DNA from: Lachnospiraceae bacterium
Lineage (GTDB): Bacteria; Bacillota; Clostridia; Lachnospirales; Lachnospiraceae
DNA length: 60,231 nucleotides
Assembly (NCBI GenBank): GCA_017482485.1
Contig: JAFUMV010000027.1
Span: 1 to 60,231, forward strand
Direction of reading: 5' to 3'
The notes beneath the pieces were generated by a model. The model worked only from the letters and a program-made list of their open reading frames with translations, did no database searches and was not told where the DNA came from. The first letter of the stretch is position 1; every line of letters begins with the position of its first letter. The translations under genes were made by a program, and so were the position numbers. Positions 1-60,231 of this stretch are shown piece after piece.

Positions 1-137
1 CGATAATAGTGGACAAACTTGGATATCCATCCATGTCAGCCCACTATCTGAAAGTACGTGTAAACTATTGAACCGCCTTGGTACCGAACGGTATGCCGGG
101 TGGTGTGGAAGGGGGACTAATCATCCCCCTATCCGAT
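1..137 (+). mobile_element. 3' end of a group II intron (domains V and VI), truncated by window edge
   Basis: The segment about 74-110 folds as a domain V-like hairpin: ACCGCC pairs with GGTGGT, and an upper stem TACC/GGTA is closed by a GAAC tetraloop with a two-base bulge (TG) on the 3' side. It is followed by a domain VI-like hairpin GGGGGA/TCCCCC, with an A at 131 seven bases before the proposed 3' splice site, and a 3' end in AT at 137. The lower part of the domain V stem is imperfect (TT facing G). No reverse transcriptase is in the window. The intron class cannot be decided here. Confidence 0.7.
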
Positions 138-287
138 TTTTTTAAAAAGTTTTCCCTTCAGATGCGGAAAGAAGCATAATCTGTGAGATTTGCGCCTATT
201 TCGGCGGAAAGTTTTTGCAAAGAGAAATGGAGGAATAGACTTTATAATTTATTTAGTTTTTCTTAATAAGTAATTTTTGAAAACCTG
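138..287. other. Gene-free leader between intron end and hrcA promoter
   Basis: No open frame with a ribosome site is visible. The stretch begins with a T-run directly after the intron end, which would fit insertion into or just after an intrinsic terminator whose hairpin now lies outside the window. The rest is AT-rich and unstructured as far as can be seen. Confidence 0.5.
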
Positions 288-316
288 TTGACAATAATCA
301 GTGATAGTGGTATCTT
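288..316 (+). promoter_or_regulatory. hrcA operon promoter
   Basis: A perfect -35 TTGACA (288-293) and a -10 TATCTT (311-316) are separated by 17 bases. The predicted start, near 323, places the CIRCE operator within the early transcribed region. Confidence 0.8.
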
Positions 317-331
317 AAGCATCAGAAGGTG

Positions 332-358
332 TTAGCACTCAGAAGCATCGAGTGCTAA
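332..358. promoter_or_regulatory. CIRCE operator (HrcA binding site)
   Basis: TTAGCACTC, a 9-base spacer, then GAGTGCTAA: an exact match to the CIRCE inverted repeat. HrcA, encoded just downstream, is the known repressor of this site, so the chaperone operon is autoregulated. Confidence 0.97.
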
Positions 359-377
359 TAAAGAGAGGAGAGGGAGC

Positions 378-1409
378 ATGGAACTGGATGAGAGAAAACG
401 GAAAATCCTGCAGGCGGTCATCCGCAATTATCTGGAAACCGGCGAACCGGTAGGCAGCAGAACAATTTCCAAGTACACTGATCTGAATTTAAGTTCCGCA
501 ACCATCCGCAATGAGATGTCCGATCTGGAGGAGATGGGCTATATCGTACAGCCCCACACTTCGGCAGGACGAATTCCTTCTGATAAGGGATATCGCTTCT
601 ATGTTGACACGATGCTGGAAGAGAAGGAAAGGGAAGTGGAAGAACTCAAAGGACTTCTGACAGAGAAGGACGAAAAGATGGATACTCTGTTAAAGAGAGT
701 GGCCAAGGTTCTGGCGACCAACACCAACTACGCAGCAATGGTGACAACCCCTCATTATCACAGCAACAAGCTGAAATTCATACAGCTTTCCAGAGTGGAT
801 AAGAATCAGATTCTGGCTGTCATCGTGGTGGAGGGCAATGTGATCCGCAACACGATGCTGAATGTGGATGAGGAGATTTCCGATGAGACGCTTTTGAAGC
901 TGAATATCCTGTTGAACACGAACCTGAACGGTCTTGCCATTGAAGAAATTAATCTGGGAATGATCACGACGCTGAAGCAGCAGGCGGGCATTCACAGCAC
1001 CATTATCAGCGAGGTGATCGATGCGGTGGCAGAAGCAATTCATTCCGGTGATGATTTGAAAATTTATACCAGCGGAACGAAGAACATTCTCAAGTATCCG
1101 GAACTGACGGATAACCGGGAAAAAGCCAGCGAGCTGATCAATGTTTTTGAAGAAGAACATGCGTTGAATGAGCTGGTTTCGGAAACCCTTTCCGATGAGA
1201 GCAGCACAGGCATTCAGGTTTATATCGGCAACGAGACACCGGTTCAGTCTATGAAGGACTGCAGCGTGGTTACCGCCACTTACGAGCTTGGCGAGGGCAT
1301 GCGCGGAACGATCGGTATCATCGGACCGAAGCGAATGGATTATGACAAGGTCATCGGCACCTTGAAGACGCTGATGAACGAACTGGATACAATATATAAT
1401 AAGAAGTAG
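378..1409 (+). CDS. hrcA: Heat-inducible transcription repressor HrcA
   Basis: 343 aa, the normal family length. The N-terminal winged helix (about 1-75, with SRTISKYTDLNLSSATIRNE) binds CIRCE; a GAF-like dimerisation domain follows. Family knowledge: HrcA represses class I heat-shock genes and its activity depends on the GroE chaperonin. The ATG is preceded by GAGAGGAGAGGGAG. It is the first gene of the hrcA-grpE-dnaK-dnaJ operon behind a CIRCE site, and a second CIRCE at 59409 controls hsp20, so its regulon here has at least two units. Confidence 0.97.
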   Translation: MELDERKRKILQAVIRNYLETGEPVGSRTISKYTDLNLSSATIRNEMSDLEEMGYIVQPHTSAGRIPSDKGYRFYVDTMLEEKEREVEELKGLLTEKDEKMDTLLKRVAKVLATNTNYAAMVTTPHYHSNKLKFIQLSRVDKNQILAVIVVEGNVIRNTMLNVDEEISDETLLKLNILLNTNLNGLAIEEINLGMITTLKQQAGIHSTIISEVIDAVAEAIHSGDDLKIYTSGTKNILKYPELTDNREKASELINVFEEEHALNELVSETLSDESSTGIQVYIGNETPVQSMKDCSVVTATYELGEGMRGTIGIIGPKRMDYDKVIGTLKTLMNELDTIYNKK

Positions 1410-1423
1410 AAAGGGTGGCAGAT

Positions 1424-2098
1424 GTGGCAGACGAAAGAAATGTTGAAGAATTAGAGCAGGAAACCACTGAGCAGGAAGAGCAGGACGCAGCTGATAAAGC
1501 TGCAGACACCGAATGCAGCGGCAGCACACAGGAATGTGACAGCTGCGAGGAAGAGGCGGAGGAAGCCGGCACGGAAGGTGAGGATGCCGAAGCTGAAGAA
1601 AGTCAGGATACAGGCAAGGAGAAGAAAGGATTTTTCTCCAAGAAAAAAGATAAAAAAGAAGAAGCTTACAAGGCTCAGATCACAGAACTCAATGACAAGG
1701 TGATGCGCCAGATGGCAGAGTTTGAAAACTTCCGCAAGCGTACCGAAAAAGAAAAGTCCGCAATGTTCGAAACCGGAGCAAAGAGTGTGATCGAAAAGAT
1801 CCTTCCGGTAGTTGACAACTTTGAAAGAGCGCTGGCAATGATTCCGGAGGAAGATAAGGAAGCTCCTTTTGCAGACGGCCTGAACAAGATTTACAAGCAG
1901 CTGGTGACAGAACTTGAGAATCTGGGAGTTAAGCCCATTGAAGCAATTGGAAAAGAATTCGATCCGAATCTGCACAATGCGGTGATGCAGGTTGAGAATG
2001 ATGAGCTGGAATCCGGCACAGTCGCACAGGAGCTGCAGAAGGGTTACACCTACAGAGACAGCGTAATCAGATACAGCATGGTGGCTGTTGTACAGTGA
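1424..2098 (+). CDS. grpE: GrpE nucleotide exchange factor
   Basis: 224 aa. Exchanges ADP for ATP on DnaK. An acidic, low-complexity N-terminal extension (about 1-70, rich in E, D and A) leads into the long coiled-coil helix and the C-terminal beta domain ending GYTYRDSVIRYSMVAVVQ, typical of GrpE. Two in-frame GTG codons are possible starts (1415 and 1424). I prefer 1424 because AAAGGGTGG then lies at normal ribosome-site distance, whereas it overlaps 1415. It follows hrcA by a few bases and is separated from dnaK by 158 bases with a GC-rich hairpin. Confidence 0.93.
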   Translation: MADERNVEELEQETTEQEEQDAADKAADTECSGSTQECDSCEEEAEEAGTEGEDAEAEESQDTGKEKKGFFSKKKDKKEEAYKAQITELNDKVMRQMAEFENFRKRTEKEKSAMFETGAKSVIEKILPVVDNFERALAMIPEEDKEAPFADGLNKIYKQLVTELENLGVKPIEAIGKEFDPNLHNAVMQVENDELESGTVAQELQKGYTYRDSVIRYSMVAVVQ

Positions 2099-2160
2099 AG
2101 CATCATAAGAGCTTCCCGATTCGCTTTGCAAATAGAAAGAGTTTCGTAATGAGAGGCCAG

Positions 2161-2195
2161 AATGCGGCGGCGCGAAAAGCGCGAAGGCATTTTTA
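2161..2195 (+). terminator. GC-rich hairpin with T-run between grpE and dnaK (attenuator or processing site)
   Basis: AATGC pairs with GCATT around an inner CGC/GCG stem, followed by TTTTT. As a terminator it would reduce read-through into dnaK; as a processing hairpin it would set separate stability for the dnaK message. The inner sequence GGCGCGAAAAGCGC (2169-2182) recurs in the tandem repeats near 11.2 kb. Confidence 0.5.
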
Positions 2196-2232
2196 ATAAA
2201 TCAGAGAACATAAACATTTATTTTTCAGATAG

Positions 2233-4122
<1,890 letters not shown>

Positions 4123-4142
4123 AATTAACAAGGCTTATACAG

Positions 4143-4166
4143 TAGGGGCCAAGAAATTGGCCCCTA
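4143..4166. repeat. Perfect hairpin between dnaK and dnaJ
   Basis: TAGGGGCCAA, loop GAAA, TTGGCCCCTA: a 10-bp perfect stem with a GNRA tetraloop and no T-run behind it. More likely an mRNA processing or stabilising element than a terminator. It lies about 30 bases before the dnaJ start. Confidence 0.6.
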
Positions 4167-4195
4167 TACGTGCGTTAGCTTAAAGGAGTAGAATT

Positions 4196-5365
4196 ATGGC
4201 AGAACAGAAAAGAGATTATTATGAAGTCCTTGGCGTGGAAAAGAATGCCGATGACGCTGCTCTGAAAAAAGCATACAGGGCTTTGGCTAAAAAGTACCAT
4301 CCTGATATGAATCCGGGCGATGCAGAAGCGGAAAAGAAGTTTAAAGAAGCTTCTGAAGCATATGCCGTATTGAGTGACCCTGAAAAGAGACGCCAGTATG
4401 ACCAGTTTGGCCATGCAGCGTTTGATAATGGTGCAGGCGGCGGCAGCGGTTTTGGCGGCTTTGATTTTAACAGCGCTGACTTCGGCGACATTTTCGGCGA
4501 CATTTTCAGCGACCTGTTTGGCGGTTCCAGAAGAGCAGGCGGAGCAAGAAGCGGCCCCATGAAAGGCGCGAATCTGCGCACCAGCGTAAGGGTAACCTTT
4601 GAAGAGGCGGTTTTCGGTACGGAGAAAGAAGTCGAGCTGACCGTGAAGGAAGAGTGCAAGACCTGTCACGGTACAGGTGCAAAGCCGGGCACAAGCCCTG
4701 AGACCTGTACCAAGTGCGGCGGCAAAGGCCAGGTGGTTTTCACCCAGCAGTCTTTCTTCGGCACAGTGCGTAATGTACAGACCTGTCCCGACTGTAACGG
4801 CAGCGGTAAAGTGATCAAGGATAAGTGTCCGGATTGCCGCGGAACCGGTTATGTACCCATGAAGAAACGTTTCGCAGTGAGCATTCCTGCCGGCATCGAC
4901 AACGGACAGTGCAAACGTCTGGCCGGCCAGGGCGAACCCGGAATAAACGGCGGGCCCAGAGGCGATGTACTGGTGGAAGTAATTGTGGGTAAGCATCCTA
5001 TTTTCCAGCGTCAGGATGTAAATATTTATTCCACCGTTCCGATTTCCTTTGCAGTGGCTGCATTGGGCGGTGAGGTTGTAATCGATACCGTGGACGGTAA
5101 AGTGGTTTATGATGTAAAAGCAGGAACCCAGACTGATACCAGAGTTCGTCTGAAAGGAAAGGGTGTCCCTTCTCTGCGCAACAATGATGTTCGCGGTGAT
5201 CACTATGTAACACTGGTGATTCAGACTCCTGAGAGGCTTTCTAACGAAGCTAAAGAGCTGCTTCGCAAATTTGATGCGGAGAGCGGCGACAGCCTGCACG
5301 CAGCAGAGCGCGTCAATGGGGAATCACATAAGGAAAAGAAAAAACGCGGTTTTTTCAATAAATAA
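4196..5365 (+). CDS. dnaJ: Chaperone DnaJ (Hsp40)
   Basis: 389 aa. J domain about 1-70 with HPD in [10 protein letters not shown], a Gly/Phe-rich linker (about 78-115), and a zinc-binding domain with all four CxxCxGxG repeats ([32 protein letters not shown]). These make it a class A DnaJ. It stimulates DnaK ATPase and delivers substrates. The ATG follows AAAGGAG. Last chaperone gene of the operon; an intrinsic terminator follows within about 15 bases. Confidence 0.97.
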
Positions 5366-5376
5366 GGATGTTTGGG

Positions 5377-5413
5377 AACGGTTCGCAGACAATATGTTTG
5401 CGGATCGTTTTTG
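5377..5413 (+). terminator. Intrinsic terminator after dnaJ
   Basis: AACGGTTCGCA pairs imperfectly, with G-T wobbles, with TGCGGATCGTT and is followed by a T-run. It ends the chaperone operon; the next gene starts 20 bases later, so some read-through is possible. Confidence 0.65.
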
Positions 5414-5433
5414 ACGTGATAAGAGAGGTGTTC

Positions 5434-6393
5434 ATGAACAGAGAAAAATGGCTGAAAGGCTTAAAATACACACTGGCGGCGGTGCTTGCGATCATAGCTG
5501 CCGACTTTTGGGGGTTGAAATATTCCGCAACGGCCGGAATCATCACGATTCTGAGCATTCAGAGCACAAAGAAGGAAACCCTGAAAGTGGCAGGAAGAAG
5601 AGGCACCGCTTTTTTGTGTGCATTGCTGATTTCTGCAGTCTGCTATAAAATATTCGGATTTACCATTGCAGCTTTTGCGGTTTATCTGTTTTTCTTTTCC
5701 TGCATCTGTCTGTATTTTAGCTGGGTTGAAGCCATTGCCATGGACTCTGTGCTGATCACCCATTTTCTGATCGAACAGAATATGGGAATGGAATTGTTGT
5801 GCAATGAAATTCTGATTTTCGTGTTGGGTGCGGGAATGGGAATAATGGCAAATCTGCATCTGCGTAAAAAAGGAGAGTTGTTTGATCGCCTGGCGCAGCA
5901 GGCGGACCGGAAGATGCGGGACTGCCTGCTTTTGATGAAAAAACAGTTGGAAGAGTCCGCTGACGGGGGAAAAACAAATCAGTGCCTGCAGCAGCTGAAT
6001 CAGGAACTGACTGCGCTGAAAGAATGTGCCTACAAAAACTGGAATAATTCCCTTTTTCGCACGTCAGTTTATGAAACGGAATATGCGGAAATGAGAAGTC
6101 GTCAGGCGGAAGTGCTGCAGCGCATAGCGGCCAGTCTGGATATGCTGGAAAATCTGCCGGACCAGGCACAAATGGTGGCCGGGCTGCTTGCGCAGATCGA
6201 GCAGGAATATGACCGGGACAATACGGTGGAGAAGCTGCTGGAGCGACTGACAATTTTTTATGAAAACATGAAAGAACAGCCGCTGCCTGAGTCACGGGAA
6301 GAGTTTGAGGCCCGGGCGGTATTGTTTTATGTGCTCAAACAGGTGGAAGAATTTTTGAAAATAAAGAGAAAGTTTGTGCTGTCCATGCCGTAA
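5434..6393 (+). CDS. Aromatic acid exporter-like membrane protein (ArAE / DUF939 type)
   Basis: 319 aa. The N-terminal half (about 10-150) holds five or six hydrophobic segments with the LAAIIAADFWGLKYSATAGI pattern of the ArAE_1 / UPF0421 family; the C-terminal half is a hydrophilic alpha-helical cytoplasmic domain. Family members are assigned as small aromatic or organic acid exporters, mostly without direct proof. The start is the ATG at 5434 with GAGAGG upstream; the longer in-frame ATG at 5368 lies inside the terminator. Its position between dnaJ and prmA interrupts the usual Firmicutes order. The substrate is unknown. Confidence 0.75.
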   Translation: MNREKWLKGLKYTLAAVLAIIAADFWGLKYSATAGIITILSIQSTKKETLKVAGRRGTAFLCALLISAVCYKIFGFTIAAFAVYLFFFSCICLYFSWVEAIAMDSVLITHFLIEQNMGMELLCNEILIFVLGAGMGIMANLHLRKKGELFDRLAQQADRKMRDCLLLMKKQLEESADGGKTNQCLQQLNQELTALKECAYKNWNNSLFRTSVYETEYAEMRSRQAEVLQRIAASLDMLENLPDQAQMVAGLLAQIEQEYDRDNTVEKLLERLTIFYENMKEQPLPESREEFEARAVLFYVLKQVEEFLKIKRKFVLSMP

Positions 6394-6524
6394 ACACTTG
6401 TAGCTGTGCCTTTTTTATGTTACACTTCAAAGTTAGTAGTAATAAAAAATGGAGCAGTGTGCGCAAAAACGGATATGCCACAGTGAGCGGCAATCATACA
6501 AACTGCGCGGACAGGAGCAGAAAT

Positions 6525-7511
6525 ATGAAGTGGAAAAAATTCAGAATAAAAACAGTGACAGAAGCGGAGGATATCATTATCAGTACACTTTACGATATCG
6601 GTCTGGAAGGTGCACAGATTGAGGACAAGATTCCGCTGACAGCGCTGGAAAAGGAGCAGATGTTTGTGGACATTCTTCCCGATGGTCCGGAAGATGACGG
6701 CATCGCGTACTTAAGCTTTTTTGTGGAAGAAAAAGAGGACGGCGCCCTGGAATTAAACGGCGAGGCTGTGGAGGAACAGACAATTATAGAGCGCGTGCAG
6801 GAAGAACTGGAATCCCTGCGCATGTTCTGTGAAATCGGTGAAGGAAGCATTGCGGTGGATGAAACCGAGGATATTGACTGGATTAACAACTGGAAGCAGT
6901 ATTTCCATCAGTTTTATATCGACGATCTGCTCGTCATTCCTTCCTGGGAAGAGGTAAAGCCTGAGGACGAGGGCAAGATGGTGCTGCATATCGATCCCGG
7001 CACTGCCTTCGGCACGGGGATGCATGAGACTACACAGCTGTGCATTCGTCAGCTGAAGAAATTCATCACACCGGAAACGGAGCTTCTGGATGTGGGAACC
7101 GGCAGCGGCATTTTGGCGATTCTTTCTCTGATGTACGGGGCAAAGCATGCGGTAGGCACCGATCTGGATCCCTGTGCGGTGGACGCGGTGGCTGACAATA
7201 TGGCCAATAACGGCATTGCGCCCGAGCAGTTTGAAATGATGATCGGCAACATCATCACCGATAAAGAGGTGCAGGACAGAGTCGGTTATGAAAAATATGA
7301 TATTGTAGTGGCAAATATTCTGGCGGATGTGCTTGTTCCGCTGACGCCCGTGATTGTGAATCAGATGAAAAAAGGCGCAGTTTACATCACATCCGGCATT
7401 ATTGACGATAAAGAGACAACCGTAGTGGAAGCTGTGAAAGCTGCCGGCCTGGAAGTTCTGGAAGTGACTTATCAGGGGGAATGGGTCAGCGTGACCGCAC
7501 GGAAGAACTAA
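6525..7511 (+). CDS. prmA: Ribosomal protein L11 methyltransferase PrmA
   Basis: 328 aa. Trimethylates lysines of L11 with S-adenosylmethionine. An N-terminal substrate-recognition domain (about 1-110) is followed by a Rossmann methyltransferase domain with LDVGTGSGILAI and the NILADVL active-site strand typical of PrmA. The start is the ATG at 6525 with CAGGAGC upstream; the open frame reaches back to 6417 but those codons do not resemble the family. It is followed after 14 bases by rsmE, the conserved dnaJ-prmA-rsmE order. Confidence 0.95.
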   Translation: MKWKKFRIKTVTEAEDIIISTLYDIGLEGAQIEDKIPLTALEKEQMFVDILPDGPEDDGIAYLSFFVEEKEDGALELNGEAVEEQTIIERVQEELESLRMFCEIGEGSIAVDETEDIDWINNWKQYFHQFYIDDLLVIPSWEEVKPEDEGKMVLHIDPGTAFGTGMHETTQLCIRQLKKFITPETELLDVGTGSGILAILSLMYGAKHAVGTDLDPCAVDAVADNMANNGIAPEQFEMMIGNIITDKEVQDRVGYEKYDIVVANILADVLVPLTPVIVNQMKKGAVYITSGIIDDKETTVVEAVKAAGLEVLEVTYQGEWVSVTARKN

Positions 7512-7525
7512 GACGGGGCAGAAAA

Positions 7526-8290
7526 ATGTACCAATTCTTTGTGGATGCGTCCCAGATTCAGGGAAAGCGCATCGTGATTACAGGAAACGATTATAATCAT
7601 ATCAAAAATGTGCTTCGCATGAAAATCGGAGAAGAACTTGCGGTTTCCAACGGAACGGACGGAAAAGAATATCGCTGCGGCATCGAAGAATTCGGTGAGA
7701 ATGAAGTGATCTGCAGTCTCCGTTTCATCAAAGAGGACGGTCTGGAACTGCCTGCAAGAGTGACGCTTTTTCAGGGACTTCCCAAGGCGGACAAGATGGA
7801 GCTGATCGTGCAGAAGATGGTGGAGCTGGGCGTGTACAGCATCGTACCCGTGGCCACGAAGCGCGCGGTGGTGAAGCTGGATGATAAAAAAGCCAAAGCG
7901 AAAGTGGCGCGCTGGCAGACCATTGCCGAGGCGGCTGCCAAGCAGAGCAAAAGAAGAATTGTGCCCCGGATCGGCGAGGTGTGCACCATGAAAGAGGCGC
8001 TGGCGCAGGCGGCCTCCATGGATGTGAAGCTGATTCCTTACGAACTTTCCGAAGGCATGAAAAAGACCAGGGAGCTGATCGAAGGTGTAAAGCCTGGACA
8101 GGAAATCGCCGTTTTTATCGGGCCGGAGGGCGGCTTTGAGGAGGCGGAAATTGCGCTCGCGGAAGATGCCGGTTTTCAGGCCATTACGCTGGGAAAGCGA
8201 ATTCTGCGCACGGAGACGGCCGGGATGACGGTGATGGCATGGCTGATGTATCATCTGGAACAGGCGGATGCGGTATCTGATGCGGAGTGA
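7526..8290 (+). CDS. rsmE: 16S rRNA (uracil-1498-N3)-methyltransferase RsmE
   Basis: 254 aa. SPOUT-fold enzyme methylating U1498 of 16S rRNA. An N-terminal PUA-like domain (about 1-70) precedes the SPOUT domain with FIGPEGGFEEAEI and the knot motif LGKRILRTETA. The start is the ATG at 7526, right after prmA; the frame extends upstream into prmA without a family match. Confidence 0.95.
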   Translation: MYQFFVDASQIQGKRIVITGNDYNHIKNVLRMKIGEELAVSNGTDGKEYRCGIEEFGENEVICSLRFIKEDGLELPARVTLFQGLPKADKMELIVQKMVELGVYSIVPVATKRAVVKLDDKKAKAKVARWQTIAEAAAKQSKRRIVPRIGEVCTMKEALAQAASMDVKLIPYELSEGMKKTRELIEGVKPGQEIAVFIGPEGGFEEAEIALAEDAGFQAITLGKRILRTETAGMTVMAWLMYHLEQADAVSDAE

Positions 8291-8321
8291 GAAGCAGTTC
8301 CCCTATGGAATGATAAAGCAT

Positions 8322-8399
8322 ATGATAATACAGGATAAAATTTTTGCGGCGGCAGGCAGTCTGGCGGCGGCTGCAGATTTTTACGAAACGAAAAAGTAG
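8322..8399 (+). CDS. Possible 25-residue peptide between rsmE and the desulfurase
   Basis: An ATG-to-TAG frame of 25 codons fills the gap; the peptide runs MIIQDKIFAAAGSLAAAADF and then YETKK. It ends eight codons' worth of spacer short of nothing: the stop lies 9 bases before the desulfurase start, compatible with translational coupling. The ribosome site is weak (GGAATGATAAAG). It could be chance; I do not recognise it. Confidence 0.25.
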   Translation: MIIQDKIFAAAGSLAAAADFYETKK

Positions 8400-8408
8400 G
8401 TGAAAGGT

Positions 8409-9569
8409 ATGGAATGCTATCTGGACAATTCAGCAACCACACGGTGTTTTGAAAGCGTGGCGCAGCTGGTGTACAAGATTATGTGTGAGGATTACGGAAA
8501 TCCTTCCAGCCTGCACAGCAAGGGCATACAGGCGGAAGAGTATCTGCGCTATGCAAAGGATGTAATTTCCCGAAATCTGAAGGTGAATGCGAAAGAGATT
8601 TTCTTTACCTCAGGAGGAACCGAGTCCGATAATCTGGCGCTGCGGGGAGCTGCCTATGCAAACTGCAGGCAGGGCCGTCATCTGATCACAACGGTAATCG
8701 AGCACCCTGCAATCTTACAGACCATGCAGTATCTGGAGGAGCAGGGGTTTGAGGTGACTTATCTGCCCGTGGATGAAAACGGCAGAGTGAGGCTTTCTGA
8801 TCTGGAACAGGCGATCCGCCCGGATACGATTCTGGTTTCCATCATGCATACAAACAATGAAATCGGATCGCTGCAGCCAATCGCAGAGGCGGGAGAGCTG
8901 ATCAAACGGGTGAATCCGAAGACCCTGTTTCATGTGGATGCCGTGCAGGGCTATGGAAAATTCCGAATCTATCCCAAGCGGATGCATATTGATATGCTTT
9001 CTGTTTCCGGTCACAAAATTCATGGTCCCAAGGGCGTTGGATTTTTATATGTGGGAGAGAAGGTGAAAATCCGTCCCGTGATTTTCGGCGGTGGACAGCA
9101 GCACGGGATGCGTTCCGGTACGGAAAATGTCCCCGGCATTGCAGGAATGGCGAAGGCTGTGGAGGAAATTTACCGGGATCTGGAGGCGGAGCAGGATAAA
9201 ATGTACGCGCTGCGGAATATGTTTGTGGAGGGCGTGCAGAAGCTGGAGGGTGTCCGCGTCAACGGACTGCCCGGCAGGGAGAGCGCACCTCACGTGGTGA
9301 GCGTATCCTTTGCAGGCGTACGCAGCGAAGTGCTTTTGCATGCGCTGGAGGAAAAGGGGATTTATGTATCCTCCGGAAGCGCCTGCGCATCCAATCATCC
9401 GGATACGGCAGGTTCCGCAACGCTTCGTGCCATCGGGCTTCCGAAGGAATTTTTATCTTCCACAATCCGGTTCAGTTTTTCTGTGTTTACCACAGAAGAG
9501 GAAATCCGCTTCACGCTGCAGGCACTGTATGATATCGTACCTGTTTTGAGAAGATTTACAAGACGTTAA
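8409..9569 (+). CDS. Cysteine desulfurase (NifS/IscS-type), partner of ThiI
   Basis: 386 aa. PLP-dependent enzyme releasing sulfur from cysteine as an enzyme persulfide. PLP lysine in SVSGHKIHGPKG, cofactor-contacting HVDAVQGYG, and the catalytic cysteine in the flexible loop SSGSACAS. The start is the ATG at 8409, giving the family N-terminus MECYLDNSATT; a GTG at 8400 would add three residues. It lies 55 bases before thiI, the usual Firmicutes nifZ-thiI arrangement, so its main acceptor is probably ThiI for 4-thiouridine rather than an Fe-S scaffold. Confidence 0.93.
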   Translation: MECYLDNSATTRCFESVAQLVYKIMCEDYGNPSSLHSKGIQAEEYLRYAKDVISRNLKVNAKEIFFTSGGTESDNLALRGAAYANCRQGRHLITTVIEHPAILQTMQYLEEQGFEVTYLPVDENGRVRLSDLEQAIRPDTILVSIMHTNNEIGSLQPIAEAGELIKRVNPKTLFHVDAVQGYGKFRIYPKRMHIDMLSVSGHKIHGPKGVGFLYVGEKVKIRPVIFGGGQQHGMRSGTENVPGIAGMAKAVEEIYRDLEAEQDKMYALRNMFVEGVQKLEGVRVNGLPGRESAPHVVSVSFAGVRSEVLLHALEEKGIYVSSGSACASNHPDTAGSATLRAIGLPKEFLSSTIRFSFSVFTTEEEIRFTLQALYDIVPVLRRFTRR

Positions 9570-9574
9570 AAAGG

Positions 9575-9602
9575 ATGGCTGCCGGCGTTGTCTGCCGGCA
9601 AC
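9575..9602. repeat. Hairpin between desulfurase and thiI
   Basis: TGCCGGC, loop GTTGTCT, GCCGGCA: a 7-bp GC-rich stem without a T-run, about 25 bases before thiI. Possibly an mRNA stability element. Confidence 0.45.
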
Positions 9603-9624
9603 CATATGAAAATGGAGTAGAAAA

Positions 9625-10806
9625 ATGTTTAAGGCTTTTTTGATCAAGTACGCTGAAATCGGCGTAAAAGGAAAAAACAGAGACATATTTGAAGATGCGC
9701 TGGTACAGCAGATCAAGTATGCGTTAAAGCGCTGCGAGGGCGAATTTAAGGTTCGCCGGACAAAGGGCAGAATTTATATTGATGTACTTTCTGATTATGA
9801 CTTTGAGGAGACCGTGGATAACCTGAAGACTGTTTGCGGAATTTCAGCGATCTGTCCCATGGTGCAGCTGGATGATGAAGGTTTTGACAAGCTGTGTGAA
9901 GAAGTGGTCAACTATGTGGACAAGCAGTATCCGGATAAAAACTTCACTTTTAAGGTGCACACAAGACGCGCCCGGAAAAATTATCCGATTGAGTCCATGG
10001 AAGTGAATGCCCTGGTGGGAGAAAAGATTCTGGATGCGTTCCCGGAAATCAGCGTGGACGTGCATAAGCCGGATGTGATGATTTTTATTGAAATCCGTGA
10101 ACATATTTATCTGTATTCCATCGAAATTCCAGGCCCCGGCGGCATGCCGGTGGGAACCAATGGAAAGGCCATGCTTTTACTCTCCGGCGGTATTGATTCT
10201 CCTGTTGCGGGCTACATGGTGGCAAAACGCGGTGTGAAAATTGATGCGGTTTATTTCCATGCACCTCCGTATACCAGCGAAAGAGCAAAACAGAAAGTTG
10301 TGGATCTTGCCCGTCTGGTATCCCGCTATAGCGGACCGATTTATCTGTATGTGGTGAACTTTACAGAGATTCAGCTTGCGATTTACGAAAAATGCCCTCA
10401 TGAAGAGCTTACCATCATCATGAGAAGATATATGATGAAAATCGCGGAAGAGATTGGAAAAAAGACAGAGTGTCTGGGACTGGTTACCGGTGAGAGCATC
10501 GGGCAGGTGGCAAGCCAGACAGTGCACTCTCTTGCAGTGACAAATGAAGTGTGCACCATGCCTGTGTTCCGCCCCTGTATCGGACTGGACAAGCAGGAGA
10601 TTGTAGATATTTCAGAAAAAATCGGTACTTATGAGACTTCCATTCAGCCTTTCGAGGACTGCTGCACAATTTTCGTGGCAAAGCATCCTGTGACGAAGCC
10701 GAATCTGAATGTGATCAAGCGGCATGAAGAGAATTTGAAGGATTGTATCGATGAGATGATGGATCGGGCTGTGAATACAGCGGAACTGATCGTGGTAGAA
10801 GTGTAA
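9625..10806 (+). CDS. thiI: tRNA 4-thiouridine sulfurtransferase ThiI
   Basis: 393 aa. Adenylates U8 of tRNA and transfers sulfur to make s4U. An N-terminal ferredoxin-like and THUMP region (about 1-165) binds tRNA; the PP-loop ATPase domain has LLSGGIDSPVAGY. The length and the C-terminus (AELIVVEV) show there is no rhodanese domain, as in Bacillus-type ThiI. Good ribosome site (GGAG). It is followed by 740 bp of gene-free repeat sequence. Confidence 0.95.
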   Translation: MFKAFLIKYAEIGVKGKNRDIFEDALVQQIKYALKRCEGEFKVRRTKGRIYIDVLSDYDFEETVDNLKTVCGISAICPMVQLDDEGFDKLCEEVVNYVDKQYPDKNFTFKVHTRRARKNYPIESMEVNALVGEKILDAFPEISVDVHKPDVMIFIEIREHIYLYSIEIPGPGGMPVGTNGKAMLLLSGGIDSPVAGYMVAKRGVKIDAVYFHAPPYTSERAKQKVVDLARLVSRYSGPIYLYVVNFTEIQLAIYEKCPHEELTIIMRRYMMKIAEEIGKKTECLGLVTGESIGQVASQTVHSLAVTNEVCTMPVFRPCIGLDKQEIVDISEKIGTYETSIQPFEDCCTIFVAKHPVTKPNLNVIKRHEENLKDCIDEMMDRAVNTAELIVVEV

Positions 10807-10895
10807 GACGCAGATCGTCCGCGGGTATATAGGCGGTTGTTGGGATAGAAGCGGTTGTGGAAGATGTGCGCGGCCGCGGGATAAAAGTGTTTGCA

Positions 10896-11134
10896 GGGGT
10901 ATATGAAGATTTTTTTCGCAGAAATACCCCGTTTCACCATAATTTCCCTCTAATAAGCTGTACGAAAGGGTATACACAGAAAAAGTTGAATGAAATGCCC
11001 CGCTTTGTGGAGAGAAACAGGGTATTTCAAGCGTGTTTGGTGCTATATACCCTTATGGTTGACGTAAAGTTATGGAGGAATAACTTTATGTTAACTGGAT
11101 GGGGCATTTGGGCATAATTTGCTTGTATATACCC
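10896..11134. repeat. Four-hairpin interspersed element, copy 1
   Basis: Four units of 33-35 bp, each beginning GGG(G)TATAT/TATAC and ending GAAATRCCC(C): 10896-10930 (+), 10968-11001 (+), 11020-11052 (-), 11101-11134 (-). Unit ends are complementary (GGGGTAT with ATACCCC), so each can form a hairpin of up to 7 bp; the unit interiors are not conserved. The same architecture occurs at 21573-21799. A lone left end (CGGGTATATAG) lies at 10822. Confidence 0.85.
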
Positions 11135-11177
11135 TGGCAAGCGAAAAATGTGAGCTGTTAGGGGGAAGGAGTGGTAG

Positions 11178-11305
11178 GTAGGTCGCTGTTTCGCGCAGAA
11201 GGCGCGAAAAGCGCTCTGAGCGTCGAACGTTGGAGTGGCGTGTAGGTCGCTGTTTCGCGCGGAAGGCGCGAAAAGCGCTCTGAGTGTCAGGCGGGGGAGT
11301 GGCGT
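11178..11305. repeat. Two tandem 64-bp GC-rich repeats
   Basis: 11178-11241 and 11242-11305 both start GTAGGTCGCTGTTTCGCGC and end GGAGTGGCGT, with a few substitutions between. Each has an internal hairpin (TTTCGCGC with GCGCGAAA). The core GGCGCGAAAAGCGC (11201 and 11265) also occurs at 2169 between grpE and dnaK. Confidence 0.9.
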
Positions 11306-11379
11306 CTTGTACGCCGACGTGGCGGCAGTCGCTCAGGCGGCTTCACCGTCTGCCTCCTGCCGGGGCTTCGCCCATCGCA

Positions 11380-11475
11380 GAGCGGTGCTCTGCGACACGT
11401 CTCATGGCGCAAAGACGCGTATCATCCGGTAAACCGGCGGAGCCGGTTCACCGGATGTGGGGCTGCGCCCCATAT
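11380..11475. repeat. Cluster of short perfect hairpins
   Basis: Consecutive stems can be read: TCGCAGAGC/GCTCTGCGA with a GGT loop (about 11374-11395); ATCCGGT-A-AACCGGC/GCCGGTT-C-ACCGGAT with a GGA loop (about 11423-11456), 14 pairs plus one mismatch; and GGGGC/GCCCC (about 11459-11472). This density of GC-rich stems looks like structured RNA or a mobile-element relic. Confidence 0.65.
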
Positions 11476-11549
11476 ACAAAAAGAAGCCAGGCGATTTGCG
11501 CCTGCAAGCAGGCGAAATCGCATGGCTTCTTTTTTATACGCGTCTTTGC
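11409..11549. repeat. Outer 14-bp inverted repeat enclosing hairpins and the hpr terminator
   Basis: GCAAAGACGCGTAT (11409-11422) is the exact reverse complement of ATACGCGTCTTTGC (11536-11549). The right arm abuts the stop codon of the hpr-like gene. Between the arms lie the 11423 hairpin and the long terminator stem, giving a nested cruciform-like layout. Confidence 0.85.
11478..11536 (-). terminator. Long bidirectional terminator after hpr-like gene
   Basis: AAGAAGCCA pairs with TGGCTTCTT and an inner GCGATTTGCGCCTG pairs with CAGGCGAAATCGC over a CAAG loop, with A-run and T-run on either side so it can act in both directions. It is well placed to end the minus-strand hpr-like transcript. 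Confidence 0.85.
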
Positions 11550-11780
11550 TTAGATCATGTACGGCTTCAGAACGTCCAGAACTGCATCTACGTTCTCTTC
11601 TGCATGGATGTTCAGGTCGATCGGCTTGGACAGATCAAGGCTGAAGATACCCATGATAGATTTTGCGTCGATTACGTATCTGCCGGATACTAAATCGAAG
11701 TCGTAGTCGAACTTGGTAATATCGTTTACAAAAGATTTTACCTTATCGATGGAATTTAAAGAAATCTGAACTGTTTTCAT
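11550..11780 (-). CDS. HPr-family protein lacking the phosphocarrier histidine
   Basis: 76 aa, HPr-sized. The C-terminal two-thirds matches HPr, with AKSIMGIFSLDL equivalent to the regulatory Ser46 loop (Ser41 here). The N-terminal active-site loop GLHARPA is absent: the region reads SLNSIDKVKSFVNDI, without histidine. It therefore cannot pass phosphate from enzyme I through His15, but could still be a target of HPr kinase or a CcpA cofactor in the manner of Crh; that is inference. AAAGGAGGT ribosome site; divergent from mtaB. Conventional HPr must be encoded elsewhere if a PTS is present. Confidence 0.85.
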   Translation of the reverse strand: MKTVQISLNSIDKVKSFVNDITKFDYDFDLVSGRYVIDAKSIMGIFSLDLSKPIDLNIHAEENVDAVLDVLKPYMI

Positions 11781-11822
11781 TGGAAATTACCTCCTTTAAT
11801 AAGTTTCATACCTTCTGACCCT

Positions 11823-11852
11823 ATATTAGCAAAGATTGGCAGTAAAAGTCAA
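11823..11852 (-). promoter_or_regulatory. Promoter of the hpr-like gene
   Basis: On the minus strand, TTGACT (11852-11847) and TAATAT (11828-11823) are separated by 18 bases, followed about 30 bases later by the AAAGGAGGT ribosome site. Confidence 0.65.
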
Positions 11853-11885
11853 TTGATAAACATGACAAAAATGATGGAGAATAAT

Positions 11886-13274
11886 ATGAAAAGTGTAGCA
11901 TTACATAATCTTGGCTGTAAAGTGAATGCTTATGAAATAGAAAATATGCAACAAAAGTTACAAGAAAGAGGTTACGACATTGTTCCCTTTGATTCAATTG
12001 CTGACGTATATATCGTTAATACCTGTACGGTAACCAATATAGCCGACCGCAAAAGCAGGCAGATGCTGCATCGGGCAAAGAAGTTAAATCCCAATGCGGT
12101 GGTGGTTGCGGTAGGTTGTTATGTGCAGACCGGTGAGGCGCAGGTGGAAAAGGATGCGTGTATTGATCTTGCCATCGGCAACAACCGGAAAAAGGATATC
12201 GTGGAAATTCTGGAGGCCTTTTTGAAAAACAGGGAGCAGGAGGAGCCTGCGGATTTTGTCAGCGAGGTTATAGACATTAATCATACGAATGAGTATGAGG
12301 AAATGCAGCTTGAAAAGACGGCAGAACACACCAGAGCGTATATCAAGATTCAGGATGGCTGCAATCAGTTTTGTTCCTATTGTATCATTCCTTATGCAAG
12401 GGGCCGTGTCAGAAGCAGAAAACCGGAGGATGTGCTTCAGGAGATCAGAGGTCTTGCCAAGAGAGGTTATAAAGAAGTGGTGATCACCGGCATTCATTTG
12501 AGCTCTTACGGAATGGATTTTATCGGTCCGAATGACGGCGATTATCTGGAAGGCGGCAAAGATTTAAGAAAGACCGCATTTGAACGGGCTTATCTGATTT
12601 CTCTGATTGAAAAAATTGCGGAGATTGACGGTCTTGAAAGAATCCGTCTGGGATCTCTGGAGCCGCGCATTATTACCGGGGAATTTGTGAAAAGACTGGC
12701 GGCGATTGATAAAGTGTGCCCGCATTTTCATCTTTCTCTGCAGAGTGGCTGCGATGAGACGCTGAAACGCATGAATAGGCACTATACAGCAGGGGAATAT
12801 TATGAAAAGGTTAAGCTTTTGCGGCAGGGCTTTGAAAATCCGGCGATCACTACAGATGTGATTGTTGGATTTCCTCAGGAATCGGAAGAAGAGTTCGAGA
12901 AGACAAAGGCTTTTCTCGAGAAGGTACATTTCTTTGAAATGCATATTTTTAAATATTCCAGAAGAAAGGGAACTGTGGCTGACAGACTTCCCGGGCAGCT
13001 GACAGACGCCCAAAAGACAGTGCGCAGCGCACAGCTTCTTGAAATGGAGGCGCTGCATTCCAAAGAGTACCGCAGCACTTATCTTGAAAAAGAAGTGGAA
13101 ATTCTGGTGGAAGAGAAAAAAGAAATAGGCGGGGAATTTTACTGGATCGGACATACGAAAACTTATGTGAAAGGCGCTGTTTTGGCAACGGGAGATATCA
13201 CGGAAAATCAGCTGGTCAAAGGAACTGCGAAGAGATTTTTAACCGATGAAGTGTTGTTGCTGGATATCAGGTGA
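11886..13274 (+). CDS. mtaB: tRNA methylthiotransferase MtaB (t6A37 to ms2t6A37)
   Basis: 462 aa. Radical-SAM methylthiotransferase. The N-terminal UPF0004 domain supplies three cluster cysteines (LGCKVN, NTCTVT, VGCYV), the radical-SAM core has CNQFCSYC, and a TRAM-like RNA-binding domain forms the C-terminus. The start is the ATG at 11886 with GGAG upstream; earlier in-frame ATGs at 11853-11877 lack ribosome sites. MtaB follows rsmE in many Firmicutes; here the sulfur genes and the repeat region lie between. Confidence 0.94.
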   Translation: MKSVALHNLGCKVNAYEIENMQQKLQERGYDIVPFDSIADVYIVNTCTVTNIADRKSRQMLHRAKKLNPNAVVVAVGCYVQTGEAQVEKDACIDLAIGNNRKKDIVEILEAFLKNREQEEPADFVSEVIDINHTNEYEEMQLEKTAEHTRAYIKIQDGCNQFCSYCIIPYARGRVRSRKPEDVLQEIRGLAKRGYKEVVITGIHLSSYGMDFIGPNDGDYLEGGKDLRKTAFERAYLISLIEKIAEIDGLERIRLGSLEPRIITGEFVKRLAAIDKVCPHFHLSLQSGCDETLKRMNRHYTAGEYYEKVKLLRQGFENPAITTDVIVGFPQESEEEFEKTKAFLEKVHFFEMHIFKYSRRKGTVADRLPGQLTDAQKTVRSAQLLEMEALHSKEYRSTYLEKEVEILVEEKKEIGGEFYWIGHTKTYVKGAVLATGDITENQLVKGTAKRFLTDEVLLLDIR

Positions 13275-13329
13275 CAGAAATATTTGTCATAGCCTGAAGT
13301 CGGCCGATATTTCAACGGATAAGAATAGA

Positions 13330-13358
13330 TTGAATTTTTTTACAAAGTAGGGTAAGAT
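13330..13358 (+). promoter_or_regulatory. Promoter of the ireB-ruvX operon
   Basis: TTGAAT (13330-13335), 17 bases, TAAGAT (13353-13358), about 45 bases upstream of ireB. Confidence 0.6.
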
Positions 13359-13403
13359 AGGAATATATTGTGACCGGATGAATTTTGCGAGGGACGAAAA
13401 GAT

Positions 13404-13667
13404 ATGAGAGATTTGGGAAGTACACAGTATTTTAAGGTGGAAGCAGAGCCGGAGAATGGCGTCAAGGTTATTTTGTCGGAGGTTTATGAAGCTCTTTCGG
13501 AGAAAGGGTATAATCCTGTGAATCAGATTGTGGGATATATCATGTCCGGCGATCCTACCTATATTACCAGCCATAAGAATGCCCGCGGACTGATCATGCG
13601 TGTGGAGCGTGACGAACTGGTGGAAGAGATGCTCAAAGAATACATTAAGACGAATCATTGGAAATAG
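13404..13667 (+). CDS. ireB: IreB family regulatory protein (UPF0297)
   Basis: 87 aa, complete. The conserved core [25 protein letters not shown] is nearly invariant in the family (positions about 39-63). In Enterococcus, IreB is phosphorylated by the Ser/Thr kinase IreK and lowers cephalosporin tolerance; the role in this organism is unknown. It heads the conserved ireB-ruvX-DUF1292 trio, 16 bases before ruvX. Confidence 0.93.
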
Positions 13668-13683
13668 GAAGCAGGAAGTACAG

Positions 13684-14121
13684 ATGCGGATAATGGGACT
13701 GGATTTCGGTTCAAAGACAGTGGGCGTTGCCATCAGTGACCCGCTTTTGATCACTGCCCAGGGAATCGAGATCGTTAGAAGAAAAGAAGAGAATAAGCTG
13801 CGTCAGACGCTGGCCAGAATTGAAGAACTGATCGTGGAATATGAAGTCGGTGAAATCGTTCTGGGTCTGCCGAAGCATATGAATGCCACGGAGGGTGACC
13901 GGGTGGAGAAGACGCGGGAATTTGCGGACAAGCTTTCCAGAAGAACCGGGCTGAATATAGTGTTTCGGGACGAAAGACTCACCACAGTGGCGGCGGACCG
14001 GGCCATGATGGAAGCCGGAATTCGCAGAGAGAACCGGAAAGAGTACGTGGATAAGATTGCTGCCGTTTTCATTCTGCAGGGATATCTGGATGAAATGGCA
14101 ATGAAAAAACAGGAGAGTTGA
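13684..14121 (+). CDS. ruvX: RuvX / YqgF Holliday-junction resolvase-like nuclease
   Basis: 145 aa. RNase H-like fold with the acidic motifs [14 protein letters not shown] near the N-terminus and [10 protein letters not shown] later. Family members act in 16S rRNA 5'-end maturation and have been called putative Holliday-junction resolvases. The start is the ATG at 13684 after AGGAAG; the longer frame overlaps ireB and is not conserved. Confidence 0.93.
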
Positions 14122-14124
14122 TCA

Positions 14125-14379
14125 GTGGAAAAAATTACTTTTTGTCCCGAAGATGGGGAAGCTGTAGAGTTTTATGTGCTGGAGCAGACAAGACTGGGCG
14201 GAATTGATTATATTCTTGTGACAGACAGCGATGATGATGAGGCGGAAGCGCTGATTCTGAAGGATGTTTCTGCGCCCGAAGATACAGAGGCAGTGTATGA
14301 GATCGTAGATGATGACAATGAACTGGAAGCAGTCGCTGCCATTTTTTCAGATATGCTGGAAGATATCGATCTGGAGTAA
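14125..14379 (+). CDS. DUF1292 / UPF0473 (YrzB) small acidic protein
   Basis: 84 aa, GTG start at 14125 with AGGAGA upstream, 3 bases after ruvX. Very acidic, with the family pattern GGIDYILVTDS and a YEIVDDDNELEAVAAIF C-terminal part. Function unknown; almost always between ruvX and downstream fur or ribosome-related genes. Confidence 0.88.
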   Translation: MEKITFCPEDGEAVEFYVLEQTRLGGIDYILVTDSDDDEAEALILKDVSAPEDTEAVYEIVDDDNELEAVAAIFSDMLEDIDLE

Positions 14380-14464
14380 CATGCCGTCGGCAGTCAGCCG
14401 GCCGCAAAGGAATGAAAAGGGTAAGTTGCCCGGGTACGGGGCAGCAGCGATAAAGGGTAACAGT

Positions 14465-14929
14465 ATGGCAGTTGGAGGAGAAGAATTTAAGCAGATATTA
14501 AAAGGAAAGGGACTGAAAGTGACGAACCAGCGCCTTGCGGTGTTGGAAGCTATTTCGGAATGCCCGGACTGTCATCTGACTGCAGAAGAGATTTATGACA
14601 AGGTAAAAGCGGGCAGTCCAGAAATTGGACTTGCTACTGTTTACAGAACAATTCAGCTGCTGTTGGAATTACATCTGATCGACCGTATTGATCTGGATGA
14701 TGGATTTGTGCGCTACGAAATCGGAGACATGGGGACAAGTGTTTCCGGCCATCGCCATCATCACCTGATTTGTCTGGAGTGCGGGAGGGTAACATCCTTT
14801 CGGGATGATTACCTGGAGGAGCTGGAACGCAGGATAGTTCAGACAACAGGCTTTCGGATTGTTGATCATGAAGTGAAATTCTATGGCCGCTGCAGAGAAT
14901 GTGGAGGTAATTTGATTGAAGAAAAGTAA
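14465..14929 (+). CDS. Fur-family metalloregulator (Fur/PerR type)
   Basis: 154 aa. N-terminal winged helix (about 10-85, VTNQRLAVLEAI and GLATVYRTIQLL), a metal site HRHHHLICLECG, and a C-terminal CREC pair; together the two CxxC motifs make the structural zinc site. Sequence alone does not separate Fur from PerR. The ATG at 14465 was chosen because it gives the family N-terminus. Its 3' end overlaps rnj by 14 bases, implying co-translation. Confidence 0.9.
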   Translation: MAVGGEEFKQILKGKGLKVTNQRLAVLEAISECPDCHLTAEEIYDKVKAGSPEIGLATVYRTIQLLLELHLIDRIDLDDGFVRYEIGDMGTSVSGHRHHHLICLECGRVTSFRDDYLEELERRIVQTTGFRIVDHEVKFYGRCRECGGNLIEEK

Positions 14930-16595
14930 AAAAGTGAATATTGACGGTTCCGGTCTGAAGGTGATCCCCCTTGGCGGACTGGAACAGATCGGAATGAATA
15001 TTACTGCCTTCGAATATGACGACAGTATTGTTGTTGTGGACTGTGGACTTGCATTTCCGGATGATGATATGCTGGGAATTGACCTGGTAATCCCCGATAT
15101 TACTTATCTGCGGGATAATATTGACAAGGTAAAGGGCATGGTGATCACGCACGGACACGAGGATCATATCGGATCATTGCCCTATGTATTGAGAGAACTG
15201 AATATACCCATCTATGCAACGAGACTGACGATGGGGCTTATTGAGAATAAGTTAAAGGAACACAATCTTTTAGGACACACAAAGAGGAAAGTAATCAAAT
15301 TTGGACAATCCGTAAATCTGGGACAGTTTCGGATTGAGTTTATCAAGACCAATCACAGTATTGTGGACGCTGCGGCGCTGGCAATTTATTCTCCGGCGGG
15401 CACAGTGATTCATACCGGAGATTTTAAGGTGGATTATACGCCGGTATATGGTGAAGCGATAGATTTGCAGCGTTTTGCGGAAATCGGCAAAAAAGGCGTC
15501 CTGGCGCTGATGTGCGATTCCACAAATGCGGAACGCAAGGGATTTACCCAGTCGGAACGTACAGTGGGACATACTTTCGACAGTATTTTCCATGAGCATC
15601 AGGGTTCCCGCCTGATCATTGCGACTTTTGCATCCAACGTAGACCGTGTACAGCAGATTATCAACTCCGCCCATAAATATGGCCGCAAGGTGGTTGTGGA
15701 AGGCCGCAGTATGGTGAATATCATTTCCACGGCAGTAGAGCTGGGATGCATCAATATTCCGGACAATACGCTGGTGGAGATTGACCGTTTAAAAGATTAT
15801 CCGGATGACAGAACCGTCATTATTACAACGGGAAGTCAGGGGGAAAATATGGCGGCATTAAGCCGTATGGCTTCCGGCATGCACCGTAAGGTGTCCATCG
15901 GACCCAATGACACGATCATTTTTTCCAGCAACCCCATTCCCGGTAATGAGAAGGCTGTTACCAAGGTGATCAATGAGCTGGAAATGAAGGGGGCTGAAGT
16001 GATTTTCCAGGATGTGCATGTTTCCGGACATGCCTGTCAGGAAGAGATTAAGCTGATTTATACACTGGTACAGCCCAAATATGCAATTCCCATTCACGGT
16101 GAATACAAGCACCGCAAGGCGCAGGCGGAAATTGCCATGGAACTGGGAATTCCCAAAGAGAATGTGTTTATGCTCGCATCCGGTGATGTGCTTGAAATGA
16201 ACGAGGATAATGCTGGTGTGACAGGAAGAGTTCCTGTGGGAGCAATTTTAGTTGATGGCCTCGGTGTGGGCGATGTGGGCAATGTGGTGCTGCGGGACAG
16301 ACAGCATCTGGCAGAGGACGGCATCATGATCGTTGTTGTGACTTTGGACAGCGGAAGCGGAGAGGTGCTCAGCGGTCCCGATCTGGTGTCCAGAGGGTTT
16401 GTCTATGTCAAGGAGTCCGATGAACTGATGGACGAAGCACATGAACTGATGGTGAAGGTGATGGATAACTGTGTGGCGAAGGGCTGCACGGACTGGGGCA
16501 GAATCAAATCTTCCATTAAGGATAATCTTGGTGATTTTATCTGGAAAAAGACGAAACGCCGTCCGATGATTTTGCCTATCATTATGGAAGTTTAA
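14916..16595 (+). CDS. rnj: Ribonuclease J
   Basis: 559 aa. Metallo-beta-lactamase/beta-CASP RNase with 5'-3' exonuclease and endonuclease activity on mRNA. The zinc-site motif HGHEDHIG is at about 74-81, the beta-CASP region follows, and the C-terminal domain ends ILPIIMEV. TTG start at 14916 within the end of fur, with GGAGGT 8 bases upstream, which decides the start. Only one RNase J is seen in the window. Confidence 0.95.
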   Translation: MKKSKKVNIDGSGLKVIPLGGLEQIGMNITAFEYDDSIVVVDCGLAFPDDDMLGIDLVIPDITYLRDNIDKVKGMVITHGHEDHIGSLPYVLRELNIPIYATRLTMGLIENKLKEHNLLGHTKRKVIKFGQSVNLGQFRIEFIKTNHSIVDAAALAIYSPAGTVIHTGDFKVDYTPVYGEAIDLQRFAEIGKKGVLALMCDSTNAERKGFTQSERTVGHTFDSIFHEHQGSRLIIATFASNVDRVQQIINSAHKYGRKVVVEGRSMVNIISTAVELGCINIPDNTLVEIDRLKDYPDDRTVIITTGSQGENMAALSRMASGMHRKVSIGPNDTIIFSSNPIPGNEKAVTKVINELEMKGAEVIFQDVHVSGHACQEEIKLIYTLVQPKYAIPIHGEYKHRKAQAEIAMELGIPKENVFMLASGDVLEMNEDNAGVTGRVPVGAILVDGLGVGDVGNVVLRDRQHLAEDGIMIVVVTLDSGSGEVLSGPDLVSRGFVYVKESDELMDEAHELMVKVMDNCVAKGCTDWGRIKSSIKDNLGDFIWKKTKRRPMILPIIMEV

Positions 16596-16608
16596 GGAGA
16601 AAGGGACT

Positions 16609-16935
16609 ATGGCTGGAGTGGATGCGGCTTTGAATGGGCTGATCGCAGCGATTCTTGATTCGCCGCAGTATCAGGAATATGAAAAGCAGCTTGCGGTGAT
16701 GAAAGAACGTCCTGAACTGAAACAGAAGATAGATGAATTCAGACATGAAAATTACATCTTGCATCGTTCTGCAGAAGGCGATGAGCTGTTTTATAAAATG
16801 GATGAATTCAACAAGAGGTATGAAGATTTCAGGAAGAATCCGCATGTGGATTCTTTCCTGGAAGCAGAACTGGAATTTTGCCGGATGATACAGAATATCA
16901 ATCAGGAAATTGTGGAGGCGGTAAATTTTGAGTAA
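16609..16935 (+). CDS. YlbF family protein
   Basis: 108 aa, helical, with the YlbF-like pattern LDSPQYQEYEKQLAVMKERP and no cysteines of an Fe-S type apart from one. In Bacillus, YlbF, YmcA and YaaT form the Y-complex that steers RNase Y mRNA processing. The position directly after RNase J fits an RNA-decay role, but this is inference. Confidence 0.85.
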   Translation: MAGVDAALNGLIAAILDSPQYQEYEKQLAVMKERPELKQKIDEFRHENYILHRSAEGDELFYKMDEFNKRYEDFRKNPHVDSFLEAELEFCRMIQNINQEIVEAVNFE

Positions 16936-17347
16936 TCAGAAGAAAAAAAAGGGAGCAAAGCGTAAGAAATCAAATGCCCAGAACGTGGCAGGCGGTGCAG
17001 TAAGCACAATTTTCAATATCGTTTTGGTTGTGGTGGCGGTGATGTTGATTTATCGCTTTTCCGTGTCTGCCTATCAATACGGCGTCCGGCTTTTCGGAGA
17101 ACCTCCCATGTCTGAGGCACCCGGGGAAGAAGTGGTGGTTACGATTACCGACGGCATGGATTTTGACGGCATTGCGGAGATGATGGTGGATAACGGTCTG
17201 GCCCGCGAGAAAACTCTCTTTAAGATTCAGATTTATTTATCCAATTATTCTGAGGATGGATTTGCGGAAGGTACTTATACGCTGTCCACAGCGATGACAC
17301 CGGAAGAGCTGATGGATGCCATGGCAGGAAGCGGTGAAGAATCATGA
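16928..17347 (+). CDS. MltG-like membrane protein lacking the catalytic domain
   Basis: 139 aa, TTG start at 16928 overlapping the YlbF gene by 8 bases. A Lys-rich cytoplasmic N-terminus, one membrane segment (about 24-45), then a small extracellular domain resembling the LysM-like first part of MltG/YceG (ITDGMDFDGIAEMMVDNGLA, EGTYTLSTAMTPEELMDAM). MltG proteins are usually 330-400 aa with a C-terminal lytic transglycosylase domain, which is absent. The frame ends cleanly in an ATGA overlap with trmR, so this is a short form, not an obvious frameshift. Confidence 0.75.
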   Translation: MSNQKKKKGAKRKKSNAQNVAGGAVSTIFNIVLVVVAVMLIYRFSVSAYQYGVRLFGEPPMSEAPGEEVVVTITDGMDFDGIAEMMVDNGLAREKTLFKIQIYLSNYSEDGFAEGTYTLSTAMTPEELMDAMAGSGEES

Positions 17348-17988
17348 TTGTGGAAGAAAGAATGCGGACGTTTATCAATTCTCTGGATCCGGGAACGCCT
17401 GTATGGCTGGATGAACTCAGAAAACAGGCGGAAGCTGACGGCGTGCCGATCATCCGCACCGAGATGGGAAGCCTGCTTCGGTTTCTTCTGACAATGAAAA
17501 AACCGGCTTCTATTCTGGAAGTTGGCACGGCAGTTGGGTATTCCGCCCTTTTGATGAGCGAATATATGCCGGAGGGCTGCCATATAACAACAATAGAAAA
17601 ATATGAAAAAAGAATTCCCATCGCCCGTCAGAATTTTCAAAAAGCGGGGCGGGAGGATAAAATAACCATGCTGACAGCAGATGCGGCTGACATTTTGGCT
17701 AAGTTGGAAACACCCTTTGATTTCATTTTTATGGATGCGGCGAAGGGGCAGTATCTGAATTTTCTGCCGGATGTGCTGCGGCTTTTAAATCCCGGCGGAC
17801 TGTTGATTTCCGATAATGTGCTGCAGGACGGCGACATCATCGAATCCCGATATGCAATCACCAGACGGGATCGCACGATTCATGCGAGAATGCGGGATTA
17901 TCTGTATGAGCTCAAGCACAATGCGGCGCTGGAAACGGTAATTTTGCCGGTGGGAGACGGCGCTACGGTCAGCGTGAAACGAGGATAG
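17344..17988 (+). CDS. trmR: tRNA 5-hydroxyuridine O-methyltransferase (TrmR-like, YrrM)
   Basis: 214 aa class I O-methyltransferase with the S-adenosylmethionine motif ILEVGTAVGYSALLM and metal-binding FIFMDAAKGQY and ISDNVLQDG. Bacillus TrmR methylates ho5U34 to mo5U34 in tRNA. The assignment over a catechol-type methyltransferase rests on gene order: mltG, trmR, then a U32 peptidase of the TrhP type, as in Bacillus yrrL-yrrM-yrrN/O. Confidence 0.82.
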   Translation: MIVEERMRTFINSLDPGTPVWLDELRKQAEADGVPIIRTEMGSLLRFLLTMKKPASILEVGTAVGYSALLMSEYMPEGCHITTIEKYEKRIPIARQNFQKAGREDKITMLTADAADILAKLETPFDFIFMDAAKGQYLNFLPDVLRLLNPGGLLISDNVLQDGDIIESRYAITRRDRTIHARMRDYLYELKHNAALETVILPVGDGATVSVKRG

Positions 17989-18038
17989 ACAAACAGAAGC
18001 ACCTTTTATGCAAAAGGCACTTCGGAATGGGGAATATT

Positions 18039-19301
18039 ATGAAAAAACCGGAACTGCTTATTCCCGCCAGCAGCCTGGAAGTGTTGAAGACAGCTGTTAT
18101 TTATGGCGCGGATGCCGTTTACATCGGCGGAGAGGCTTTTGGGCTTCGCGCAAAGGCGAAAAATTTCAGTATGGATGAAATGGCGGAAGGCATCTGCTTT
18201 GCTCATGAACACGGGGTAAAAGTTTATGTGACCGCCAATATTTTGGCACATAATAAAGATCTGGAGGAGGCCTCCGTTTATTTCTCGCAGCTTAAGGAAT
18301 TAAAGACTGCCGACGGCGCTGCAGCGGCTCCGGATGCGCTGATTATTTCGGATCCCGGCATGTTTATGCTGGCAAAGAAAGCCTGGCCGGAAGTTGAAAT
18401 TCACATTTCCACGCAGGCAAATAATACCAACTATGAAACTTATCTGTTCTGGTGGAACATGGGCGTAAAGCGTGTGGTTTCCGCCAGAGAGCTTTCTTTA
18501 AAGGAGTTAAAGGAAATACGGGCACGGATTCCACAGGAAATGGAGATCGAAAGCTTCATCCACGGGGCGATGTGCATTTCCTATTCCGGCAGATGTCTTT
18601 TAAGTAATTATTTTACCGGAAGAGATGCCAACCAGGGGGCCTGCACTCATCCCTGCCGCTGGAAATATGCCGTGGTGGAGGAAACCAGACCCGGAGAGTA
18701 TATGCCCGTTTACGAAAATGAGCGGGGAACCTATATTTTTAACTCCAAGGATCTTTGCATGATCGAGCATATACCGGATCTGCTGGATGCGGGAATCGAC
18801 AGTTTGAAGATCGAAGGACGGATGAAAACAGCGCTCTATGTGGCGACGGTGGCCCGGACCTATCGGAAAGCGATTGACGATTATCTGGAATCTCCTGAAA
18901 AATATCAGGCGAATATGAGCTGGTATGAGGAAGAGATCGCAAAGTGCACTTACAGACAGTTTACTACCGGTTTTTATTATGGAAAACCGGATGAAAATAC
19001 ACAGATTTACGACTCCAACACATACAACAGTGATTATATTTATCTGGGTATCATTTACGAAAAGGATGCTGCAGGCAGAGTTCGCATAGAGCAGCGAAAC
19101 AAATTCTGTGTAGGAGATCAGATTGAAATCATGAAGCCTGACGGACAGGATATTCCGGTTACCGTTGTGAAAATTGAGGATGAAGAAGGAAATGCTGTGG
19201 ACAGTGCGCCCCATCCCAAACAGGTACTGTGGCTGACGCTTTCAAAGCAGGCGGATACTTATGATTTACTTCGAGTGAGAAAGGATACAGACGATGAGTG
19301 A
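18039..19301 (+). CDS. trhP: U32 peptidase-family tRNA hydroxylation protein (TrhP-like)
   Basis: 420 aa. The U32 signature is ESFIHGAMCISYSGRCLLSN. Despite the peptidase name, TrhP (YrrN/YrrO, YegQ) installs the 5-hydroxyl of U34 in tRNA; the methylating partner gene is directly upstream. The start is the ATG at 18039 with GGGGAA upstream. Only one U32 gene is here, whereas Bacillus has two adjacent. It overlaps glnN by 8 bases. Confidence 0.85.
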   Translation: MKKPELLIPASSLEVLKTAVIYGADAVYIGGEAFGLRAKAKNFSMDEMAEGICFAHEHGVKVYVTANILAHNKDLEEASVYFSQLKELKTADGAAAAPDALIISDPGMFMLAKKAWPEVEIHISTQANNTNYETYLFWWNMGVKRVVSARELSLKELKEIRARIPQEMEIESFIHGAMCISYSGRCLLSNYFTGRDANQGACTHPCRWKYAVVEETRPGEYMPVYENERGTYIFNSKDLCMIEHIPDLLDAGIDSLKIEGRMKTALYVATVARTYRKAIDDYLESPEKYQANMSWYEEEIAKCTYRQFTTGFYYGKPDENTQIYDSNTYNSDYIYLGIIYEKDAAGRVRIEQRNKFCVGDQIEIMKPDGQDIPVTVVKIEDEEGNAVDSAPHPKQVLWLTLSKQADTYDLLRVRKDTDDE

Positions 19302-21417
19302 AGTTTTAAATGTGGAGAAACTGTTTGCCCAGAATGTCTTTACGCTTGGGAAAATGCAGGAGCGTTTGCCCAAAAAGGCCTACGCTGAAGTAAAAAATGT
19401 GATGGAGCACGGCGGCGAGCTCTCTTCCGCAACTGCCGATGTGGTGGCAAAGGCCATGAAGGACTGGGCCGTGGAAAACGGTGCCACCCATTATACCCAC
19501 TGGTTTCAGCCTCTGACGGGCATTACGGCTGAAAAGCATGATTCCTTTATCACCCATCCTGATGAGACCGGCAGAATGCTTATGGATTTTTCCGGAAAAG
19601 AGCTCATCAAAGGAGAAGCGGATGCATCCTCTTTCCCTTCCGGAGGCCTTCGTTCCACTTTTGAAGCCAGAGGATATACAGTATGGGATATTACATCTCC
19701 CGCTTTTTTAAAGGAAGATGCCACCGGCAAGATTCTCTGCATTCCGACCGCTTTCTGTTCCTATAAGGGGGAAGCGCTGGATAAAAAAACGCCGCTGTTG
19801 CGTTCCATGGAGGCGATTTCTCAACAGGCCATGCGAATTGTGAGGCTGTTTAATCCAGACACTGCCGCTACGAAAGTGGTTCCTTCCGTTGGCGCGGAAC
19901 AGGAATATTTTCTGATCGATCGCCAGAAATATTTAAAGAGAAAAGATCTGATCTTTTCCGGCCGTACTCTGTATGGTGCGCCTGCACCCAAGGGTCAGGA
20001 GCTGGAAGATCATTATTTCGGCGTCATTCGTGAGCGCGTTGGCGCATTCATGAAAGACTTAAATATTGAGCTGTGGAAGCTGGGTGTAACCGCCAAGACC
20101 CAGCACAATGAAGTAGCACCTGCACAGCACGAACTGGCTCCCATCTATGAGACAGCGAATATCGCAATGGATCATAACCAGCTGGTGATGGAAACCATGA
20201 AGAAAGTGGCGGAACGTCACAATCTTCGCTGTGTTTTAAATGAAAAACCTTTTGCCGGCGTGAATGGTTCCGGCAAACATGATAACTGGTCCATCTGCAC
20301 GGACACCGGATTCAATCTGCTGGATCCCGGCGATACCCCCAATGAAAACATTCAGTTTCTGCTGGTGCTGGCCTGCATCATGAAAGCTGTGGATACGCAT
20401 GCGGATCTGCTGCGCAGAAGCGCATCAAATGTGGGAAATGATCTGCGTCTGGGCGCAAATGAGGCGCCGCCGGCGATCGTGTCCATTTTCCTGGGCACGC
20501 AGCTGGAAGATGTGGTTCGGCAGCTGGTGGAAACCGGTGAAGCCCGCAATCTGCTGGAAGGTTCCACGCTGCGTACCGGCGTTTCCACGGTTCCGGATCT
20601 GCACATGGATGCCACCGACAGAAACAGAACTTCACCGTTTGCTTTTACCGGAAACAAGTTTGAATTCCGTATGGTCGGTTCCTCCGATTCCATCGGAAGC
20701 CCCACAACCACGATCAATGCCATTGTAGCAGAAGCATTTTGTGAAGCGGCTGATCGTCTGGAAGCAGCAGGACCGGAGAATTTTGATCTTGCAGTACATG
20801 ATCTGATTAAAGAATTTATGACAAAGCATCAGCGCATTATTTTCAATGGAGACGGCTACTCCGAAGCCTGGGTGAAGGAAGCAGAGCGCAGAGGACTGCC
20901 TAATTTTAAGAGCATGATCGATTCCATCGAATCCCTCACAACGGATAAGGCAATCCAGCTGTACGAACGTTTCGGCATTTACACCAGAGCTGAGCTGGAA
21001 TCCCGAAAGGAAATTCTGTACGAAACCTATGTCAAGACCATCAACATTGAAGCGCTGACCATGATTGACATGGCCTCCAAAGAGCTTTTGCCTGCGGTTA
21101 TCCGTTACAGCAGAAGTCTGGCTGACACCGTCAATGCCACAAAGGCGGCCGGAGTGGATCCCGGCGTAACTGTTGCATTTCTGCAGAATGTGAATGCAGG
21201 GCTTGCAAAAGCAAATGCTGCTTTGGAAGACCTGAAATGGAAAGAAAAAGAAGGTCAGACAATGAAGCACGATGCGAAAGCACAGGCATTTTTCTATCGG
21301 GATATTATTGTTCCTGCCATGAACGCGCTGCGTGCGCCGATAGATGAGCTGGAAACCATGGTGGACCGGGAATACTGGCCCGTGCCTACTTATGCGGATA
21401 TGTTGTTTGAGGTATAA
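19294..21417 (+). CDS. glnN: Glutamine synthetase type III
   Basis: 707 aa, the size of GSIII and far above GSI (about 440-470). Contains GSIII features: the N-terminal GSIII region with FPSGGLRSTFEARGYTVWD, the catalytic barrel with ENSP-like stretches (SVGAEQEYFLIDR, NEVAPAQHELAP, GKHDNWSICTDTG), and the long C-terminal helical region. Makes glutamine from glutamate, ammonia and ATP. The start ATG overlaps the end of trhP; no nitrogen-responsive promoter was found before it. A terminator follows. Confidence 0.96.
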   Translation: MSEVLNVEKLFAQNVFTLGKMQERLPKKAYAEVKNVMEHGGELSSATADVVAKAMKDWAVENGATHYTHWFQPLTGITAEKHDSFITHPDETGRMLMDFSGKELIKGEADASSFPSGGLRSTFEARGYTVWDITSPAFLKEDATGKILCIPTAFCSYKGEALDKKTPLLRSMEAISQQAMRIVRLFNPDTAATKVVPSVGAEQEYFLIDRQKYLKRKDLIFSGRTLYGAPAPKGQELEDHYFGVIRERVGAFMKDLNIELWKLGVTAKTQHNEVAPAQHELAPIYETANIAMDHNQLVMETMKKVAERHNLRCVLNEKPFAGVNGSGKHDNWSICTDTGFNLLDPGDTPNENIQFLLVLACIMKAVDTHADLLRRSASNVGNDLRLGANEAPPAIVSIFLGTQLEDVVRQLVETGEARNLLEGSTLRTGVSTVPDLHMDATDRNRTSPFAFTGNKFEFRMVGSSDSIGSPTTTINAIVAEAFCEAADRLEAAGPENFDLAVHDLIKEFMTKHQRIIFNGDGYSEAWVKEAERRGLPNFKSMIDSIESLTTDKAIQLYERFGIYTRAELESRKEILYETYVKTINIEALTMIDMASKELLPAVIRYSRSLADTVNATKAAGVDPGVTVAFLQNVNAGLAKANAALEDLKWKEKEGQTMKHDAKAQAFFYRDIIVPAMNALRAPIDELETMVDREYWPVPTYADMLFEV

Positions 21418-21421
21418 AAAG

Positions 21422-21460
21422 GATGCGTGCGCACACGGCTTTGGCTGTGTGCGCATCTTT
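21422..21460 (+). terminator. Terminator after glnN
   Basis: GATGCG-TGCGCACA pairs with TGTG-TGCGCATC around CGGCTTTGGC, followed by a short T-run. Ends the long ireB-to-glnN transcription block. Confidence 0.8.
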
Positions 21461-21490
21461 ATAACCTGTAAGTCGGATTCCGGACACTCA

Positions 21491-21524
21491 CAAGTCGGCA
21501 GATATAACAAGTTGGCGGATATAA
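21491..21524. repeat. Two tandem 17-bp repeats
   Basis: CAAGTCGGCAGATATAA (21491-21507) and CAAGTTGGCGGATATAA (21508-21524); a weaker third match (TAAGTCGGATTCCGGA) precedes them. Confidence 0.75.
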
Positions 21525-21572
21525 CAAAAAATAAAGAAAAATACAGCCGCATATGATTCAGGCTGCAGTGCC

Positions 21573-21799
21573 GGGGTATATACAGATCTTTCCTTCTGAA
21601 ATACCCCAAAATGGCGTGTTTTGTTTGGATATGAAGCTTTCAGGGGTATATACATTTAAATTTCTCAGAAATACCCCATATTTAGATGTTTTTCGGGGTA
21701 TTTTCTGGAAACTGGGTTCCATATGCCCTTTTCCATGCATTGTTAATCGCTTTTTGCATGAAATCAGGGTATTTCTGATAGTTTTGATCGTATATACCC
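21573..21799. repeat. Four-hairpin interspersed element, copy 2
   Basis: Units at 21573-21607 (+), 21643-21677 (+), 21695-21728 (-) and 21767-21799 (-), each 33-35 bp with ends GGGGTATATAC and GAAATACCCC or the reverse complement. Start-to-start distances are 70, 52 and 72, against 72, 52 and 81 in copy 1. Interiors and spacers differ from copy 1, so conservation is of architecture and unit ends. Confidence 0.87.
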
Positions 21800-21863
21800 T
21801 GGAAGAGATAAACGGAACCGTTGCCCGATGAAATAATTTTTTTGAAAAAATTTAAAAAAAAGC

Positions 21864-21892
21864 TTGCATTTTTCCTGGGGATGTAGTAGTAT
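21864..21892 (+). promoter_or_regulatory. Promoter of tRNA-Gln
   Basis: TTGCAT (21864-21869), 17 bases, TAGTAT (21887-21892); an overlapping TATAAA at 21890 is an alternative -10. Confidence 0.5.
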
Positions 21893-21942
21893 AAATGAGC
21901 GCGAGGGAAACGGATAAAGCTCCTGAGCGAAAACAAAGACTT

Positions 21943-22014
21943 AGGGCTATCGCCAAACGGTAAGGCAACGGACTCTGACTCCGTCATTTCAAGGTTCGAA
22001 TCCTTGTAGCCCTG
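21943..22014 (+). tRNA. tRNA-Gln (anticodon CTG)
   Basis: 72 bases forming a full cloverleaf: acceptor AGGGCTA/TAGCCCT, D stem GCC/GGC, anticodon stem ACGGA/TCCGT with loop CTCTGAC (anticodon CTG at 21975-21977), T arm CAAGG-TTCGAAT-CCTTG, discriminator G. Reads CAG codons. The CCA end is not encoded. The first base pair is A-T rather than the usual U-A of bacterial tRNA-Gln. It is a lone tRNA gene with its own terminator. Confidence 0.95.
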
Positions 22015-22018
22015 TGAT

Positions 22019-22056
22019 AAAAACCACGAGTTGATGATCTCGTGGTTTTTATTTTT
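22019..22056 (+). terminator. Terminator after tRNA-Gln
   Basis: AAAAACCACGAG, loop TTGATGAT, CTCGTGGTTTTT, followed by ATTTTT. Confidence 0.92.
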
Positions 22057-22186
22057 GGGAATTGGTCTGCAAAAGAAGGGATGAAGTTAAAAAGCGGGAC
22101 TGTTCTGCCAAATGGCAGAAATCAGTCCTGCTTTTTTGTCAGAAAGAATACTGTTTTCGGTTATGCCTCGGCATCAACTGCCGCTT

Positions 22187-22987
22187 TTACCGATGATATC
22201 CTCTCTCCCGCAGCAGCCCAAGAATCACATCGGGATTGTTGCAGGTGATCAGCTCTGCACCGCGTTCGATTGCCGCGTCCACGCCCACAGCATCGGCCAC
22301 CCCGGCGCCGGCCCAGGTCTGGATGCCGTATTTTTGCTTCATTTCATCGAATTCCGGTTTGGATGCGATGTAGCCCGGTGTTCCAAACATGCATACACAG
22401 TAGCCGTACTCATAGGGATCGGCGGTGCAGGGGCCCATGAGATGGACGGGGTAGTAGAGATGGAGCTTGTACTTATTTCCGTATTTTGCATGAATGTATT
22501 CGTGCATTCTGCCGGACCAGGTGTTGATGACGCAGCGCTCTGTCATGTGATATTCATCCAGAAGTCCGAGAATTCTGTCTACCGTAGCAAGGGTGATTTC
22601 ATCGCCCCAGTCGGGGAAGATATCCTTGATTTCAAAATCCACGGTCATTTTCGGATACTGCTGCAAAAATTCCAGAAATTCCATCAGTGTGGGGATTTTG
22701 AAGCCGGCGAACTGTTCGCCCTTCCAGCTTCCCGCATCCAGATTCTGTAATTCTGCAAGTGTCATATCACAGACGTTTCCTGTGCCGTTGGTGGTTCTGT
22801 CAACTTTTCCATCATGAATCAGCACCAGTTCATTGTCCTTTGTGAGACGGATATCCGTTTCCAGCTGATCTACGCCGAGTTTGACCGCCTCTTGAAAAGC
22901 GACCATCGTGTTTTCCGGATATTTTTCCGACCAGCCCCTGTGGGCGGCCACGTAAATGTTTTGCGGGCTTTGGGTCCAATAATTCAT
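22187..22987 (-). CDS. Glycerophosphodiester phosphodiesterase
   Basis: 266 aa, cytoplasmic GDPD with no signal peptide. Active-site motifs: AAHRGWSEKYPENT near the N-terminus, ETDIRLTKDNELVLIHD, and IHDGKVDRTTNGTG. Cleaves deacylated phospholipids such as glycerophosphoethanolamine to glycerol-3-phosphate and an alcohol. It lies 51 bases after the gpsA-like gene on the same strand, with GGAGG before its ATG, so both are probably one transcript that turns diesters into dihydroxyacetone phosphate. Confidence 0.93.
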   Translation of the reverse strand: MNYWTQSPQNIYVAAHRGWSEKYPENTMVAFQEAVKLGVDQLETDIRLTKDNELVLIHDGKVDRTTNGTGNVCDMTLAELQNLDAGSWKGEQFAGFKIPTLMEFLEFLQQYPKMTVDFEIKDIFPDWGDEITLATVDRILGLLDEYHMTERCVINTWSGRMHEYIHAKYGNKYKLHLYYPVHLMGPCTADPYEYGYCVCMFGTPGYIASKPEFDEMKQKYGIQTWAGAGVADAVGVDAAIERGAELITCNNPDVILGLLRERGYHR

Positions 22988-23038
22988 GCTTTATGTCCTC
23001 CTTATTGAAATAATTCTGCAGAGCGAAATCTGTTCCCG

Positions 23039-24079
23039 TTAAAAGGTGAAGCTTTCCCAGGGAATGTTTACAGGCTTCTTTTCGGTGATGATCTCATCGA
23101 TGTGCAGAAGCAGCGGGAAATCTTCCTTTTTCAGGATTCCTTTTGCGATGTTGCGCTTTACCGCTCTTGCGACTCTCTCGGCAACGACCAGAGATTCCAG
23201 AGTGACACCGTTTAATTCTGTCTTTGCTTCGTCGATGTCCAGTCCCCGTCCCAGCAGAATGCCCACCAGTCTGGTGCGGCCGCCGTATACGGTCACGTAC
23301 AGATCTCCGGCGCCCACGCACAGGTTATTTAAGGAAAGGGCGTTCTGGAATTCCAGCAGCCGGTACATTTCCTTCACTGCATGGCCGAAAACCGCCGCCT
23401 GAGAGTTAAAGTGAAGTTGGCTGTCAATGCCGAAGGCTTTCTGGTTTAAGCCGATGGTCAGCGCGATGCCCAGCGCATAGCCGTTTTTTAATGCGACAGC
23501 GCTCTCAATGCCGGTTACATCCTCGGAAAGGCTGATGTGATAGTAATCTGTTGTCATGACTTTTTTCAGGTATTTCAAGTCATCCATATTTTTGCCGCAG
23601 AAGGCCACTTCGGTCTGATCGTGGGCCACCAGCTCGTAGCTGGTGCAGGGGCCGCCGATGGCATTTAAGGACAGGGGCTTTCCAATGGAATCCAGCTTCT
23701 GCTGCCACAGGTCGGGATAGGTGAGCAGTTTGCCGTCGGGGGTGTCCATGAGTCCTTTGGTGACGGTGAGAACCTTCATGTGATCCGGCAGGACCGGAAG
23801 GATTTCTTCTGCAAACCATTTTACTCCAAAACTGCTCACGCCGCCAATCACAACATCTGTATCTTTCATCGCAGTATCCAGTTCTTCGATTTGATAAAAG
23901 CCGATTCCCTCGGGAAAAGCCCGATCAAATTTGGGATGTCTGTTTTGGGCCCTGCAGCAGTCGATGATTTCCCGGTCCAGGTGTGTTCCGACGATTCTTA
24001 CTTCGTTTCCGTTTTCTCTTGCGGGAAAAGCCAGGGCTGATCCCATCATTCCCGCGCCGATAATTGTTACAATTGCCAT
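23039..24079 (-). CDS. Glycerol-3-phosphate dehydrogenase (NAD(P)+), GpsA-like, divergent
   Basis: 346 aa. Rossmann motif IIGAGMMGSALA; the GpsA substrate region is present but altered (GGPCTSYELVAHDQTE in place of the usual GPSFAxE), and the catalytic lysine segment reads ALKNGYALGIALTIGL. The C-terminal helical domain is of normal size. Biosynthetic GpsA makes G3P for lipids; the pairing with a phosphodiesterase and a DeoR regulator suggests a catabolic role here. A related sugar-phosphate substrate cannot be excluded. Confidence 0.82.
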   Translation of the reverse strand: MAIVTIIGAGMMGSALAFPARENGNEVRIVGTHLDREIIDCCRAQNRHPKFDRAFPEGIGFYQIEELDTAMKDTDVVIGGVSSFGVKWFAEEILPVLPDHMKVLTVTKGLMDTPDGKLLTYPDLWQQKLDSIGKPLSLNAIGGPCTSYELVAHDQTEVAFCGKNMDDLKYLKKVMTTDYYHISLSEDVTGIESAVALKNGYALGIALTIGLNQKAFGIDSQLHFNSQAAVFGHAVKEMYRLLEFQNALSLNNLCVGAGDLYVTVYGGRTRLVGILLGRGLDIDEAKTELNGVTLESLVVAERVARAVKRNIAKGILKKEDFPLLLHIDEIITEKKPVNIPWESFTF

Positions 24080-24227
24080 TCGCTTTTTCCTCCATTTGAT
24101 TCGCCAGGATAAATGTGCTAAAATTAAACAAATTTATTATAAAATCGCTCAAAAACAGCGTCAACGAGTGTCCAAAACATTGATAAACGAACATCTTCTT
24201 GATGATTTTGAACAGAAAGGAACAAAA
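24080..24227. promoter_or_regulatory. Divergent control region between gpsA-like gene and deoR
   Basis: 148 bases between two outward start codons; AT-rich, with room for two promoters. The DeoR product is the obvious candidate to act here. I could not single out a convincing operator. Confidence 0.5.
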
Positions 24228-24950
24228 ATGCTCACTTCGGAACGCCAAAATCAGATTCTGGAAATGATCCAGACGAAAAAATACTGCACCGTGGATTTTC
24301 TGGCAAAGCACTTTTTTGTGGCGCCCATCACGATTCGGCGGGACCTGACGTGCCTGGAAGCTGCCGGTCTTGTGAAGCGCTGCCATGGGGGCGCTTCCCT
24401 GCCGGAGCATCAGAACCGGGAGGTGCCCTATGATCTGCGGGCCCGCACCAATCCTTCCGTGAAGGCGGAGCTGGGCAGGCGGGCAGCAGCGCTATTAAAA
24501 GCCGGGGATACGGTTTTCATGGATGCTTCTTCCACCGTGCGGCATATCGTGGATTACATTTATCCGGAGCAGAATCTGACCATCATCACCAACAGCATGA
24601 AGGTTATGGAAAAGCTGACGGAGAAGCATATCCGCTGTTATCTGACCGGCGGCATGCTGCTGGAAAATTCCTTTGCGCTGGTGGGAAAAGTGGCGGAAAA
24701 GACGCTGACCGATCTGTATGCGGACATCTGTTTTTTTTCTTCCCAGGGAATTACGGAGGACGGCATTGTGACCGATTTTTCAGAAGCGGAAACCAGTCTG
24801 CGGCATCTGATGATCAGAAATTCCAGACACCGGGTATTTTTGTTTGACGATTCCAAGCTGGGAAAGAGATTTCTGTTTAAGGTGTGTGATACATCAGAGG
24901 TGGATGATTTTATTACCAATGCGGAGGTGGATTTTAAACGCGAAGCCTGA
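24228..24950 (+). CDS. DeoR-family transcriptional regulator (GlpR-like)
   Basis: 240 aa. N-terminal DeoR winged helix (about 3-57, MLTSERQNQILEMI, VDFLAKHFFVAPITIRRDL), then the DeoRC sugar-phosphate sensor domain with DASSTVRHIVDYI and ITNSMKVMEKL. The start is the ATG at 24228 after GAAAGGAAC; the open frame runs 99 codons further upstream into the divergent region but is not conserved there. Probably controls the divergent gpsA-GDPD pair in response to glycerol-3-phosphate or a relative (inference from family and position). Confidence 0.9.
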   Translation: MLTSERQNQILEMIQTKKYCTVDFLAKHFFVAPITIRRDLTCLEAAGLVKRCHGGASLPEHQNREVPYDLRARTNPSVKAELGRRAAALLKAGDTVFMDASSTVRHIVDYIYPEQNLTIITNSMKVMEKLTEKHIRCYLTGGMLLENSFALVGKVAEKTLTDLYADICFFSSQGITEDGIVTDFSEAETSLRHLMIRNSRHRVFLFDDSKLGKRFLFKVCDTSEVDDFITNAEVDFKREA

Positions 24951-25015
24951 CCGCAGCAGACAGATGGCGTGGGGCCATCCGTACAAAGACGATGACAATA
25001 AACGAAAAGGGAACG

Positions 25016-25060
25016 GCAAAAGCCTGCAGGGAGTGATCAACCTGCAGGTTTTTGCTGTTT
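25016..25060 (+). terminator. Terminator after deoR
   Basis: GCAAAAGCCTGCAGG, a 10-base loop, CCTGCAGGTTTTTGC, then more T. Separates deoR from the ABC operon. Confidence 0.88.
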
Positions 25061-25118
25061 TTCAGAGATTTTACATTATTTACATTGCTTTTCAGGGAAA
25101 TTACATTTCTTACAAAAA
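25059..25118. promoter_or_regulatory. Two tandem 30-bp repeats upstream of the ABC operon (candidate AraC operators)
   Basis: 25059-25088 and 25089-25118 align end to end: TTTTCAG(A/G)GA, two variable bases, TTACATT, two variable bases, TTACA. Direct repeats of about three helical turns before a transport operon that carries its own AraC regulator are what an AraC-type activator site looks like. The overlap with the terminator T-run is small. Confidence 0.65.
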
Positions 25119-25233
25119 TTGGTGACAATGACCAATACTTTGAAAGAATGACAAATTGATAAGGTGGAATTGCCGGGATATGATAAGGATAACAGGAGAA
25201 AACCTGACAATGATGCACTAAAGGAGCGGGAGT

Positions 25234-26172
25234 ATGAAGACAGAAGCATATCGCGGTCAAAAAAAGAAAAAATCTTTTTTCTGGCATATGAAAAAGAACT
25301 GGCAATTATATGTGTTGCTTGCACCTACCATTATATATCTGTTGCTTTTCAACTATTTACCTATCGTTGGCGTGCAGATCGCCTTTCGTGATTATACGGC
25401 GATCGGCGGCATCTGGAACAGCAAGTGGGTGGGATTAAAGCACTTTGCCAAGTTCTTTTCTTCCATTCAATTCGGAACTCTGCTGGGGAACACGATCAAG
25501 ATCAGTGTTTACTCTCTTTTATGGGGCTTTCCCATGCCCATTATTCTGGCCATCATGCTGAATGAATGTGGCTCTGCCAGATTGAAAAAAGGGGTACAGA
25601 TGCTGACTTACGCGCCTCATTTTATATCGACAGTTGTTCTGGTGAGCATGCTGAACCTGTTTCTGGATGTGGATACGGGCATTATCAATAAAATAATCGA
25701 GCTGTTCGGCGGAACGGCCAGCAATCTGATTGGAAATGAAAAGGCGTTCCGCACCATTTATATCGCCAGCGGCATCTGGCAGGGCTGCGGATGGTCCTCC
25801 ATCATATACATCGCGGCACTGGCCGGTGTGGATTCGCAGCTGTATGAGGCGGCTAAAATTGACGGTGCCAATCGGCTGCAGAAGGTTTGGTACATTGACC
25901 TGCCAAGCATTTTGCCGACCATTTTAACGCTCTTTATCCTGGACTGCGGCAACATACTGAATGTGGGATATGAAAAGGTTTATCTGATGCAGAACACGCT
26001 CAATCAGTCCGTGTCTGAGGTGATTTCTACTTATGTATATAAGCTGGGTCTTTTAGGCGGTCAGTTCAGTTATACAACGGCCATCGGCCTGTTTAATTCA
26101 GTCGTAAACATCATTGTTCTTGCAATGGTGAATCAGATTTCCAAAAAAGTCAATGAAGTCAGTCTGTTTTAG
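25234..26172 (+). CDS. ABC sugar/oligosaccharide importer permease (LplB type)
   Basis: 312 aa. Six predicted membrane segments, beginning after the basic N-terminus with LYVLLAPTIIYLLLFNYLPI. The EAA loop YEAAKIDGANRLQKVWYIDLPS contacts the ATPase. First gene of permease-permease-binding protein; the ATG follows AAAGGAGCGGG. No ATPase gene is nearby, as is usual for systems served by a shared MsmX-type ATPase. Substrate unknown; LplB/LplC-type systems commonly move complex oligosaccharides. Confidence 0.92.
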   Translation: MKTEAYRGQKKKKSFFWHMKKNWQLYVLLAPTIIYLLLFNYLPIVGVQIAFRDYTAIGGIWNSKWVGLKHFAKFFSSIQFGTLLGNTIKISVYSLLWGFPMPIILAIMLNECGSARLKKGVQMLTYAPHFISTVVLVSMLNLFLDVDTGIINKIIELFGGTASNLIGNEKAFRTIYIASGIWQGCGWSSIIYIAALAGVDSQLYEAAKIDGANRLQKVWYIDLPSILPTILTLFILDCGNILNVGYEKVYLMQNTLNQSVSEVISTYVYKLGLLGGQFSYTTAIGLFNSVVNIIVLAMVNQISKKVNEVSLF

Positions 26173-26187
26173 GGAAGGAAATGCAAA

Positions 26188-27099
26188 ATGAGAACGACAA
26201 GGAAAAAACCAATGAAAATGAAACAGACAGCCGGTGACAGAATTTTTAATATCGTTGTGAATGTGGTGATCATTCTTGCCGGTATCGTGGCTCTGTATCC
26301 GCTGCTGTTCGTGCTGTCCGCATCCATCAGCGATCCCAATGCGGTAAACCGGGGAGAACTCTGGCTTTTGCCGATTGGCCTTCGGTGGGACGGTTATGTG
26401 GAGGTGTTTAAAAATTCATGGATTTTAAAGGGCTATGCAAACAGTCTGTATTACACCATAATCGGAACTTTGCTGAATGTGGTCTGCACCGTTGCAGCCG
26501 GCTATGCTCTGTCCAGAAAGGATCTCTACGGGCGGAAAGTCTGGAACTGGTATATCGCGATTCCCATGTGGATCAACGGCGGCCTGATTCCTACCTATCT
26601 GGTGGTAAATTCCATGAAGCTGGTGAACACGCCGGTGGTGCTTTTGATCATGGGACTGGTTTCTTCTTATAATATCATCATCTGCCGTACTTATATGAGC
26701 AGTCTTCCCTATGAACTGCAGGAAGCGGCCAAAATCGACGGCTGCAGCGATTTTCAGATACTGTTAAGAATTGTCCTGCCGGTGTCGGCGCCGATCATCG
26801 CGGTACTGAGCCTCTACTATGCGGTGGGACACTGGAACAACTATTTTACGGCCATGATCTATGTGAACAACAAGGACTGGCAGCCCCTGCAGGTATTTTT
26901 GAGGGAATTTTTGCTGCTGAATCAGACCGTAGATGTGGATTCAGGCATGGAACTGGAGGATATGATCCGTCAGACCGAGCTGGCAAGAAGCATGAAATAT
27001 TCGCTGATTGTCATCGCCTCCGTCCCCATGCTGATCGCTTATCCCTTTGTGCAGAAATTCTTCATTAAGGGTGTGATGGTTGGCTCCGTGAAGGGCTGA
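26188..27099 (+). CDS. ABC importer permease (LplC/YtcP type)
   Basis: 303 aa, six membrane segments; first segment about 13-38 (FNIVVNVVIILAGIVALYPL). EAA loop LQEAAKIDGCSDFQILLRIV followed by LP. Starts 16 bases after the first permease with GGAAGG upstream; the C-terminus FFIKGVMVGSVKG is typical of the subfamily. Forms the heterodimeric channel with the upstream gene product. Confidence 0.92.
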   Translation: MRTTRKKPMKMKQTAGDRIFNIVVNVVIILAGIVALYPLLFVLSASISDPNAVNRGELWLLPIGLRWDGYVEVFKNSWILKGYANSLYYTIIGTLLNVVCTVAAGYALSRKDLYGRKVWNWYIAIPMWINGGLIPTYLVVNSMKLVNTPVVLLIMGLVSSYNIIICRTYMSSLPYELQEAAKIDGCSDFQILLRIVLPVSAPIIAVLSLYYAVGHWNNYFTAMIYVNNKDWQPLQVFLREFLLLNQTVDVDSGMELEDMIRQTELARSMKYSLIVIASVPMLIAYPFVQKFFIKGVMVGSVKG

Positions 27100-27195
27100 T
27101 GTGTGCCTGCAGTGATGCAAAGAAAGATTGTATGAAAAGGGTTATAGGTCTTTACAGACTTATAAATAGAAAAAGAAAAAAGAAAGGGAAAACTT

Positions 27196-28947
27196 ATGAG
27201 AAAAAGAACAAAGCTTCTGGCACTCCTGTTGGGATGCAGCATGACGGTCGGCACACTGGCCGGATGCAGCTCAGAAACCGCTTCTGAACCTGCAGCCCAG
27301 GAAAGCAAAGAAGAGAGCAGCGCTGCGGCTGAAGAGACCGCTGCAGCATCCGCAGAAACAGCTGAAGCTGCAGAAGAAACCGGTATTGATACCAGCGAAA
27401 AGCTCACCTACAAGGTGGTGGTATCCACGAACTCCAGCATGGGAGACTGGAACGAGATGTATCTGTTCACACACATGGAAGAGCTGTACAACATCGATCT
27501 GGAAATTGAAATGATCTCTTCCGATGTCTGGGGGGAAAAAGAACCTCTGCTGTTCGCTTCCGGAGATTTGCCGGATCTGTTCCTGTTCGGTCTGGGCGAT
27601 GATGATGTGAGCCTTTACGGCGATCAGGGATTTTTCCTGGATCTGAAGGACTACTTCTCGGAAGAACTGACTCCCAATATCTCCAGAATGATCGAAGCGA
27701 ATCCGGAAATTCTGGCAGCATGCACGGAGTTAAACGGCAGTGTCTACGGAATGTACGGTCTGGATCTGGGCGCAAGACATGTGCTGAGCAAGCAGTTTTT
27801 CTATATCAATACGGATTGGGCACAGCAGATCCTGGGCAAGAATCCGGAAACTGTGGACGAGTTCTATGAGTATCTGGTGGGCGTAAAGGAAAATGATATG
27901 GACGGTGACGGCGATCCGAACAATGAAATTCCTTTTGGCGGCAGATATTTAAACACCAACTCACAGGTATACGATCCCCTGTGCGCAATGCTTCCTGCAT
28001 ACGGATTTGTGGATCCCATGAAGCAGGTGATGGACGATGGCAGCGTAGTGTTTGTTCCTGCCCAGGACAATTATAAGGAACTGCTGAAGTTCATGAACAA
28101 GCTTTATACAGAAGAGCTGGTGGATCAGGAAATGTTCACACAGACCGAAGAAGAGTATAAGGCGAAGGATGCGGCGAATCTGTACGGCGCATTTACCGAA
28201 TGGAGCGCTATGGCAAACGGGCGTACGCTGGAAGAAGCCTATTCCTATGATATGTTCCCTCCTATGACCAGCGATGTAAACGACGAACAGATGTGGCCTG
28301 CGCTGGATCTGAAGAAATGCGGCAAGTTTGTGATCAGCAGCACCTGTGAAAATCCGGAGAGACTGCTGAATGCAGTGGATTATTTCTTCAGCCGCGAAAA
28401 TTCCTTCGGATGGAAGTACGGTTGGGAAGTGGATACCAACCCGGAATATCCCGGATATGGCTATGTGAATGAATGGAATGAAGACAAAACCGGTGTAATC
28501 ACCACATGGGTAGGCCCCGAAGGTACATATGAAGAGGGCGCGTCTCCCGCTCCGGAAGGCTGGGATGACTGGGGCACTTTCCGTTTCAATAAGATTGGTC
28601 CCGCTTATGAAAGAACTCCGATCTATGTGGATTATGACAACCTGGCAGCGGAAGGCACCATCACTGCATGGCTGGTTCACAACGTTATGGACAATGTATA
28701 TGATTACTATCGTGTAGCTTTCCCTTCCAGCGTAAAATATACGTCTGAAGAGAACAGCGAGCTGAATCTGATTGAGACAGACCTGCGCGCTTATAAGGGC
28801 GAGATGGAAACCAAGATGATCATGGGTGAACTGGATATTGATTCTACATGGGATACTTATCTGGAAGGCCTGGAAGCGAGAGGCATGAGCCGTTATGTGG
28901 AAATTCAGCAGACTGCATACGACCGTTATGTGGCAAATCAGCAGTAA
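27196..28947 (+). CDS. Extracellular substrate-binding lipoprotein of the ABC importer
   Basis: 583 aa. Lipoprotein signal peptide with lipobox LAGC (Cys about 23), then a Ser/Ala/Glu-rich linker (about 24-70), then the binding domain. The large size and Asp/Glu/Trp-rich sequence match LipO/YtcQ-like binding proteins for oligosaccharides. It starts 97 bases after the second permease with GGGAAAA as a weak ribosome site. A terminator follows. Confidence 0.9.
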   Translation: MRKRTKLLALLLGCSMTVGTLAGCSSETASEPAAQESKEESSAAAEETAAASAETAEAAEETGIDTSEKLTYKVVVSTNSSMGDWNEMYLFTHMEELYNIDLEIEMISSDVWGEKEPLLFASGDLPDLFLFGLGDDDVSLYGDQGFFLDLKDYFSEELTPNISRMIEANPEILAACTELNGSVYGMYGLDLGARHVLSKQFFYINTDWAQQILGKNPETVDEFYEYLVGVKENDMDGDGDPNNEIPFGGRYLNTNSQVYDPLCAMLPAYGFVDPMKQVMDDGSVVFVPAQDNYKELLKFMNKLYTEELVDQEMFTQTEEEYKAKDAANLYGAFTEWSAMANGRTLEEAYSYDMFPPMTSDVNDEQMWPALDLKKCGKFVISSTCENPERLLNAVDYFFSRENSFGWKYGWEVDTNPEYPGYGYVNEWNEDKTGVITTWVGPEGTYEEGASPAPEGWDDWGTFRFNKIGPAYERTPIYVDYDNLAAEGTITAWLVHNVMDNVYDYYRVAFPSSVKYTSEENSELNLIETDLRAYKGEMETKMIMGELDIDSTWDTYLEGLEARGMSRYVEIQQTAYDRYVANQQ

Positions 28948-29002
28948 TGATAATCGGGTTTGGATTTCAGGAAAATCCGAAATAACGGGATAAAATGGAA
29001 AG

Positions 29003-29029
29003 AGATCCCTCGGAAAGAGGGGTCTTTTT
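29003..29029 (+). terminator. Terminator after the binding protein gene
   Basis: AGATCCCTC, loop GGAAA, GAGGGGTCT (one G-T pair), then TTTTT. Confidence 0.75.
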
Positions 29030-29121
29030 CCACTTTGCAGAAAAGTCCTTCCCTGAAAAGCCGAAATTCTGGTATTATGGTTAAGCAGCTTATGAGGGGA
29101 ATAAAAAGAAAGGGTAGGGTT

Positions 29122-31344
29122 ATGAAGGAGAAAAACAAAAGCAGAATGCTGCCCAAAAATATTGTAATCAATACCGTCATGATACTGATTCCGATCGCCA
29201 TATTGATCCTGCTTCTGGTGAGAACTTATGTGGAAGAGGGTGTTGTCTGGTATGCGGACAACGAAAGGCTGTCCATGCAGCAGACCCGTTCCGACATTGA
29301 AAATGTCATGGAGGAATTTGCGGAAACTGCTCAGCTCATTACCACAGATCAGGAGATAACACCTTTTCAGATACAGAAGGAAAGCTATGGTCTGGTCTAT
29401 GCCATCAAAAAGCTGAATCATTACAGAGCCAACATCAGCGACCTGAAAGATATGATCATCTGTCTGGACGGAAGCGATCAGATATATCGCTCTCTGGGAA
29501 AGGAAAATTTTGACACTTTTGCAGAAAGCGTTTATCTGCTGAAAAACACCGATAAAAAGCAGCAGCTCAAAGAGTTCATGAACGGGAAGGAAAACTTCGG
29601 CATACTGATGCCGGACGCTTTTTCTCCTGCGGCGCAGTCTGATTACATCCTGGTTGCCTATCCTTTGACATCAAACCTCCAGCAGCAGTATGGAACGCTG
29701 GTTGGGATGTTTGAACGGGATTTTTTCGATAAAAAACTGATCTCTTCCGGGATAGACAGTGTGACCTTCCTCTGCAGCGGCACCGGAAGCCTGATCTATT
29801 CGTCAAACGGGCAGGCGGAGGAGCTCCCGGAAATATTAAAAGGGCTGCTGGAAAGCTACAGCGCAGAGGAAAGCTTTTATCCGCTGACGATGGGCGATCA
29901 GGAATATATGGTCATTCTCTCCAGATCGGAGCTGACAAACTGGTATTATCTGCGGATGATTCCGTACGAAGCGCTGGAGAAGGCTTTCTACAGCTCTAAG
30001 GGAGGTCTTCTGATTCTGCTGGTGGCAGCCGTTCTTGTGCTGAGCGCAGTGTTGGGAACGCTGGTGGCAGTCTATCATTATTTTCCAATACGCAGTCTGT
30101 ACCGGCTGTTTAGCGGCAATGTGGAAATGAAGGAGAAGCGCAATGAGCTGATGCTTTTGAACGATTATATCTGTGATCTGCAGAGCCAGTACCGGTCCGC
30201 GGAGAAAAAACTGGCGGATATGGGGCGGATACAGGTTCGGGAGATTTTAAAAGGGCTGCTTCGGGGCAGCAGAAAGCTGTCGGAGAGCGACCGGGAGGCG
30301 CTTGCGCAGCACAAAATCACAGGGCAGCAGGCGTATCATATCGTGGTATTGTCCGGCCAGCGGGAGGAAATGGAATTTGGCAGCCTGGCGCTGGAGGAAG
30401 AACTGATTTATCTGGAGAGCGAAAGCCTGTTTTTTATCATGCAGGAGCCCCAGGATTATTTTGTGTTATTGCACAGCGCATCTGCGGATGCAGACGAAAC
30501 GGAAAAAGCGGTGACGCAGCTCTGTGAGCAGCTGGCCCGGGCGGGATTTTGTCTGCGGGCAGGCATTGGAAGAGCAGAAAAACAGATTGGAGATCTGAAT
30601 GAATCCTTAAATGAAGCCTTTCTTGCGCTGGAGGTGGATCAGCAAAATATGGTGGTGGTATTTGACAAGCTGCTTTACAGCCGGGTGGACGAGCCCTTCT
30701 GGTATCCTCTGAGGGACGAATTTCTGCTGCGCCTGGCGATTCGGGGAGGCCAGAAAGGGGAAATTCTGGAAAAGCTGAAAGTTCTGCAGGAAACAATTCG
30801 GCGTTCCTCTCACCGTTATCGGGAATATGAGCTTCGCAGCATTCTCTATCGAATCATGAATTATGCCATGGATTTGCCGGGCGCTTCGGATCAGCATCTG
30901 CGGGAGGCTATGAAACAGATGGCCGACTATCGGAATCCGGAGGATTTTTTTGAAGCCTTTGAAACCTATATCATCTCGGAAGCGGGAGAAAGGAAAAAGA
31001 CTTATGCGGTTAACGAGGTGAAGGGCAGGCCGTTTCAGGAAATTCTGAAGTTTATCGATGAAAATTACTGTAAACCGGAAATGAGCCTGGTGTATGTGGC
31101 GGAGCAGTTCGGGTTCGGTTCCGCTTATCTGAGCAAAATATTCAAAGATAATATGGGAGTCAATTTCGGGGATTACCTGTCTGAAAAGCGCATGGAACGG
31201 GGGCGGCAGCTTCTTGTGGAGACCCAGATGAGTCTGCAGCAGATCGTGGAGAGCCTGGGCTATTCGGATGTTCCTTCTTTTCATCGGAAATTTTCAAAAA
31301 AATACGGGATGTCGCCGGGAAACTACCGGAAGTCCATGAAGTGA
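29122..31344 (+). CDS. Membrane-bound AraC-family regulator with extracellular sensor
   Basis: 740 aa. Membrane segment 1 about 13-34, an extracellular sensor domain (about 40-290), membrane segment 2 about 294-318, a cytoplasmic linker region, then a C-terminal AraC double helix-turn-helix (about 640-740: MSLVYVAEQFGFGSAYLSKI and LQQIVESLGYSDVPSFHRKF). It has no kinase domain: a one-component sensor-regulator. The start at 29122 follows AAAGGGTAGGG. It probably reads the substrate outside the cell and controls the importer just upstream, perhaps at the 30-bp repeats at 25059. Confidence 0.88.
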   Translation: MKEKNKSRMLPKNIVINTVMILIPIAILILLLVRTYVEEGVVWYADNERLSMQQTRSDIENVMEEFAETAQLITTDQEITPFQIQKESYGLVYAIKKLNHYRANISDLKDMIICLDGSDQIYRSLGKENFDTFAESVYLLKNTDKKQQLKEFMNGKENFGILMPDAFSPAAQSDYILVAYPLTSNLQQQYGTLVGMFERDFFDKKLISSGIDSVTFLCSGTGSLIYSSNGQAEELPEILKGLLESYSAEESFYPLTMGDQEYMVILSRSELTNWYYLRMIPYEALEKAFYSSKGGLLILLVAAVLVLSAVLGTLVAVYHYFPIRSLYRLFSGNVEMKEKRNELMLLNDYICDLQSQYRSAEKKLADMGRIQVREILKGLLRGSRKLSESDREALAQHKITGQQAYHIVVLSGQREEMEFGSLALEEELIYLESESLFFIMQEPQDYFVLLHSASADADETEKAVTQLCEQLARAGFCLRAGIGRAEKQIGDLNESLNEAFLALEVDQQNMVVVFDKLLYSRVDEPFWYPLRDEFLLRLAIRGGQKGEILEKLKVLQETIRRSSHRYREYELRSILYRIMNYAMDLPGASDQHLREAMKQMADYRNPEDFFEAFETYIISEAGERKKTYAVNEVKGRPFQEILKFIDENYCKPEMSLVYVAEQFGFGSAYLSKIFKDNMGVNFGDYLSEKRMERGRQLLVETQMSLQQIVESLGYSDVPSFHRKFSKKYGMSPGNYRKSMK

Positions 31345-31412
31345 TGGTTTCTCTATCTTGATATTGTTTTTTCATGCCCGATCATGTATGATAATCTTAT
31401 ATGACTGCGCGG

Positions 31413-31517
31413 ATGGATTGCACCGAACCGGCTCTGCCCAGCGGCAAAGAGATTACGGTATCCTGTGCGAGAGGATCGGATGCTTATATGCATGCGCTTG
31501 AGATTACAGGAAAGTAA
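31413..31517 (+). pseudogene. Possible C-terminal gene remnant between AraC regulator and SGNH hydrolase
   Basis: A 34-codon frame without a ribosome site. Its last residues, SGKEITVSCARGSDAYMHAL and so on, read like the end of a beta-rich carbohydrate-active protein. It may be the tail of a deleted gene; the evidence is weak. Confidence 0.3.
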
Positions 31518-31561
31518 CGGAACTGAAACAGCATTTAAAATGACAAAGCGAGGATAAGAGA

Positions 31562-32230
31562 ATGAATCTCCGGAACAAAAAAATCAACTTTTTAGGGGAC
31601 AGTATCACAGAAGGTTGCGGCACAAGCTGCCAGGAAGCCATTTTTCTCAATGTGCTCAGGGAGAATGCAGGACTTGCGGCAGCAAGAAATTATGGAATCG
31701 GCGGCACCAGATATGCAGTTCAGAAAGGAACAGAATTGCGTCCGAAAGATGATTATGTGGATGTGAATTCATTTTGTGAAAGATACGATCAGATGGATGA
31801 TGATGCGGATATCGTGGTGGTGTTCGGCGGAACAAATGATTACGGGCACGGCGATGCGCCGCTGGGCAGTTTTTCTGACAGAAGCCCGGATACCTTTTAC
31901 GGAGCATGTCACTATTTGTACACCAACCTGATAAAGAAGTATCTGGGAAAGACGATTGTGATCATGACCCCTCTCCACAGGTGCAACGAGCTGTCCGATC
32001 GCGGTGATGCCAAGGTGGAAAGTTATGGTACGCTGAAGGTGTATGTGGACATCATCAGAGAGGTGGCTGAATATTATTCTCTGCCGGTGCTGGATCTGTT
32101 TGCAAACAGCGGAATGCAGCCAGCAGTAGAAGAAATTAAGAATACTTACATTCCGGACGGTCTGCATCCCAACGATCTGGGACATCAGGTACTTGCGCAG
32201 AAGCTGGAAAGCTTTTTGAAAACCATATAA
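31562..32230 (+). CDS. SGNH/GDSL-family hydrolase
   Basis: 222 aa, no signal peptide. Block I FLGDSITEG with catalytic Ser14, block III VVFGGTNDYGHG, and block V DGLHPNDLGH with catalytic Asp/His near residue 200. Family enzymes are esterases, often sugar deacetylases. Next to a sugar importer and its regulator, deacetylation of imported oligosaccharides is likely (inference). Confidence 0.87.
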   Translation: MNLRNKKINFLGDSITEGCGTSCQEAIFLNVLRENAGLAAARNYGIGGTRYAVQKGTELRPKDDYVDVNSFCERYDQMDDDADIVVVFGGTNDYGHGDAPLGSFSDRSPDTFYGACHYLYTNLIKKYLGKTIVIMTPLHRCNELSDRGDAKVESYGTLKVYVDIIREVAEYYSLPVLDLFANSGMQPAVEEIKNTYIPDGLHPNDLGHQVLAQKLESFLKTI

Positions 32231-32303
32231 GTGAAACATCACTGATCACTCTGTGAGAAAACGCCTTGCGTATACGTCACCAGTGAGCAGTAACCGATCC
32301 CCA

Positions 32304-32345
32304 CCTTTGTGAAATGGCAGATTTCGCAAAGGGTTTTCTTTTTTA
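32304..32345 (+). terminator. Terminator after the SGNH hydrolase
   Basis: CCTTTGTGAAAT, loop GGCAG, ATTTCGCAAAGG (one mismatch), then GTTTTCTTTTTT. Confidence 0.88.
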
Positions 32346-32381
32346 AGACTTCCTGTTACAATAATCCCAAAGGAGGCAGGC

Positions 32382-32570
32382 ATGAAAAAAGACTTAAAAA
32401 AACTGACCATCCTTCATTTCAACGATCTGCACGGCGATTTTTTGGCAAAGCAGGTGGATGATCAGCTGCTGGAGGGCCCGATAAGGCCCGACTGGTGCTT
32501 GTGTGATACGGAGACCGGTTTTTCCTGTTTGTCAAGATTTCCCTTTTGTGTTATGATAGAAGGAATTTAA
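32382..32570 (+). pseudogene. Truncated 5'-nucleotidase/metallophosphatase, N-terminus only
   Basis: The first 33 or so codons (KKLTILHFNDLHGDFLAKQV, then DDQLLEG) are the start of a metallophosphoesterase of the 5'-nucleotidase type, with the metal motif FNDLHGD and a good AAAGGAGG ribosome site. After about 32478 the match ends and the reading frame continues as unrelated sequence to a stop at 32570. The remaining 450 or more residues are missing, so this is a deletion relic. Confidence 0.8.
32529..32557 (+). promoter_or_regulatory. Promoter of the thioesterase gene
   Basis: TTGTCA (32529-32534), 17 bases, TATGAT (32552-32557); lies in the tail of the truncated phosphatase. Confidence 0.7.
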
Positions 32571-32613
32571 AGCGTGTAGCTTGGCAGATGGGATAGTTGT
32601 TTGGAGGAAATAC

Positions 32614-33321
32614 ATGTACACATTTGACAGCAGGGTACGTTACAGCGAGACAGATGAAAAGGGCCTTTTGAGCATTGCCGGGATAGTGGATTATTTTCAG
32701 GATACTTCCACCTTTCAGTCGGAGGATCTGGGGCTGGGAGTTGAATTTTTAAAAAAACAGGATCTGGCCTGGGTGATGAGCGCCTGGCAGATTGTGATTC
32801 ATTCCTGCCCAGGGCTGGGAGAGCGGATTACAGTGGGCACTTTCCCTTATGATTTCAAGGGATTTATGGGGATGCGTAATTTTTTCCTCATGGATGAAAA
32901 GGGAAACCGCATCGTGGAGGCCAATTCTGTCTGGACGCTTTTGAACATCAAAAAGGGTCTTCCGGTGAGGGCGACACAGGAAATGTTGGATAATTATGTG
33001 CTGGAAGAGAAGCTTCCCATGGAATATGCGCCCCGCAAGATCACGGTACCCGACGGCGGAGAAAAGCAGGATGGCTTCGAAGTGGGACGGCAGCATCTGG
33101 ACAGCAATCATCATGTGAATAACGGGCAGTATATTCATATGGCAATGGAGTACCTGCCGGAGAATTTTGTGGTGGGACAGCTTCGGGCAGAATATAAAAA
33201 GCAGGCGCATCTGCATGATCGAATTGTGCCGATCGTATACAGAGATGAGGATAAGATGATCGTGTCTTTATGCAGTGAGCAGGAAGAACCTTATGCAATT
33301 GTGGAATTGAAACGGATGTAG
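32614..33321 (+). CDS. Acyl-ACP thioesterase (FatA/FatB-like)
   Basis: 235 aa. Two hotdog folds; N-terminal YSETDEKGLLSIAGIVDYFQD and C-terminal RQHLDSNHHVNNGQYIHMA carry the family catalytic region (Asn/His of HHVNNGQY). Hydrolyses acyl-ACP to free fatty acids. The start at 32614 after GGAGG; the frame extends 11 codons upstream without a ribosome site. Confidence 0.9.
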   Translation: MYTFDSRVRYSETDEKGLLSIAGIVDYFQDTSTFQSEDLGLGVEFLKKQDLAWVMSAWQIVIHSCPGLGERITVGTFPYDFKGFMGMRNFFLMDEKGNRIVEANSVWTLLNIKKGLPVRATQEMLDNYVLEEKLPMEYAPRKITVPDGGEKQDGFEVGRQHLDSNHHVNNGQYIHMAMEYLPENFVVGQLRAEYKKQAHLHDRIVPIVYRDEDKMIVSLCSEQEEPYAIVELKRM

Positions 33322-33382
33322 CAGTGCGGCAGGCCCAAAACGCTGCAATCGGATGGAAAACTGGAACAGTGAAAGGATTGTT

Positions 33383-34216
33383 ATGCTGGAATTAGGAAAA
33401 GTACAGGAACTGAAAGTGGTAAAAAAGGTGGACTTCGGCGTTTATCTGGCGCAGCAGGAGAAAGATCAGGAAAAGGTGCTTCTGCCTGCAAAGCAGGTAC
33501 CGCAGGGAACAGAGATCGGTGACAGGATTGAAGTATTTCTTTATAAGGATTCAAAGGACAGACTGATTTCGACAACGGCCAAGCCGAAGCTCACATTGGG
33601 CAGCGTGGCTGTGCTTTCTGTGGCACAGACCGGAAAATTCGGCGCTTTTTTGAACTGGGGACTGGAAAAGGATCTGTTTTTGCCTTTTAAGGAGCAGACA
33701 CGAAAGGTAAAGGAAGGAGAAAGCTTTCCTGTTGCCCTGTATGTGGACAAGAGCGGCCGCCTTTGCGGAACCATGAAAATTTATCATTATCTGCGCACGG
33801 ACAGCCCTTATCAGAAGGATGACAAAGTATCCGGCTATTTATACGAAATCAGCAGACAGTTCGGAGCCTTTGTGGCGGTGGACAATCAGTATTCGGCGCT
33901 GATTCCGCCCAGAGAAATGTATGGCGCCCTGCAGGTGGGAGAACGGATTGAAGCGCGCGTAACGCGTGTTTTGGAAGATGGTAAGCTGGATCTAAGCCTT
34001 CGGGAAAAAGCCTATGTGCAGATGCAGTCAGATGCACAGAAGGTAATGGACATTATCGACAGTTTTGACGGTGTGCTTCCTTTCACGGATAAGGCATCGC
34101 CGGAAGTGATTCGCCGGGAGACGCAGATGAGCAAGAATGAATTCAAGCGTGCGGTGGGAAATCTGCTCAAAGCCGGTAAAATTGAGATTACGGAAAGTGC
34201 GATCCGCAGACTTTGA
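33383..34216 (+). CDS. cvfB: CvfB-family S1 RNA-binding protein
   Basis: 277 aa. Three S1-like OB folds and a C-terminal winged-helix segment (TQMSKNEFKRAVGNLLKAGK), the domain plan of Staphylococcus CvfB, an RNA-binding virulence-expression factor. The start at 33383 follows AAAGGA. Its role in this organism is unknown. Confidence 0.88.
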   Translation: MLELGKVQELKVVKKVDFGVYLAQQEKDQEKVLLPAKQVPQGTEIGDRIEVFLYKDSKDRLISTTAKPKLTLGSVAVLSVAQTGKFGAFLNWGLEKDLFLPFKEQTRKVKEGESFPVALYVDKSGRLCGTMKIYHYLRTDSPYQKDDKVSGYLYEISRQFGAFVAVDNQYSALIPPREMYGALQVGERIEARVTRVLEDGKLDLSLREKAYVQMQSDAQKVMDIIDSFDGVLPFTDKASPEVIRRETQMSKNEFKRAVGNLLKAGKIEITESAIRRL

Positions 34217-34332
34217 GACCGGTTTAACGGAATGGGAATATGCGGTCTGCCGTAAGTTGCCGATGCAGAAGAATTTCAGATTGTAAAAATGCACGAAACC
34301 ATGTCCCCAAATCCCTGAATGAAAGGTGAAAC

Positions 34333-34361
34333 TTGCCAAAAGCATGGATTAGTGGTAAAAT
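34333..34361 (+). promoter_or_regulatory. Promoter of the WecG-like gene
   Basis: TTGCCA (34333-34338), 17 bases, TAAAAT (34356-34361), about 70 bases before the ATG. Confidence 0.65.
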
Positions 34362-34429
34362 GGCAAAAACGGGCAGAACTCCCAGGTGGGTTTTACTCGC
34401 ATGTATGATATGACGGGACGGGCAGAATT

Positions 34430-35101
34430 ATGAGAAGATTTTCCATTCTAGGCATATCCCTCTCGGATTTATCGGCGAGAGAAGGGCTTAAGCTGACGGA
34501 CAGATTTATGCACAGCGGTGCTCTTAATACGGTGACCTACCTGACATCCCAGACGCTGGCACAGGCGGCGAAGAATGAGCGGATGAAGGAGCTGTTAGAG
34601 AAGACGGATCTGACACTGTGTGTGGAACCGGATATTCTGGAGGCGGCCGGTATTGCAAGCGCGGGCAGGATCAGAGAGATCGAGGAGCGAATCTTTTTAA
34701 AGGAATTTTTAAAGAGGCTCGCCCGGCAGCAGGAGAGCATTTACATCGTGGGCGATACTCGAAAGCAGGCGGATGCGCTGAAAGATATGCTGACACAACA
34801 GCAGGATCGTCTGAAAATTATCGGCTGCAGCGGTTTTGATGAATTTGAGAACCAGAAAGAGCGGCTGATGAACGTGTTGAATGAAGCTGCGCCGGGAGTG
34901 ATTTTTTCCAGGATGACCTGGCCGGTGGATCTGGAACTGATGCACGAAGGCAGGCGTTTTTTGAATGCGGAGCTGTGGCTGGCTCTTCCGGAGAAGAAGT
35001 TCCCCGGAATGACCGGAAAACATGTTTTTGATAAGATTCGCAGAAAAATTTTTCAAAAAAAAGTGAATGACTACAATGAAGAAAAGGCGGTTCAGAAATG
35101 A
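34430..35101 (+). CDS. Degenerate WecG/TagA/CpsF-family protein
   Basis: 223 aa. Overall pattern of the WecG/TagA glycosyltransferase family: an N-terminal strand and LNTVTYLTSQTLAQAAKNER matching the family NxHxxxxA region, IYIVGDTRKQADALKDML, a late segment equivalent to the GxxxPxQE part (ALPEKKFPG), and a basic C-terminus. The usual acceptor-binding and catalytic Asp motif (ADGxGVV) is replaced by LCVEPDILEAAGI, and PxQE is not recognisable. It may be inactive or have a new acceptor. It sits just upstream of a CdaR-type regulator and ftsEX. Confidence 0.65.
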   Translation: MRRFSILGISLSDLSAREGLKLTDRFMHSGALNTVTYLTSQTLAQAAKNERMKELLEKTDLTLCVEPDILEAAGIASAGRIREIEERIFLKEFLKRLARQQESIYIVGDTRKQADALKDMLTQQQDRLKIIGCSGFDEFENQKERLMNVLNEAAPGVIFSRMTWPVDLELMHEGRRFLNAELWLALPEKKFPGMTGKHVFDKIRRKIFQKKVNDYNEEKAVQK

Positions 35102-35128
35102 ATCGCCATTTTGCATAATTTTTTTCGG

Positions 35129-35170
35129 GTTTCCTATAGCTTTTTTTGGTGTTTCCTATTAAAATATAAT
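35129..35170 (+). promoter_or_regulatory. Promoter with two GTTTCCTAT repeats before the CdaR-type regulator gene
   Basis: GTTTCCTAT at 35129-35137 and 35151-35159, 22 bases apart (two helical turns), the second one inside the spacer of a promoter whose -10 is TATAAT (35165-35170) and whose -35 is a poor T-run. A weak -35 with repeats next to it fits an activated or autoregulated promoter. Confidence 0.65.
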
Positions 35171-35243
35171 GAGGGTATAGTTTAAAGAAAGCAAAGTCGG
35201 CGACCAGGTCGTCCGGTATTGCGTCAGATGGAGGAGAAGGGGT

Positions 35244-36332
35244 ATGATTTCGAATCAGATTTTGCAAAGTACAATTGATGGTCTGAAGGCTATCGCTCGC
35301 ATGGAGCTGTGTGTGATAGACGTGGATGGCAAAATGGTGGCTTCCACTTCTGAAGATATGGAACGCTGTCTGCAGTCAGCGCGTTCCTTTGTGGAGTCTC
35401 CTGCGGACAGTCAGGAAGTTGCGGGTTGCCATTTTTTCAAAATTTATGATGAGCAGCAGCTGGAATATATTCTTGTAGTGGGGGGCCAGGATGAGAATAT
35501 TTACATGCTTGGCAAGATGGCGGCATTTCAGGTGCAGAATCTGCTTGTGGCTTATAAGGAGCGATTCGATAAGGATAACTTTATTAAGAATCTGCTGCTG
35601 GACAATCTGCTTTTGGTGGATATCTACAGCCGTGCAAAGAAACTTCATATTCCCGCAGAGGCGGATCGTGTGGTCATGATTCTGGAATGCAGCAATAATC
35701 GGGATAATAATGTGCTGGAACTGGTACGTTCCGGCTTTTCGACAAACAGTCGGGATTTCATCACCGCAGTGGACGAGAATAATGTTATTGTGGTGAAGGA
35801 ACTGACGGATGCTGATAACAGCCGCGAGATTGAAAAGACGGCAGGAAGCATCATTGCCTACCTGGAAAATGAAGGAATTACGGACAGCCGGATTTCCTAT
35901 GGTACCGTGGTTAAGGAGATTAAGGAAGTCAGCCGCTCATACAAAGAAGCGAAGATGGCTCTGGATGTGGGAAAAATTTTCTTTGACGAACGCTCTATTA
36001 TCGCGTATAGTGAATTGGGTATAGGGCGTCTGATCTATCAGCTTCCGATTCCGCTCTGCAAGATGTTTATCCGCGAGATTTTTGGCGGAAAGAGTCCGGA
36101 TGATTTTGATGAAGAGACGCTGACGACAATCAATAAATTTTTTGAAAACAGCCTGAACGTATCGGAGACGAGCCGGCAGCTGTTCATCCACAGAAACACG
36201 CTTGTGTATCGGCTGGATAAGCTGCAGAAAAGCACCGGATTGGATCTGCGCGTTTTTGAGGATGCCATTACTTTCAAGATTGCACTGATGGTGGTGAAAT
36301 ATATGAAGTATATGGAGAGTTTTGAGTACTAG
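35244..36332 (+). CDS. CdaR/PucR-type transcriptional regulator
   Basis: 362 aa. An N-terminal sugar-diacid-recognition-like (CdaR) domain (about 1-130), a central GGDEF-like domain (about 140-265) and a C-terminal PucR helix-turn-helix (about 295-355: NVSETSRQLFIHRNTLVYRL). Starts with GGAGGAGAAGGGG upstream and ends 14 bases before ftsE, so it may be co-transcribed with the division genes. The signal is unknown. Confidence 0.88.
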   Translation: MISNQILQSTIDGLKAIARMELCVIDVDGKMVASTSEDMERCLQSARSFVESPADSQEVAGCHFFKIYDEQQLEYILVVGGQDENIYMLGKMAAFQVQNLLVAYKERFDKDNFIKNLLLDNLLLVDIYSRAKKLHIPAEADRVVMILECSNNRDNNVLELVRSGFSTNSRDFITAVDENNVIVVKELTDADNSREIEKTAGSIIAYLENEGITDSRISYGTVVKEIKEVSRSYKEAKMALDVGKIFFDERSIIAYSELGIGRLIYQLPIPLCKMFIREIFGGKSPDDFDEETLTTINKFFENSLNVSETSRQLFIHRNTLVYRLDKLQKSTGLDLRVFEDAITFKIALMVVKYMKYMESFEY

Positions 36333-36346
36333 GATGGTGAAACACT

Positions 36347-37081
36347 TTGGCATTACATGACAAGAAGAAAAAGAAGAAAGTTACGGATGAAGTGATTTTG
36401 CTGGATAAGGTGAGTAAGTCCTACTCCACCGGATCTCCGGCTTTGGATAATATCAGTCTGAGCATCAAAAAAGGAGAGTTTGTTTTTATTGTCGGTGACA
36501 GCGGCTCCGGTAAGTCCACTCTGATCAAGCTCCTTCTGCGTGAACTGGTGCCTACCAGCGGAAGAGTGGAGGTCAACGGGCAGGATGTTGGGAAATTAAA
36601 GCACCGCCAGGTGCCGAAGTTTCGGAGAAATCTTGGAATTGTATTCCAGGATTTCCGTCTGTTAAATGACCGCAATGTTTATGAGAATGTGGCATTTGCA
36701 CAGCGCATTGTGCAGACGCCGACCAAGGAAATCCGCAAAAATGTGCCGAAGGCACTGGCTGTTGTGGGACTTGCAGGCAAGTATAAGGCAAAGACCAGGC
36801 AGCTTTCCGGCGGTGAGCAGCAGAGGGTTGCGCTGGCGAGAGCGCTGGTCAATGAGCCGCCGATTCTTTTGGCGGACGAGCCTACCGGCAATCTGGACCC
36901 GAAGAATTCCTGGGATATCATGCAGCTTCTCGAGCGCATCAATGAGGAAAAGGGAACCACTATCCTCGTGGTAACGCATAACAGAGAAATCGTCAATGCC
37001 ATGCAGAAGCGTGTTATTACGATGAAGAAGGGCGTTATTATCAGCGACGAAGAAAAGGGCGGTTATATCGATGAGGATTAG
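36347..37081 (+). CDS. ftsE: Cell division ATP-binding protein FtsE
   Basis: 244 aa. ABC ATPase with Walker A GDSGSGKST (about 50-58), signature LSGGEQQRVALARAL and Walker B ILLADEPTGNLD. TTG start at 36347 with GGATGGTG upstream. Pairs with FtsX to activate a peptidoglycan hydrolase outside the cell; that hydrolase is encoded two genes down. Overlaps ftsX by 11 bases. The unusual Lys-rich N-terminus (about 5-12) is not part of the conserved domain. Confidence 0.95.
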   Translation: MALHDKKKKKKVTDEVILLDKVSKSYSTGSPALDNISLSIKKGEFVFIVGDSGSGKSTLIKLLLRELVPTSGRVEVNGQDVGKLKHRQVPKFRRNLGIVFQDFRLLNDRNVYENVAFAQRIVQTPTKEIRKNVPKALAVVGLAGKYKAKTRQLSGGEQQRVALARALVNEPPILLADEPTGNLDPKNSWDIMQLLERINEEKGTTILVVTHNREIVNAMQKRVITMKKGVIISDEEKGGYIDED

Positions 37082-37970
37082 TACACTTTTTTACACCCTG
37101 AAACAGGGAATTATCAATATTTTCAGGAATAAATGGTTTTCGCTGGCATCCATTGCCACGATCAGCGCCTGCCTCTTTTTGTTCGGTCTGTTTTATACGG
37201 TCCTTGCGAATTTTCAGAGCATGTTAAAGAGCGCGGAAGAGGGTGTGGCTGTTACTGTTTTCTTTGAGGAAGGTGTGGCAGCAGAGCGAATTCAGGAGAT
37301 CGGAGAGCAGATCCGGGCGCGCAGTGAGGTGTCGAGAGCGGATTACATTTCCGCAGATCAGGCATGGGCTGACTGGGCTCCTGAAAATGTGGGAGAAGAT
37401 TATCAGGATATTTTTTCAGAGAATCCGTTTGAAGGAATGGATAATTATGAGATTTACATGACAGACGTGGCGCTGCAGCAGGATCTGGTGACCTGGCTGG
37501 AGTCCATTCCGGAGATTTCCGAAGTGCGCCGAAGCGAAGTGGCGGCGAACACGCTGACCGGCATTAATGCGATTGTTGCTTATGTCTCCGTTGGCATTAT
37601 TGCAATCCTGCTGGCGGTATCCATATTCCTGATCAACAATACGGTTATCATCGGAATTTCTGTTCGTAAGACAGAAATAGAAATCATGAAATATATCGGT
37701 GCTACGGATTTCTTTGTTCGTTCTCCGTTCGTAATTGAAGGTATTCTGATCGGACTGATCGGTTCCTGTATTCCGTTGGCGGCGATCTATGTTCTGTACA
37801 TCGAGGTCATTGATTATGTGACGATTCAGTTCCCTGCGCTGACCGGACTGATGCAGTTTTTGCCGGTGGAGAATCTGTTCCATACTCTCGTGCCTGTTTC
37901 CCTGGGTCTTGGTGCGGGAATCGGCTTTTTGGGCAGCTTTGCAACGGTGAGAAAACATCTGCGTGTCTGA
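37071..37970 (+). CDS. ftsX: Cell division protein FtsX
   Basis: 299 aa. Four membrane segments: one near the N-terminus (about 22-44), an extracellular loop (about 45-165), then three C-terminal segments (about 170-290) with the conserved RKTEIEIMKYIGATDFFVR. The extracellular loop recruits the hydrolase. Overlaps ftsE. Confidence 0.95.
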   Translation: MRISTLFYTLKQGIINIFRNKWFSLASIATISACLFLFGLFYTVLANFQSMLKSAEEGVAVTVFFEEGVAAERIQEIGEQIRARSEVSRADYISADQAWADWAPENVGEDYQDIFSENPFEGMDNYEIYMTDVALQQDLVTWLESIPEISEVRRSEVAANTLTGINAIVAYVSVGIIAILLAVSIFLINNTVIIGISVRKTEIEIMKYIGATDFFVRSPFVIEGILIGLIGSCIPLAAIYVLYIEVIDYVTIQFPALTGLMQFLPVENLFHTLVPVSLGLGAGIGFLGSFATVRKHLRV

Positions 37971-37985
37971 ATAAGGATGAATGGA

Positions 37986-39218
37986 ATGAACATGAAAAGA
38001 AAGCGAAAAGAATTTTGGGGATGCCGGCTGACAGTTTGTCTGCTGGCAATCCTGTTTTTGGGCATATTGATTCCGCTGGATGCACAGGCGAGCAGTCTTG
38101 AGGAAAGCATTAAGCAAAAGCAGAATGCCATCAGTGAGGCCCAGGCGGAAAAGAAAAAGCTGCAGTCCGGATTATCCGATATCAAGGCTATGGTCAAGAA
38201 GCTGGAGCAGTCCAAGAACAATCTGGAAACTTATGTGGTGGAGCTGGATAAGGAACTGGCTTCTCTGGGGGAAAAGATTGAAGAACTGCAGCAGCAGATT
38301 ACGGAAAAGAAAGCGGAAGTGGAACAGGCCAGGAAAGATACCGAGCAGGCTCAGGAAGTTGCCGATCAGCAGTATGACGACATGAAGGATCGGCTTCGTT
38401 ATCTGTATGTGAACGGCAGCCAGGACAGCTATCTGACGATTCTGTTAAGCTCAGAAAGCATTGCGGATATGCTCAATCAGGCACAGTATGTGGAAAAACT
38501 CAGCGCCTATGACCGGCGCAAGCTTTTAGAATACCGGCAGAATGTGGAATATTTAAACCTTTGCCGCGAAACATTGGAAGAAGAGGAAGCGGTGCTCAAA
38601 GAGGCGGAAGAGGGTCTGCAGAAGGAGCAGGAATCCGTAAACACCCTGATCCAGGAAAAGTCAAAGCAGATTGCCGCTTATGAGAGCGATATCAGCAGTC
38701 AGGAAGAGTCCATTGAAGAGTATGAGGCGCAGATCGCCGCGGAAAATGCGACGATTGCAGAACTGGAAAAAGCGGTAGCGGCCGAGAAGGCGCAGCTGGC
38801 CGAGCAGAATAAGATCAAGTATGACGGCGGCATGTTTCAGATGCCCTGTCCCGGCTATAAGAGAGTTTCCAGCGATTACGGAAACCGTCTCCATCCGACA
38901 TTGGGCGTGTACAAGTTCCATAATGGTGTGGATTTTGCCGCCAGCACCGGGACTCCCATACTGGCAGCTTACGACGGAAAAGTCGTTGGAGCGTCCTATA
39001 ACAGTTCCATGGGCAATTACGTGATGATTGATCACGGGGATGGTTTGTATACCATTTACATGCATGCCTCCAAACTTTATGTATCCAGCGGGCAGATGGT
39101 GAGCAAGGGTGAAAAAATTGCGGCGGTGGGTTCCACCGGTCGTTCTACGGGACCGCATCTGCATTTCGGGGTGCGTTTAAACGGAGCTTATGTCAGTCCC
39201 TGGAATTATCTGAAATAA
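37986..39218 (+). CDS. EnvC/PcsB-like M23 peptidoglycan hydrolase with coiled coil
   Basis: 410 aa. Signal peptide (about 1-33, ending near LDAQASS), a long coiled coil (about 35-265), then a peptidase M23 domain (about 285-405). Metal ligands are intact: HNGVDFAAS (HxxxD) and HLHFGVRLNG. EnvC itself is degenerate, so this protein looks catalytic in its own right. Directly after ftsX, it is the expected target of FtsEX. Start: ATG at 37986 is at good distance from AAGGA; the ATG at 37977 is too close. Confidence 0.9.
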   Translation: MNMKRKRKEFWGCRLTVCLLAILFLGILIPLDAQASSLEESIKQKQNAISEAQAEKKKLQSGLSDIKAMVKKLEQSKNNLETYVVELDKELASLGEKIEELQQQITEKKAEVEQARKDTEQAQEVADQQYDDMKDRLRYLYVNGSQDSYLTILLSSESIADMLNQAQYVEKLSAYDRRKLLEYRQNVEYLNLCRETLEEEEAVLKEAEEGLQKEQESVNTLIQEKSKQIAAYESDISSQEESIEEYEAQIAAENATIAELEKAVAAEKAQLAEQNKIKYDGGMFQMPCPGYKRVSSDYGNRLHPTLGVYKFHNGVDFAASTGTPILAAYDGKVVGASYNSSMGNYVMIDHGDGLYTIYMHASKLYVSSGQMVSKGEKIAAVGSTGRSTGPHLHFGVRLNGAYVSPWNYLK

Positions 39219-39309
39219 AAGGCGCATAAAATGAAATAAGTCGGCTGTCCGGCAGACTTATGAACAACTGGCTGTGTGTAAGGAAGATAAAAAGACTGGA
39301 GTGAATGAA

Positions 39310-40536
39310 ATGAACAGGAAACGTAGCTTTGTCGGCGGCATGATTGCCGGCGTTGTGCTGACTCTGTTTCTGGGGTGCGGATATTATGCCGGGAAGCAGC
39401 TGTATCAGGCGGTCCGGTACGGAAGCAGTGCAGTGAGTTTAAGCAGCGGTGAATCGGGGACGATCGGAAATGTATCCACAGTGCAGAAGCTGAATGTGCT
39501 GGAAGATATGATTGATGAGTATTTTCTGGAAGAGGTGGATGAGAAAGCACTGGAACAGGGTGTCTACCGGGGCGTTATCGATGCTCTGGATGATCCCTAT
39601 TCCACTTATTATTCTGTGGAGGAGCTGGAAGAGCTGCAAAACAAGACCCAGGGAATTTATTACGGCATCGGAGCCCGGGTTGGCATTGATACGGATACGG
39701 AGCTGGCCAGAATCGCCGGCGTAATTCCCGGAACGCCGGCTGAGGAAGCAGGACTTCTGGCGAATGACCTGATCTATAAGGTAGATGATGTGATGGTGCA
39801 GGGCATGGATTTAAGCTCCATCGTGGCGAAGGTCAAAGGCGATGAGGGGACTACAGTACATTTGACAATTATCAGAGAGGGCGAGAGCGACTATCTGGAA
39901 TTTGATGTGGTGCGCCGTAAACTGGAGAATGAAACAGTGGTTCACAAGATGCTGGAGGATAACATCGGCTATATTCAGATTGTGGAATTTGACGATGTGA
40001 CCGTAGATCAGTTCACAGATGCGCTGGCGACCTGTAAAGGCTCCGGTATGGAAGGGCTGATTCTGGACCTGAGAGGAAATCCGGGCGGCAATTTAAGTAC
40101 TGTCTGTGAAATCTCCAGAATGATGCTGCCCAAGGGACTGATCGTTTATACGGAGGATAAAGAAGGAAACAGGGAAGAATACACCTGCGACGGTGAGCAT
40201 CCCTTTGAATACCCGCTGGTGGTTTTGGTGGACGGAAACAGCGCATCCGCATCGGAGATTCTGGCAGGCGCCATCAAGGATTACGGAATCGGAACACTGG
40301 TGGGAACCACAACCTTCGGCAAGGGAATTGTGCAGCGAATCATGCAGCTGTCCGATGGCTCTGCGGTGAAGCTGACTGTGAGCAAATATTTTACTCCTAA
40401 CGGAAATGACATTCATAAGATTGGAATTGAGCCGGATGTGGAAGTCGCTTTTGAATCCGAACCGTACCTGGAGGACGGAACGGATAATCAGCTTAATAAG
40501 GCTGTGGAAGTGCTGAAAGAAAAAATAATGCAGTGA
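39310..40536 (+). CDS. C-terminal processing peptidase, S41 family (CtpA-like)
   Basis: 408 aa. N-terminal membrane anchor (about 8-28), a PDZ domain (about 95-190) and the S41 catalytic domain with serine in GNSASASEIL (about 310) and lysine in TTFGKGIVQ (about 336). The start at 39310 with GGAGTG upstream. In many Firmicutes it follows the ftsEX-hydrolase genes and trims extracytoplasmic proteins, plausibly the hydrolase itself (inference). Confidence 0.92.
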   Translation: MNRKRSFVGGMIAGVVLTLFLGCGYYAGKQLYQAVRYGSSAVSLSSGESGTIGNVSTVQKLNVLEDMIDEYFLEEVDEKALEQGVYRGVIDALDDPYSTYYSVEELEELQNKTQGIYYGIGARVGIDTDTELARIAGVIPGTPAEEAGLLANDLIYKVDDVMVQGMDLSSIVAKVKGDEGTTVHLTIIREGESDYLEFDVVRRKLENETVVHKMLEDNIGYIQIVEFDDVTVDQFTDALATCKGSGMEGLILDLRGNPGGNLSTVCEISRMMLPKGLIVYTEDKEGNREEYTCDGEHPFEYPLVVLVDGNSASASEILAGAIKDYGIGTLVGTTTFGKGIVQRIMQLSDGSAVKLTVSKYFTPNGNDIHKIGIEPDVEVAFESEPYLEDGTDNQLNKAVEVLKEKIMQ

Positions 40537-40549
40537 GAGAGAACATCGT

Positions 40550-41530
40550 ATGTGTGATTGCAGACAATTGATTGATTTATGCCGTAATCGCAAGGTATAT
40601 ATACAAACGCATAATTTCCCGGATCCGGACGCAATTGCGTCCGGTTTTGGACTTCAGAAGCTGTTGGCAAACTTTCAGATCTCTTCGGTTTTATGTTATG
40701 AGGGAAAGATTGACAAGCTCAGTTCCAGAAAAATGACGGAGACGTTTGGAATTGATCTGTATTCCTATGATGAAATCAAGGCGGATTTGACAGAGGAGGA
40801 TTATATAATCTGTGTGGATTCGCAGAAAAACGGCGGCAACATAGCCGATTTTATCGGGAAGGAAATTGCGTGTATTGATCATCATCCGGAGCATGGTTCC
40901 GAGTCCTATTTGTATCGGGACATCCGGGAGGCGGGAAGCTGTGCCACACTGATTGCGCAATATTATCAGAGGCTTAAAGTGGAGCCGGACCGTAAGACCG
41001 CTTCGGCACTTTTATATGGAATAAAGATGGATACCCTTCATTTTTCAAGGGGAGTGACGGAACTGGATATTCAGATGTTTGAATATCTTTTTCCGAGAGC
41101 AGATCATTTCAGCCTTGAAAAGATGGAAAAAAACAACATGGAGTTAAGTGATTTAAAGGCCTATGGAGCTGCAATTGAAAATATTGTGCTCTATGGAACG
41201 GTGGGATTTGCCTTTATGCCTTTTGAATGTCCGGATGCGCTGATCGCTGTCGTATCTGATTTTATCCTGGAACTGGAAGAGGTGGAAGTGGCGATTCTTT
41301 ATGCCAAAAGAAAGGATGGAATCAAGTTTTCCGTGCGTTCTGAAAATCGGAAGGTTCATGCAGGAAAGCTGACAGAGAATGCGCTGAGAAAATGGGGCAA
41401 CGGCGGGGGACATGCTTTTATGGCCGGCGGAATGATTCGAAAAGAAAAGGAGCATTTGCTGGGAAAATATCCGGATGTTTTGATAAGAGAAGCGTTTTTG
41501 GATGTATTGGATGGAATGGACAGCTGCTGA
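40550..41530 (+). CDS. DHH-family phosphoesterase (NrnA-like)
   Basis: 326 aa. DHH/DHHA1 domains with the metal motifs FPDPDAIASG, ICVDSQKNG and CIDHHPEH; the C-terminal DHHA1 part has GNGGGHAFMAGGMI. Family members degrade nano-RNA or short cyclic-dinucleotide products. Follows ctpA by 13 bases. A strong terminator follows. Confidence 0.88.
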   Translation: MCDCRQLIDLCRNRKVYIQTHNFPDPDAIASGFGLQKLLANFQISSVLCYEGKIDKLSSRKMTETFGIDLYSYDEIKADLTEEDYIICVDSQKNGGNIADFIGKEIACIDHHPEHGSESYLYRDIREAGSCATLIAQYYQRLKVEPDRKTASALLYGIKMDTLHFSRGVTELDIQMFEYLFPRADHFSLEKMEKNNMELSDLKAYGAAIENIVLYGTVGFAFMPFECPDALIAVVSDFILELEEVEVAILYAKRKDGIKFSVRSENRKVHAGKLTENALRKWGNGGGHAFMAGGMIRKEKEHLLGKYPDVLIREAFLDVLDGMDSC

Positions 41531-41566
41531 GGAAAGCGCGCATCCACGAAAGTATCTGAGACTATG

Positions 41567-41611
41567 CAAAAGGTCATGTTACGATGCAGACTGTCGTAAC
41601 ATGACCTTTTG
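41567..41611. terminator. Bidirectional terminator between the DHH gene and MATE exporter
   Basis: An 18-bp perfect stem, CAAAAGGTCATGTTACGA with its complement, around a 9-base loop, with A-run and T-run ends; placed between two convergent genes. Confidence 0.93.
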
Positions 41612-41613
41612 GT

Positions 41614-42978
41614 TCAGGAGGCAGCAGCTTCCGCCTTTTTCTTACGCAGCGCGAAGCAGAAACAGATGATATGGGCGCACGCGGTGACTGTCCAGGTGAC
41701 CGGGTAGGAAATGAAGAGCGTCGGCAGTGTGGGGGACAGCTGGAACACCGTGAAGATCCAGAGGATACGAAGACCGCAGGCGCCGGTGAGAGAGACCAGC
41801 ATAGGCATTACCGAGTAGCCCATACCGCGCAGCGATCCCACCATGACATCCATGATTCCGCAGAGAAAATAGGGAACACAGACGTAGGACATACGGACCA
41901 GTCCATAGGAAATTACTTCCGGATCTGAGGAGTAAATGCCAAGCAGCTGGTTTCCGAAAATGTATGCCAGATTGCCAAGCAGAAGACCCACAACAGTGAC
42001 GCATCCCAGACAGAGCAGAAGAATCCGGGGGATCCGGTTTAACTTTTTAGCTCCGTAGTTCTGGCTGGTAAAGCTTAAAGCGGTCTGGTAGAAGGTATTC
42101 ATGGAGGTATAAACGAAGCCTTCAATGTTTGAAGCAGCGGTGCTTCCGGCCATGACGATGGAACCGAAGGAGTTGATGGAGGACTGAATCAACACGTTGG
42201 AAATCGAGAAAACTGCGCCCTGCATGCCTGCCGGAAGACCGATGCGAATCATTTGTTTTAAACGGATCGGATGGATTTTGAGCTGTTTGAAGTCCAGATG
42301 GAAACAGCCTTCACTCCTGATAAGTGCCCGCACGATCAATGCTGCAGATATGGCCTGAGAAATCACGGTAGCGATTGCGACTCCGGACACACCCATGTGA
42401 AACTGTGTAACAAAAATCAGATTGAGCACCACGTTGACAACACCGGCTAACAGCAGATAATACAGCGGTCTGCGGGTGTCTCCGATAGCGCGCAGGATGG
42501 CAGCACCGAAATTGTAAAGCATCATCACCGGCATTCCCAAAAAGTAAATCCGCATATACAGGGTTGCCTGAGCGAGCACGTCACCGGGAGTGCCCATCAG
42601 GGTCAGAAGCGGTCCGGCTAAAAACAGGCCTACCAGAATCAGAAAAGAGCCGCAGATCAGGCTGGTGAGCACAGAGGTGTGGACGGTCTGGCTGACCTGT
42701 TCTTCCTTTTGCGCACCATAGTATTTGGCAACCAGTACGTTGGTACCTACAGAAAGACCGATAAAAACATTGATCAGCAGATTGATCAGGGAACCGGTGG
42801 AACCCACAGCCGCCAGCGCTTCGTGCCCTGCAAAGCGGCCTACGACGATGATATCTGCAGCATTAAACAGAAGCTGCAGAATACCGGACAGCATCAGCGG
42901 TATTGCAAATAACAGAATTTTGCCCAGCAGAGGACCGTTACACATGTCCATTTCGAAGGATTTGCCTTTTTTGTTCAT
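41614..42978 (-). CDS. MATE-family multidrug/sodium exporter
   Basis: 454 aa, twelve predicted membrane segments in two related halves. N-terminal MATE motif MCNGPLLGKILLFAIPLMLS with AADIIVVGRFAGHEALAAVG; the second half starts near LIRIGLPAGMQGAVFSISN-like sequence. DinF/NorM-like exporters expel cationic drugs by sodium or proton exchange. The start at 42978 follows AAAGGGAGAG; the frame runs on to an ATG at 43065, which would add 29 poorly conserved residues. The 5' leader carries alternative hairpins (see 43019-43082). Confidence 0.9.
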   Translation of the reverse strand: MNKKGKSFEMDMCNGPLLGKILLFAIPLMLSGILQLLFNAADIIVVGRFAGHEALAAVGSTGSLINLLINVFIGLSVGTNVLVAKYYGAQKEEQVSQTVHTSVLTSLICGSFLILVGLFLAGPLLTLMGTPGDVLAQATLYMRIYFLGMPVMMLYNFGAAILRAIGDTRRPLYYLLLAGVVNVVLNLIFVTQFHMGVSGVAIATVISQAISAALIVRALIRSEGCFHLDFKQLKIHPIRLKQMIRIGLPAGMQGAVFSISNVLIQSSINSFGSIVMAGSTAASNIEGFVYTSMNTFYQTALSFTSQNYGAKKLNRIPRILLLCLGCVTVVGLLLGNLAYIFGNQLLGIYSSDPEVISYGLVRMSYVCVPYFLCGIMDVMVGSLRGMGYSVMPMLVSLTGACGLRILWIFTVFQLSPTLPTLFISYPVTWTVTACAHIICFCFALRKKKAEAAAS

Positions 42979-43018
42979 TTGTAAACTCTCCCTTTGAAAA
43001 GGTCCGCGCATGACAGCG

Positions 43019-43069
43019 TCAGACATCTGGTGTGCCTTTTCCATCAGCGGACAAAGGGCACACATCCAT
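43019..43069 (-). CDS. Possible 16-residue leader peptide upstream of the MATE gene
   Basis: On the minus strand, ATG at 43069 opens a 16-codon frame reading MDVCPLSADGKGTPDV and a TGA stop, 40 bases before the MATE start. It spans both alternative hairpins. The ribosome site AGGCGG is too near this ATG and would suit the ATG at 43065 better, which is in frame with the exporter. Confidence 0.35.
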   Translation of the reverse strand: MDVCPLSADGKGTPDV

Positions 43070-43082
43070 GTCCGCCTGATGG
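43030..43082 (-). promoter_or_regulatory. Two mutually exclusive hairpins in the MATE leader
   Basis: Read on the minus strand: CCATCAGGCGGACA (43082-43069) can pair with TGTCCGCTGATGG (about 43055-43042), and GTGTGCCCTTT (about 43063-43053) can pair with AAAAGGCACAC (43040-43030). The two stems share bases and cannot form together, the pattern of attenuators before resistance and exporter genes. The proposed transcription start lies inside the first arm, so stem 1 may be shorter in RNA. Confidence 0.5.
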
Positions 43083-43083
43083 T

Positions 43084-43112
43084 ATTGTAGACTGTTTTGA
43101 GGTTGGTTTCAA
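43084..43112 (-). promoter_or_regulatory. Promoter of the MATE exporter
   Basis: On the minus strand, TTGAAA (43112-43107), 17 bases, TACAAT (43089-43084). Confidence 0.65.
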
Positions 43113-43314
43113 GTTATATTCACTTTTCTGTTGTGTAAATATCACGGTTCGGAGCATGGAATCATTTGCCTGCCGGCGCCATATACTTTCCTTATGAAGA
43201 AGAAAAGTATCGTTTATTTGATAATTTTATTCGTTTTTTTTAAATTGCGCCAAAAACGAACTTATTTTTATGCAGGAAAGACGGAAAAAAGTACTGTTTT
43301 CCAACAAATTTTGT
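43113..43314. other. AT-rich spacer between divergent MATE and esterase promoters
   Basis: No supported gene. The only frame of note on the plus strand has no ribosome site and is Lys/Phe-rich low complexity. Confidence 0.5.
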
Positions 43315-43381
43315 TATAATAAGATACCAATGCTACCCTCAGTGTACAAGGAAGGTGTGTACCCCTGTACACTGAGGGTAG
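43315..43381 (+). promoter_or_regulatory. Promoter -10 and 16-bp inverted repeat before the esterase gene
   Basis: TATAAT at 43315-43320 with a poor -35 near 43292. Directly after it, CTACCCTCAGTGTACA (43333-43348) and its exact complement (43366-43381) flank a 17-base loop. At about +6 to +55 this could be a repressor operator or a 5' mRNA hairpin; the AAGGAAGG-type loop and the lack of a T-run argue against a terminator. Confidence 0.7.
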
Positions 43382-43438
43382 TGTGAGCAATGAAAATAGA
43401 TTCGCAGTTTTATAAAGCGTAGGAAGGGAGACTTAAAG

Positions 43439-44236
43439 ATGAAATCAGAACCAAGGAATCTTTGGACAAAGGTGCCGGGAGAATACACGGAAATGCCTAC
43501 CATCACGGCATATTTTCCGGAAAAAAAGCTGTCCGATGCAGCGGTGGTGATTTTCCCGGGGGGCGGATACCGCATAAGAGCAGAGCATGAGGGAAAGGGC
43601 TATGCCGAGTTTTTGGCGCAGAATGGATATACGGCATTTGTGGTGGAATATCGCGTATGGCCTCAGGAGTTTCCGCTGCCCCTTCTGGATGCCAGAAGAG
43701 CGGTGAGATGGGTCAGATATCATGCGAAGGAATATGGAATTGCGAAAGATAAGATTGCGGTGATGGGATCATCGGCAGGCGCACATCTGGCAGCCCTTGT
43801 GTCAACTTATTATGATCGAATTGAAGGGGAAGAAACCGATGAAATCGATCGGGAGGAATTCCTTCCCAATGCACAGATCTTATGTTATCCCGTTATCAGT
43901 ATGCAGGATGACGGCATCAGTCATGCCGGCAGCATAGAGAATTTTCTTGGAAACCGGAAGGAGGCTCTCGCAGCGGCGGTATCTCCTGATCTGCTTGTGA
44001 GTGAAATCACGCCAAAAGCTTTTGTATGGCATACTTTCAGCGATCCCGGCGTGAACGTGATGAATTCTCTGAATTATGTGAAAAGCTTAAAAACGGCAGG
44101 CGTGGAAGCGGAACTGCATATTTTCCCGCAGGGAGCTCATGGACTTGGGCTGGCGGATGGAGAAGACAAAGTGAGCAAACATGTTGCCCAGTGGAGCGGT
44201 CTGCTTTTGAAATGGCTTGCATTTATCGGTTTCTAA
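43439..44236 (+). CDS. Alpha/beta hydrolase, carbohydrate esterase-like
   Basis: 265 aa, no signal peptide, so cytoplasmic. An oxyanion-hole region VVIFPGGGYRIR, nucleophile elbow VMGSSAGAHLA (Ser about 112), an acidic residue in HTFSDPGVN, and the terminal His in FPQGAHGLGLAD. This is the BD-FAE/acetyl-xylan-esterase-like subgroup. It lies 64 bases before a GH3 glycosidase, so deacetylation of a plant-derived oligosaccharide is likely (inference). Confidence 0.88.
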   Translation: MKSEPRNLWTKVPGEYTEMPTITAYFPEKKLSDAAVVIFPGGGYRIRAEHEGKGYAEFLAQNGYTAFVVEYRVWPQEFPLPLLDARRAVRWVRYHAKEYGIAKDKIAVMGSSAGAHLAALVSTYYDRIEGEETDEIDREEFLPNAQILCYPVISMQDDGISHAGSIENFLGNRKEALAAAVSPDLLVSEITPKAFVWHTFSDPGVNVMNSLNYVKSLKTAGVEAELHIFPQGAHGLGLADGEDKVSKHVAQWSGLLLKWLAFIGF

Positions 44237-44300
44237 AAAGGACAGAATGGCTCAGCTTAGGCATCCTGAAAGTATATAACAAAAGAAAAGAGGTATCCAA

Positions 44301-46310
44301 ATGACAATTCACGAAATTTTACAGGAAATGACTTTTGAGGAAAAAGTTCTTCTGCTGACAGGAGCAGGAAGAATGAACACTTTTTCTATAGACAGGCTTG
44401 GAATTGAGGAAAAGGAGATGGCGGACGGCCCTCACGGCGTGCGTACCGACCTGGAAAAAAACTGCACCAGCTTTCCGAACCTGTGCAGCGTGGGCGCTTC
44501 CTGGGATGTGGAACTCACCCATAAAATGGGGGAAGCGCTGGCAGAAGATTGTATCGAGCATAATGTTGATATGCTGCTGGCACCGGGCATCAATATCAAA
44601 CGCCATATTCTCTGCGGCAGAAATTTTGAATATTTATCCGAGGACCCGGTTCTGGCAGGAGAACTGGGAGCAGCCTACATAAACGGCATGCAGAGCAAAG
44701 GTGTTGCCACAAGCCTGAAGCATTTTGCCTGCAACAATCAGGAAGATAACAGAATCAACGCCAACGTAGACGTGGATCTGCGGACGCTTCGGGAAATTTA
44801 TCTCAAAGGCTTTGAAATTGCTGTTAAAAAAGCACAGCCTGTCAGCGTGATGTGCGCTTATAACAGACTTCATTCCATGTGGTGTTCCGAGAACAAATAT
44901 CTTCTGACGGATGTGCTGCGAAAAGACTGGGGTTATGAAGGCTTCGTGGTTTCCGACTGGGGCGCCGTCCATGATATCGGCAGAGCCATTGCGGCCGGGC
45001 TGGATCTGCAGATGCCCAGCAACAAAAATATCGTGGAAGAAGTGAAGGAAGCGCTGAAACAGAACAAAGTGACCATGGAGGAAATTGACCAGGCCGCTTT
45101 GAGGGTCCTTTCTTTTGCCGCAAAGGAAAAGGCAAAAAGCGCTGCATATGACAGGGAAAGACAGCATGAAACTGCCCGCGAAATCGCTGCGGCAGGTATG
45201 GTGCTTCTGAAAAACGAAAGAGAGGTTCTGCCGCTGACCCCAGAAAAGTACCGCAGAATATCGGTCATCGGAGAGTATGCAAAAAATCCCAACATTTGCG
45301 GACAGGGCAGTGCGGAAGTGAATGTGCAGCCGGAATATATCGACAGCCCTCTGGAAGAGCTCAAAAAGGCGCTGGGCAGCGATGTGGAAATGAAGTATAT
45401 GGAGATGTATAAAACACGGGAATATTCCGATACCATGCTGTGGCCCAGAACGGGTGAGTTCCGGGAGTTCATTCAGGATTCGGATGTTGTGCTCATGTTT
45501 ATCGGTTCCATGATTTCGGAGGATACGGAATGCTTCGACAGACGGTCAGCTCTTTTTAATCCGAACTATGATAAATTTATCGAAGTGGCCTGCGATATGG
45601 GGAAAAAGGTGATTGTTGTCATGCAGACAGGCGGTGCCATGATTCTTGGCCGCTGGCACAGACGGGTATATGGCATCGTTGAGATGTGGCTTGCGGGAGA
45701 AGGCGCCGGAAAAGCGATCGCAGATGTGCTCACGGGCAAAGTAAATCCCTCCGGCAAGCTTCCGGAAACCTTCCCCAATGTGATGCGCCGGGAGCTGGAC
45801 TATCCCGGAGAAGGAAATGTGGTGGAATATCGGGAAAAACTGGATGTGGGGTATCGTTACTATGATAAGCATCCGGAGGAAATCTGCTATCCGTTCGGTC
45901 ATGGCCTGTCCTACACGAAATTTGAATACAGCGATCTGAAAACCGAAGTGAAAGAAAACGCTGTGCATGTGAGCCTGCTGCTGCACAATACCGGAAAAGC
46001 GGACGGAAGCGAAGTGGTTCAGATTTATGTGGGCAGCTGCGATTCCAGCGTAAAACGGCCTGTAAAAGAGCTGAAAACGTTCCGCAAGGTATTTGTGAAA
46101 GCCGGAGAAACCGTGGAGGCAGCGTTTGATCTTAAGCCGGAAGATTTTGCATATTATAACGTGATGCTGGATCGCTGGGTGGTGGAAAAAGGCGACTATC
46201 TCATTCATGCTGCAGCTTCCTCACGGGATATCAGGTGCACACAAAAGATATGGCTGGAGGGAAATGAGACCTATACAATGGTCAGAAAAGGGACGGATAT
46301 GATCGGATAA
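44301..46310 (+). CDS. Glycoside hydrolase family 3 (beta-glucosidase-like)
   Basis: 669 aa, no signal peptide. The N-terminal barrel has MADGPHGVR, KHFACNNQ (about 140-147) and the nucleophile Asp219 in VVSDWGAV; the alpha/beta sandwich domain has VVMQTGGAMI and GEGAGKAIADVLTG; a C-terminal fibronectin-III-like domain (about 560-669) follows. It removes terminal sugars, commonly glucose or xylose, from beta-linked oligosaccharides. The substrate cannot be fixed from sequence. Downstream of the esterase. Confidence 0.94.
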   Translation: MTIHEILQEMTFEEKVLLLTGAGRMNTFSIDRLGIEEKEMADGPHGVRTDLEKNCTSFPNLCSVGASWDVELTHKMGEALAEDCIEHNVDMLLAPGINIKRHILCGRNFEYLSEDPVLAGELGAAYINGMQSKGVATSLKHFACNNQEDNRINANVDVDLRTLREIYLKGFEIAVKKAQPVSVMCAYNRLHSMWCSENKYLLTDVLRKDWGYEGFVVSDWGAVHDIGRAIAAGLDLQMPSNKNIVEEVKEALKQNKVTMEEIDQAALRVLSFAAKEKAKSAAYDRERQHETAREIAAAGMVLLKNEREVLPLTPEKYRRISVIGEYAKNPNICGQGSAEVNVQPEYIDSPLEELKKALGSDVEMKYMEMYKTREYSDTMLWPRTGEFREFIQDSDVVLMFIGSMISEDTECFDRRSALFNPNYDKFIEVACDMGKKVIVVMQTGGAMILGRWHRRVYGIVEMWLAGEGAGKAIADVLTGKVNPSGKLPETFPNVMRRELDYPGEGNVVEYREKLDVGYRYYDKHPEEICYPFGHGLSYTKFEYSDLKTEVKENAVHVSLLLHNTGKADGSEVVQIYVGSCDSSVKRPVKELKTFRKVFVKAGETVEAAFDLKPEDFAYYNVMLDRWVVEKGDYLIHAAASSRDIRCTQKIWLEGNETYTMVRKGTDMIG

Positions 46311-46329
46311 AAAAGAAGGAGATAGTGAA

Positions 46330-47007
46330 ATGATTGTATGGGAAATGATAAAGCAGCAGTTTTTGACACAGGGGGAACTTTTGCTGCGGCTGATCATCGC
46401 CTGTCTTTTGGGACTGGCGATCGGCTTTGAAAGAAAAAACAGAAACAAGATGGCAGGCGTGCGAACGCATGCCATCGTTGCTTTTGGCGCGGCGCTGATG
46501 ATGATAGTTTCAAAATATGGGTTTGGCGATGTGGGCTCCAGCGACGGCTCCAGAATTGCAGCTCAGATCGTCAGCGGAATCGGTTTCTTGGGAGCGGGCG
46601 TTATTTTTGTGAAGGACAACACTTCTGTCAGCGGTCTGACCACTGCGGCCGGTATCTGGACCACCGCCGGCGTGGGCATGTGCATCGGTGCCGGCCAGTA
46701 TTTTATCGCCATCAGCAGCGGCGTTATTCTGGTGATATTACAGGAAGTGCTGCATCGGGTGAATTTCCTTTCCAAAGAAGCGTATCGGGCCACAGTGAGG
46801 CTGATTCTGAAAAATAAGGAAAGCGTGCAGGATCTTGAAAAATATATTCTGAATGAACAGGTGGAAATTGAATCCATCAAAATTAATCGGGCGAATAAAT
46901 GTGATACGAAAATTGAAATGGAACTGGTTTTTTCCCCTCAGCATGACAAAATGGAATTTTTAAACCGCCTGGCGGCCTATCCGGGCGTCAGCGCGGTTCG
47001 GGGCTGA
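46330..47007 (+). CDS. MgtC/SapB-family membrane protein
   Basis: 225 aa. Four to five membrane segments in the N-terminal half with the family signature LLGLAIGFERKNRNKMAGVR and SGIGFLGAGVIF; the C-terminal soluble ACT-like part (about 145-225) is typical of the longer form. MgtC proteins are linked to Mg2+ limitation and membrane-potential control, not direct Mg2+ transport. Good AGAAGGAGA ribosome site. Probably the last gene after GH3. Confidence 0.9.
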   Translation: MIVWEMIKQQFLTQGELLLRLIIACLLGLAIGFERKNRNKMAGVRTHAIVAFGAALMMIVSKYGFGDVGSSDGSRIAAQIVSGIGFLGAGVIFVKDNTSVSGLTTAAGIWTTAGVGMCIGAGQYFIAISSGVILVILQEVLHRVNFLSKEAYRATVRLILKNKESVQDLEKYILNEQVEIESIKINRANKCDTKIEMELVFSPQHDKMEFLNRLAAYPGVSAVRG

Positions 47008-47064
47008 GCGTATCATAAAACAGAAAAATACCGATCGGAAGAAAACCCTCACACAGAGAAAAAA

Positions 47065-47133
47065 GCCGTTTTTTCAACAATCTGCCTCTTTTTTTCTGAT
47101 AATCATTGACGGAAAATCCGCTTTTTTAACAAT
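47065..47133. promoter_or_regulatory. Two direct repeats upstream of the second ABC operon
   Basis: GCCGTTTTTTCAACAAT (47065-47081) and TCCGCTTTTTTAACAAT (47117-47133), 52 bases apart, about five helical turns. A TTGACG (47106-47111) lies between them. They are candidate sites for the YesN-type regulator encoded downstream. Confidence 0.5.
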
Positions 47134-47210
47134 AGCAGCAGAAAAGCTGGTAGAATGCGGAAATGTTGAAATTTTATAATGGAAGTACCAAAACAAAGGA
47201 GGGTTTTATT

Positions 47211-48797
47211 ATGAAACGTAAAGGAATTTCTTTACTGCTCGCATCTTTCATGGTCGGCAGTCTGGTATTATCCGGATGTGGCGGCTCTGACGATGCAGCA
47301 AAAAGTGACAGTTCATCTTCTGAAGCAGCGGTCGAGGCTGATGCGGCCAAAGATGCAGGGGAAGAAGTTGCAGAGGAAGTTGAAGATGTCAGCGAACGCG
47401 AGGAAGTGACTGTCAACATCGCATATTACAGACCCACACAGCCTTCTGACGAGACACTGGATGCCCTTTCTGAAGCATTATCAGAACTTTCTCTGGAAAA
47501 GTTCAATACCAGAGTACAGCTTCATGTCATCGCAAAAGCAGATTATGCCAACTACATCAACCTGACACTGGCAGGCGGTGAGGAACTTGACTGGTTCCAG
47601 TCCGGTAACTCCGGCATGACATTATCCGGCATGTATGACTCCGAGCAGGTGACTGTGCTGGATGAATATCTGTCTGATGACAGCCCGATCTGGGAGTACA
47701 CCACAAAGGAAGATCTGGACTGCTGCCGCGTGGACGGCAATCTGATCGCTCTTCCTGCTGTAAAGAATAAAGGCTACAGCGCAGTTGCAATCTTCAACGC
47801 GGATGTGGTGGATGAACTGGGCCTGTATGATGCAGTAAGAAGCGTAGATGATCTTGAGGATATTGAACCCATTCTGACAGCGATGAAAGAAGCATATCCG
47901 GACAAGTATCCTGTAGGTACCAACCAGGGTGTTATGAACTATAAGTTCTATGTGGATCCTCTTGGTGATCTTACTCTTCAGAGCGGTGTTCTGGAAGATA
48001 TCGGAAGCGATGTTACTGTTACCAACTTCTTTGAATCCGAAGAATTCAAAGAGTTCTGCGAAAGAATGCACACCTGGTATGAGAACGGCTGGATTGATCC
48101 CGACTACGAAACAAGCAGCAACGCCATCAGCACTCTGCTTTCCAATAACGAATGTTTCGTTGTATTTGCAGACAGCAATATTGACCTGACAGCAGTAACT
48201 GAGGAAGAAAGAGCAGCCAGTGAAGCATCCAATGTCATTCGTGCATACAATGCTCAGGTAACTCCTTTCTACAGTGTTACCACCGCAGTAAACAACTACA
48301 CCTGGGTAATGCCTTATACCTGTAAGAACCCCGAAAGAGCGATGGAAATCATGGAATGGCTGTTCTCTGATCCGGAAGCATCCACCATCGTGACCATGGG
48401 TCTGGAAGACAGAAACTATACGCTGACAGACAACGGTTATGCTGAACTGATTCCTGATACCGATTACACCTATGTAAACTACATCGGCCCCAACGGTTAC
48501 ATTTCCCTGCACACAGAAGATGAAGGCAATATTTTTGAAACGATCTTGAAGTGCAATATGCAGACACAGAACTCCATTGCAAAGGGATTCATGTATGACA
48601 GTACAAACGTATCTGTACAGGCAACCGCAGTCAGCAACGTTTGCGCAAAGTATGAAAAAGGCTTAAAGGGCGGCGCTCTTGATCCTGACGAATACCTTCC
48701 TAAATTCATCGAAGAGCTGAAAGCAGCAGGAATTGATGAGATTATAGCAGATAAGCAGGCTCAGTTTGATGCCTGGTATGCAGGTCAGAACAAATAA
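47211..48797 (+). CDS. Extracellular substrate-binding lipoprotein (DUF3502 type)
   Basis: 528 aa. Lipoprotein signal with lipobox VLSGC (Cys about 23), acidic linker (about 25-70), binding domain, and a C-terminal DUF3502-like region (from about 425, YTYVNYIGPNGYISLH). Start ATG at 47211 with AAAGGAGGG. First gene of the operon; a hairpin with T-run follows, so it is probably made in excess over the permeases. Confidence 0.9.
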   Translation: MKRKGISLLLASFMVGSLVLSGCGGSDDAAKSDSSSSEAAVEADAAKDAGEEVAEEVEDVSEREEVTVNIAYYRPTQPSDETLDALSEALSELSLEKFNTRVQLHVIAKADYANYINLTLAGGEELDWFQSGNSGMTLSGMYDSEQVTVLDEYLSDDSPIWEYTTKEDLDCCRVDGNLIALPAVKNKGYSAVAIFNADVVDELGLYDAVRSVDDLEDIEPILTAMKEAYPDKYPVGTNQGVMNYKFYVDPLGDLTLQSGVLEDIGSDVTVTNFFESEEFKEFCERMHTWYENGWIDPDYETSSNAISTLLSNNECFVVFADSNIDLTAVTEEERAASEASNVIRAYNAQVTPFYSVTTAVNNYTWVMPYTCKNPERAMEIMEWLFSDPEASTIVTMGLEDRNYTLTDNGYAELIPDTDYTYVNYIGPNGYISLHTEDEGNIFETILKCNMQTQNSIAKGFMYDSTNVSVQATAVSNVCAKYEKGLKGGALDPDEYLPKFIEELKAAGIDEIIADKQAQFDAWYAGQNK

Positions 48798-48827
48798 GCA
48801 AAATCTGCCGTAAAATGTGTGAAAATC

Positions 48828-48861
48828 GGGATTACTTTATAATAAGGTAATCCCTTTTTTT
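48828..48861 (+). terminator. Partial terminator between binding protein and permease genes
   Basis: GGGATTACTTTATAATAAGG, pairing GGGATTAC with GTAATCCC, then seven T. The next gene begins 19 bases after it without an evident promoter, so it likely sets stoichiometry. Confidence 0.85.
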
Positions 48862-48879
48862 CAGGAAAGGACAAGTTTT

Positions 48880-49809
48880 ATGAAATCAACGAAGAAGCGC
48901 ATGGCATTTAAGCGCATGAAACCCTATCTGCCTTTCTACATCATGATGCTGCCGGGAACCATCTATCTGCTGATCAATAACTATATTCCTATGGCAGGCC
49001 TGGTGGTTGCTTTCAAAAAATACAGCTATGCGAAGGGTATCTGGAAGAGTAAGTGGATCGGCATGGACAATTTCCGGATTTTCTTCAATACCGACATGAT
49101 GAAAGTCATTGCGAATACGCTTGGCTACAACGCGGTGTTTATCATTCTTTCAACAGTCATTTCGGTGGCAGTGGCAATTTTGATCAATGACATTAAAGCG
49201 GAAAAAATGAAAAAGCTGTTTCAGACGATCTTTCTGGTGCCGCATCTGATTTCCATCGTCATCATCGCATATCTCGCATATGCTTTCCTGGCAGGGGAAA
49301 CCGGATTTTTAAATAACTCCATTCTTCCGCTGTTTGGCATAGAGCCGATCACCTGGTACAGCACGTCGAAATACTGGCCTTTTATTTTAACCTTTGTGTA
49401 TTTGTGGAAGCAATTTGGCTATAATGCGATCATCTACTATGCGACGATCGCCGGAATTGATCCTACCTATTATGAAGCGGCTTCCGTGGACGGAGCGGGC
49501 ATCTGGACCAAAATCAGATGCATCACTTTGCCGGAGTTAAAGCCTACAATCATTACACTGACGCTGATGAGCATTGGACGTATTTTCTATTCCGATTTCG
49601 GACTGTTCTATCAGGTGCCCATGAACAGCGGTTCCCTGATTGATGCCACACAGACTATTGATACGTATATCTATCGCGGACTGATCAACAACTCCAACAT
49701 CGGCATGTCATCCGCAGCATGTTTTGTACAGTCCATTCTGGGATTCATTCTCGTGCTGACATCCAACTGGGTAGTTCGCAAAATCAGCAAAGAAAATGCG
49801 TTGTTCTGA
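48880..49809 (+). CDS. ABC importer permease (LplB type), second system
   Basis: 309 aa, six membrane segments, first about 17-38. EAA loop YYEAASVDGAGIWTKIRCIT followed by LPEL. AAAGGACAA ribosome site. Pairs with the next permease, 16 bases downstream. Confidence 0.92.
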   Translation: MKSTKKRMAFKRMKPYLPFYIMMLPGTIYLLINNYIPMAGLVVAFKKYSYAKGIWKSKWIGMDNFRIFFNTDMMKVIANTLGYNAVFIILSTVISVAVAILINDIKAEKMKKLFQTIFLVPHLISIVIIAYLAYAFLAGETGFLNNSILPLFGIEPITWYSTSKYWPFILTFVYLWKQFGYNAIIYYATIAGIDPTYYEAASVDGAGIWTKIRCITLPELKPTIITLTLMSIGRIFYSDFGLFYQVPMNSGSLIDATQTIDTYIYRGLINNSNIGMSSAACFVQSILGFILVLTSNWVVRKISKENALF

Positions 49810-49825
49810 CGGAAGGGAGTAAGTC

Positions 49826-50704
49826 ATGTCAAAAACAAGTAAAATATATCAGGCAGTGATCTATGTGATCATGTTCACTCTTTTTGTGATCTGCGTTCTG
49901 CCCTTTGCATTGATGATTGTTGGCTCCTTTACTGCAGAAACTTCCATTATCCGCGAAGGTTATTCTTTTACCCCAAGCGAGTGGTCACTGGATTCCTATA
50001 AGTATCTGATGTCAACAAATTACAACATTATGCGGTCCTATATCATCTCTGCCTGTGTGACGGCATTCGGTACCGCACTGAGCCTGGCAATCACGGTTTC
50101 TCTGGCCTATCCGCTGTCCAGAGAAAAGATGCCTGGAAGAAATATTTTTGCATTCCTTGTATTTTTTACCATGTTGTTTAACGGCGGCCTGATTCCCAGT
50201 TATATCATGTGGACCTCCGCTTTTCATATTAAAAATACATATGCAGCATACATTTTCCCGAACCTGCTGGCAAAAGCGTTTTATATCATGATGATGCGCA
50301 CCTACTTTACCACCAGCATTCCGGAGGCGATCATTGAATCCGGACGTGTGGAAGGCGCCAGCGAGTTTCAGATTCTCTTTAAACTGGTGCTGCCTCTTGC
50401 AAAGCCGATTCTGGTGACAGTCGGCCTGCTGGTTGGCATCGGCTACTGGAATGACTGGCAGAATGGTCTGTATTATGTCAATGAAAGCAGCCGTTACAGC
50501 GTACAGGTGCTGTTAAACAGCATGTTAAAAGCTGTGCAGGCCACGGCGGACATGTCGCTGAGCGAATTAAAGGGTGTTAACCTGCCTACCAACGGAGCGC
50601 GAATGGCCTGTGCATTCATGGGAATTCTGCCCATCGTCATCATTTATCCGTTTACACAGAAATATATCATCAAAGGTATCACCATCGGCGGTGTAAAAGG
50701 CTGA
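49826..50704 (+). CDS. ABC importer permease (LplC type), second system
   Basis: 292 aa, six membrane segments. The EAA loop is changed to IIESGRVEGASEFQILFKLV, with Glu-Ser-Gly for Glu-Ala-Ala. C-terminus IIKGITIGGVKG. Last gene of the operon; no ATPase here, so a shared ATPase is implied. Confidence 0.92.
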   Translation: MSKTSKIYQAVIYVIMFTLFVICVLPFALMIVGSFTAETSIIREGYSFTPSEWSLDSYKYLMSTNYNIMRSYIISACVTAFGTALSLAITVSLAYPLSREKMPGRNIFAFLVFFTMLFNGGLIPSYIMWTSAFHIKNTYAAYIFPNLLAKAFYIMMMRTYFTTSIPEAIIESGRVEGASEFQILFKLVLPLAKPILVTVGLLVGIGYWNDWQNGLYYVNESSRYSVQVLLNSMLKAVQATADMSLSELKGVNLPTNGARMACAFMGILPIVIIYPFTQKYIIKGITIGGVKG

Positions 50705-50712
50705 TGTTACCT

Positions 50713-50752
50713 GCAAAAACAAGCTGTGAGATTTCTCACAGCTTGTTTTTGC
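50713..50752. terminator. Bidirectional terminator between permease and response regulator
   Basis: A 19-bp perfect palindromic stem starting GCAAAAACAAGCTGTGAGA with a TT loop. Its right arm encodes the last residues of the minus-strand response regulator, so both convergent genes share it. Confidence 0.92.
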
Positions 50753-52334
50753 GTTCTTTATTCGGCGTGATTCCGGTGTATTTTTTATAGAGCTGAGAAA
50801 AATAGGAGAAATTGGTGAAGCCACCCCGCAGAGCAATTTCTTCGATGGACAAATCCGTTGTCCGAAGCCGGTCTCTTGCAATGTTGATTTTTTCTTTCAG
50901 GATGTACTCCTTGAGTGTCATGTTCATTTTATCTTTAAAAATCTTGGTGACATAATCCGGTGTCAGATAGACCGCGGCGGCGATATCGGTGCGCTTTAGA
51001 CTGTCATCGATATGGGTCTGGATATATTTGATGATCTGATCCACATAGTCAGAACAGTCGGCAGCAGGCGTGCCCATGAAACGGCGCAGGATGTCGGTGA
51101 TGTCATCGATAAAAGCGTTGGCATCCAGAATATTTCTCAGGCTGTGATTGAGTTTTTCATACTCTGCTGTGGTCTTTGCGATATCCGAAGCAGGGACATT
51201 TAAGGAATCCAGCGTTTTGTAAAAAAGCTGCAGCAGCGTAAAATGAAATACTTTCAGAGAGTTACTGCTTAAACCGCCGTTTTGAGCCAGCGTATCAATA
51301 AAGGACTTGCATACGCCGGAAAATTCCTCCAGTTTTCCATTGGAAAGCAGTTCTGTCAGACGCCTGGTATTGATGGACGGTATCGTTTTGGACTTCATGG
51401 CGGAGGCTGCATCCGAAGAAAGAAAAACCCCGGACTTCATGGTAACATTGTTTTCGGAAGCGTTTTTGATCCGTGTCAGTGCCTGCTCTGCACAGTCGGA
51501 CTGCAGGAGTCTGTCTTTGTCCGGTGAGACCTTATCTGCATAGAGTGCGGCATTTACATGAAACATAGAGTGCATATGCTCACGAAGACTGTGCAGACAG
51601 TCGGAAAAGCGGCTGCAGGGAAAGACCGTATTTTCATCGGGATAGATCAGGCAGAGCCGCTGGAAATCGCGGATGTCGGCATCTATTATATGGTATTTTT
51701 CCGGGAACAGATAGTCGGTGATATATTTGGAGAGGTAGGAATCCAGAAGCTGCTTTTCTTCCGGCATGTCCACATATTTTACCAGTAAAAGATAAAAGCC
51801 CCGGTCTGCCTCAAAGGAGAGCTGGATGGAGCGGAGCTTGTCCACAAACTCACAAAATGCAAATTTCCGGTCATACCAGCTGCAAAACAGGCCGGTTTTC
51901 ATCGCCTCTATTTCGGTGAAAAACATTTTTCCATAAGATTCATACTGATTTTTCTGCTTTTTCTCCTGAATATGAGCGCGGATTTTTAAAATGGCCTGTT
52001 CGATGTCCTCATAGCGGGCCGGCTGCAAAATGTAGTCAAATCCGCCGAGAAGAAAGGCCTGTTTGACATAAATAAAGTTGTCGTGAGAGGTCAGAAAGAT
52101 ACATTCCGTGTCATAGCCCTGTTCTTTTACCCAGGAAAACAGGGATAGCCCGTTCTCGCCAGGCATATCGATATCGCAGAGCAGAATATCGACAGGGTGG
52201 TGTTCAAATATGTTCTTTGCTTCCTGGGCACTCATGGCGGTATGCACACAGTCGATACCGATTTTATCCCAGCGTACGCCAAAATAAATGCCGGAAATAA
52301 CTACCTGTAAATCGTCTACGATGAGAACGGTCAT
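50736..52334 (-). CDS. Two-component response regulator, AraC type (YesN-like)
   Basis: 532 aa. Receiver domain about 1-120 (MTVLIVDDLQ; phospho-acceptor Asp about 55 in ILLCDIDMPG), a middle region without clear identity (about 130-410), and a C-terminal AraC helix-turn-helix pair (about 430-530: RTDIAAAVYLTPDYVTKIFK, LSIEEIALRGGFTNFSYFSQ). Encoded with, and 30 bases after, the sensor kinase. Likely activates the convergent importer operon when its substrate is sensed (inference). Confidence 0.92.
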   Translation of the reverse strand: MTVLIVDDLQVVISGIYFGVRWDKIGIDCVHTAMSAQEAKNIFEHHPVDILLCDIDMPGENGLSLFSWVKEQGYDTECIFLTSHDNFIYVKQAFLLGGFDYILQPARYEDIEQAILKIRAHIQEKKQKNQYESYGKMFFTEIEAMKTGLFCSWYDRKFAFCEFVDKLRSIQLSFEADRGFYLLLVKYVDMPEEKQLLDSYLSKYITDYLFPEKYHIIDADIRDFQRLCLIYPDENTVFPCSRFSDCLHSLREHMHSMFHVNAALYADKVSPDKDRLLQSDCAEQALTRIKNASENNVTMKSGVFLSSDAASAMKSKTIPSINTRRLTELLSNGKLEEFSGVCKSFIDTLAQNGGLSSNSLKVFHFTLLQLFYKTLDSLNVPASDIAKTTAEYEKLNHSLRNILDANAFIDDITDILRRFMGTPAADCSDYVDQIIKYIQTHIDDSLKRTDIAAAVYLTPDYVTKIFKDKMNMTLKEYILKEKINIARDRLRTTDLSIEEIALRGGFTNFSYFSQLYKKYTGITPNKERKNKL

Positions 52335-52364
52335 GACGGTCTCCTTGTCCCTGGTTTCATTTTG

Positions 52365-54095
52365 CTATTCAGTGTGATCCGTCAGCGGGATCATGATTTC
52401 TATGGTTGCGCCGCCCTGGTTGCTGAAGTGGAAAAACTCACGGCCCTGATACAGGATATGACATCGCTGCATAATGTTGAAAATGCCGATCCCCCTGGAC
52501 TGATCGGCGGCAGTTCCTCCGGTCTGCATAAAAAGGTTATAGCGGTTTAAGGTGTCGTCATCAAAGCCTTTGCCGTTATCACGAATGCAGAAATATGCCT
52601 TTTCCCCGGTGCCGTCATTTATTCTGTATCCTTCGATGTCAATTTGCAGGGCTGCATCCGGCAAAGTCGCGTACTTGACGGAATTTTCCAGAAAGGTTTC
52701 CAGAAGCAGCATGGGAACCGGACAGTCTTTTAAAGAATCATCAATCTGCAGGCTGCAGACAATCGGGTGTGTGGAACCGATGTTGCGCAGCTTCACATAA
52801 TTTGCGATGCATTCCATCTCCCCGGAAAGGGGAATCAGAGATACGTTATCTTTGAGAATGTAACGCAGATAACCGGCGAAATAAAAAAGCGCGTTCTCTG
52901 CTTCGTCATGCTTACCCTGATTTAACAGGGAATACACCTGCTTTAAACAGTTTAAGTAAAAGTGGGGCTTTAACTGCAGCCGATAACACTGCAGCCGCAC
53001 CTTCTGAGATTCCAGCTCTTTTTCATAGTAATTCCGGTTCAGAATTGTGATTTTCTCCAGCAGATCATTTAAGGTTTTCTGAAACAGTGTAAATTCCTGG
53101 ATGTTGTAGCTGGTATCCAGATGAATAATTTCATTATTTTCCTGCATGCGAAGCATATCGGAGGTCAGCTGTTTCATCGGCTTTAAGTAAAAATGATTCA
53201 GCAAAAAAAAGTAAAGAGGCACGGTTAATACTAAAAGCACAGAGAGCAAAAGCAGCAGAATCTGCAGGATGGTTACGTTGCCGAAAATATCCGTGAGCCT
53301 GGAAATACTGATGATAATGAAGTCTGTGTACTGAGAAAAGGCAAGCGCATACAGAAATCGGCCATCGGAGAAAGTCTGGGTATCGTTGGTTTTGTCCTTT
53401 TGAAGGACATCTGTATTCAGTGAAATCAATTCCGGACAGGAAAATAAAATATTGCCTGCCGCATCTGAAATCACACAGGTGTGCTCTTCATAAAGACGGG
53501 TAAAGATACTCTGATACAGCTGTTCCAGACTGAAAAAGCAGATCAGCTTCACATTCTGTCGGTAATAGGTATAGGCCAGATAGCTCTCCGCGCCAATCCT
53601 ACAGCTCTGCCAGCCGGTTGCATAGGTGGATTGAGAGACTGTATCCGAATTACCCTGCCAGGTGGCCTTGACATAGGATTTGATGCCCGAGGATTCGTTA
53701 TAGCTGATATACGAATTATATCGATCCCGGCAAAAGGCATCGGAGACCACAAATAAGGCAGCAATTTCGGGAATGTCCAGAATTTTCTGCGAAAAACGGT
53801 TGATGATGTTGGACAGACTCAGATTCCGGTTGAAAACGTCATCGGTATCATAGCAGATCGTGGCAAAATCATTGGTGGAAGCTTCATATACCAGATAGGA
53901 ATTGATCAGGGAAATTTTTTCATCCATTTCCGACTGCAGGGCGGAGGCGTGTTCCACGTCGATTTTCACGAAGTCATCGGTCAGAGAACGAAAGGTATAA
54001 AAATTGTAAAAGGCAATTAATATCATTGCCGGAACAAGTATGATTGTGACCAGACGGAATATCAGATTCCGGGTATTAATGTTGGAAAAAGTCAT
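52365..54095 (-). CDS. Sensor histidine kinase (YesM-like)
   Basis: 576 aa. Two membrane segments (about 10-30 and about 290-310) around a large extracellular sensor region, a HAMP-like linker, the His_kinase box LKPHFYLNCLKQVYSLL with phospho-accepting His, and an HATPase domain with NSVKYA and CIRDNGKGFDD. The start is uncertain: the frame extends to 54176, but the ATG at 54095 begins the conserved part. The ribosome site is weak. It signals to the adjacent response regulator. Confidence 0.9.
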   Translation of the reverse strand: MTFSNINTRNLIFRLVTIILVPAMILIAFYNFYTFRSLTDDFVKIDVEHASALQSEMDEKISLINSYLVYEASTNDFATICYDTDDVFNRNLSLSNIINRFSQKILDIPEIAALFVVSDAFCRDRYNSYISYNESSGIKSYVKATWQGNSDTVSQSTYATGWQSCRIGAESYLAYTYYRQNVKLICFFSLEQLYQSIFTRLYEEHTCVISDAAGNILFSCPELISLNTDVLQKDKTNDTQTFSDGRFLYALAFSQYTDFIIISISRLTDIFGNVTILQILLLLLSVLLVLTVPLYFFLLNHFYLKPMKQLTSDMLRMQENNEIIHLDTSYNIQEFTLFQKTLNDLLEKITILNRNYYEKELESQKVRLQCYRLQLKPHFYLNCLKQVYSLLNQGKHDEAENALFYFAGYLRYILKDNVSLIPLSGEMECIANYVKLRNIGSTHPIVCSLQIDDSLKDCPVPMLLLETFLENSVKYATLPDAALQIDIEGYRINDGTGEKAYFCIRDNGKGFDDDTLNRYNLFMQTGGTAADQSRGIGIFNIMQRCHILYQGREFFHFSNQGGATIEIMIPLTDHTE

Positions 54096-54415
54096 GGTGC
54101 TGCGCTTTCTTCTGTGGGAGCGACGGATAAAAACGCAAAGTACGTTTTCGATCGTTTGCGGAGGAACAGGAAACATTTCATGTTAAGAAAAGTATAAAGA
54201 AAAATGGGGGAAAAGTCAATGTGAGAGGCCAGCATCTATATGGCTTTAGAGGGAGATGTTTGTAAAATTGAACAAAGAAATTTCCTGAATTTTGGATGTT
54301 TGGCGGGTGGTCAGCCTGTTCCTGGCATAGTAAAATAGAAGTATAAAAGGACAAGGGGGACTCAAAGCGCCCTCGAATTAACCTTTGAAAAGACGAAAGA
54401 AAAGAGGGCAAAAAA
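54096..54415. other. Divergent control region between sensor kinase and flavoenzymes
   Basis: 320 bases containing the alternative kinase start, an AT-rich stretch, and TAAAAT (54331-54336) as a possible -10 for the flavoenzyme gene with a weak -35. No further element is evident. Confidence 0.45.
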
Positions 54416-56440
54416 ATGGGAAAAAATTCATTGCTGCTTCAGCCGCTGAAAGTAGGAAATCTGACCTTAAAAAACAGAATCATGTTTCCACCGCTGACAA
54501 CAGGCTACGAAGAGCGCGACGGCTCCATTGGGGAGAGGAGCTTTCACTTTTATGAGAGACTGGCAAAGGGCGGTGCGTCCTATGTGGTAATCGGCGATGT
54601 TGCGCCGGTGAACACCGCATCCCCTACACCGAAGCTGTGCGATGACCGCCAGATTCCCACCTTTAAAAAACTGGCAGATGCGATGCATGCTTATGACTGT
54701 AAGCTGGCGCTGCAGATTTTCCATCCGGAATATGATGTTCCCGGCGTTGGAAAAATGATCATGGCTTCCATGATGGCGATGAAGGCTGCCGAGGCTGCCA
54801 AGGCGGAAGGCAATATGGCGCTGTTTGGCGAGAAGATGCAGGAAGCGGGAAAGCTTCGCAACGATGCTTATGCAAAGCTTCATCACGATACGCAGCATTT
54901 TGTTTCTGAAGCTACCGTAGAACAGCTGGAAGCAATTAAAAAATCCATCGCGGAGTGCGCAAGAAGAGCCATGGAAGCGGGCATTGACGCCATCGAAATT
55001 CACGGCGACCGTCTGCTGGGCTCCCTGTGCTCTACCCTGTTAAATCACAGAACGGATAATTACGGCGGCAGTTTTGAAAACCGCATCCGTTATGCCCTGG
55101 AAGTGGTTGCAGCGATTAAAGAAGCTGCGCCCACACTGATGGTGGAATATAAGCTGCCCATCATCACCGTGAATGCGGACGGCAGTCTGCGCGGCAAGGG
55201 CGGTCTTTTGGAAGATGAGGGCATCGCATTTGCGAAGAAGCTGGAAGAGGCCGGCGTTGACATGATTCAGGTGGCTCAGGCAAACCACACCGGAAACATG
55301 GGCGACACCATTCCTCCCATGGGCACTGTGCCTTACAACTGGACGCTGCCCATTGCAAAGAAGGTAAAAGCCGTGGTATCCATTCCCGTGGCAACGGTGG
55401 GCCGCGTGGTTTCTGTGGCAAACGGTGAGAAAATTCTGGCAGACGGCGATGCAGATATGATCGGCTACGGACGTTCTCTGCTGTGTGATCCCGACATCGC
55501 GCTGAAGGTGGAAAAAGACGAGCCCATCCGTGAATGCTTAAACTGCAATAAGGGCTGTGTGGATGCCATTCAGGGACGTCGTTACATTTCCTGTGTGCTG
55601 AATGCGGAAAACGGCGATGAAGCCACCATCTCCATCAAGCCTGCGGAAGAAAAGAAAAATGTGGTGATCATCGGCGCCGGCATCGCAGGACTGGAAGCAG
55701 CCCGGGTGGCAGCGACCCGCGGACATAAAGTGGATATCTATGAAAAAGCAGACCGCATCGGCGGCCAGATTCATCTGGCAGCAGTGCCCCCCCGCAAGGA
55801 CGAAATTCTGCGCGCCGTGGAATATTATGAAAAGATTCTGCCCGGGCTTGACGTGAATGTACATTTGAACACCGAATGCACCAAAGAGATCATGAACGCC
55901 GCAGACGCAGTGATCGCAGCAATAGGCGCTCACGATATCAGCCTGCCCATCCCCGGCGCGAATTCCGCAAACGTGGTATCCTCCTGGGATGTATTATCCG
56001 GCAAAGCGGAAATTTCCGGCCACTGCGCAATCATCGGCGGCGGTCTGGTGGGCACGGAAACCGCTGAATATGTGCTGGAAAAAGGCTGTCAGGCATCCAT
56101 CATCGAGATGGCGGACAAGATTGCAAACGGAGAGTCCTCCACCATTTTGCCCATCATCATGGCAGATTTTGCAAAGAACGGCGTGAAGCAGTATGTGAAC
56201 ACCAAAGTGAGCAGCATCAAGAATGACGGAAAGAAAGTTCTGGCAGTGGATACCAAGGAAGAAAAAGAGGTTGTCATCGAATGTGACATGGTGATCATGG
56301 CGGTTGGTTCTGCGAAGAACAAACTGGATGTGGAAGGTGTGACAACACCTGTCACCTTTGTGGGCGACTGCTCCGGCGACAGAACTGCAAGCATTGTGGA
56401 AGCGATTCGCAGCGGCTATAAGGCGGCCAACGAAATCTGA
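54416..56440 (+). CDS. NADH:flavin oxidoreductase, 2,4-dienoyl-CoA reductase/BaiCD-like, with unusual insertion
   Basis: 674 aa. FMN-binding barrel (about 1-360), 4Fe-4S site CxxCxxxC (Cys374, 377, 381, and one near 393) and C-terminal FAD/NAD domain (GAGIAGLEAARVA near 418; GGGLVGTETAEYV). Reduces an activated double bond with NADH. Two oddities: a helical, Ala/Met-rich stretch of about 55 residues (about 111-165) in place of the usual short proline-rich loop after QIFHPEY, and the active-site HxxH reads HGDRLLG, so the second His is lost. The substrate is probably non-standard. Confidence 0.87.
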   Translation: MGKNSLLLQPLKVGNLTLKNRIMFPPLTTGYEERDGSIGERSFHFYERLAKGGASYVVIGDVAPVNTASPTPKLCDDRQIPTFKKLADAMHAYDCKLALQIFHPEYDVPGVGKMIMASMMAMKAAEAAKAEGNMALFGEKMQEAGKLRNDAYAKLHHDTQHFVSEATVEQLEAIKKSIAECARRAMEAGIDAIEIHGDRLLGSLCSTLLNHRTDNYGGSFENRIRYALEVVAAIKEAAPTLMVEYKLPIITVNADGSLRGKGGLLEDEGIAFAKKLEEAGVDMIQVAQANHTGNMGDTIPPMGTVPYNWTLPIAKKVKAVVSIPVATVGRVVSVANGEKILADGDADMIGYGRSLLCDPDIALKVEKDEPIRECLNCNKGCVDAIQGRRYISCVLNAENGDEATISIKPAEEKKNVVIIGAGIAGLEAARVAATRGHKVDIYEKADRIGGQIHLAAVPPRKDEILRAVEYYEKILPGLDVNVHLNTECTKEIMNAADAVIAAIGAHDISLPIPGANSANVVSSWDVLSGKAEISGHCAIIGGGLVGTETAEYVLEKGCQASIIEMADKIANGESSTILPIIMADFAKNGVKQYVNTKVSSIKNDGKKVLAVDTKEEKEVVIECDMVIMAVGSAKNKLDVEGVTTPVTFVGDCSGDRTASIVEAIRSGYKAANEI

Positions 56441-56500
56441 TCGCTTTGCCACAGCGGCGTGATGCGATTCACAGTGACAGAGTATCCAGAATAGAAATTC

Positions 56501-56559
56501 GCTCTGCGATCTTTCGCGGAGCAAAAAGAGCGCGGTCACGTCAGACGGGACCGCGCTCT
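56501..56559. repeat. Two GC-rich hairpins between the flavoenzyme genes
   Basis: GCTCTGCG/CGCGGAGC (56501-56522, wobble pair) and AGAGCGCGGTC/GACCGCGCTCT (56528-56559, 11 bp). Neither has a proper T-run behind it, so they may limit rather than stop read-through. Confidence 0.6.
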
Positions 56560-56599
56560 ATACTCGCTTGACACACATTTCGAAACGGAGGAAATCAAT

Positions 56600-58546
56600 A
56601 TGACAAAATACACCCATTTATTTGAGCCCCTCAAAGTCGGCAAAACCACGGTGAAAAACCGTATTTTCATGCCGCCGGTATCCACCAATCTGGCGGATCA
56701 CGGCTATGTGACGGAGGAGCTGATTCAGCATTATGCGGCCCGTGCCAAAGGCGGTGTGGGCCTGATTGTATCGGAAGTGGTGACGGTGGAGCCCACCTAT
56801 GTGTATCTGCCGGGCGATATGTCCATCTATGATGACTCTTTCATCGAAGGCTGGACGAAGCTCTTTGCAGAGGTGCATAAGTACGGAACAAAGCTTTTGC
56901 CCCAGCTGTTTCACCCGGCTTACATGGCATTCCCGATTCCGGGAACCCCGCAGCTGATCGCACCCTCCAACGTGGGTCCCTATTATGCGAAAAGCGCGCC
57001 CCGGGCGGTGACAAAGGAAGAAATCAAAGTGCTCATCCGCCAGTTCGGGGATGCCGCATATCGCGTGAAGCAGGCCGGCGGCGACGGCGTGGAAATTCAT
57101 GCAGCCCATGCCCATGGACTGCTGGGAGGATTTTTAACACCCTTATATAATAAACGCTGCGATGAATACGGCGGAGATATCAACGGACGCCTGCGCCTGA
57201 CGCTGGAAGTGATCGAAGAAGTGCGCAGAAGATGCGGCGAGGATTTCATCATCGACGTGCGCATTTCCGGTGACGAATACAGCGACGGCGGCTTAAACAT
57301 CAATGATGCGACCTATGTGGCGAAGCAGCTGGAAAAGGCCGGCGTGGACATGCTTCATGTGTCCGGCGGCACCACCATCAAGCGGGGCAGCTCCATTCCG
57401 GCGGCAGGAACCAGACAGGGAGCTCACGTTCATCTGGCGGAATACATCAAAAAACAGGTGAACATTCCGGTGGCCACGGTAGGCCGCATTACAGAGGCCT
57501 GGGTGGCGGATGAAATCATCGCAAACGGCCTGGCCGATGCCTGCATGATGGGCCGCGCAAATCTGTGCGAGCCGGAATTTTCCAACAAGTCTTTTGAGGG
57601 CAGAGAGGACGAAATCCGCCCCTGTATCGGATGTCTGCGCTGCTTAAACGGCATCATGTTCGGCAAACGGGTGGCATGTACCATCAACCCTTCTTTTGAA
57701 CTGGAAAATGAGGACACCCTAAAGCCCGCCGAAACAAAGAAAAATGTGCTGGTCATCGGCGGCGGCGCGGCCGGCATGGAAGCGGCTTATGTGGCGAAAA
57801 AGCGGGGGCATCATGTGGTGCTCTGCGAAGCGTCATCCGAGCTGGGCGGCCAGCTTCATGTAGCCTGCGTGCCCATCGGAAAACAGGATCTGACCAGAGT
57901 GGTGAAGTACATGGCCCATCGCCTGGAAACAAGCGGCGTGGAAGTGCGCTTAAACACCCCTGTGACGAAGGAAATGCTGGGCAGCGAGTTCAAAGACTAT
58001 GAAGTGCTGGCGGCAGCAGGCGCAAAGGCCAACGTGATTGCGCCTTTCACCGGCTTCAAACAGTGGATGACCGCTGATGATATCCTGGCAGGAAAACAAT
58101 TCCCCGGCCGCAAGATCGTCATCATCGGCGGCGGCAGCGTGGGCTGCGAACTGGCGGACTACCTGGCTCCGCTGGTGAATGACCGCTTCATCCGAAACCG
58201 GGATATCACCGTTCTGGAAATGGCAAAGGAAATCATGATGACGGAAAGCGGTGCCGGCAGAAGCCTTTTGGTACAGCGCATGATGGAAAAGGGAATCACC
58301 ATCGAGAGCAACGCGAAGGTGACAGAAGTGACGGAAAACACCATTTCCTATGAAAAGAACGGACAGACATATACCATCACCGATGCGGATACCCTGGTGT
58401 TCGCAAACGGATACCATGTGGATGTTGCGGTGGAAGATATGCTCAAAGAAGCGGGCGTAAGCTATCAGCTCATTGGCGATGGACGCAAGGTGGGAAATCT
58501 GAAGGATGCGATTTCTGACGGATACCAGACAGCAAAAGGGCTGTAA
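56600..58546 (+). CDS. NADH:flavin oxidoreductase, 2,4-dienoyl-CoA reductase/BaiH-like
   Basis: 648 aa. Same plan as its upstream neighbour: FMN barrel with the intact EIHAAHAHGLLGGFLTP motif, 4Fe-4S cysteines spaced CxxCxxC (about 342, 345, 348, last near 360) instead of the usual CxxCxxxC, then an FAD/NAD domain (VIGGGAAGMEAA near 384). Paralogous to the previous gene but without its insertion. Family members reduce enoates, steroids, bile-acid intermediates or plant phenolics. GGAGG ribosome site; 160 bases after the first flavoenzyme gene. Confidence 0.88.
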   Translation: MTKYTHLFEPLKVGKTTVKNRIFMPPVSTNLADHGYVTEELIQHYAARAKGGVGLIVSEVVTVEPTYVYLPGDMSIYDDSFIEGWTKLFAEVHKYGTKLLPQLFHPAYMAFPIPGTPQLIAPSNVGPYYAKSAPRAVTKEEIKVLIRQFGDAAYRVKQAGGDGVEIHAAHAHGLLGGFLTPLYNKRCDEYGGDINGRLRLTLEVIEEVRRRCGEDFIIDVRISGDEYSDGGLNINDATYVAKQLEKAGVDMLHVSGGTTIKRGSSIPAAGTRQGAHVHLAEYIKKQVNIPVATVGRITEAWVADEIIANGLADACMMGRANLCEPEFSNKSFEGREDEIRPCIGCLRCLNGIMFGKRVACTINPSFELENEDTLKPAETKKNVLVIGGGAAGMEAAYVAKKRGHHVVLCEASSELGGQLHVACVPIGKQDLTRVVKYMAHRLETSGVEVRLNTPVTKEMLGSEFKDYEVLAAAGAKANVIAPFTGFKQWMTADDILAGKQFPGRKIVIIGGGSVGCELADYLAPLVNDRFIRNRDITVLEMAKEIMMTESGAGRSLLVQRMMEKGITIESNAKVTEVTENTISYEKNGQTYTITDADTLVFANGYHVDVAVEDMLKEAGVSYQLIGDGRKVGNLKDAISDGYQTAKGL

Positions 58547-58590
58547 AGGAAAGTTTATACTGCAAAGACCGCATACATTAAAGCCAAAGG

Positions 58591-58807
58591 GAATCGGATT
58601 TCATTGACTCCGCCGCACTGTTTTCGGATATATATGCAGCACAAGGAATGAAAATCGTTTTATCAGGAACTGATTCTCTCGGATTCTGGTTCGCCCTTCA
58701 TCAGGAATTATATGACCGTGCAGTTACAATTCACACTACATTTATTCCGTTTAGAGAACACAGCCGTCTGCTCGGAATTGACTGTATTGATGAATACATT
58801 CGTTATG
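58591..58807 (+). pseudogene. Fragment of an AAA+ ATPase (DUF4143-type)
   Basis: Frame beginning ESDFIDSAALFSDIYAAQGM reads on as KIVLSGTDSLGFWFALHQEL and TFIPFREHSRLLGI to DEYIRY, an internal part of the AAA_14/DUF4143 ATPases that are common, often mobile, in gut Firmicutes. A stop in frame lies upstream at 58579 and the match ends at about 58806, where the kinase fragment begins. Confidence 0.75.
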
Positions 58808-59302
58808 TTGTTCCGCATTCTGGAACTCTTCCAGAAAAACATCACTCTGGAAAACGAAATGGTCGAGCGTCTGTTCGCGCTGCGCAGAGCCCGGGCAAAG
58901 GCGCTGCAGGAGCAGATGACGCCCCATTTTCTGTGCAATGCGCTGCAGTCGATCAACTGGATTGCCATCGCGGAAACCGGACAGGATGAAAGTGCCACCA
59001 GCCGGGCCCTGATCCTGCTGGCGGATATCATCCGGAGCGGAAAGGAACAGAAATACAGCCTCACGACGGTGAAAAAGGAAATCGACTACACACAGAAATT
59101 TGTGAAGATGGAAAAGCTGCGATTCGGAATGGGCATCGAATGCCGCTTCTTTGTGGACCCGGACGCGCAGAACATGCTGATTCCTGCCATCTCCCTGCAG
59201 ACGCTGGTGGAAAATTCCATTAAGCACGGTTTCAGAGCGAAAGGAGGCTGCGGCGAATGGCTGAAAGTGATGGAAGGGGAGGCAAAAAAGGTGCCTTCGT
59301 GA
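58808..59302 (+). pseudogene. Truncated YesM-type histidine kinase
   Basis: A frame with the transmitter box EQMTPHFLCNALQSINWIAI and the N-box LVENSIKHGF. Sensor and membrane regions are missing at the front and the rest of the ATPase domain at the back; after about 59225 the residues no longer match. The 5' end fuses in a different frame to the ATPase relic. No ribosome site. It may have been the kinase for a lost transporter set. Confidence 0.8.
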
Positions 59303-59408
59303 AAGCATGCTGACCGGATGCGATTTTTGAATGATTGAATATGGTGATTTGAAACAGGGCTGTCGCGTCAATGCGGCGGCCTTGTTTAGAATTTTTTTAT
59401 AAAAATTA

Positions 59409-59435
59409 TTAGCACTCCCTCTTGACGAGTGCTAA
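59409..59435. promoter_or_regulatory. CIRCE operator upstream of hsp20
   Basis: TTAGCACTC, nine bases, GAGTGCTAA: exact CIRCE. It overlaps the -35 of the hsp20 promoter, so bound HrcA would block RNA polymerase. Confidence 0.96.
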
Positions 59436-59450
59436 TATAGGTGCTATAAC
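59422..59450 (+). promoter_or_regulatory. hsp20 promoter
   Basis: TTGACG (59422-59427), 17 bases, TATAAC (59445-59450). Transcription would start near 59457, giving a leader of about 105 bases. Confidence 0.82.
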
Positions 59451-59563
59451 ATATATAGAACAAAGGAAACAGGAAGAATTGGAAGAAGTCGATTCCGAAT
59501 GTTTCCAAAACAATCAGCAAAGAAAGCGGCAGTGTTGCCGATGCATTCAAGGAGGTATATATT

Positions 59564-60007
59564 ATGTTAATGTCCAGTATTTTAGGTGAGAATTTATTTG
59601 ATGAGTTTTTTGATGATTTTACAAGACCTGCAAAAAGAGTTGTGAAGTACAACAACCCTTCCGCATCTGTCATGAGTACGGATGTGAAAGAGAGCGAGGA
59701 TGGCTATGAGCTTCATATTGAACTGCCCGGATACAAGAAGGAAGATGTGAAGGCCGAACTCAGGGACGGTAACCTCACCATCAGTGCAGTGAAAAATACG
59801 GAAAAGGAACAGAAGGATGAAAATGGTAAGTATATCCACAGAGAGAGATTTTACGGAAACTGCAGCAGAAGCTTTTATGTGGGTGATGCCGTGAAGGAAG
59901 AGGATATCAAAGCCAAATTCGAGGACGGTATTCTGAAAGTATTCGTTCCGAAGAAGGAGGCAAAGCCGGCTGTGGAAGAAAAGAAATATATTACCATTGA
60001 AGGCTGA
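59564..60007 (+). CDS. Small heat-shock protein Hsp20
   Basis: 147 aa. Alpha-crystallin domain (about 38-138) with ELPGYKKEDVKAELRDGNLT and the C-terminal EDGILKVFVPKK, plus a short C-terminal extension. Holds unfolding proteins for the DnaK system. AGGAGG ribosome site 10 bases before ATG. CIRCE control is known for hsp18-type genes of clostridia. It is the second HrcA target in the window. Confidence 0.94.
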   Translation: MLMSSILGENLFDEFFDDFTRPAKRVVKYNNPSASVMSTDVKESEDGYELHIELPGYKKEDVKAELRDGNLTISAVKNTEKEQKDENGKYIHRERFYGNCSRSFYVGDAVKEEDIKAKFEDGILKVFVPKKEAKPAVEEKKYITIEG

Positions 60008-60049
60008 TAAAATTTTATGAAGCAGCAGATCGCTGCGGCAGGTGAGGTG

Positions 60050-60090
60050 AAAACGGGGATGTGCTGTGATACAGCGATTCCCGTTTTCTC
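60050..60090 (+). terminator. Terminator after hsp20, directly followed by the intron
   Basis: AAAACGGGGA pairs with TTCCCGTTTT around an inner GCTGT/ACAGC stem. The T-run is interrupted at CTC, where the intron 5' end begins at 60091. Confidence 0.8.
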
Positions 60091-60231
60091 GTGCGCCTGG
60101 CGGCGCACGTTTCTAACGGGTGCAAGTCCCGAATCCGCCCTAGTAGTGGGAAGGGTATAGCCAAGACCAAGGGTGTCGTAGGCGACTGCGAATCTGAAGG
60201 AAGGTGGAGGCAAATCTCTGGTCTGACGAAC
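60091..60231 (+). mobile_element. 5' end of a group II intron, cut by window edge
   Basis: Begins GTGCGCC with complement GGCGCAC, the group II 5' consensus (GUGYG), and continues with domain I-like sequence (GTGCAAGTCCCGAATC, AAGGGTGTCGTAGGCGACT). Inserted directly after the hsp20 terminator, the usual target of class C introns, though class cannot be set from this fragment. Confidence 0.75.

Follow-up and report, generated by a model that had tools for sequence, protein, structure and literature searches.

Between positions 10897 and 11134 of the window (the whole 60,231-bp stretch of Lachnospiraceae DNA analyzed here), four short units are arranged in the order ++--, two direct followed by two inverted, and the same order recurs at 21574–21799. 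The arrangement poses a question: is such an element a noncoding RNA of four hairpins, a mobile repeat, or a set of sites for a protein? All of these readings had been raised in a first-pass annotation that described the two copies. Both copies were found as described, and the phenomenon proved larger than that description. The host is a gut bacterium.

Layout of the Two Elements in the Window

Each element spans about 230 bp and holds four units in ++-- order, separated by linkers of 38 (or 48), 19, and 38 (or 48) bp. The 33-bp unit is an inverted pair of GGGTATWT half-sites with 17 bp of AT-rich DNA between them; its ends read GGGTATAT at one side and the reverse complement of GGGTATTT at the other, and the 17-bp interior is often A-rich toward one side and T-rich toward the other. 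The units of copy 1 lie at 10897..10929 (plus strand, ends GGGTATAT and AAATACCC), 10968..11000 (plus, ends GGGTATAC and AAATGCCC), 11020..11052 (minus), and 11102..11134 (minus); a GGGCAT half-site stands at one end of units 2 and 4. The third linker of this copy (11053..11101) is long, at 49 bp vs. the usual 38 bp, the extra length being about one helical turn. It contains an accessory word, TTATGTTAACT, on the plus strand at 11086..11096, 5 bp outside unit 4, and the same word is present inside or adjoining a few further arrays. In copy 2, the units occupy 21574..21606 and 21644..21676 (plus) and 21696..21728 and 21767..21799 (minus), with GGGCAT as one half-site of the third. This copy (21538..21814, minus strand) is a member of the genome’s main sequence subfamily, its better matches to other copies being 75–82% identical. 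Start-to-start distances between units are 71/52/82 in copy 1 and 70/52/71 in copy 2; the near-identity of spacing claimed at first pass holds, while the figures then given (72/52/81 and 70/52/72) needed correction.

Two neighboring features of the window may be recorded here. A GC-rich repeat of roughly 64 bp, in two near-identical tandem copies, adjoins copy 1 (about 11170–11300), and the window’s end cuts through a group II intron (Rfam RF02001), whose opening portion lies at 60176–60231.

Abundance and Spacing in the Host Genome

The pattern GGGTATN{18,26}ATACCC had 93 matches in the 3.48-Mb host genome vs. 2 for a reversed control. The gap was exactly 21 in 87 of the 93, and the control for GGGTAT-N21-ATACCC had no match at all. 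When all inverted 6-mer pairs with gaps of 6–44 were ranked over 287 kb of the host, this same pair came first, with 15 units on 5 contigs. The identical scan of two congeners, covering 400 kb in G009 and 366 kb in G011, yielded no pair with a count above 4 and hence no sign there of this geometry built on other half-sites. The repeat pattern in the host genome is not a product of chance.

Merging the pattern matches and BLAST matches by hand gave about 45 places in the host genome, all intergenic, some of them partial or at contig ends; further copies beyond the original two thus exist in number. Linkers are of the class 37–40/18–20/37–40 in 17 of the 19 four-unit arrays of this genome. In copy 1 and in one other array (L009), the third linker is 10–11 bp longer, again about one helical turn.

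Spacing was also examined more widely, by counting linkers of 15–52 bp at loci from ten genomes; stretches such as L081, L083, L084, L085, L090, L095, and L098, and likewise L099, L105, L108, L111, L116, and L117, fall outside this count. Fully 179 of 186 linkers fell into classes of 17–20, 36–40, or 47–50 bp (109 of 113 without the host genome), a count in which some loci came from a scan that demanded 18–39 bp for one linker, those of G062, G070, and G076 came from single-unit lists free of that limit, and the unit finder slightly favored 33 bp. The steps between classes are near two and one helical turns, and linkers near 28 bp are almost absent. Phasing is therefore not simply a matter of each helical turn; more than phase is constrained. 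The constraint on spacing proposed at first pass was borne out, linker lengths being narrow and free spacing not being seen.

Occurrence in Other Lachnospiraceae

How widely does this geometry occur? The first-pass annotation had recommended a search of the host genome and its relatives. In a family-wide survey using a pattern that demanded 33-bp units, 6 of 397 Lachnospiraceae genomes were positive, the host included (5 of the 320 genomes with completeness of 90% or more and contamination of 5% or less). The unit pattern was found in none of 12 congeners, two of which are only 58% and 68% complete, and viral contigs gave no match to a two-unit pattern.

A scan of a species genome collection for two neighboring units returned 37 stretches, 31 of which were titled Lachnospiraceae; three (L092, L096, and L102) were excluded as short tandem repeats or non-Lachnospiraceae sequence. 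In 18 of the genomes from that scan, single units numbered 3–50 per genome vs. 0–4 for the control; in one of them, G061, the count (3 units vs. 4 control) was not above the control. Complete or partial arrays with linkers of 36–40 or 47–50 bp beside linkers of 18–20 bp are present in G062, G066, G069, G070, G073, G074, and G076, and four-unit arrays in these genomes are mostly ++-- where orientation could be called. Two genomes, G068 and G078, carry tandem arrays of mostly direct units with linkers mostly of 48–50 bp, and certain others have tandem arrays with a period of 51–52 bp; arrays reach about 10 units.

The geometry thus recurs in several other Lachnospiraceae, with a linker similarity that is small but not nil: G068 and G078 aside, array DNA from different genomes shows weak matches over up to 87 bp at 69–80% identity. 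Given these weak matches, together with shared descent within a genome, the likeness in geometry may be due in part to common ancestry, and a common origin of the arrays across genomes is possible.

Two further observations concern individual loci. In one genome, two loci (L099 and L117) share DNA that is 86–92% identical and have 51-bp arrays that differ in unit number, with a second tandem repeat adjoining. In three genomes, a gene taken for comEC on the basis of its sequence and neighbors has an array either immediately downstream or a few genes away (L098:18–567, L108:223–562, and L090:269–421).

Half-Sites Are Conserved at Orthologous Places

Are the half-sites maintained in place? The genomes of two related species, G068 and G078, allowed the question to be addressed with 12 orthologous array pairs. 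Perfect units of one species served as the reference against which the other was scored. These pairs represent 12 of 18 loci in G078; the remaining six were without a clear, complete, or separate partner. Half-sites had changed at 1 of 306 positions, compared with 52 of 452 in interiors, 77 of 856 in linkers, and 358 of 3198 in flanks, so that interiors (11.5%) and flanks (11.2%) change at similar rates. The Fisher p values for half-sites were 2e-11 against interiors, 8e-10 against linkers, and 6e-14 against flanks. Scoring in the reverse direction gave 0 of 288, 47 of 420, 65 of 803, and 402 of 3290, respectively.

Where these six-letter words stood outside perfect units, 12 of 114 positions differed; for flanking G/C and A/T sites, the figures were 12.7% and 10.2%, respectively. 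One pair, L236/L247, appears to be non-homologous at its first unit; this pair contributes 14 of the interior differences and none of those in half-sites. The half-sites are nearly unchanged when compared with interiors and flanks, and we therefore conclude that they have been selected in place in G068 and G078. This evidence comes mostly from direct-tandem arrays. That for the ++-- form is weaker and consists of the paralogue figure: among 19 host copies, half-sites are 96% and interiors 86% identical to the consensus.

Protein Sites or Hairpins?

Selection on the half-sites could in principle act through base-paired structure, in a noncoding RNA of four hairpins or in a DNA cruciform. Fold energy favors RNA: the RNA folds of both window copies were more stable than all 200 shuffles (z of -4.5 and -5.6). 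A low fold energy is, however, what similar sites standing in inverted order should give. When only unit interiors were shuffled, the outcome was mixed; units from other genomes folded slightly better than their shuffled versions (mean z of -0.53 and -0.43); this slight advantage is unexplained.

The half-sites themselves tell against pairing. At position 4, the one stem position that varies in the host, T stands on both sides in 66 of 100 host units and C on one side in 30 of 100, while C on both sides was never seen. In nine other genomes, the corresponding counts were 162, 8, and 1 of 180. Across positions 1 to 6, agreement between the two halves is close to the level expected if they varied independently, and position 7, the base after the stem, is unpaired in 94 of 100 host units. 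Unit interiors are mostly unpaired. Within an element, unit 1 resembles unit 4, and unit 2 resembles unit 3, no more closely than when the partners are drawn from different elements. The arrays sit between divergent genes too. A search of the window against Rfam at gathering score retrieved only tRNA and the group II intron fragment, with no match over either array; with permissive settings, the region around copy 1 yielded a single match, far under its cut-off (18.8 vs. 200 bits).

The search for compensating changes advised in the first-pass annotation therefore found none, either at half-sites in the host genome or between paired units. Because the host half-sites do not covary, RNA hairpins are very unlikely, and we rejected them as the main reading on the half-site covariation count and the re-pairing test. 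The competing proposal, selection on protein binding at the half-site (then given as GGGGTAT), is well supported by the orthologue conservation and the half-site counts.

Spread as a Repeat

An alternative is that the element is mobile but non-autonomous, its four units being recognized by a transposase provided from elsewhere and conserved on account of mobility. Several observations are in keeping with movement. The main subfamily has about 35 BLAST-matching places in the host (34 down to an E value of 4.7e-5, plus one more). In 13 of 19 copies, an end word, GTTCAGCCTTT, with at most 2 mismatches stands on the left side of unit 1, at a distance of 22–35 bp in 11 of them; in 4 of the 19, its reverse complement stands on the right side of unit 4, at 67–71 bp. 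The conserved part of this subfamily extends past the outer units and measures roughly 320–380 bp where both end words were found. At the glnA/tRNA-Gln locus, which is about 420 bp wide with copy 2 in the host, the two sides are 10–81 bp apart in 5 of 11 matching congeners (G005–G009); of the other six, spacers are longer in three (267, 487, and 1293 bp), the locus is rearranged in one, and in two the retrieved locus showed a single side. The sporadic distribution of arrays across genomes also fits mobility. Finally, G069 has three copies that are 95–97% identical over 384–439 bp, a likeness that suggests recent spread; assembly may play a part, as two of the three begin contigs with the same bases. 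In these loci (L093, L097, and L113), the array lies within a roughly 390-bp stretch. A further observation is that the outer left end of the subfamily is itself tandemly repeated at L056, left of position 1501.

Mobility accounts less well for the persistence of the sites. A dead insertion should decay evenly, and yet the orthologous loci keep the half-sites alone. No target-site duplication is visible by eye in 12-base flanks, although the ends of the element are not sharply defined, and no transposase is among the families shown for neighboring genes. Some genomes, moreover, carry units in tandem, up to about 10 per array, and not one fixed element. The partial copies L069, L070, L071, L072, L073, and L074 were inspected for an autonomous parent transposon and gave no support to one; they seem shortened or near contig ends and do not look like the termini of something longer.

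The arrays resemble miniature mobile repeats (MITEs) in being dispersed, short, and intergenic, in having imperfect inverted ends in some copies, and in being absent from related species. They differ in keeping half-sites at orthologous loci, in having no parent element in view, and in a geometry common to genomes with little common sequence. Taken as a full explanation, the mobile element appears rather unlikely. In part, however, the mobile repeat proposed at first pass is supported: copies have spread in the host genome and their half-sites have then been kept, so that movement would bear on how the copies multiplied and not on why the sites persist.

Gene Context

If the arrays controlled particular genes, one might look for a common theme in their surroundings. 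Among 78 array-like clusters, 56 have a gene on both sides, of which 34 pairs are co-directional, 11 convergent, and 11 divergent. No stop-to-stop frame of at least 250 codons spans any of 78 arrays from ten genomes. The neighbors are ordinary and varied, including genes for tRNA synthetases, a sigma factor, glutamine synthetase, and transporters, and some match no known family. No shared theme emerged from the 25 commonest of 171 families among 128 flanking proteins, nor from the 40 of 58 flanking host proteins that were scanned singly, 7 of which had no family match. The lack of pattern in surrounding genes and their orientations makes a chromosome-organizing or insulating task likelier than control of particular genes.

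Comparison with Known Systems

The nearest resemblance in sequence is to the operators of CsoR-type metal sensors. In PMC3902906, the consensus of the type 2 CsoR operator is given as ATATACCCCTNAGGGGTATAT, with ATACCC and GGGTAT most conserved; the half-site word and the adjoining G-tract are thus held in common with the arrays. That operator is ATACCC-N5-GGGTAT, whereas the units are GGGTAT-N21-ATACCC and the linkers from ATACCC to GGGTAT are mostly 18–20, 36–40, or 47–50 bp. A CsoR-family gene (PF02583) was not found in five of the ten array genomes, which are drafts (the host, G062, G069, G070, and G074); the remaining five have one each. Membership among CsoR operators was rejected on spacing and order and on the failure to find the gene in half of the array genomes, and that the units are CsoR operators strikes us as extremely improbable. 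In G076, the CsoR-family gene has a shorter pair, GGGTAT-N18-ATACCC, some 200 bp away (G076:C56:76512–76541).

The accessory word near some units raises another candidate, namely sites for a Xer recombinase or other accessory machinery. When up to one mismatch was allowed, TTATGTWAACT was counted 9 times in the 29.6 kb made up of arrays and their margins vs. 32 times in 376.6 kb of surroundings, and it is present in the third linker of 4 of 17 elements. Five of the nine hits are 4–5 bp from a unit. In the form TTATGTWAAC(T/C), the word is found in linkers at L001:1697–1707 (window 11086–11096), L009, L002, L037, and L094. The word resembles a XerD arm. Most copies, however, are without it, and no complete dif-like site was present, the best of all loci having 7 mismatches in 28 to the dif consensus. 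A role for such machinery seems highly improbable.

Bacterial interspersed mosaic elements (BIMEs) are clusters of REP palindromes associated with RAYT transposases. Like them, the arrays consist of short palindromic units (about 35 bp), recur between genes at dozens of places, and are grouped with a set orientation and regular spacing. They depart from them in having half-sites of the protein type without covarying stems, in the ++-- order, and in phased linkers. Many clustered intergenic copies were indeed found, as for REPs and BIMEs. The gene for the REP-associated Y1 transposase (PF01797) was not found in the host (90% complete), G062, G066, G076, or G078, while the other five of the ten array genomes have 1–2 matches. 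Membership in the REP/RAYT system fails on the failure to find this gene in the host and four other array genomes and on the lack of excess agreement between halves.

Noc sites in Bacillus and SlmA sites in E. coli are palindromic protein sites present in dozens of copies and unrelated to neighboring genes. The arrays are similarly dispersed over the chromosome, palindromic, and indifferent to their neighbors; they differ in having half-site centers 27 bp apart, a strict multi-site geometry, and a sporadic occurrence. We know of no resemblance in sequence to Noc or SlmA sites. Dispersed clusters under selection, as would suit a system of this kind, were found, with the selection located in G068 and G078 and the binding of a dimer being presumed. 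The wide operators of NikR and BirA have inverted half-sites some two to three helical turns apart and serve one or a few promoters. They are like the units in their inverted, widely separated pair; the arrays, by contrast, put four units at about 45 places. The openly licensed literature that was searched held no description of such four-site arrays, in agreement with the first-pass annotation, whose author had known of no matching family.

A Model for the Arrays

What, then, are the arrays? We favor the view that they are phased, double-stranded sites for a putative dimeric protein, which spread as a repeat and were then selected; on the evidence of geometry and half-site conservation, this account is probable. 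The 33-bp unit would be the site for a dimeric (or larger) sequence-specific protein that contacts the inverted GGGTATWT half-sites, with centers about 27 bp apart, over an AT-rich and probably bent center. The fixed, roughly helically phased units may let bound proteins meet and fold the approximately 230 bp into a two-fold symmetric complex. The task that we infer would be chromosome-organizing or insulating more than the control of particular genes. Many of the host copies would have spread as a short repeat of roughly 320–380 bp and then been kept by selection.

Intergenic repeats of bacteria are mostly explained as hairpins or as dead mobile DNA. In these arrays, orthologous loci conserve their half-sites at the level of single bases, and spacing is confined to narrow classes, which is what a protein complex with several sites would lead one to expect. 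We suggest tentatively, as a possibility that we would not yet call probable, that they belong to an undescribed chromosome-organizing system of some Lachnospiraceae, in which a protein that is gained horizontally or often lost would bundle phased four-site arrays that a mobile repeat seeds and selection keeps. Since the arrays occur sporadically, relatives that carry them can be set directly against relatives that do not, in a search for the protein and its task.
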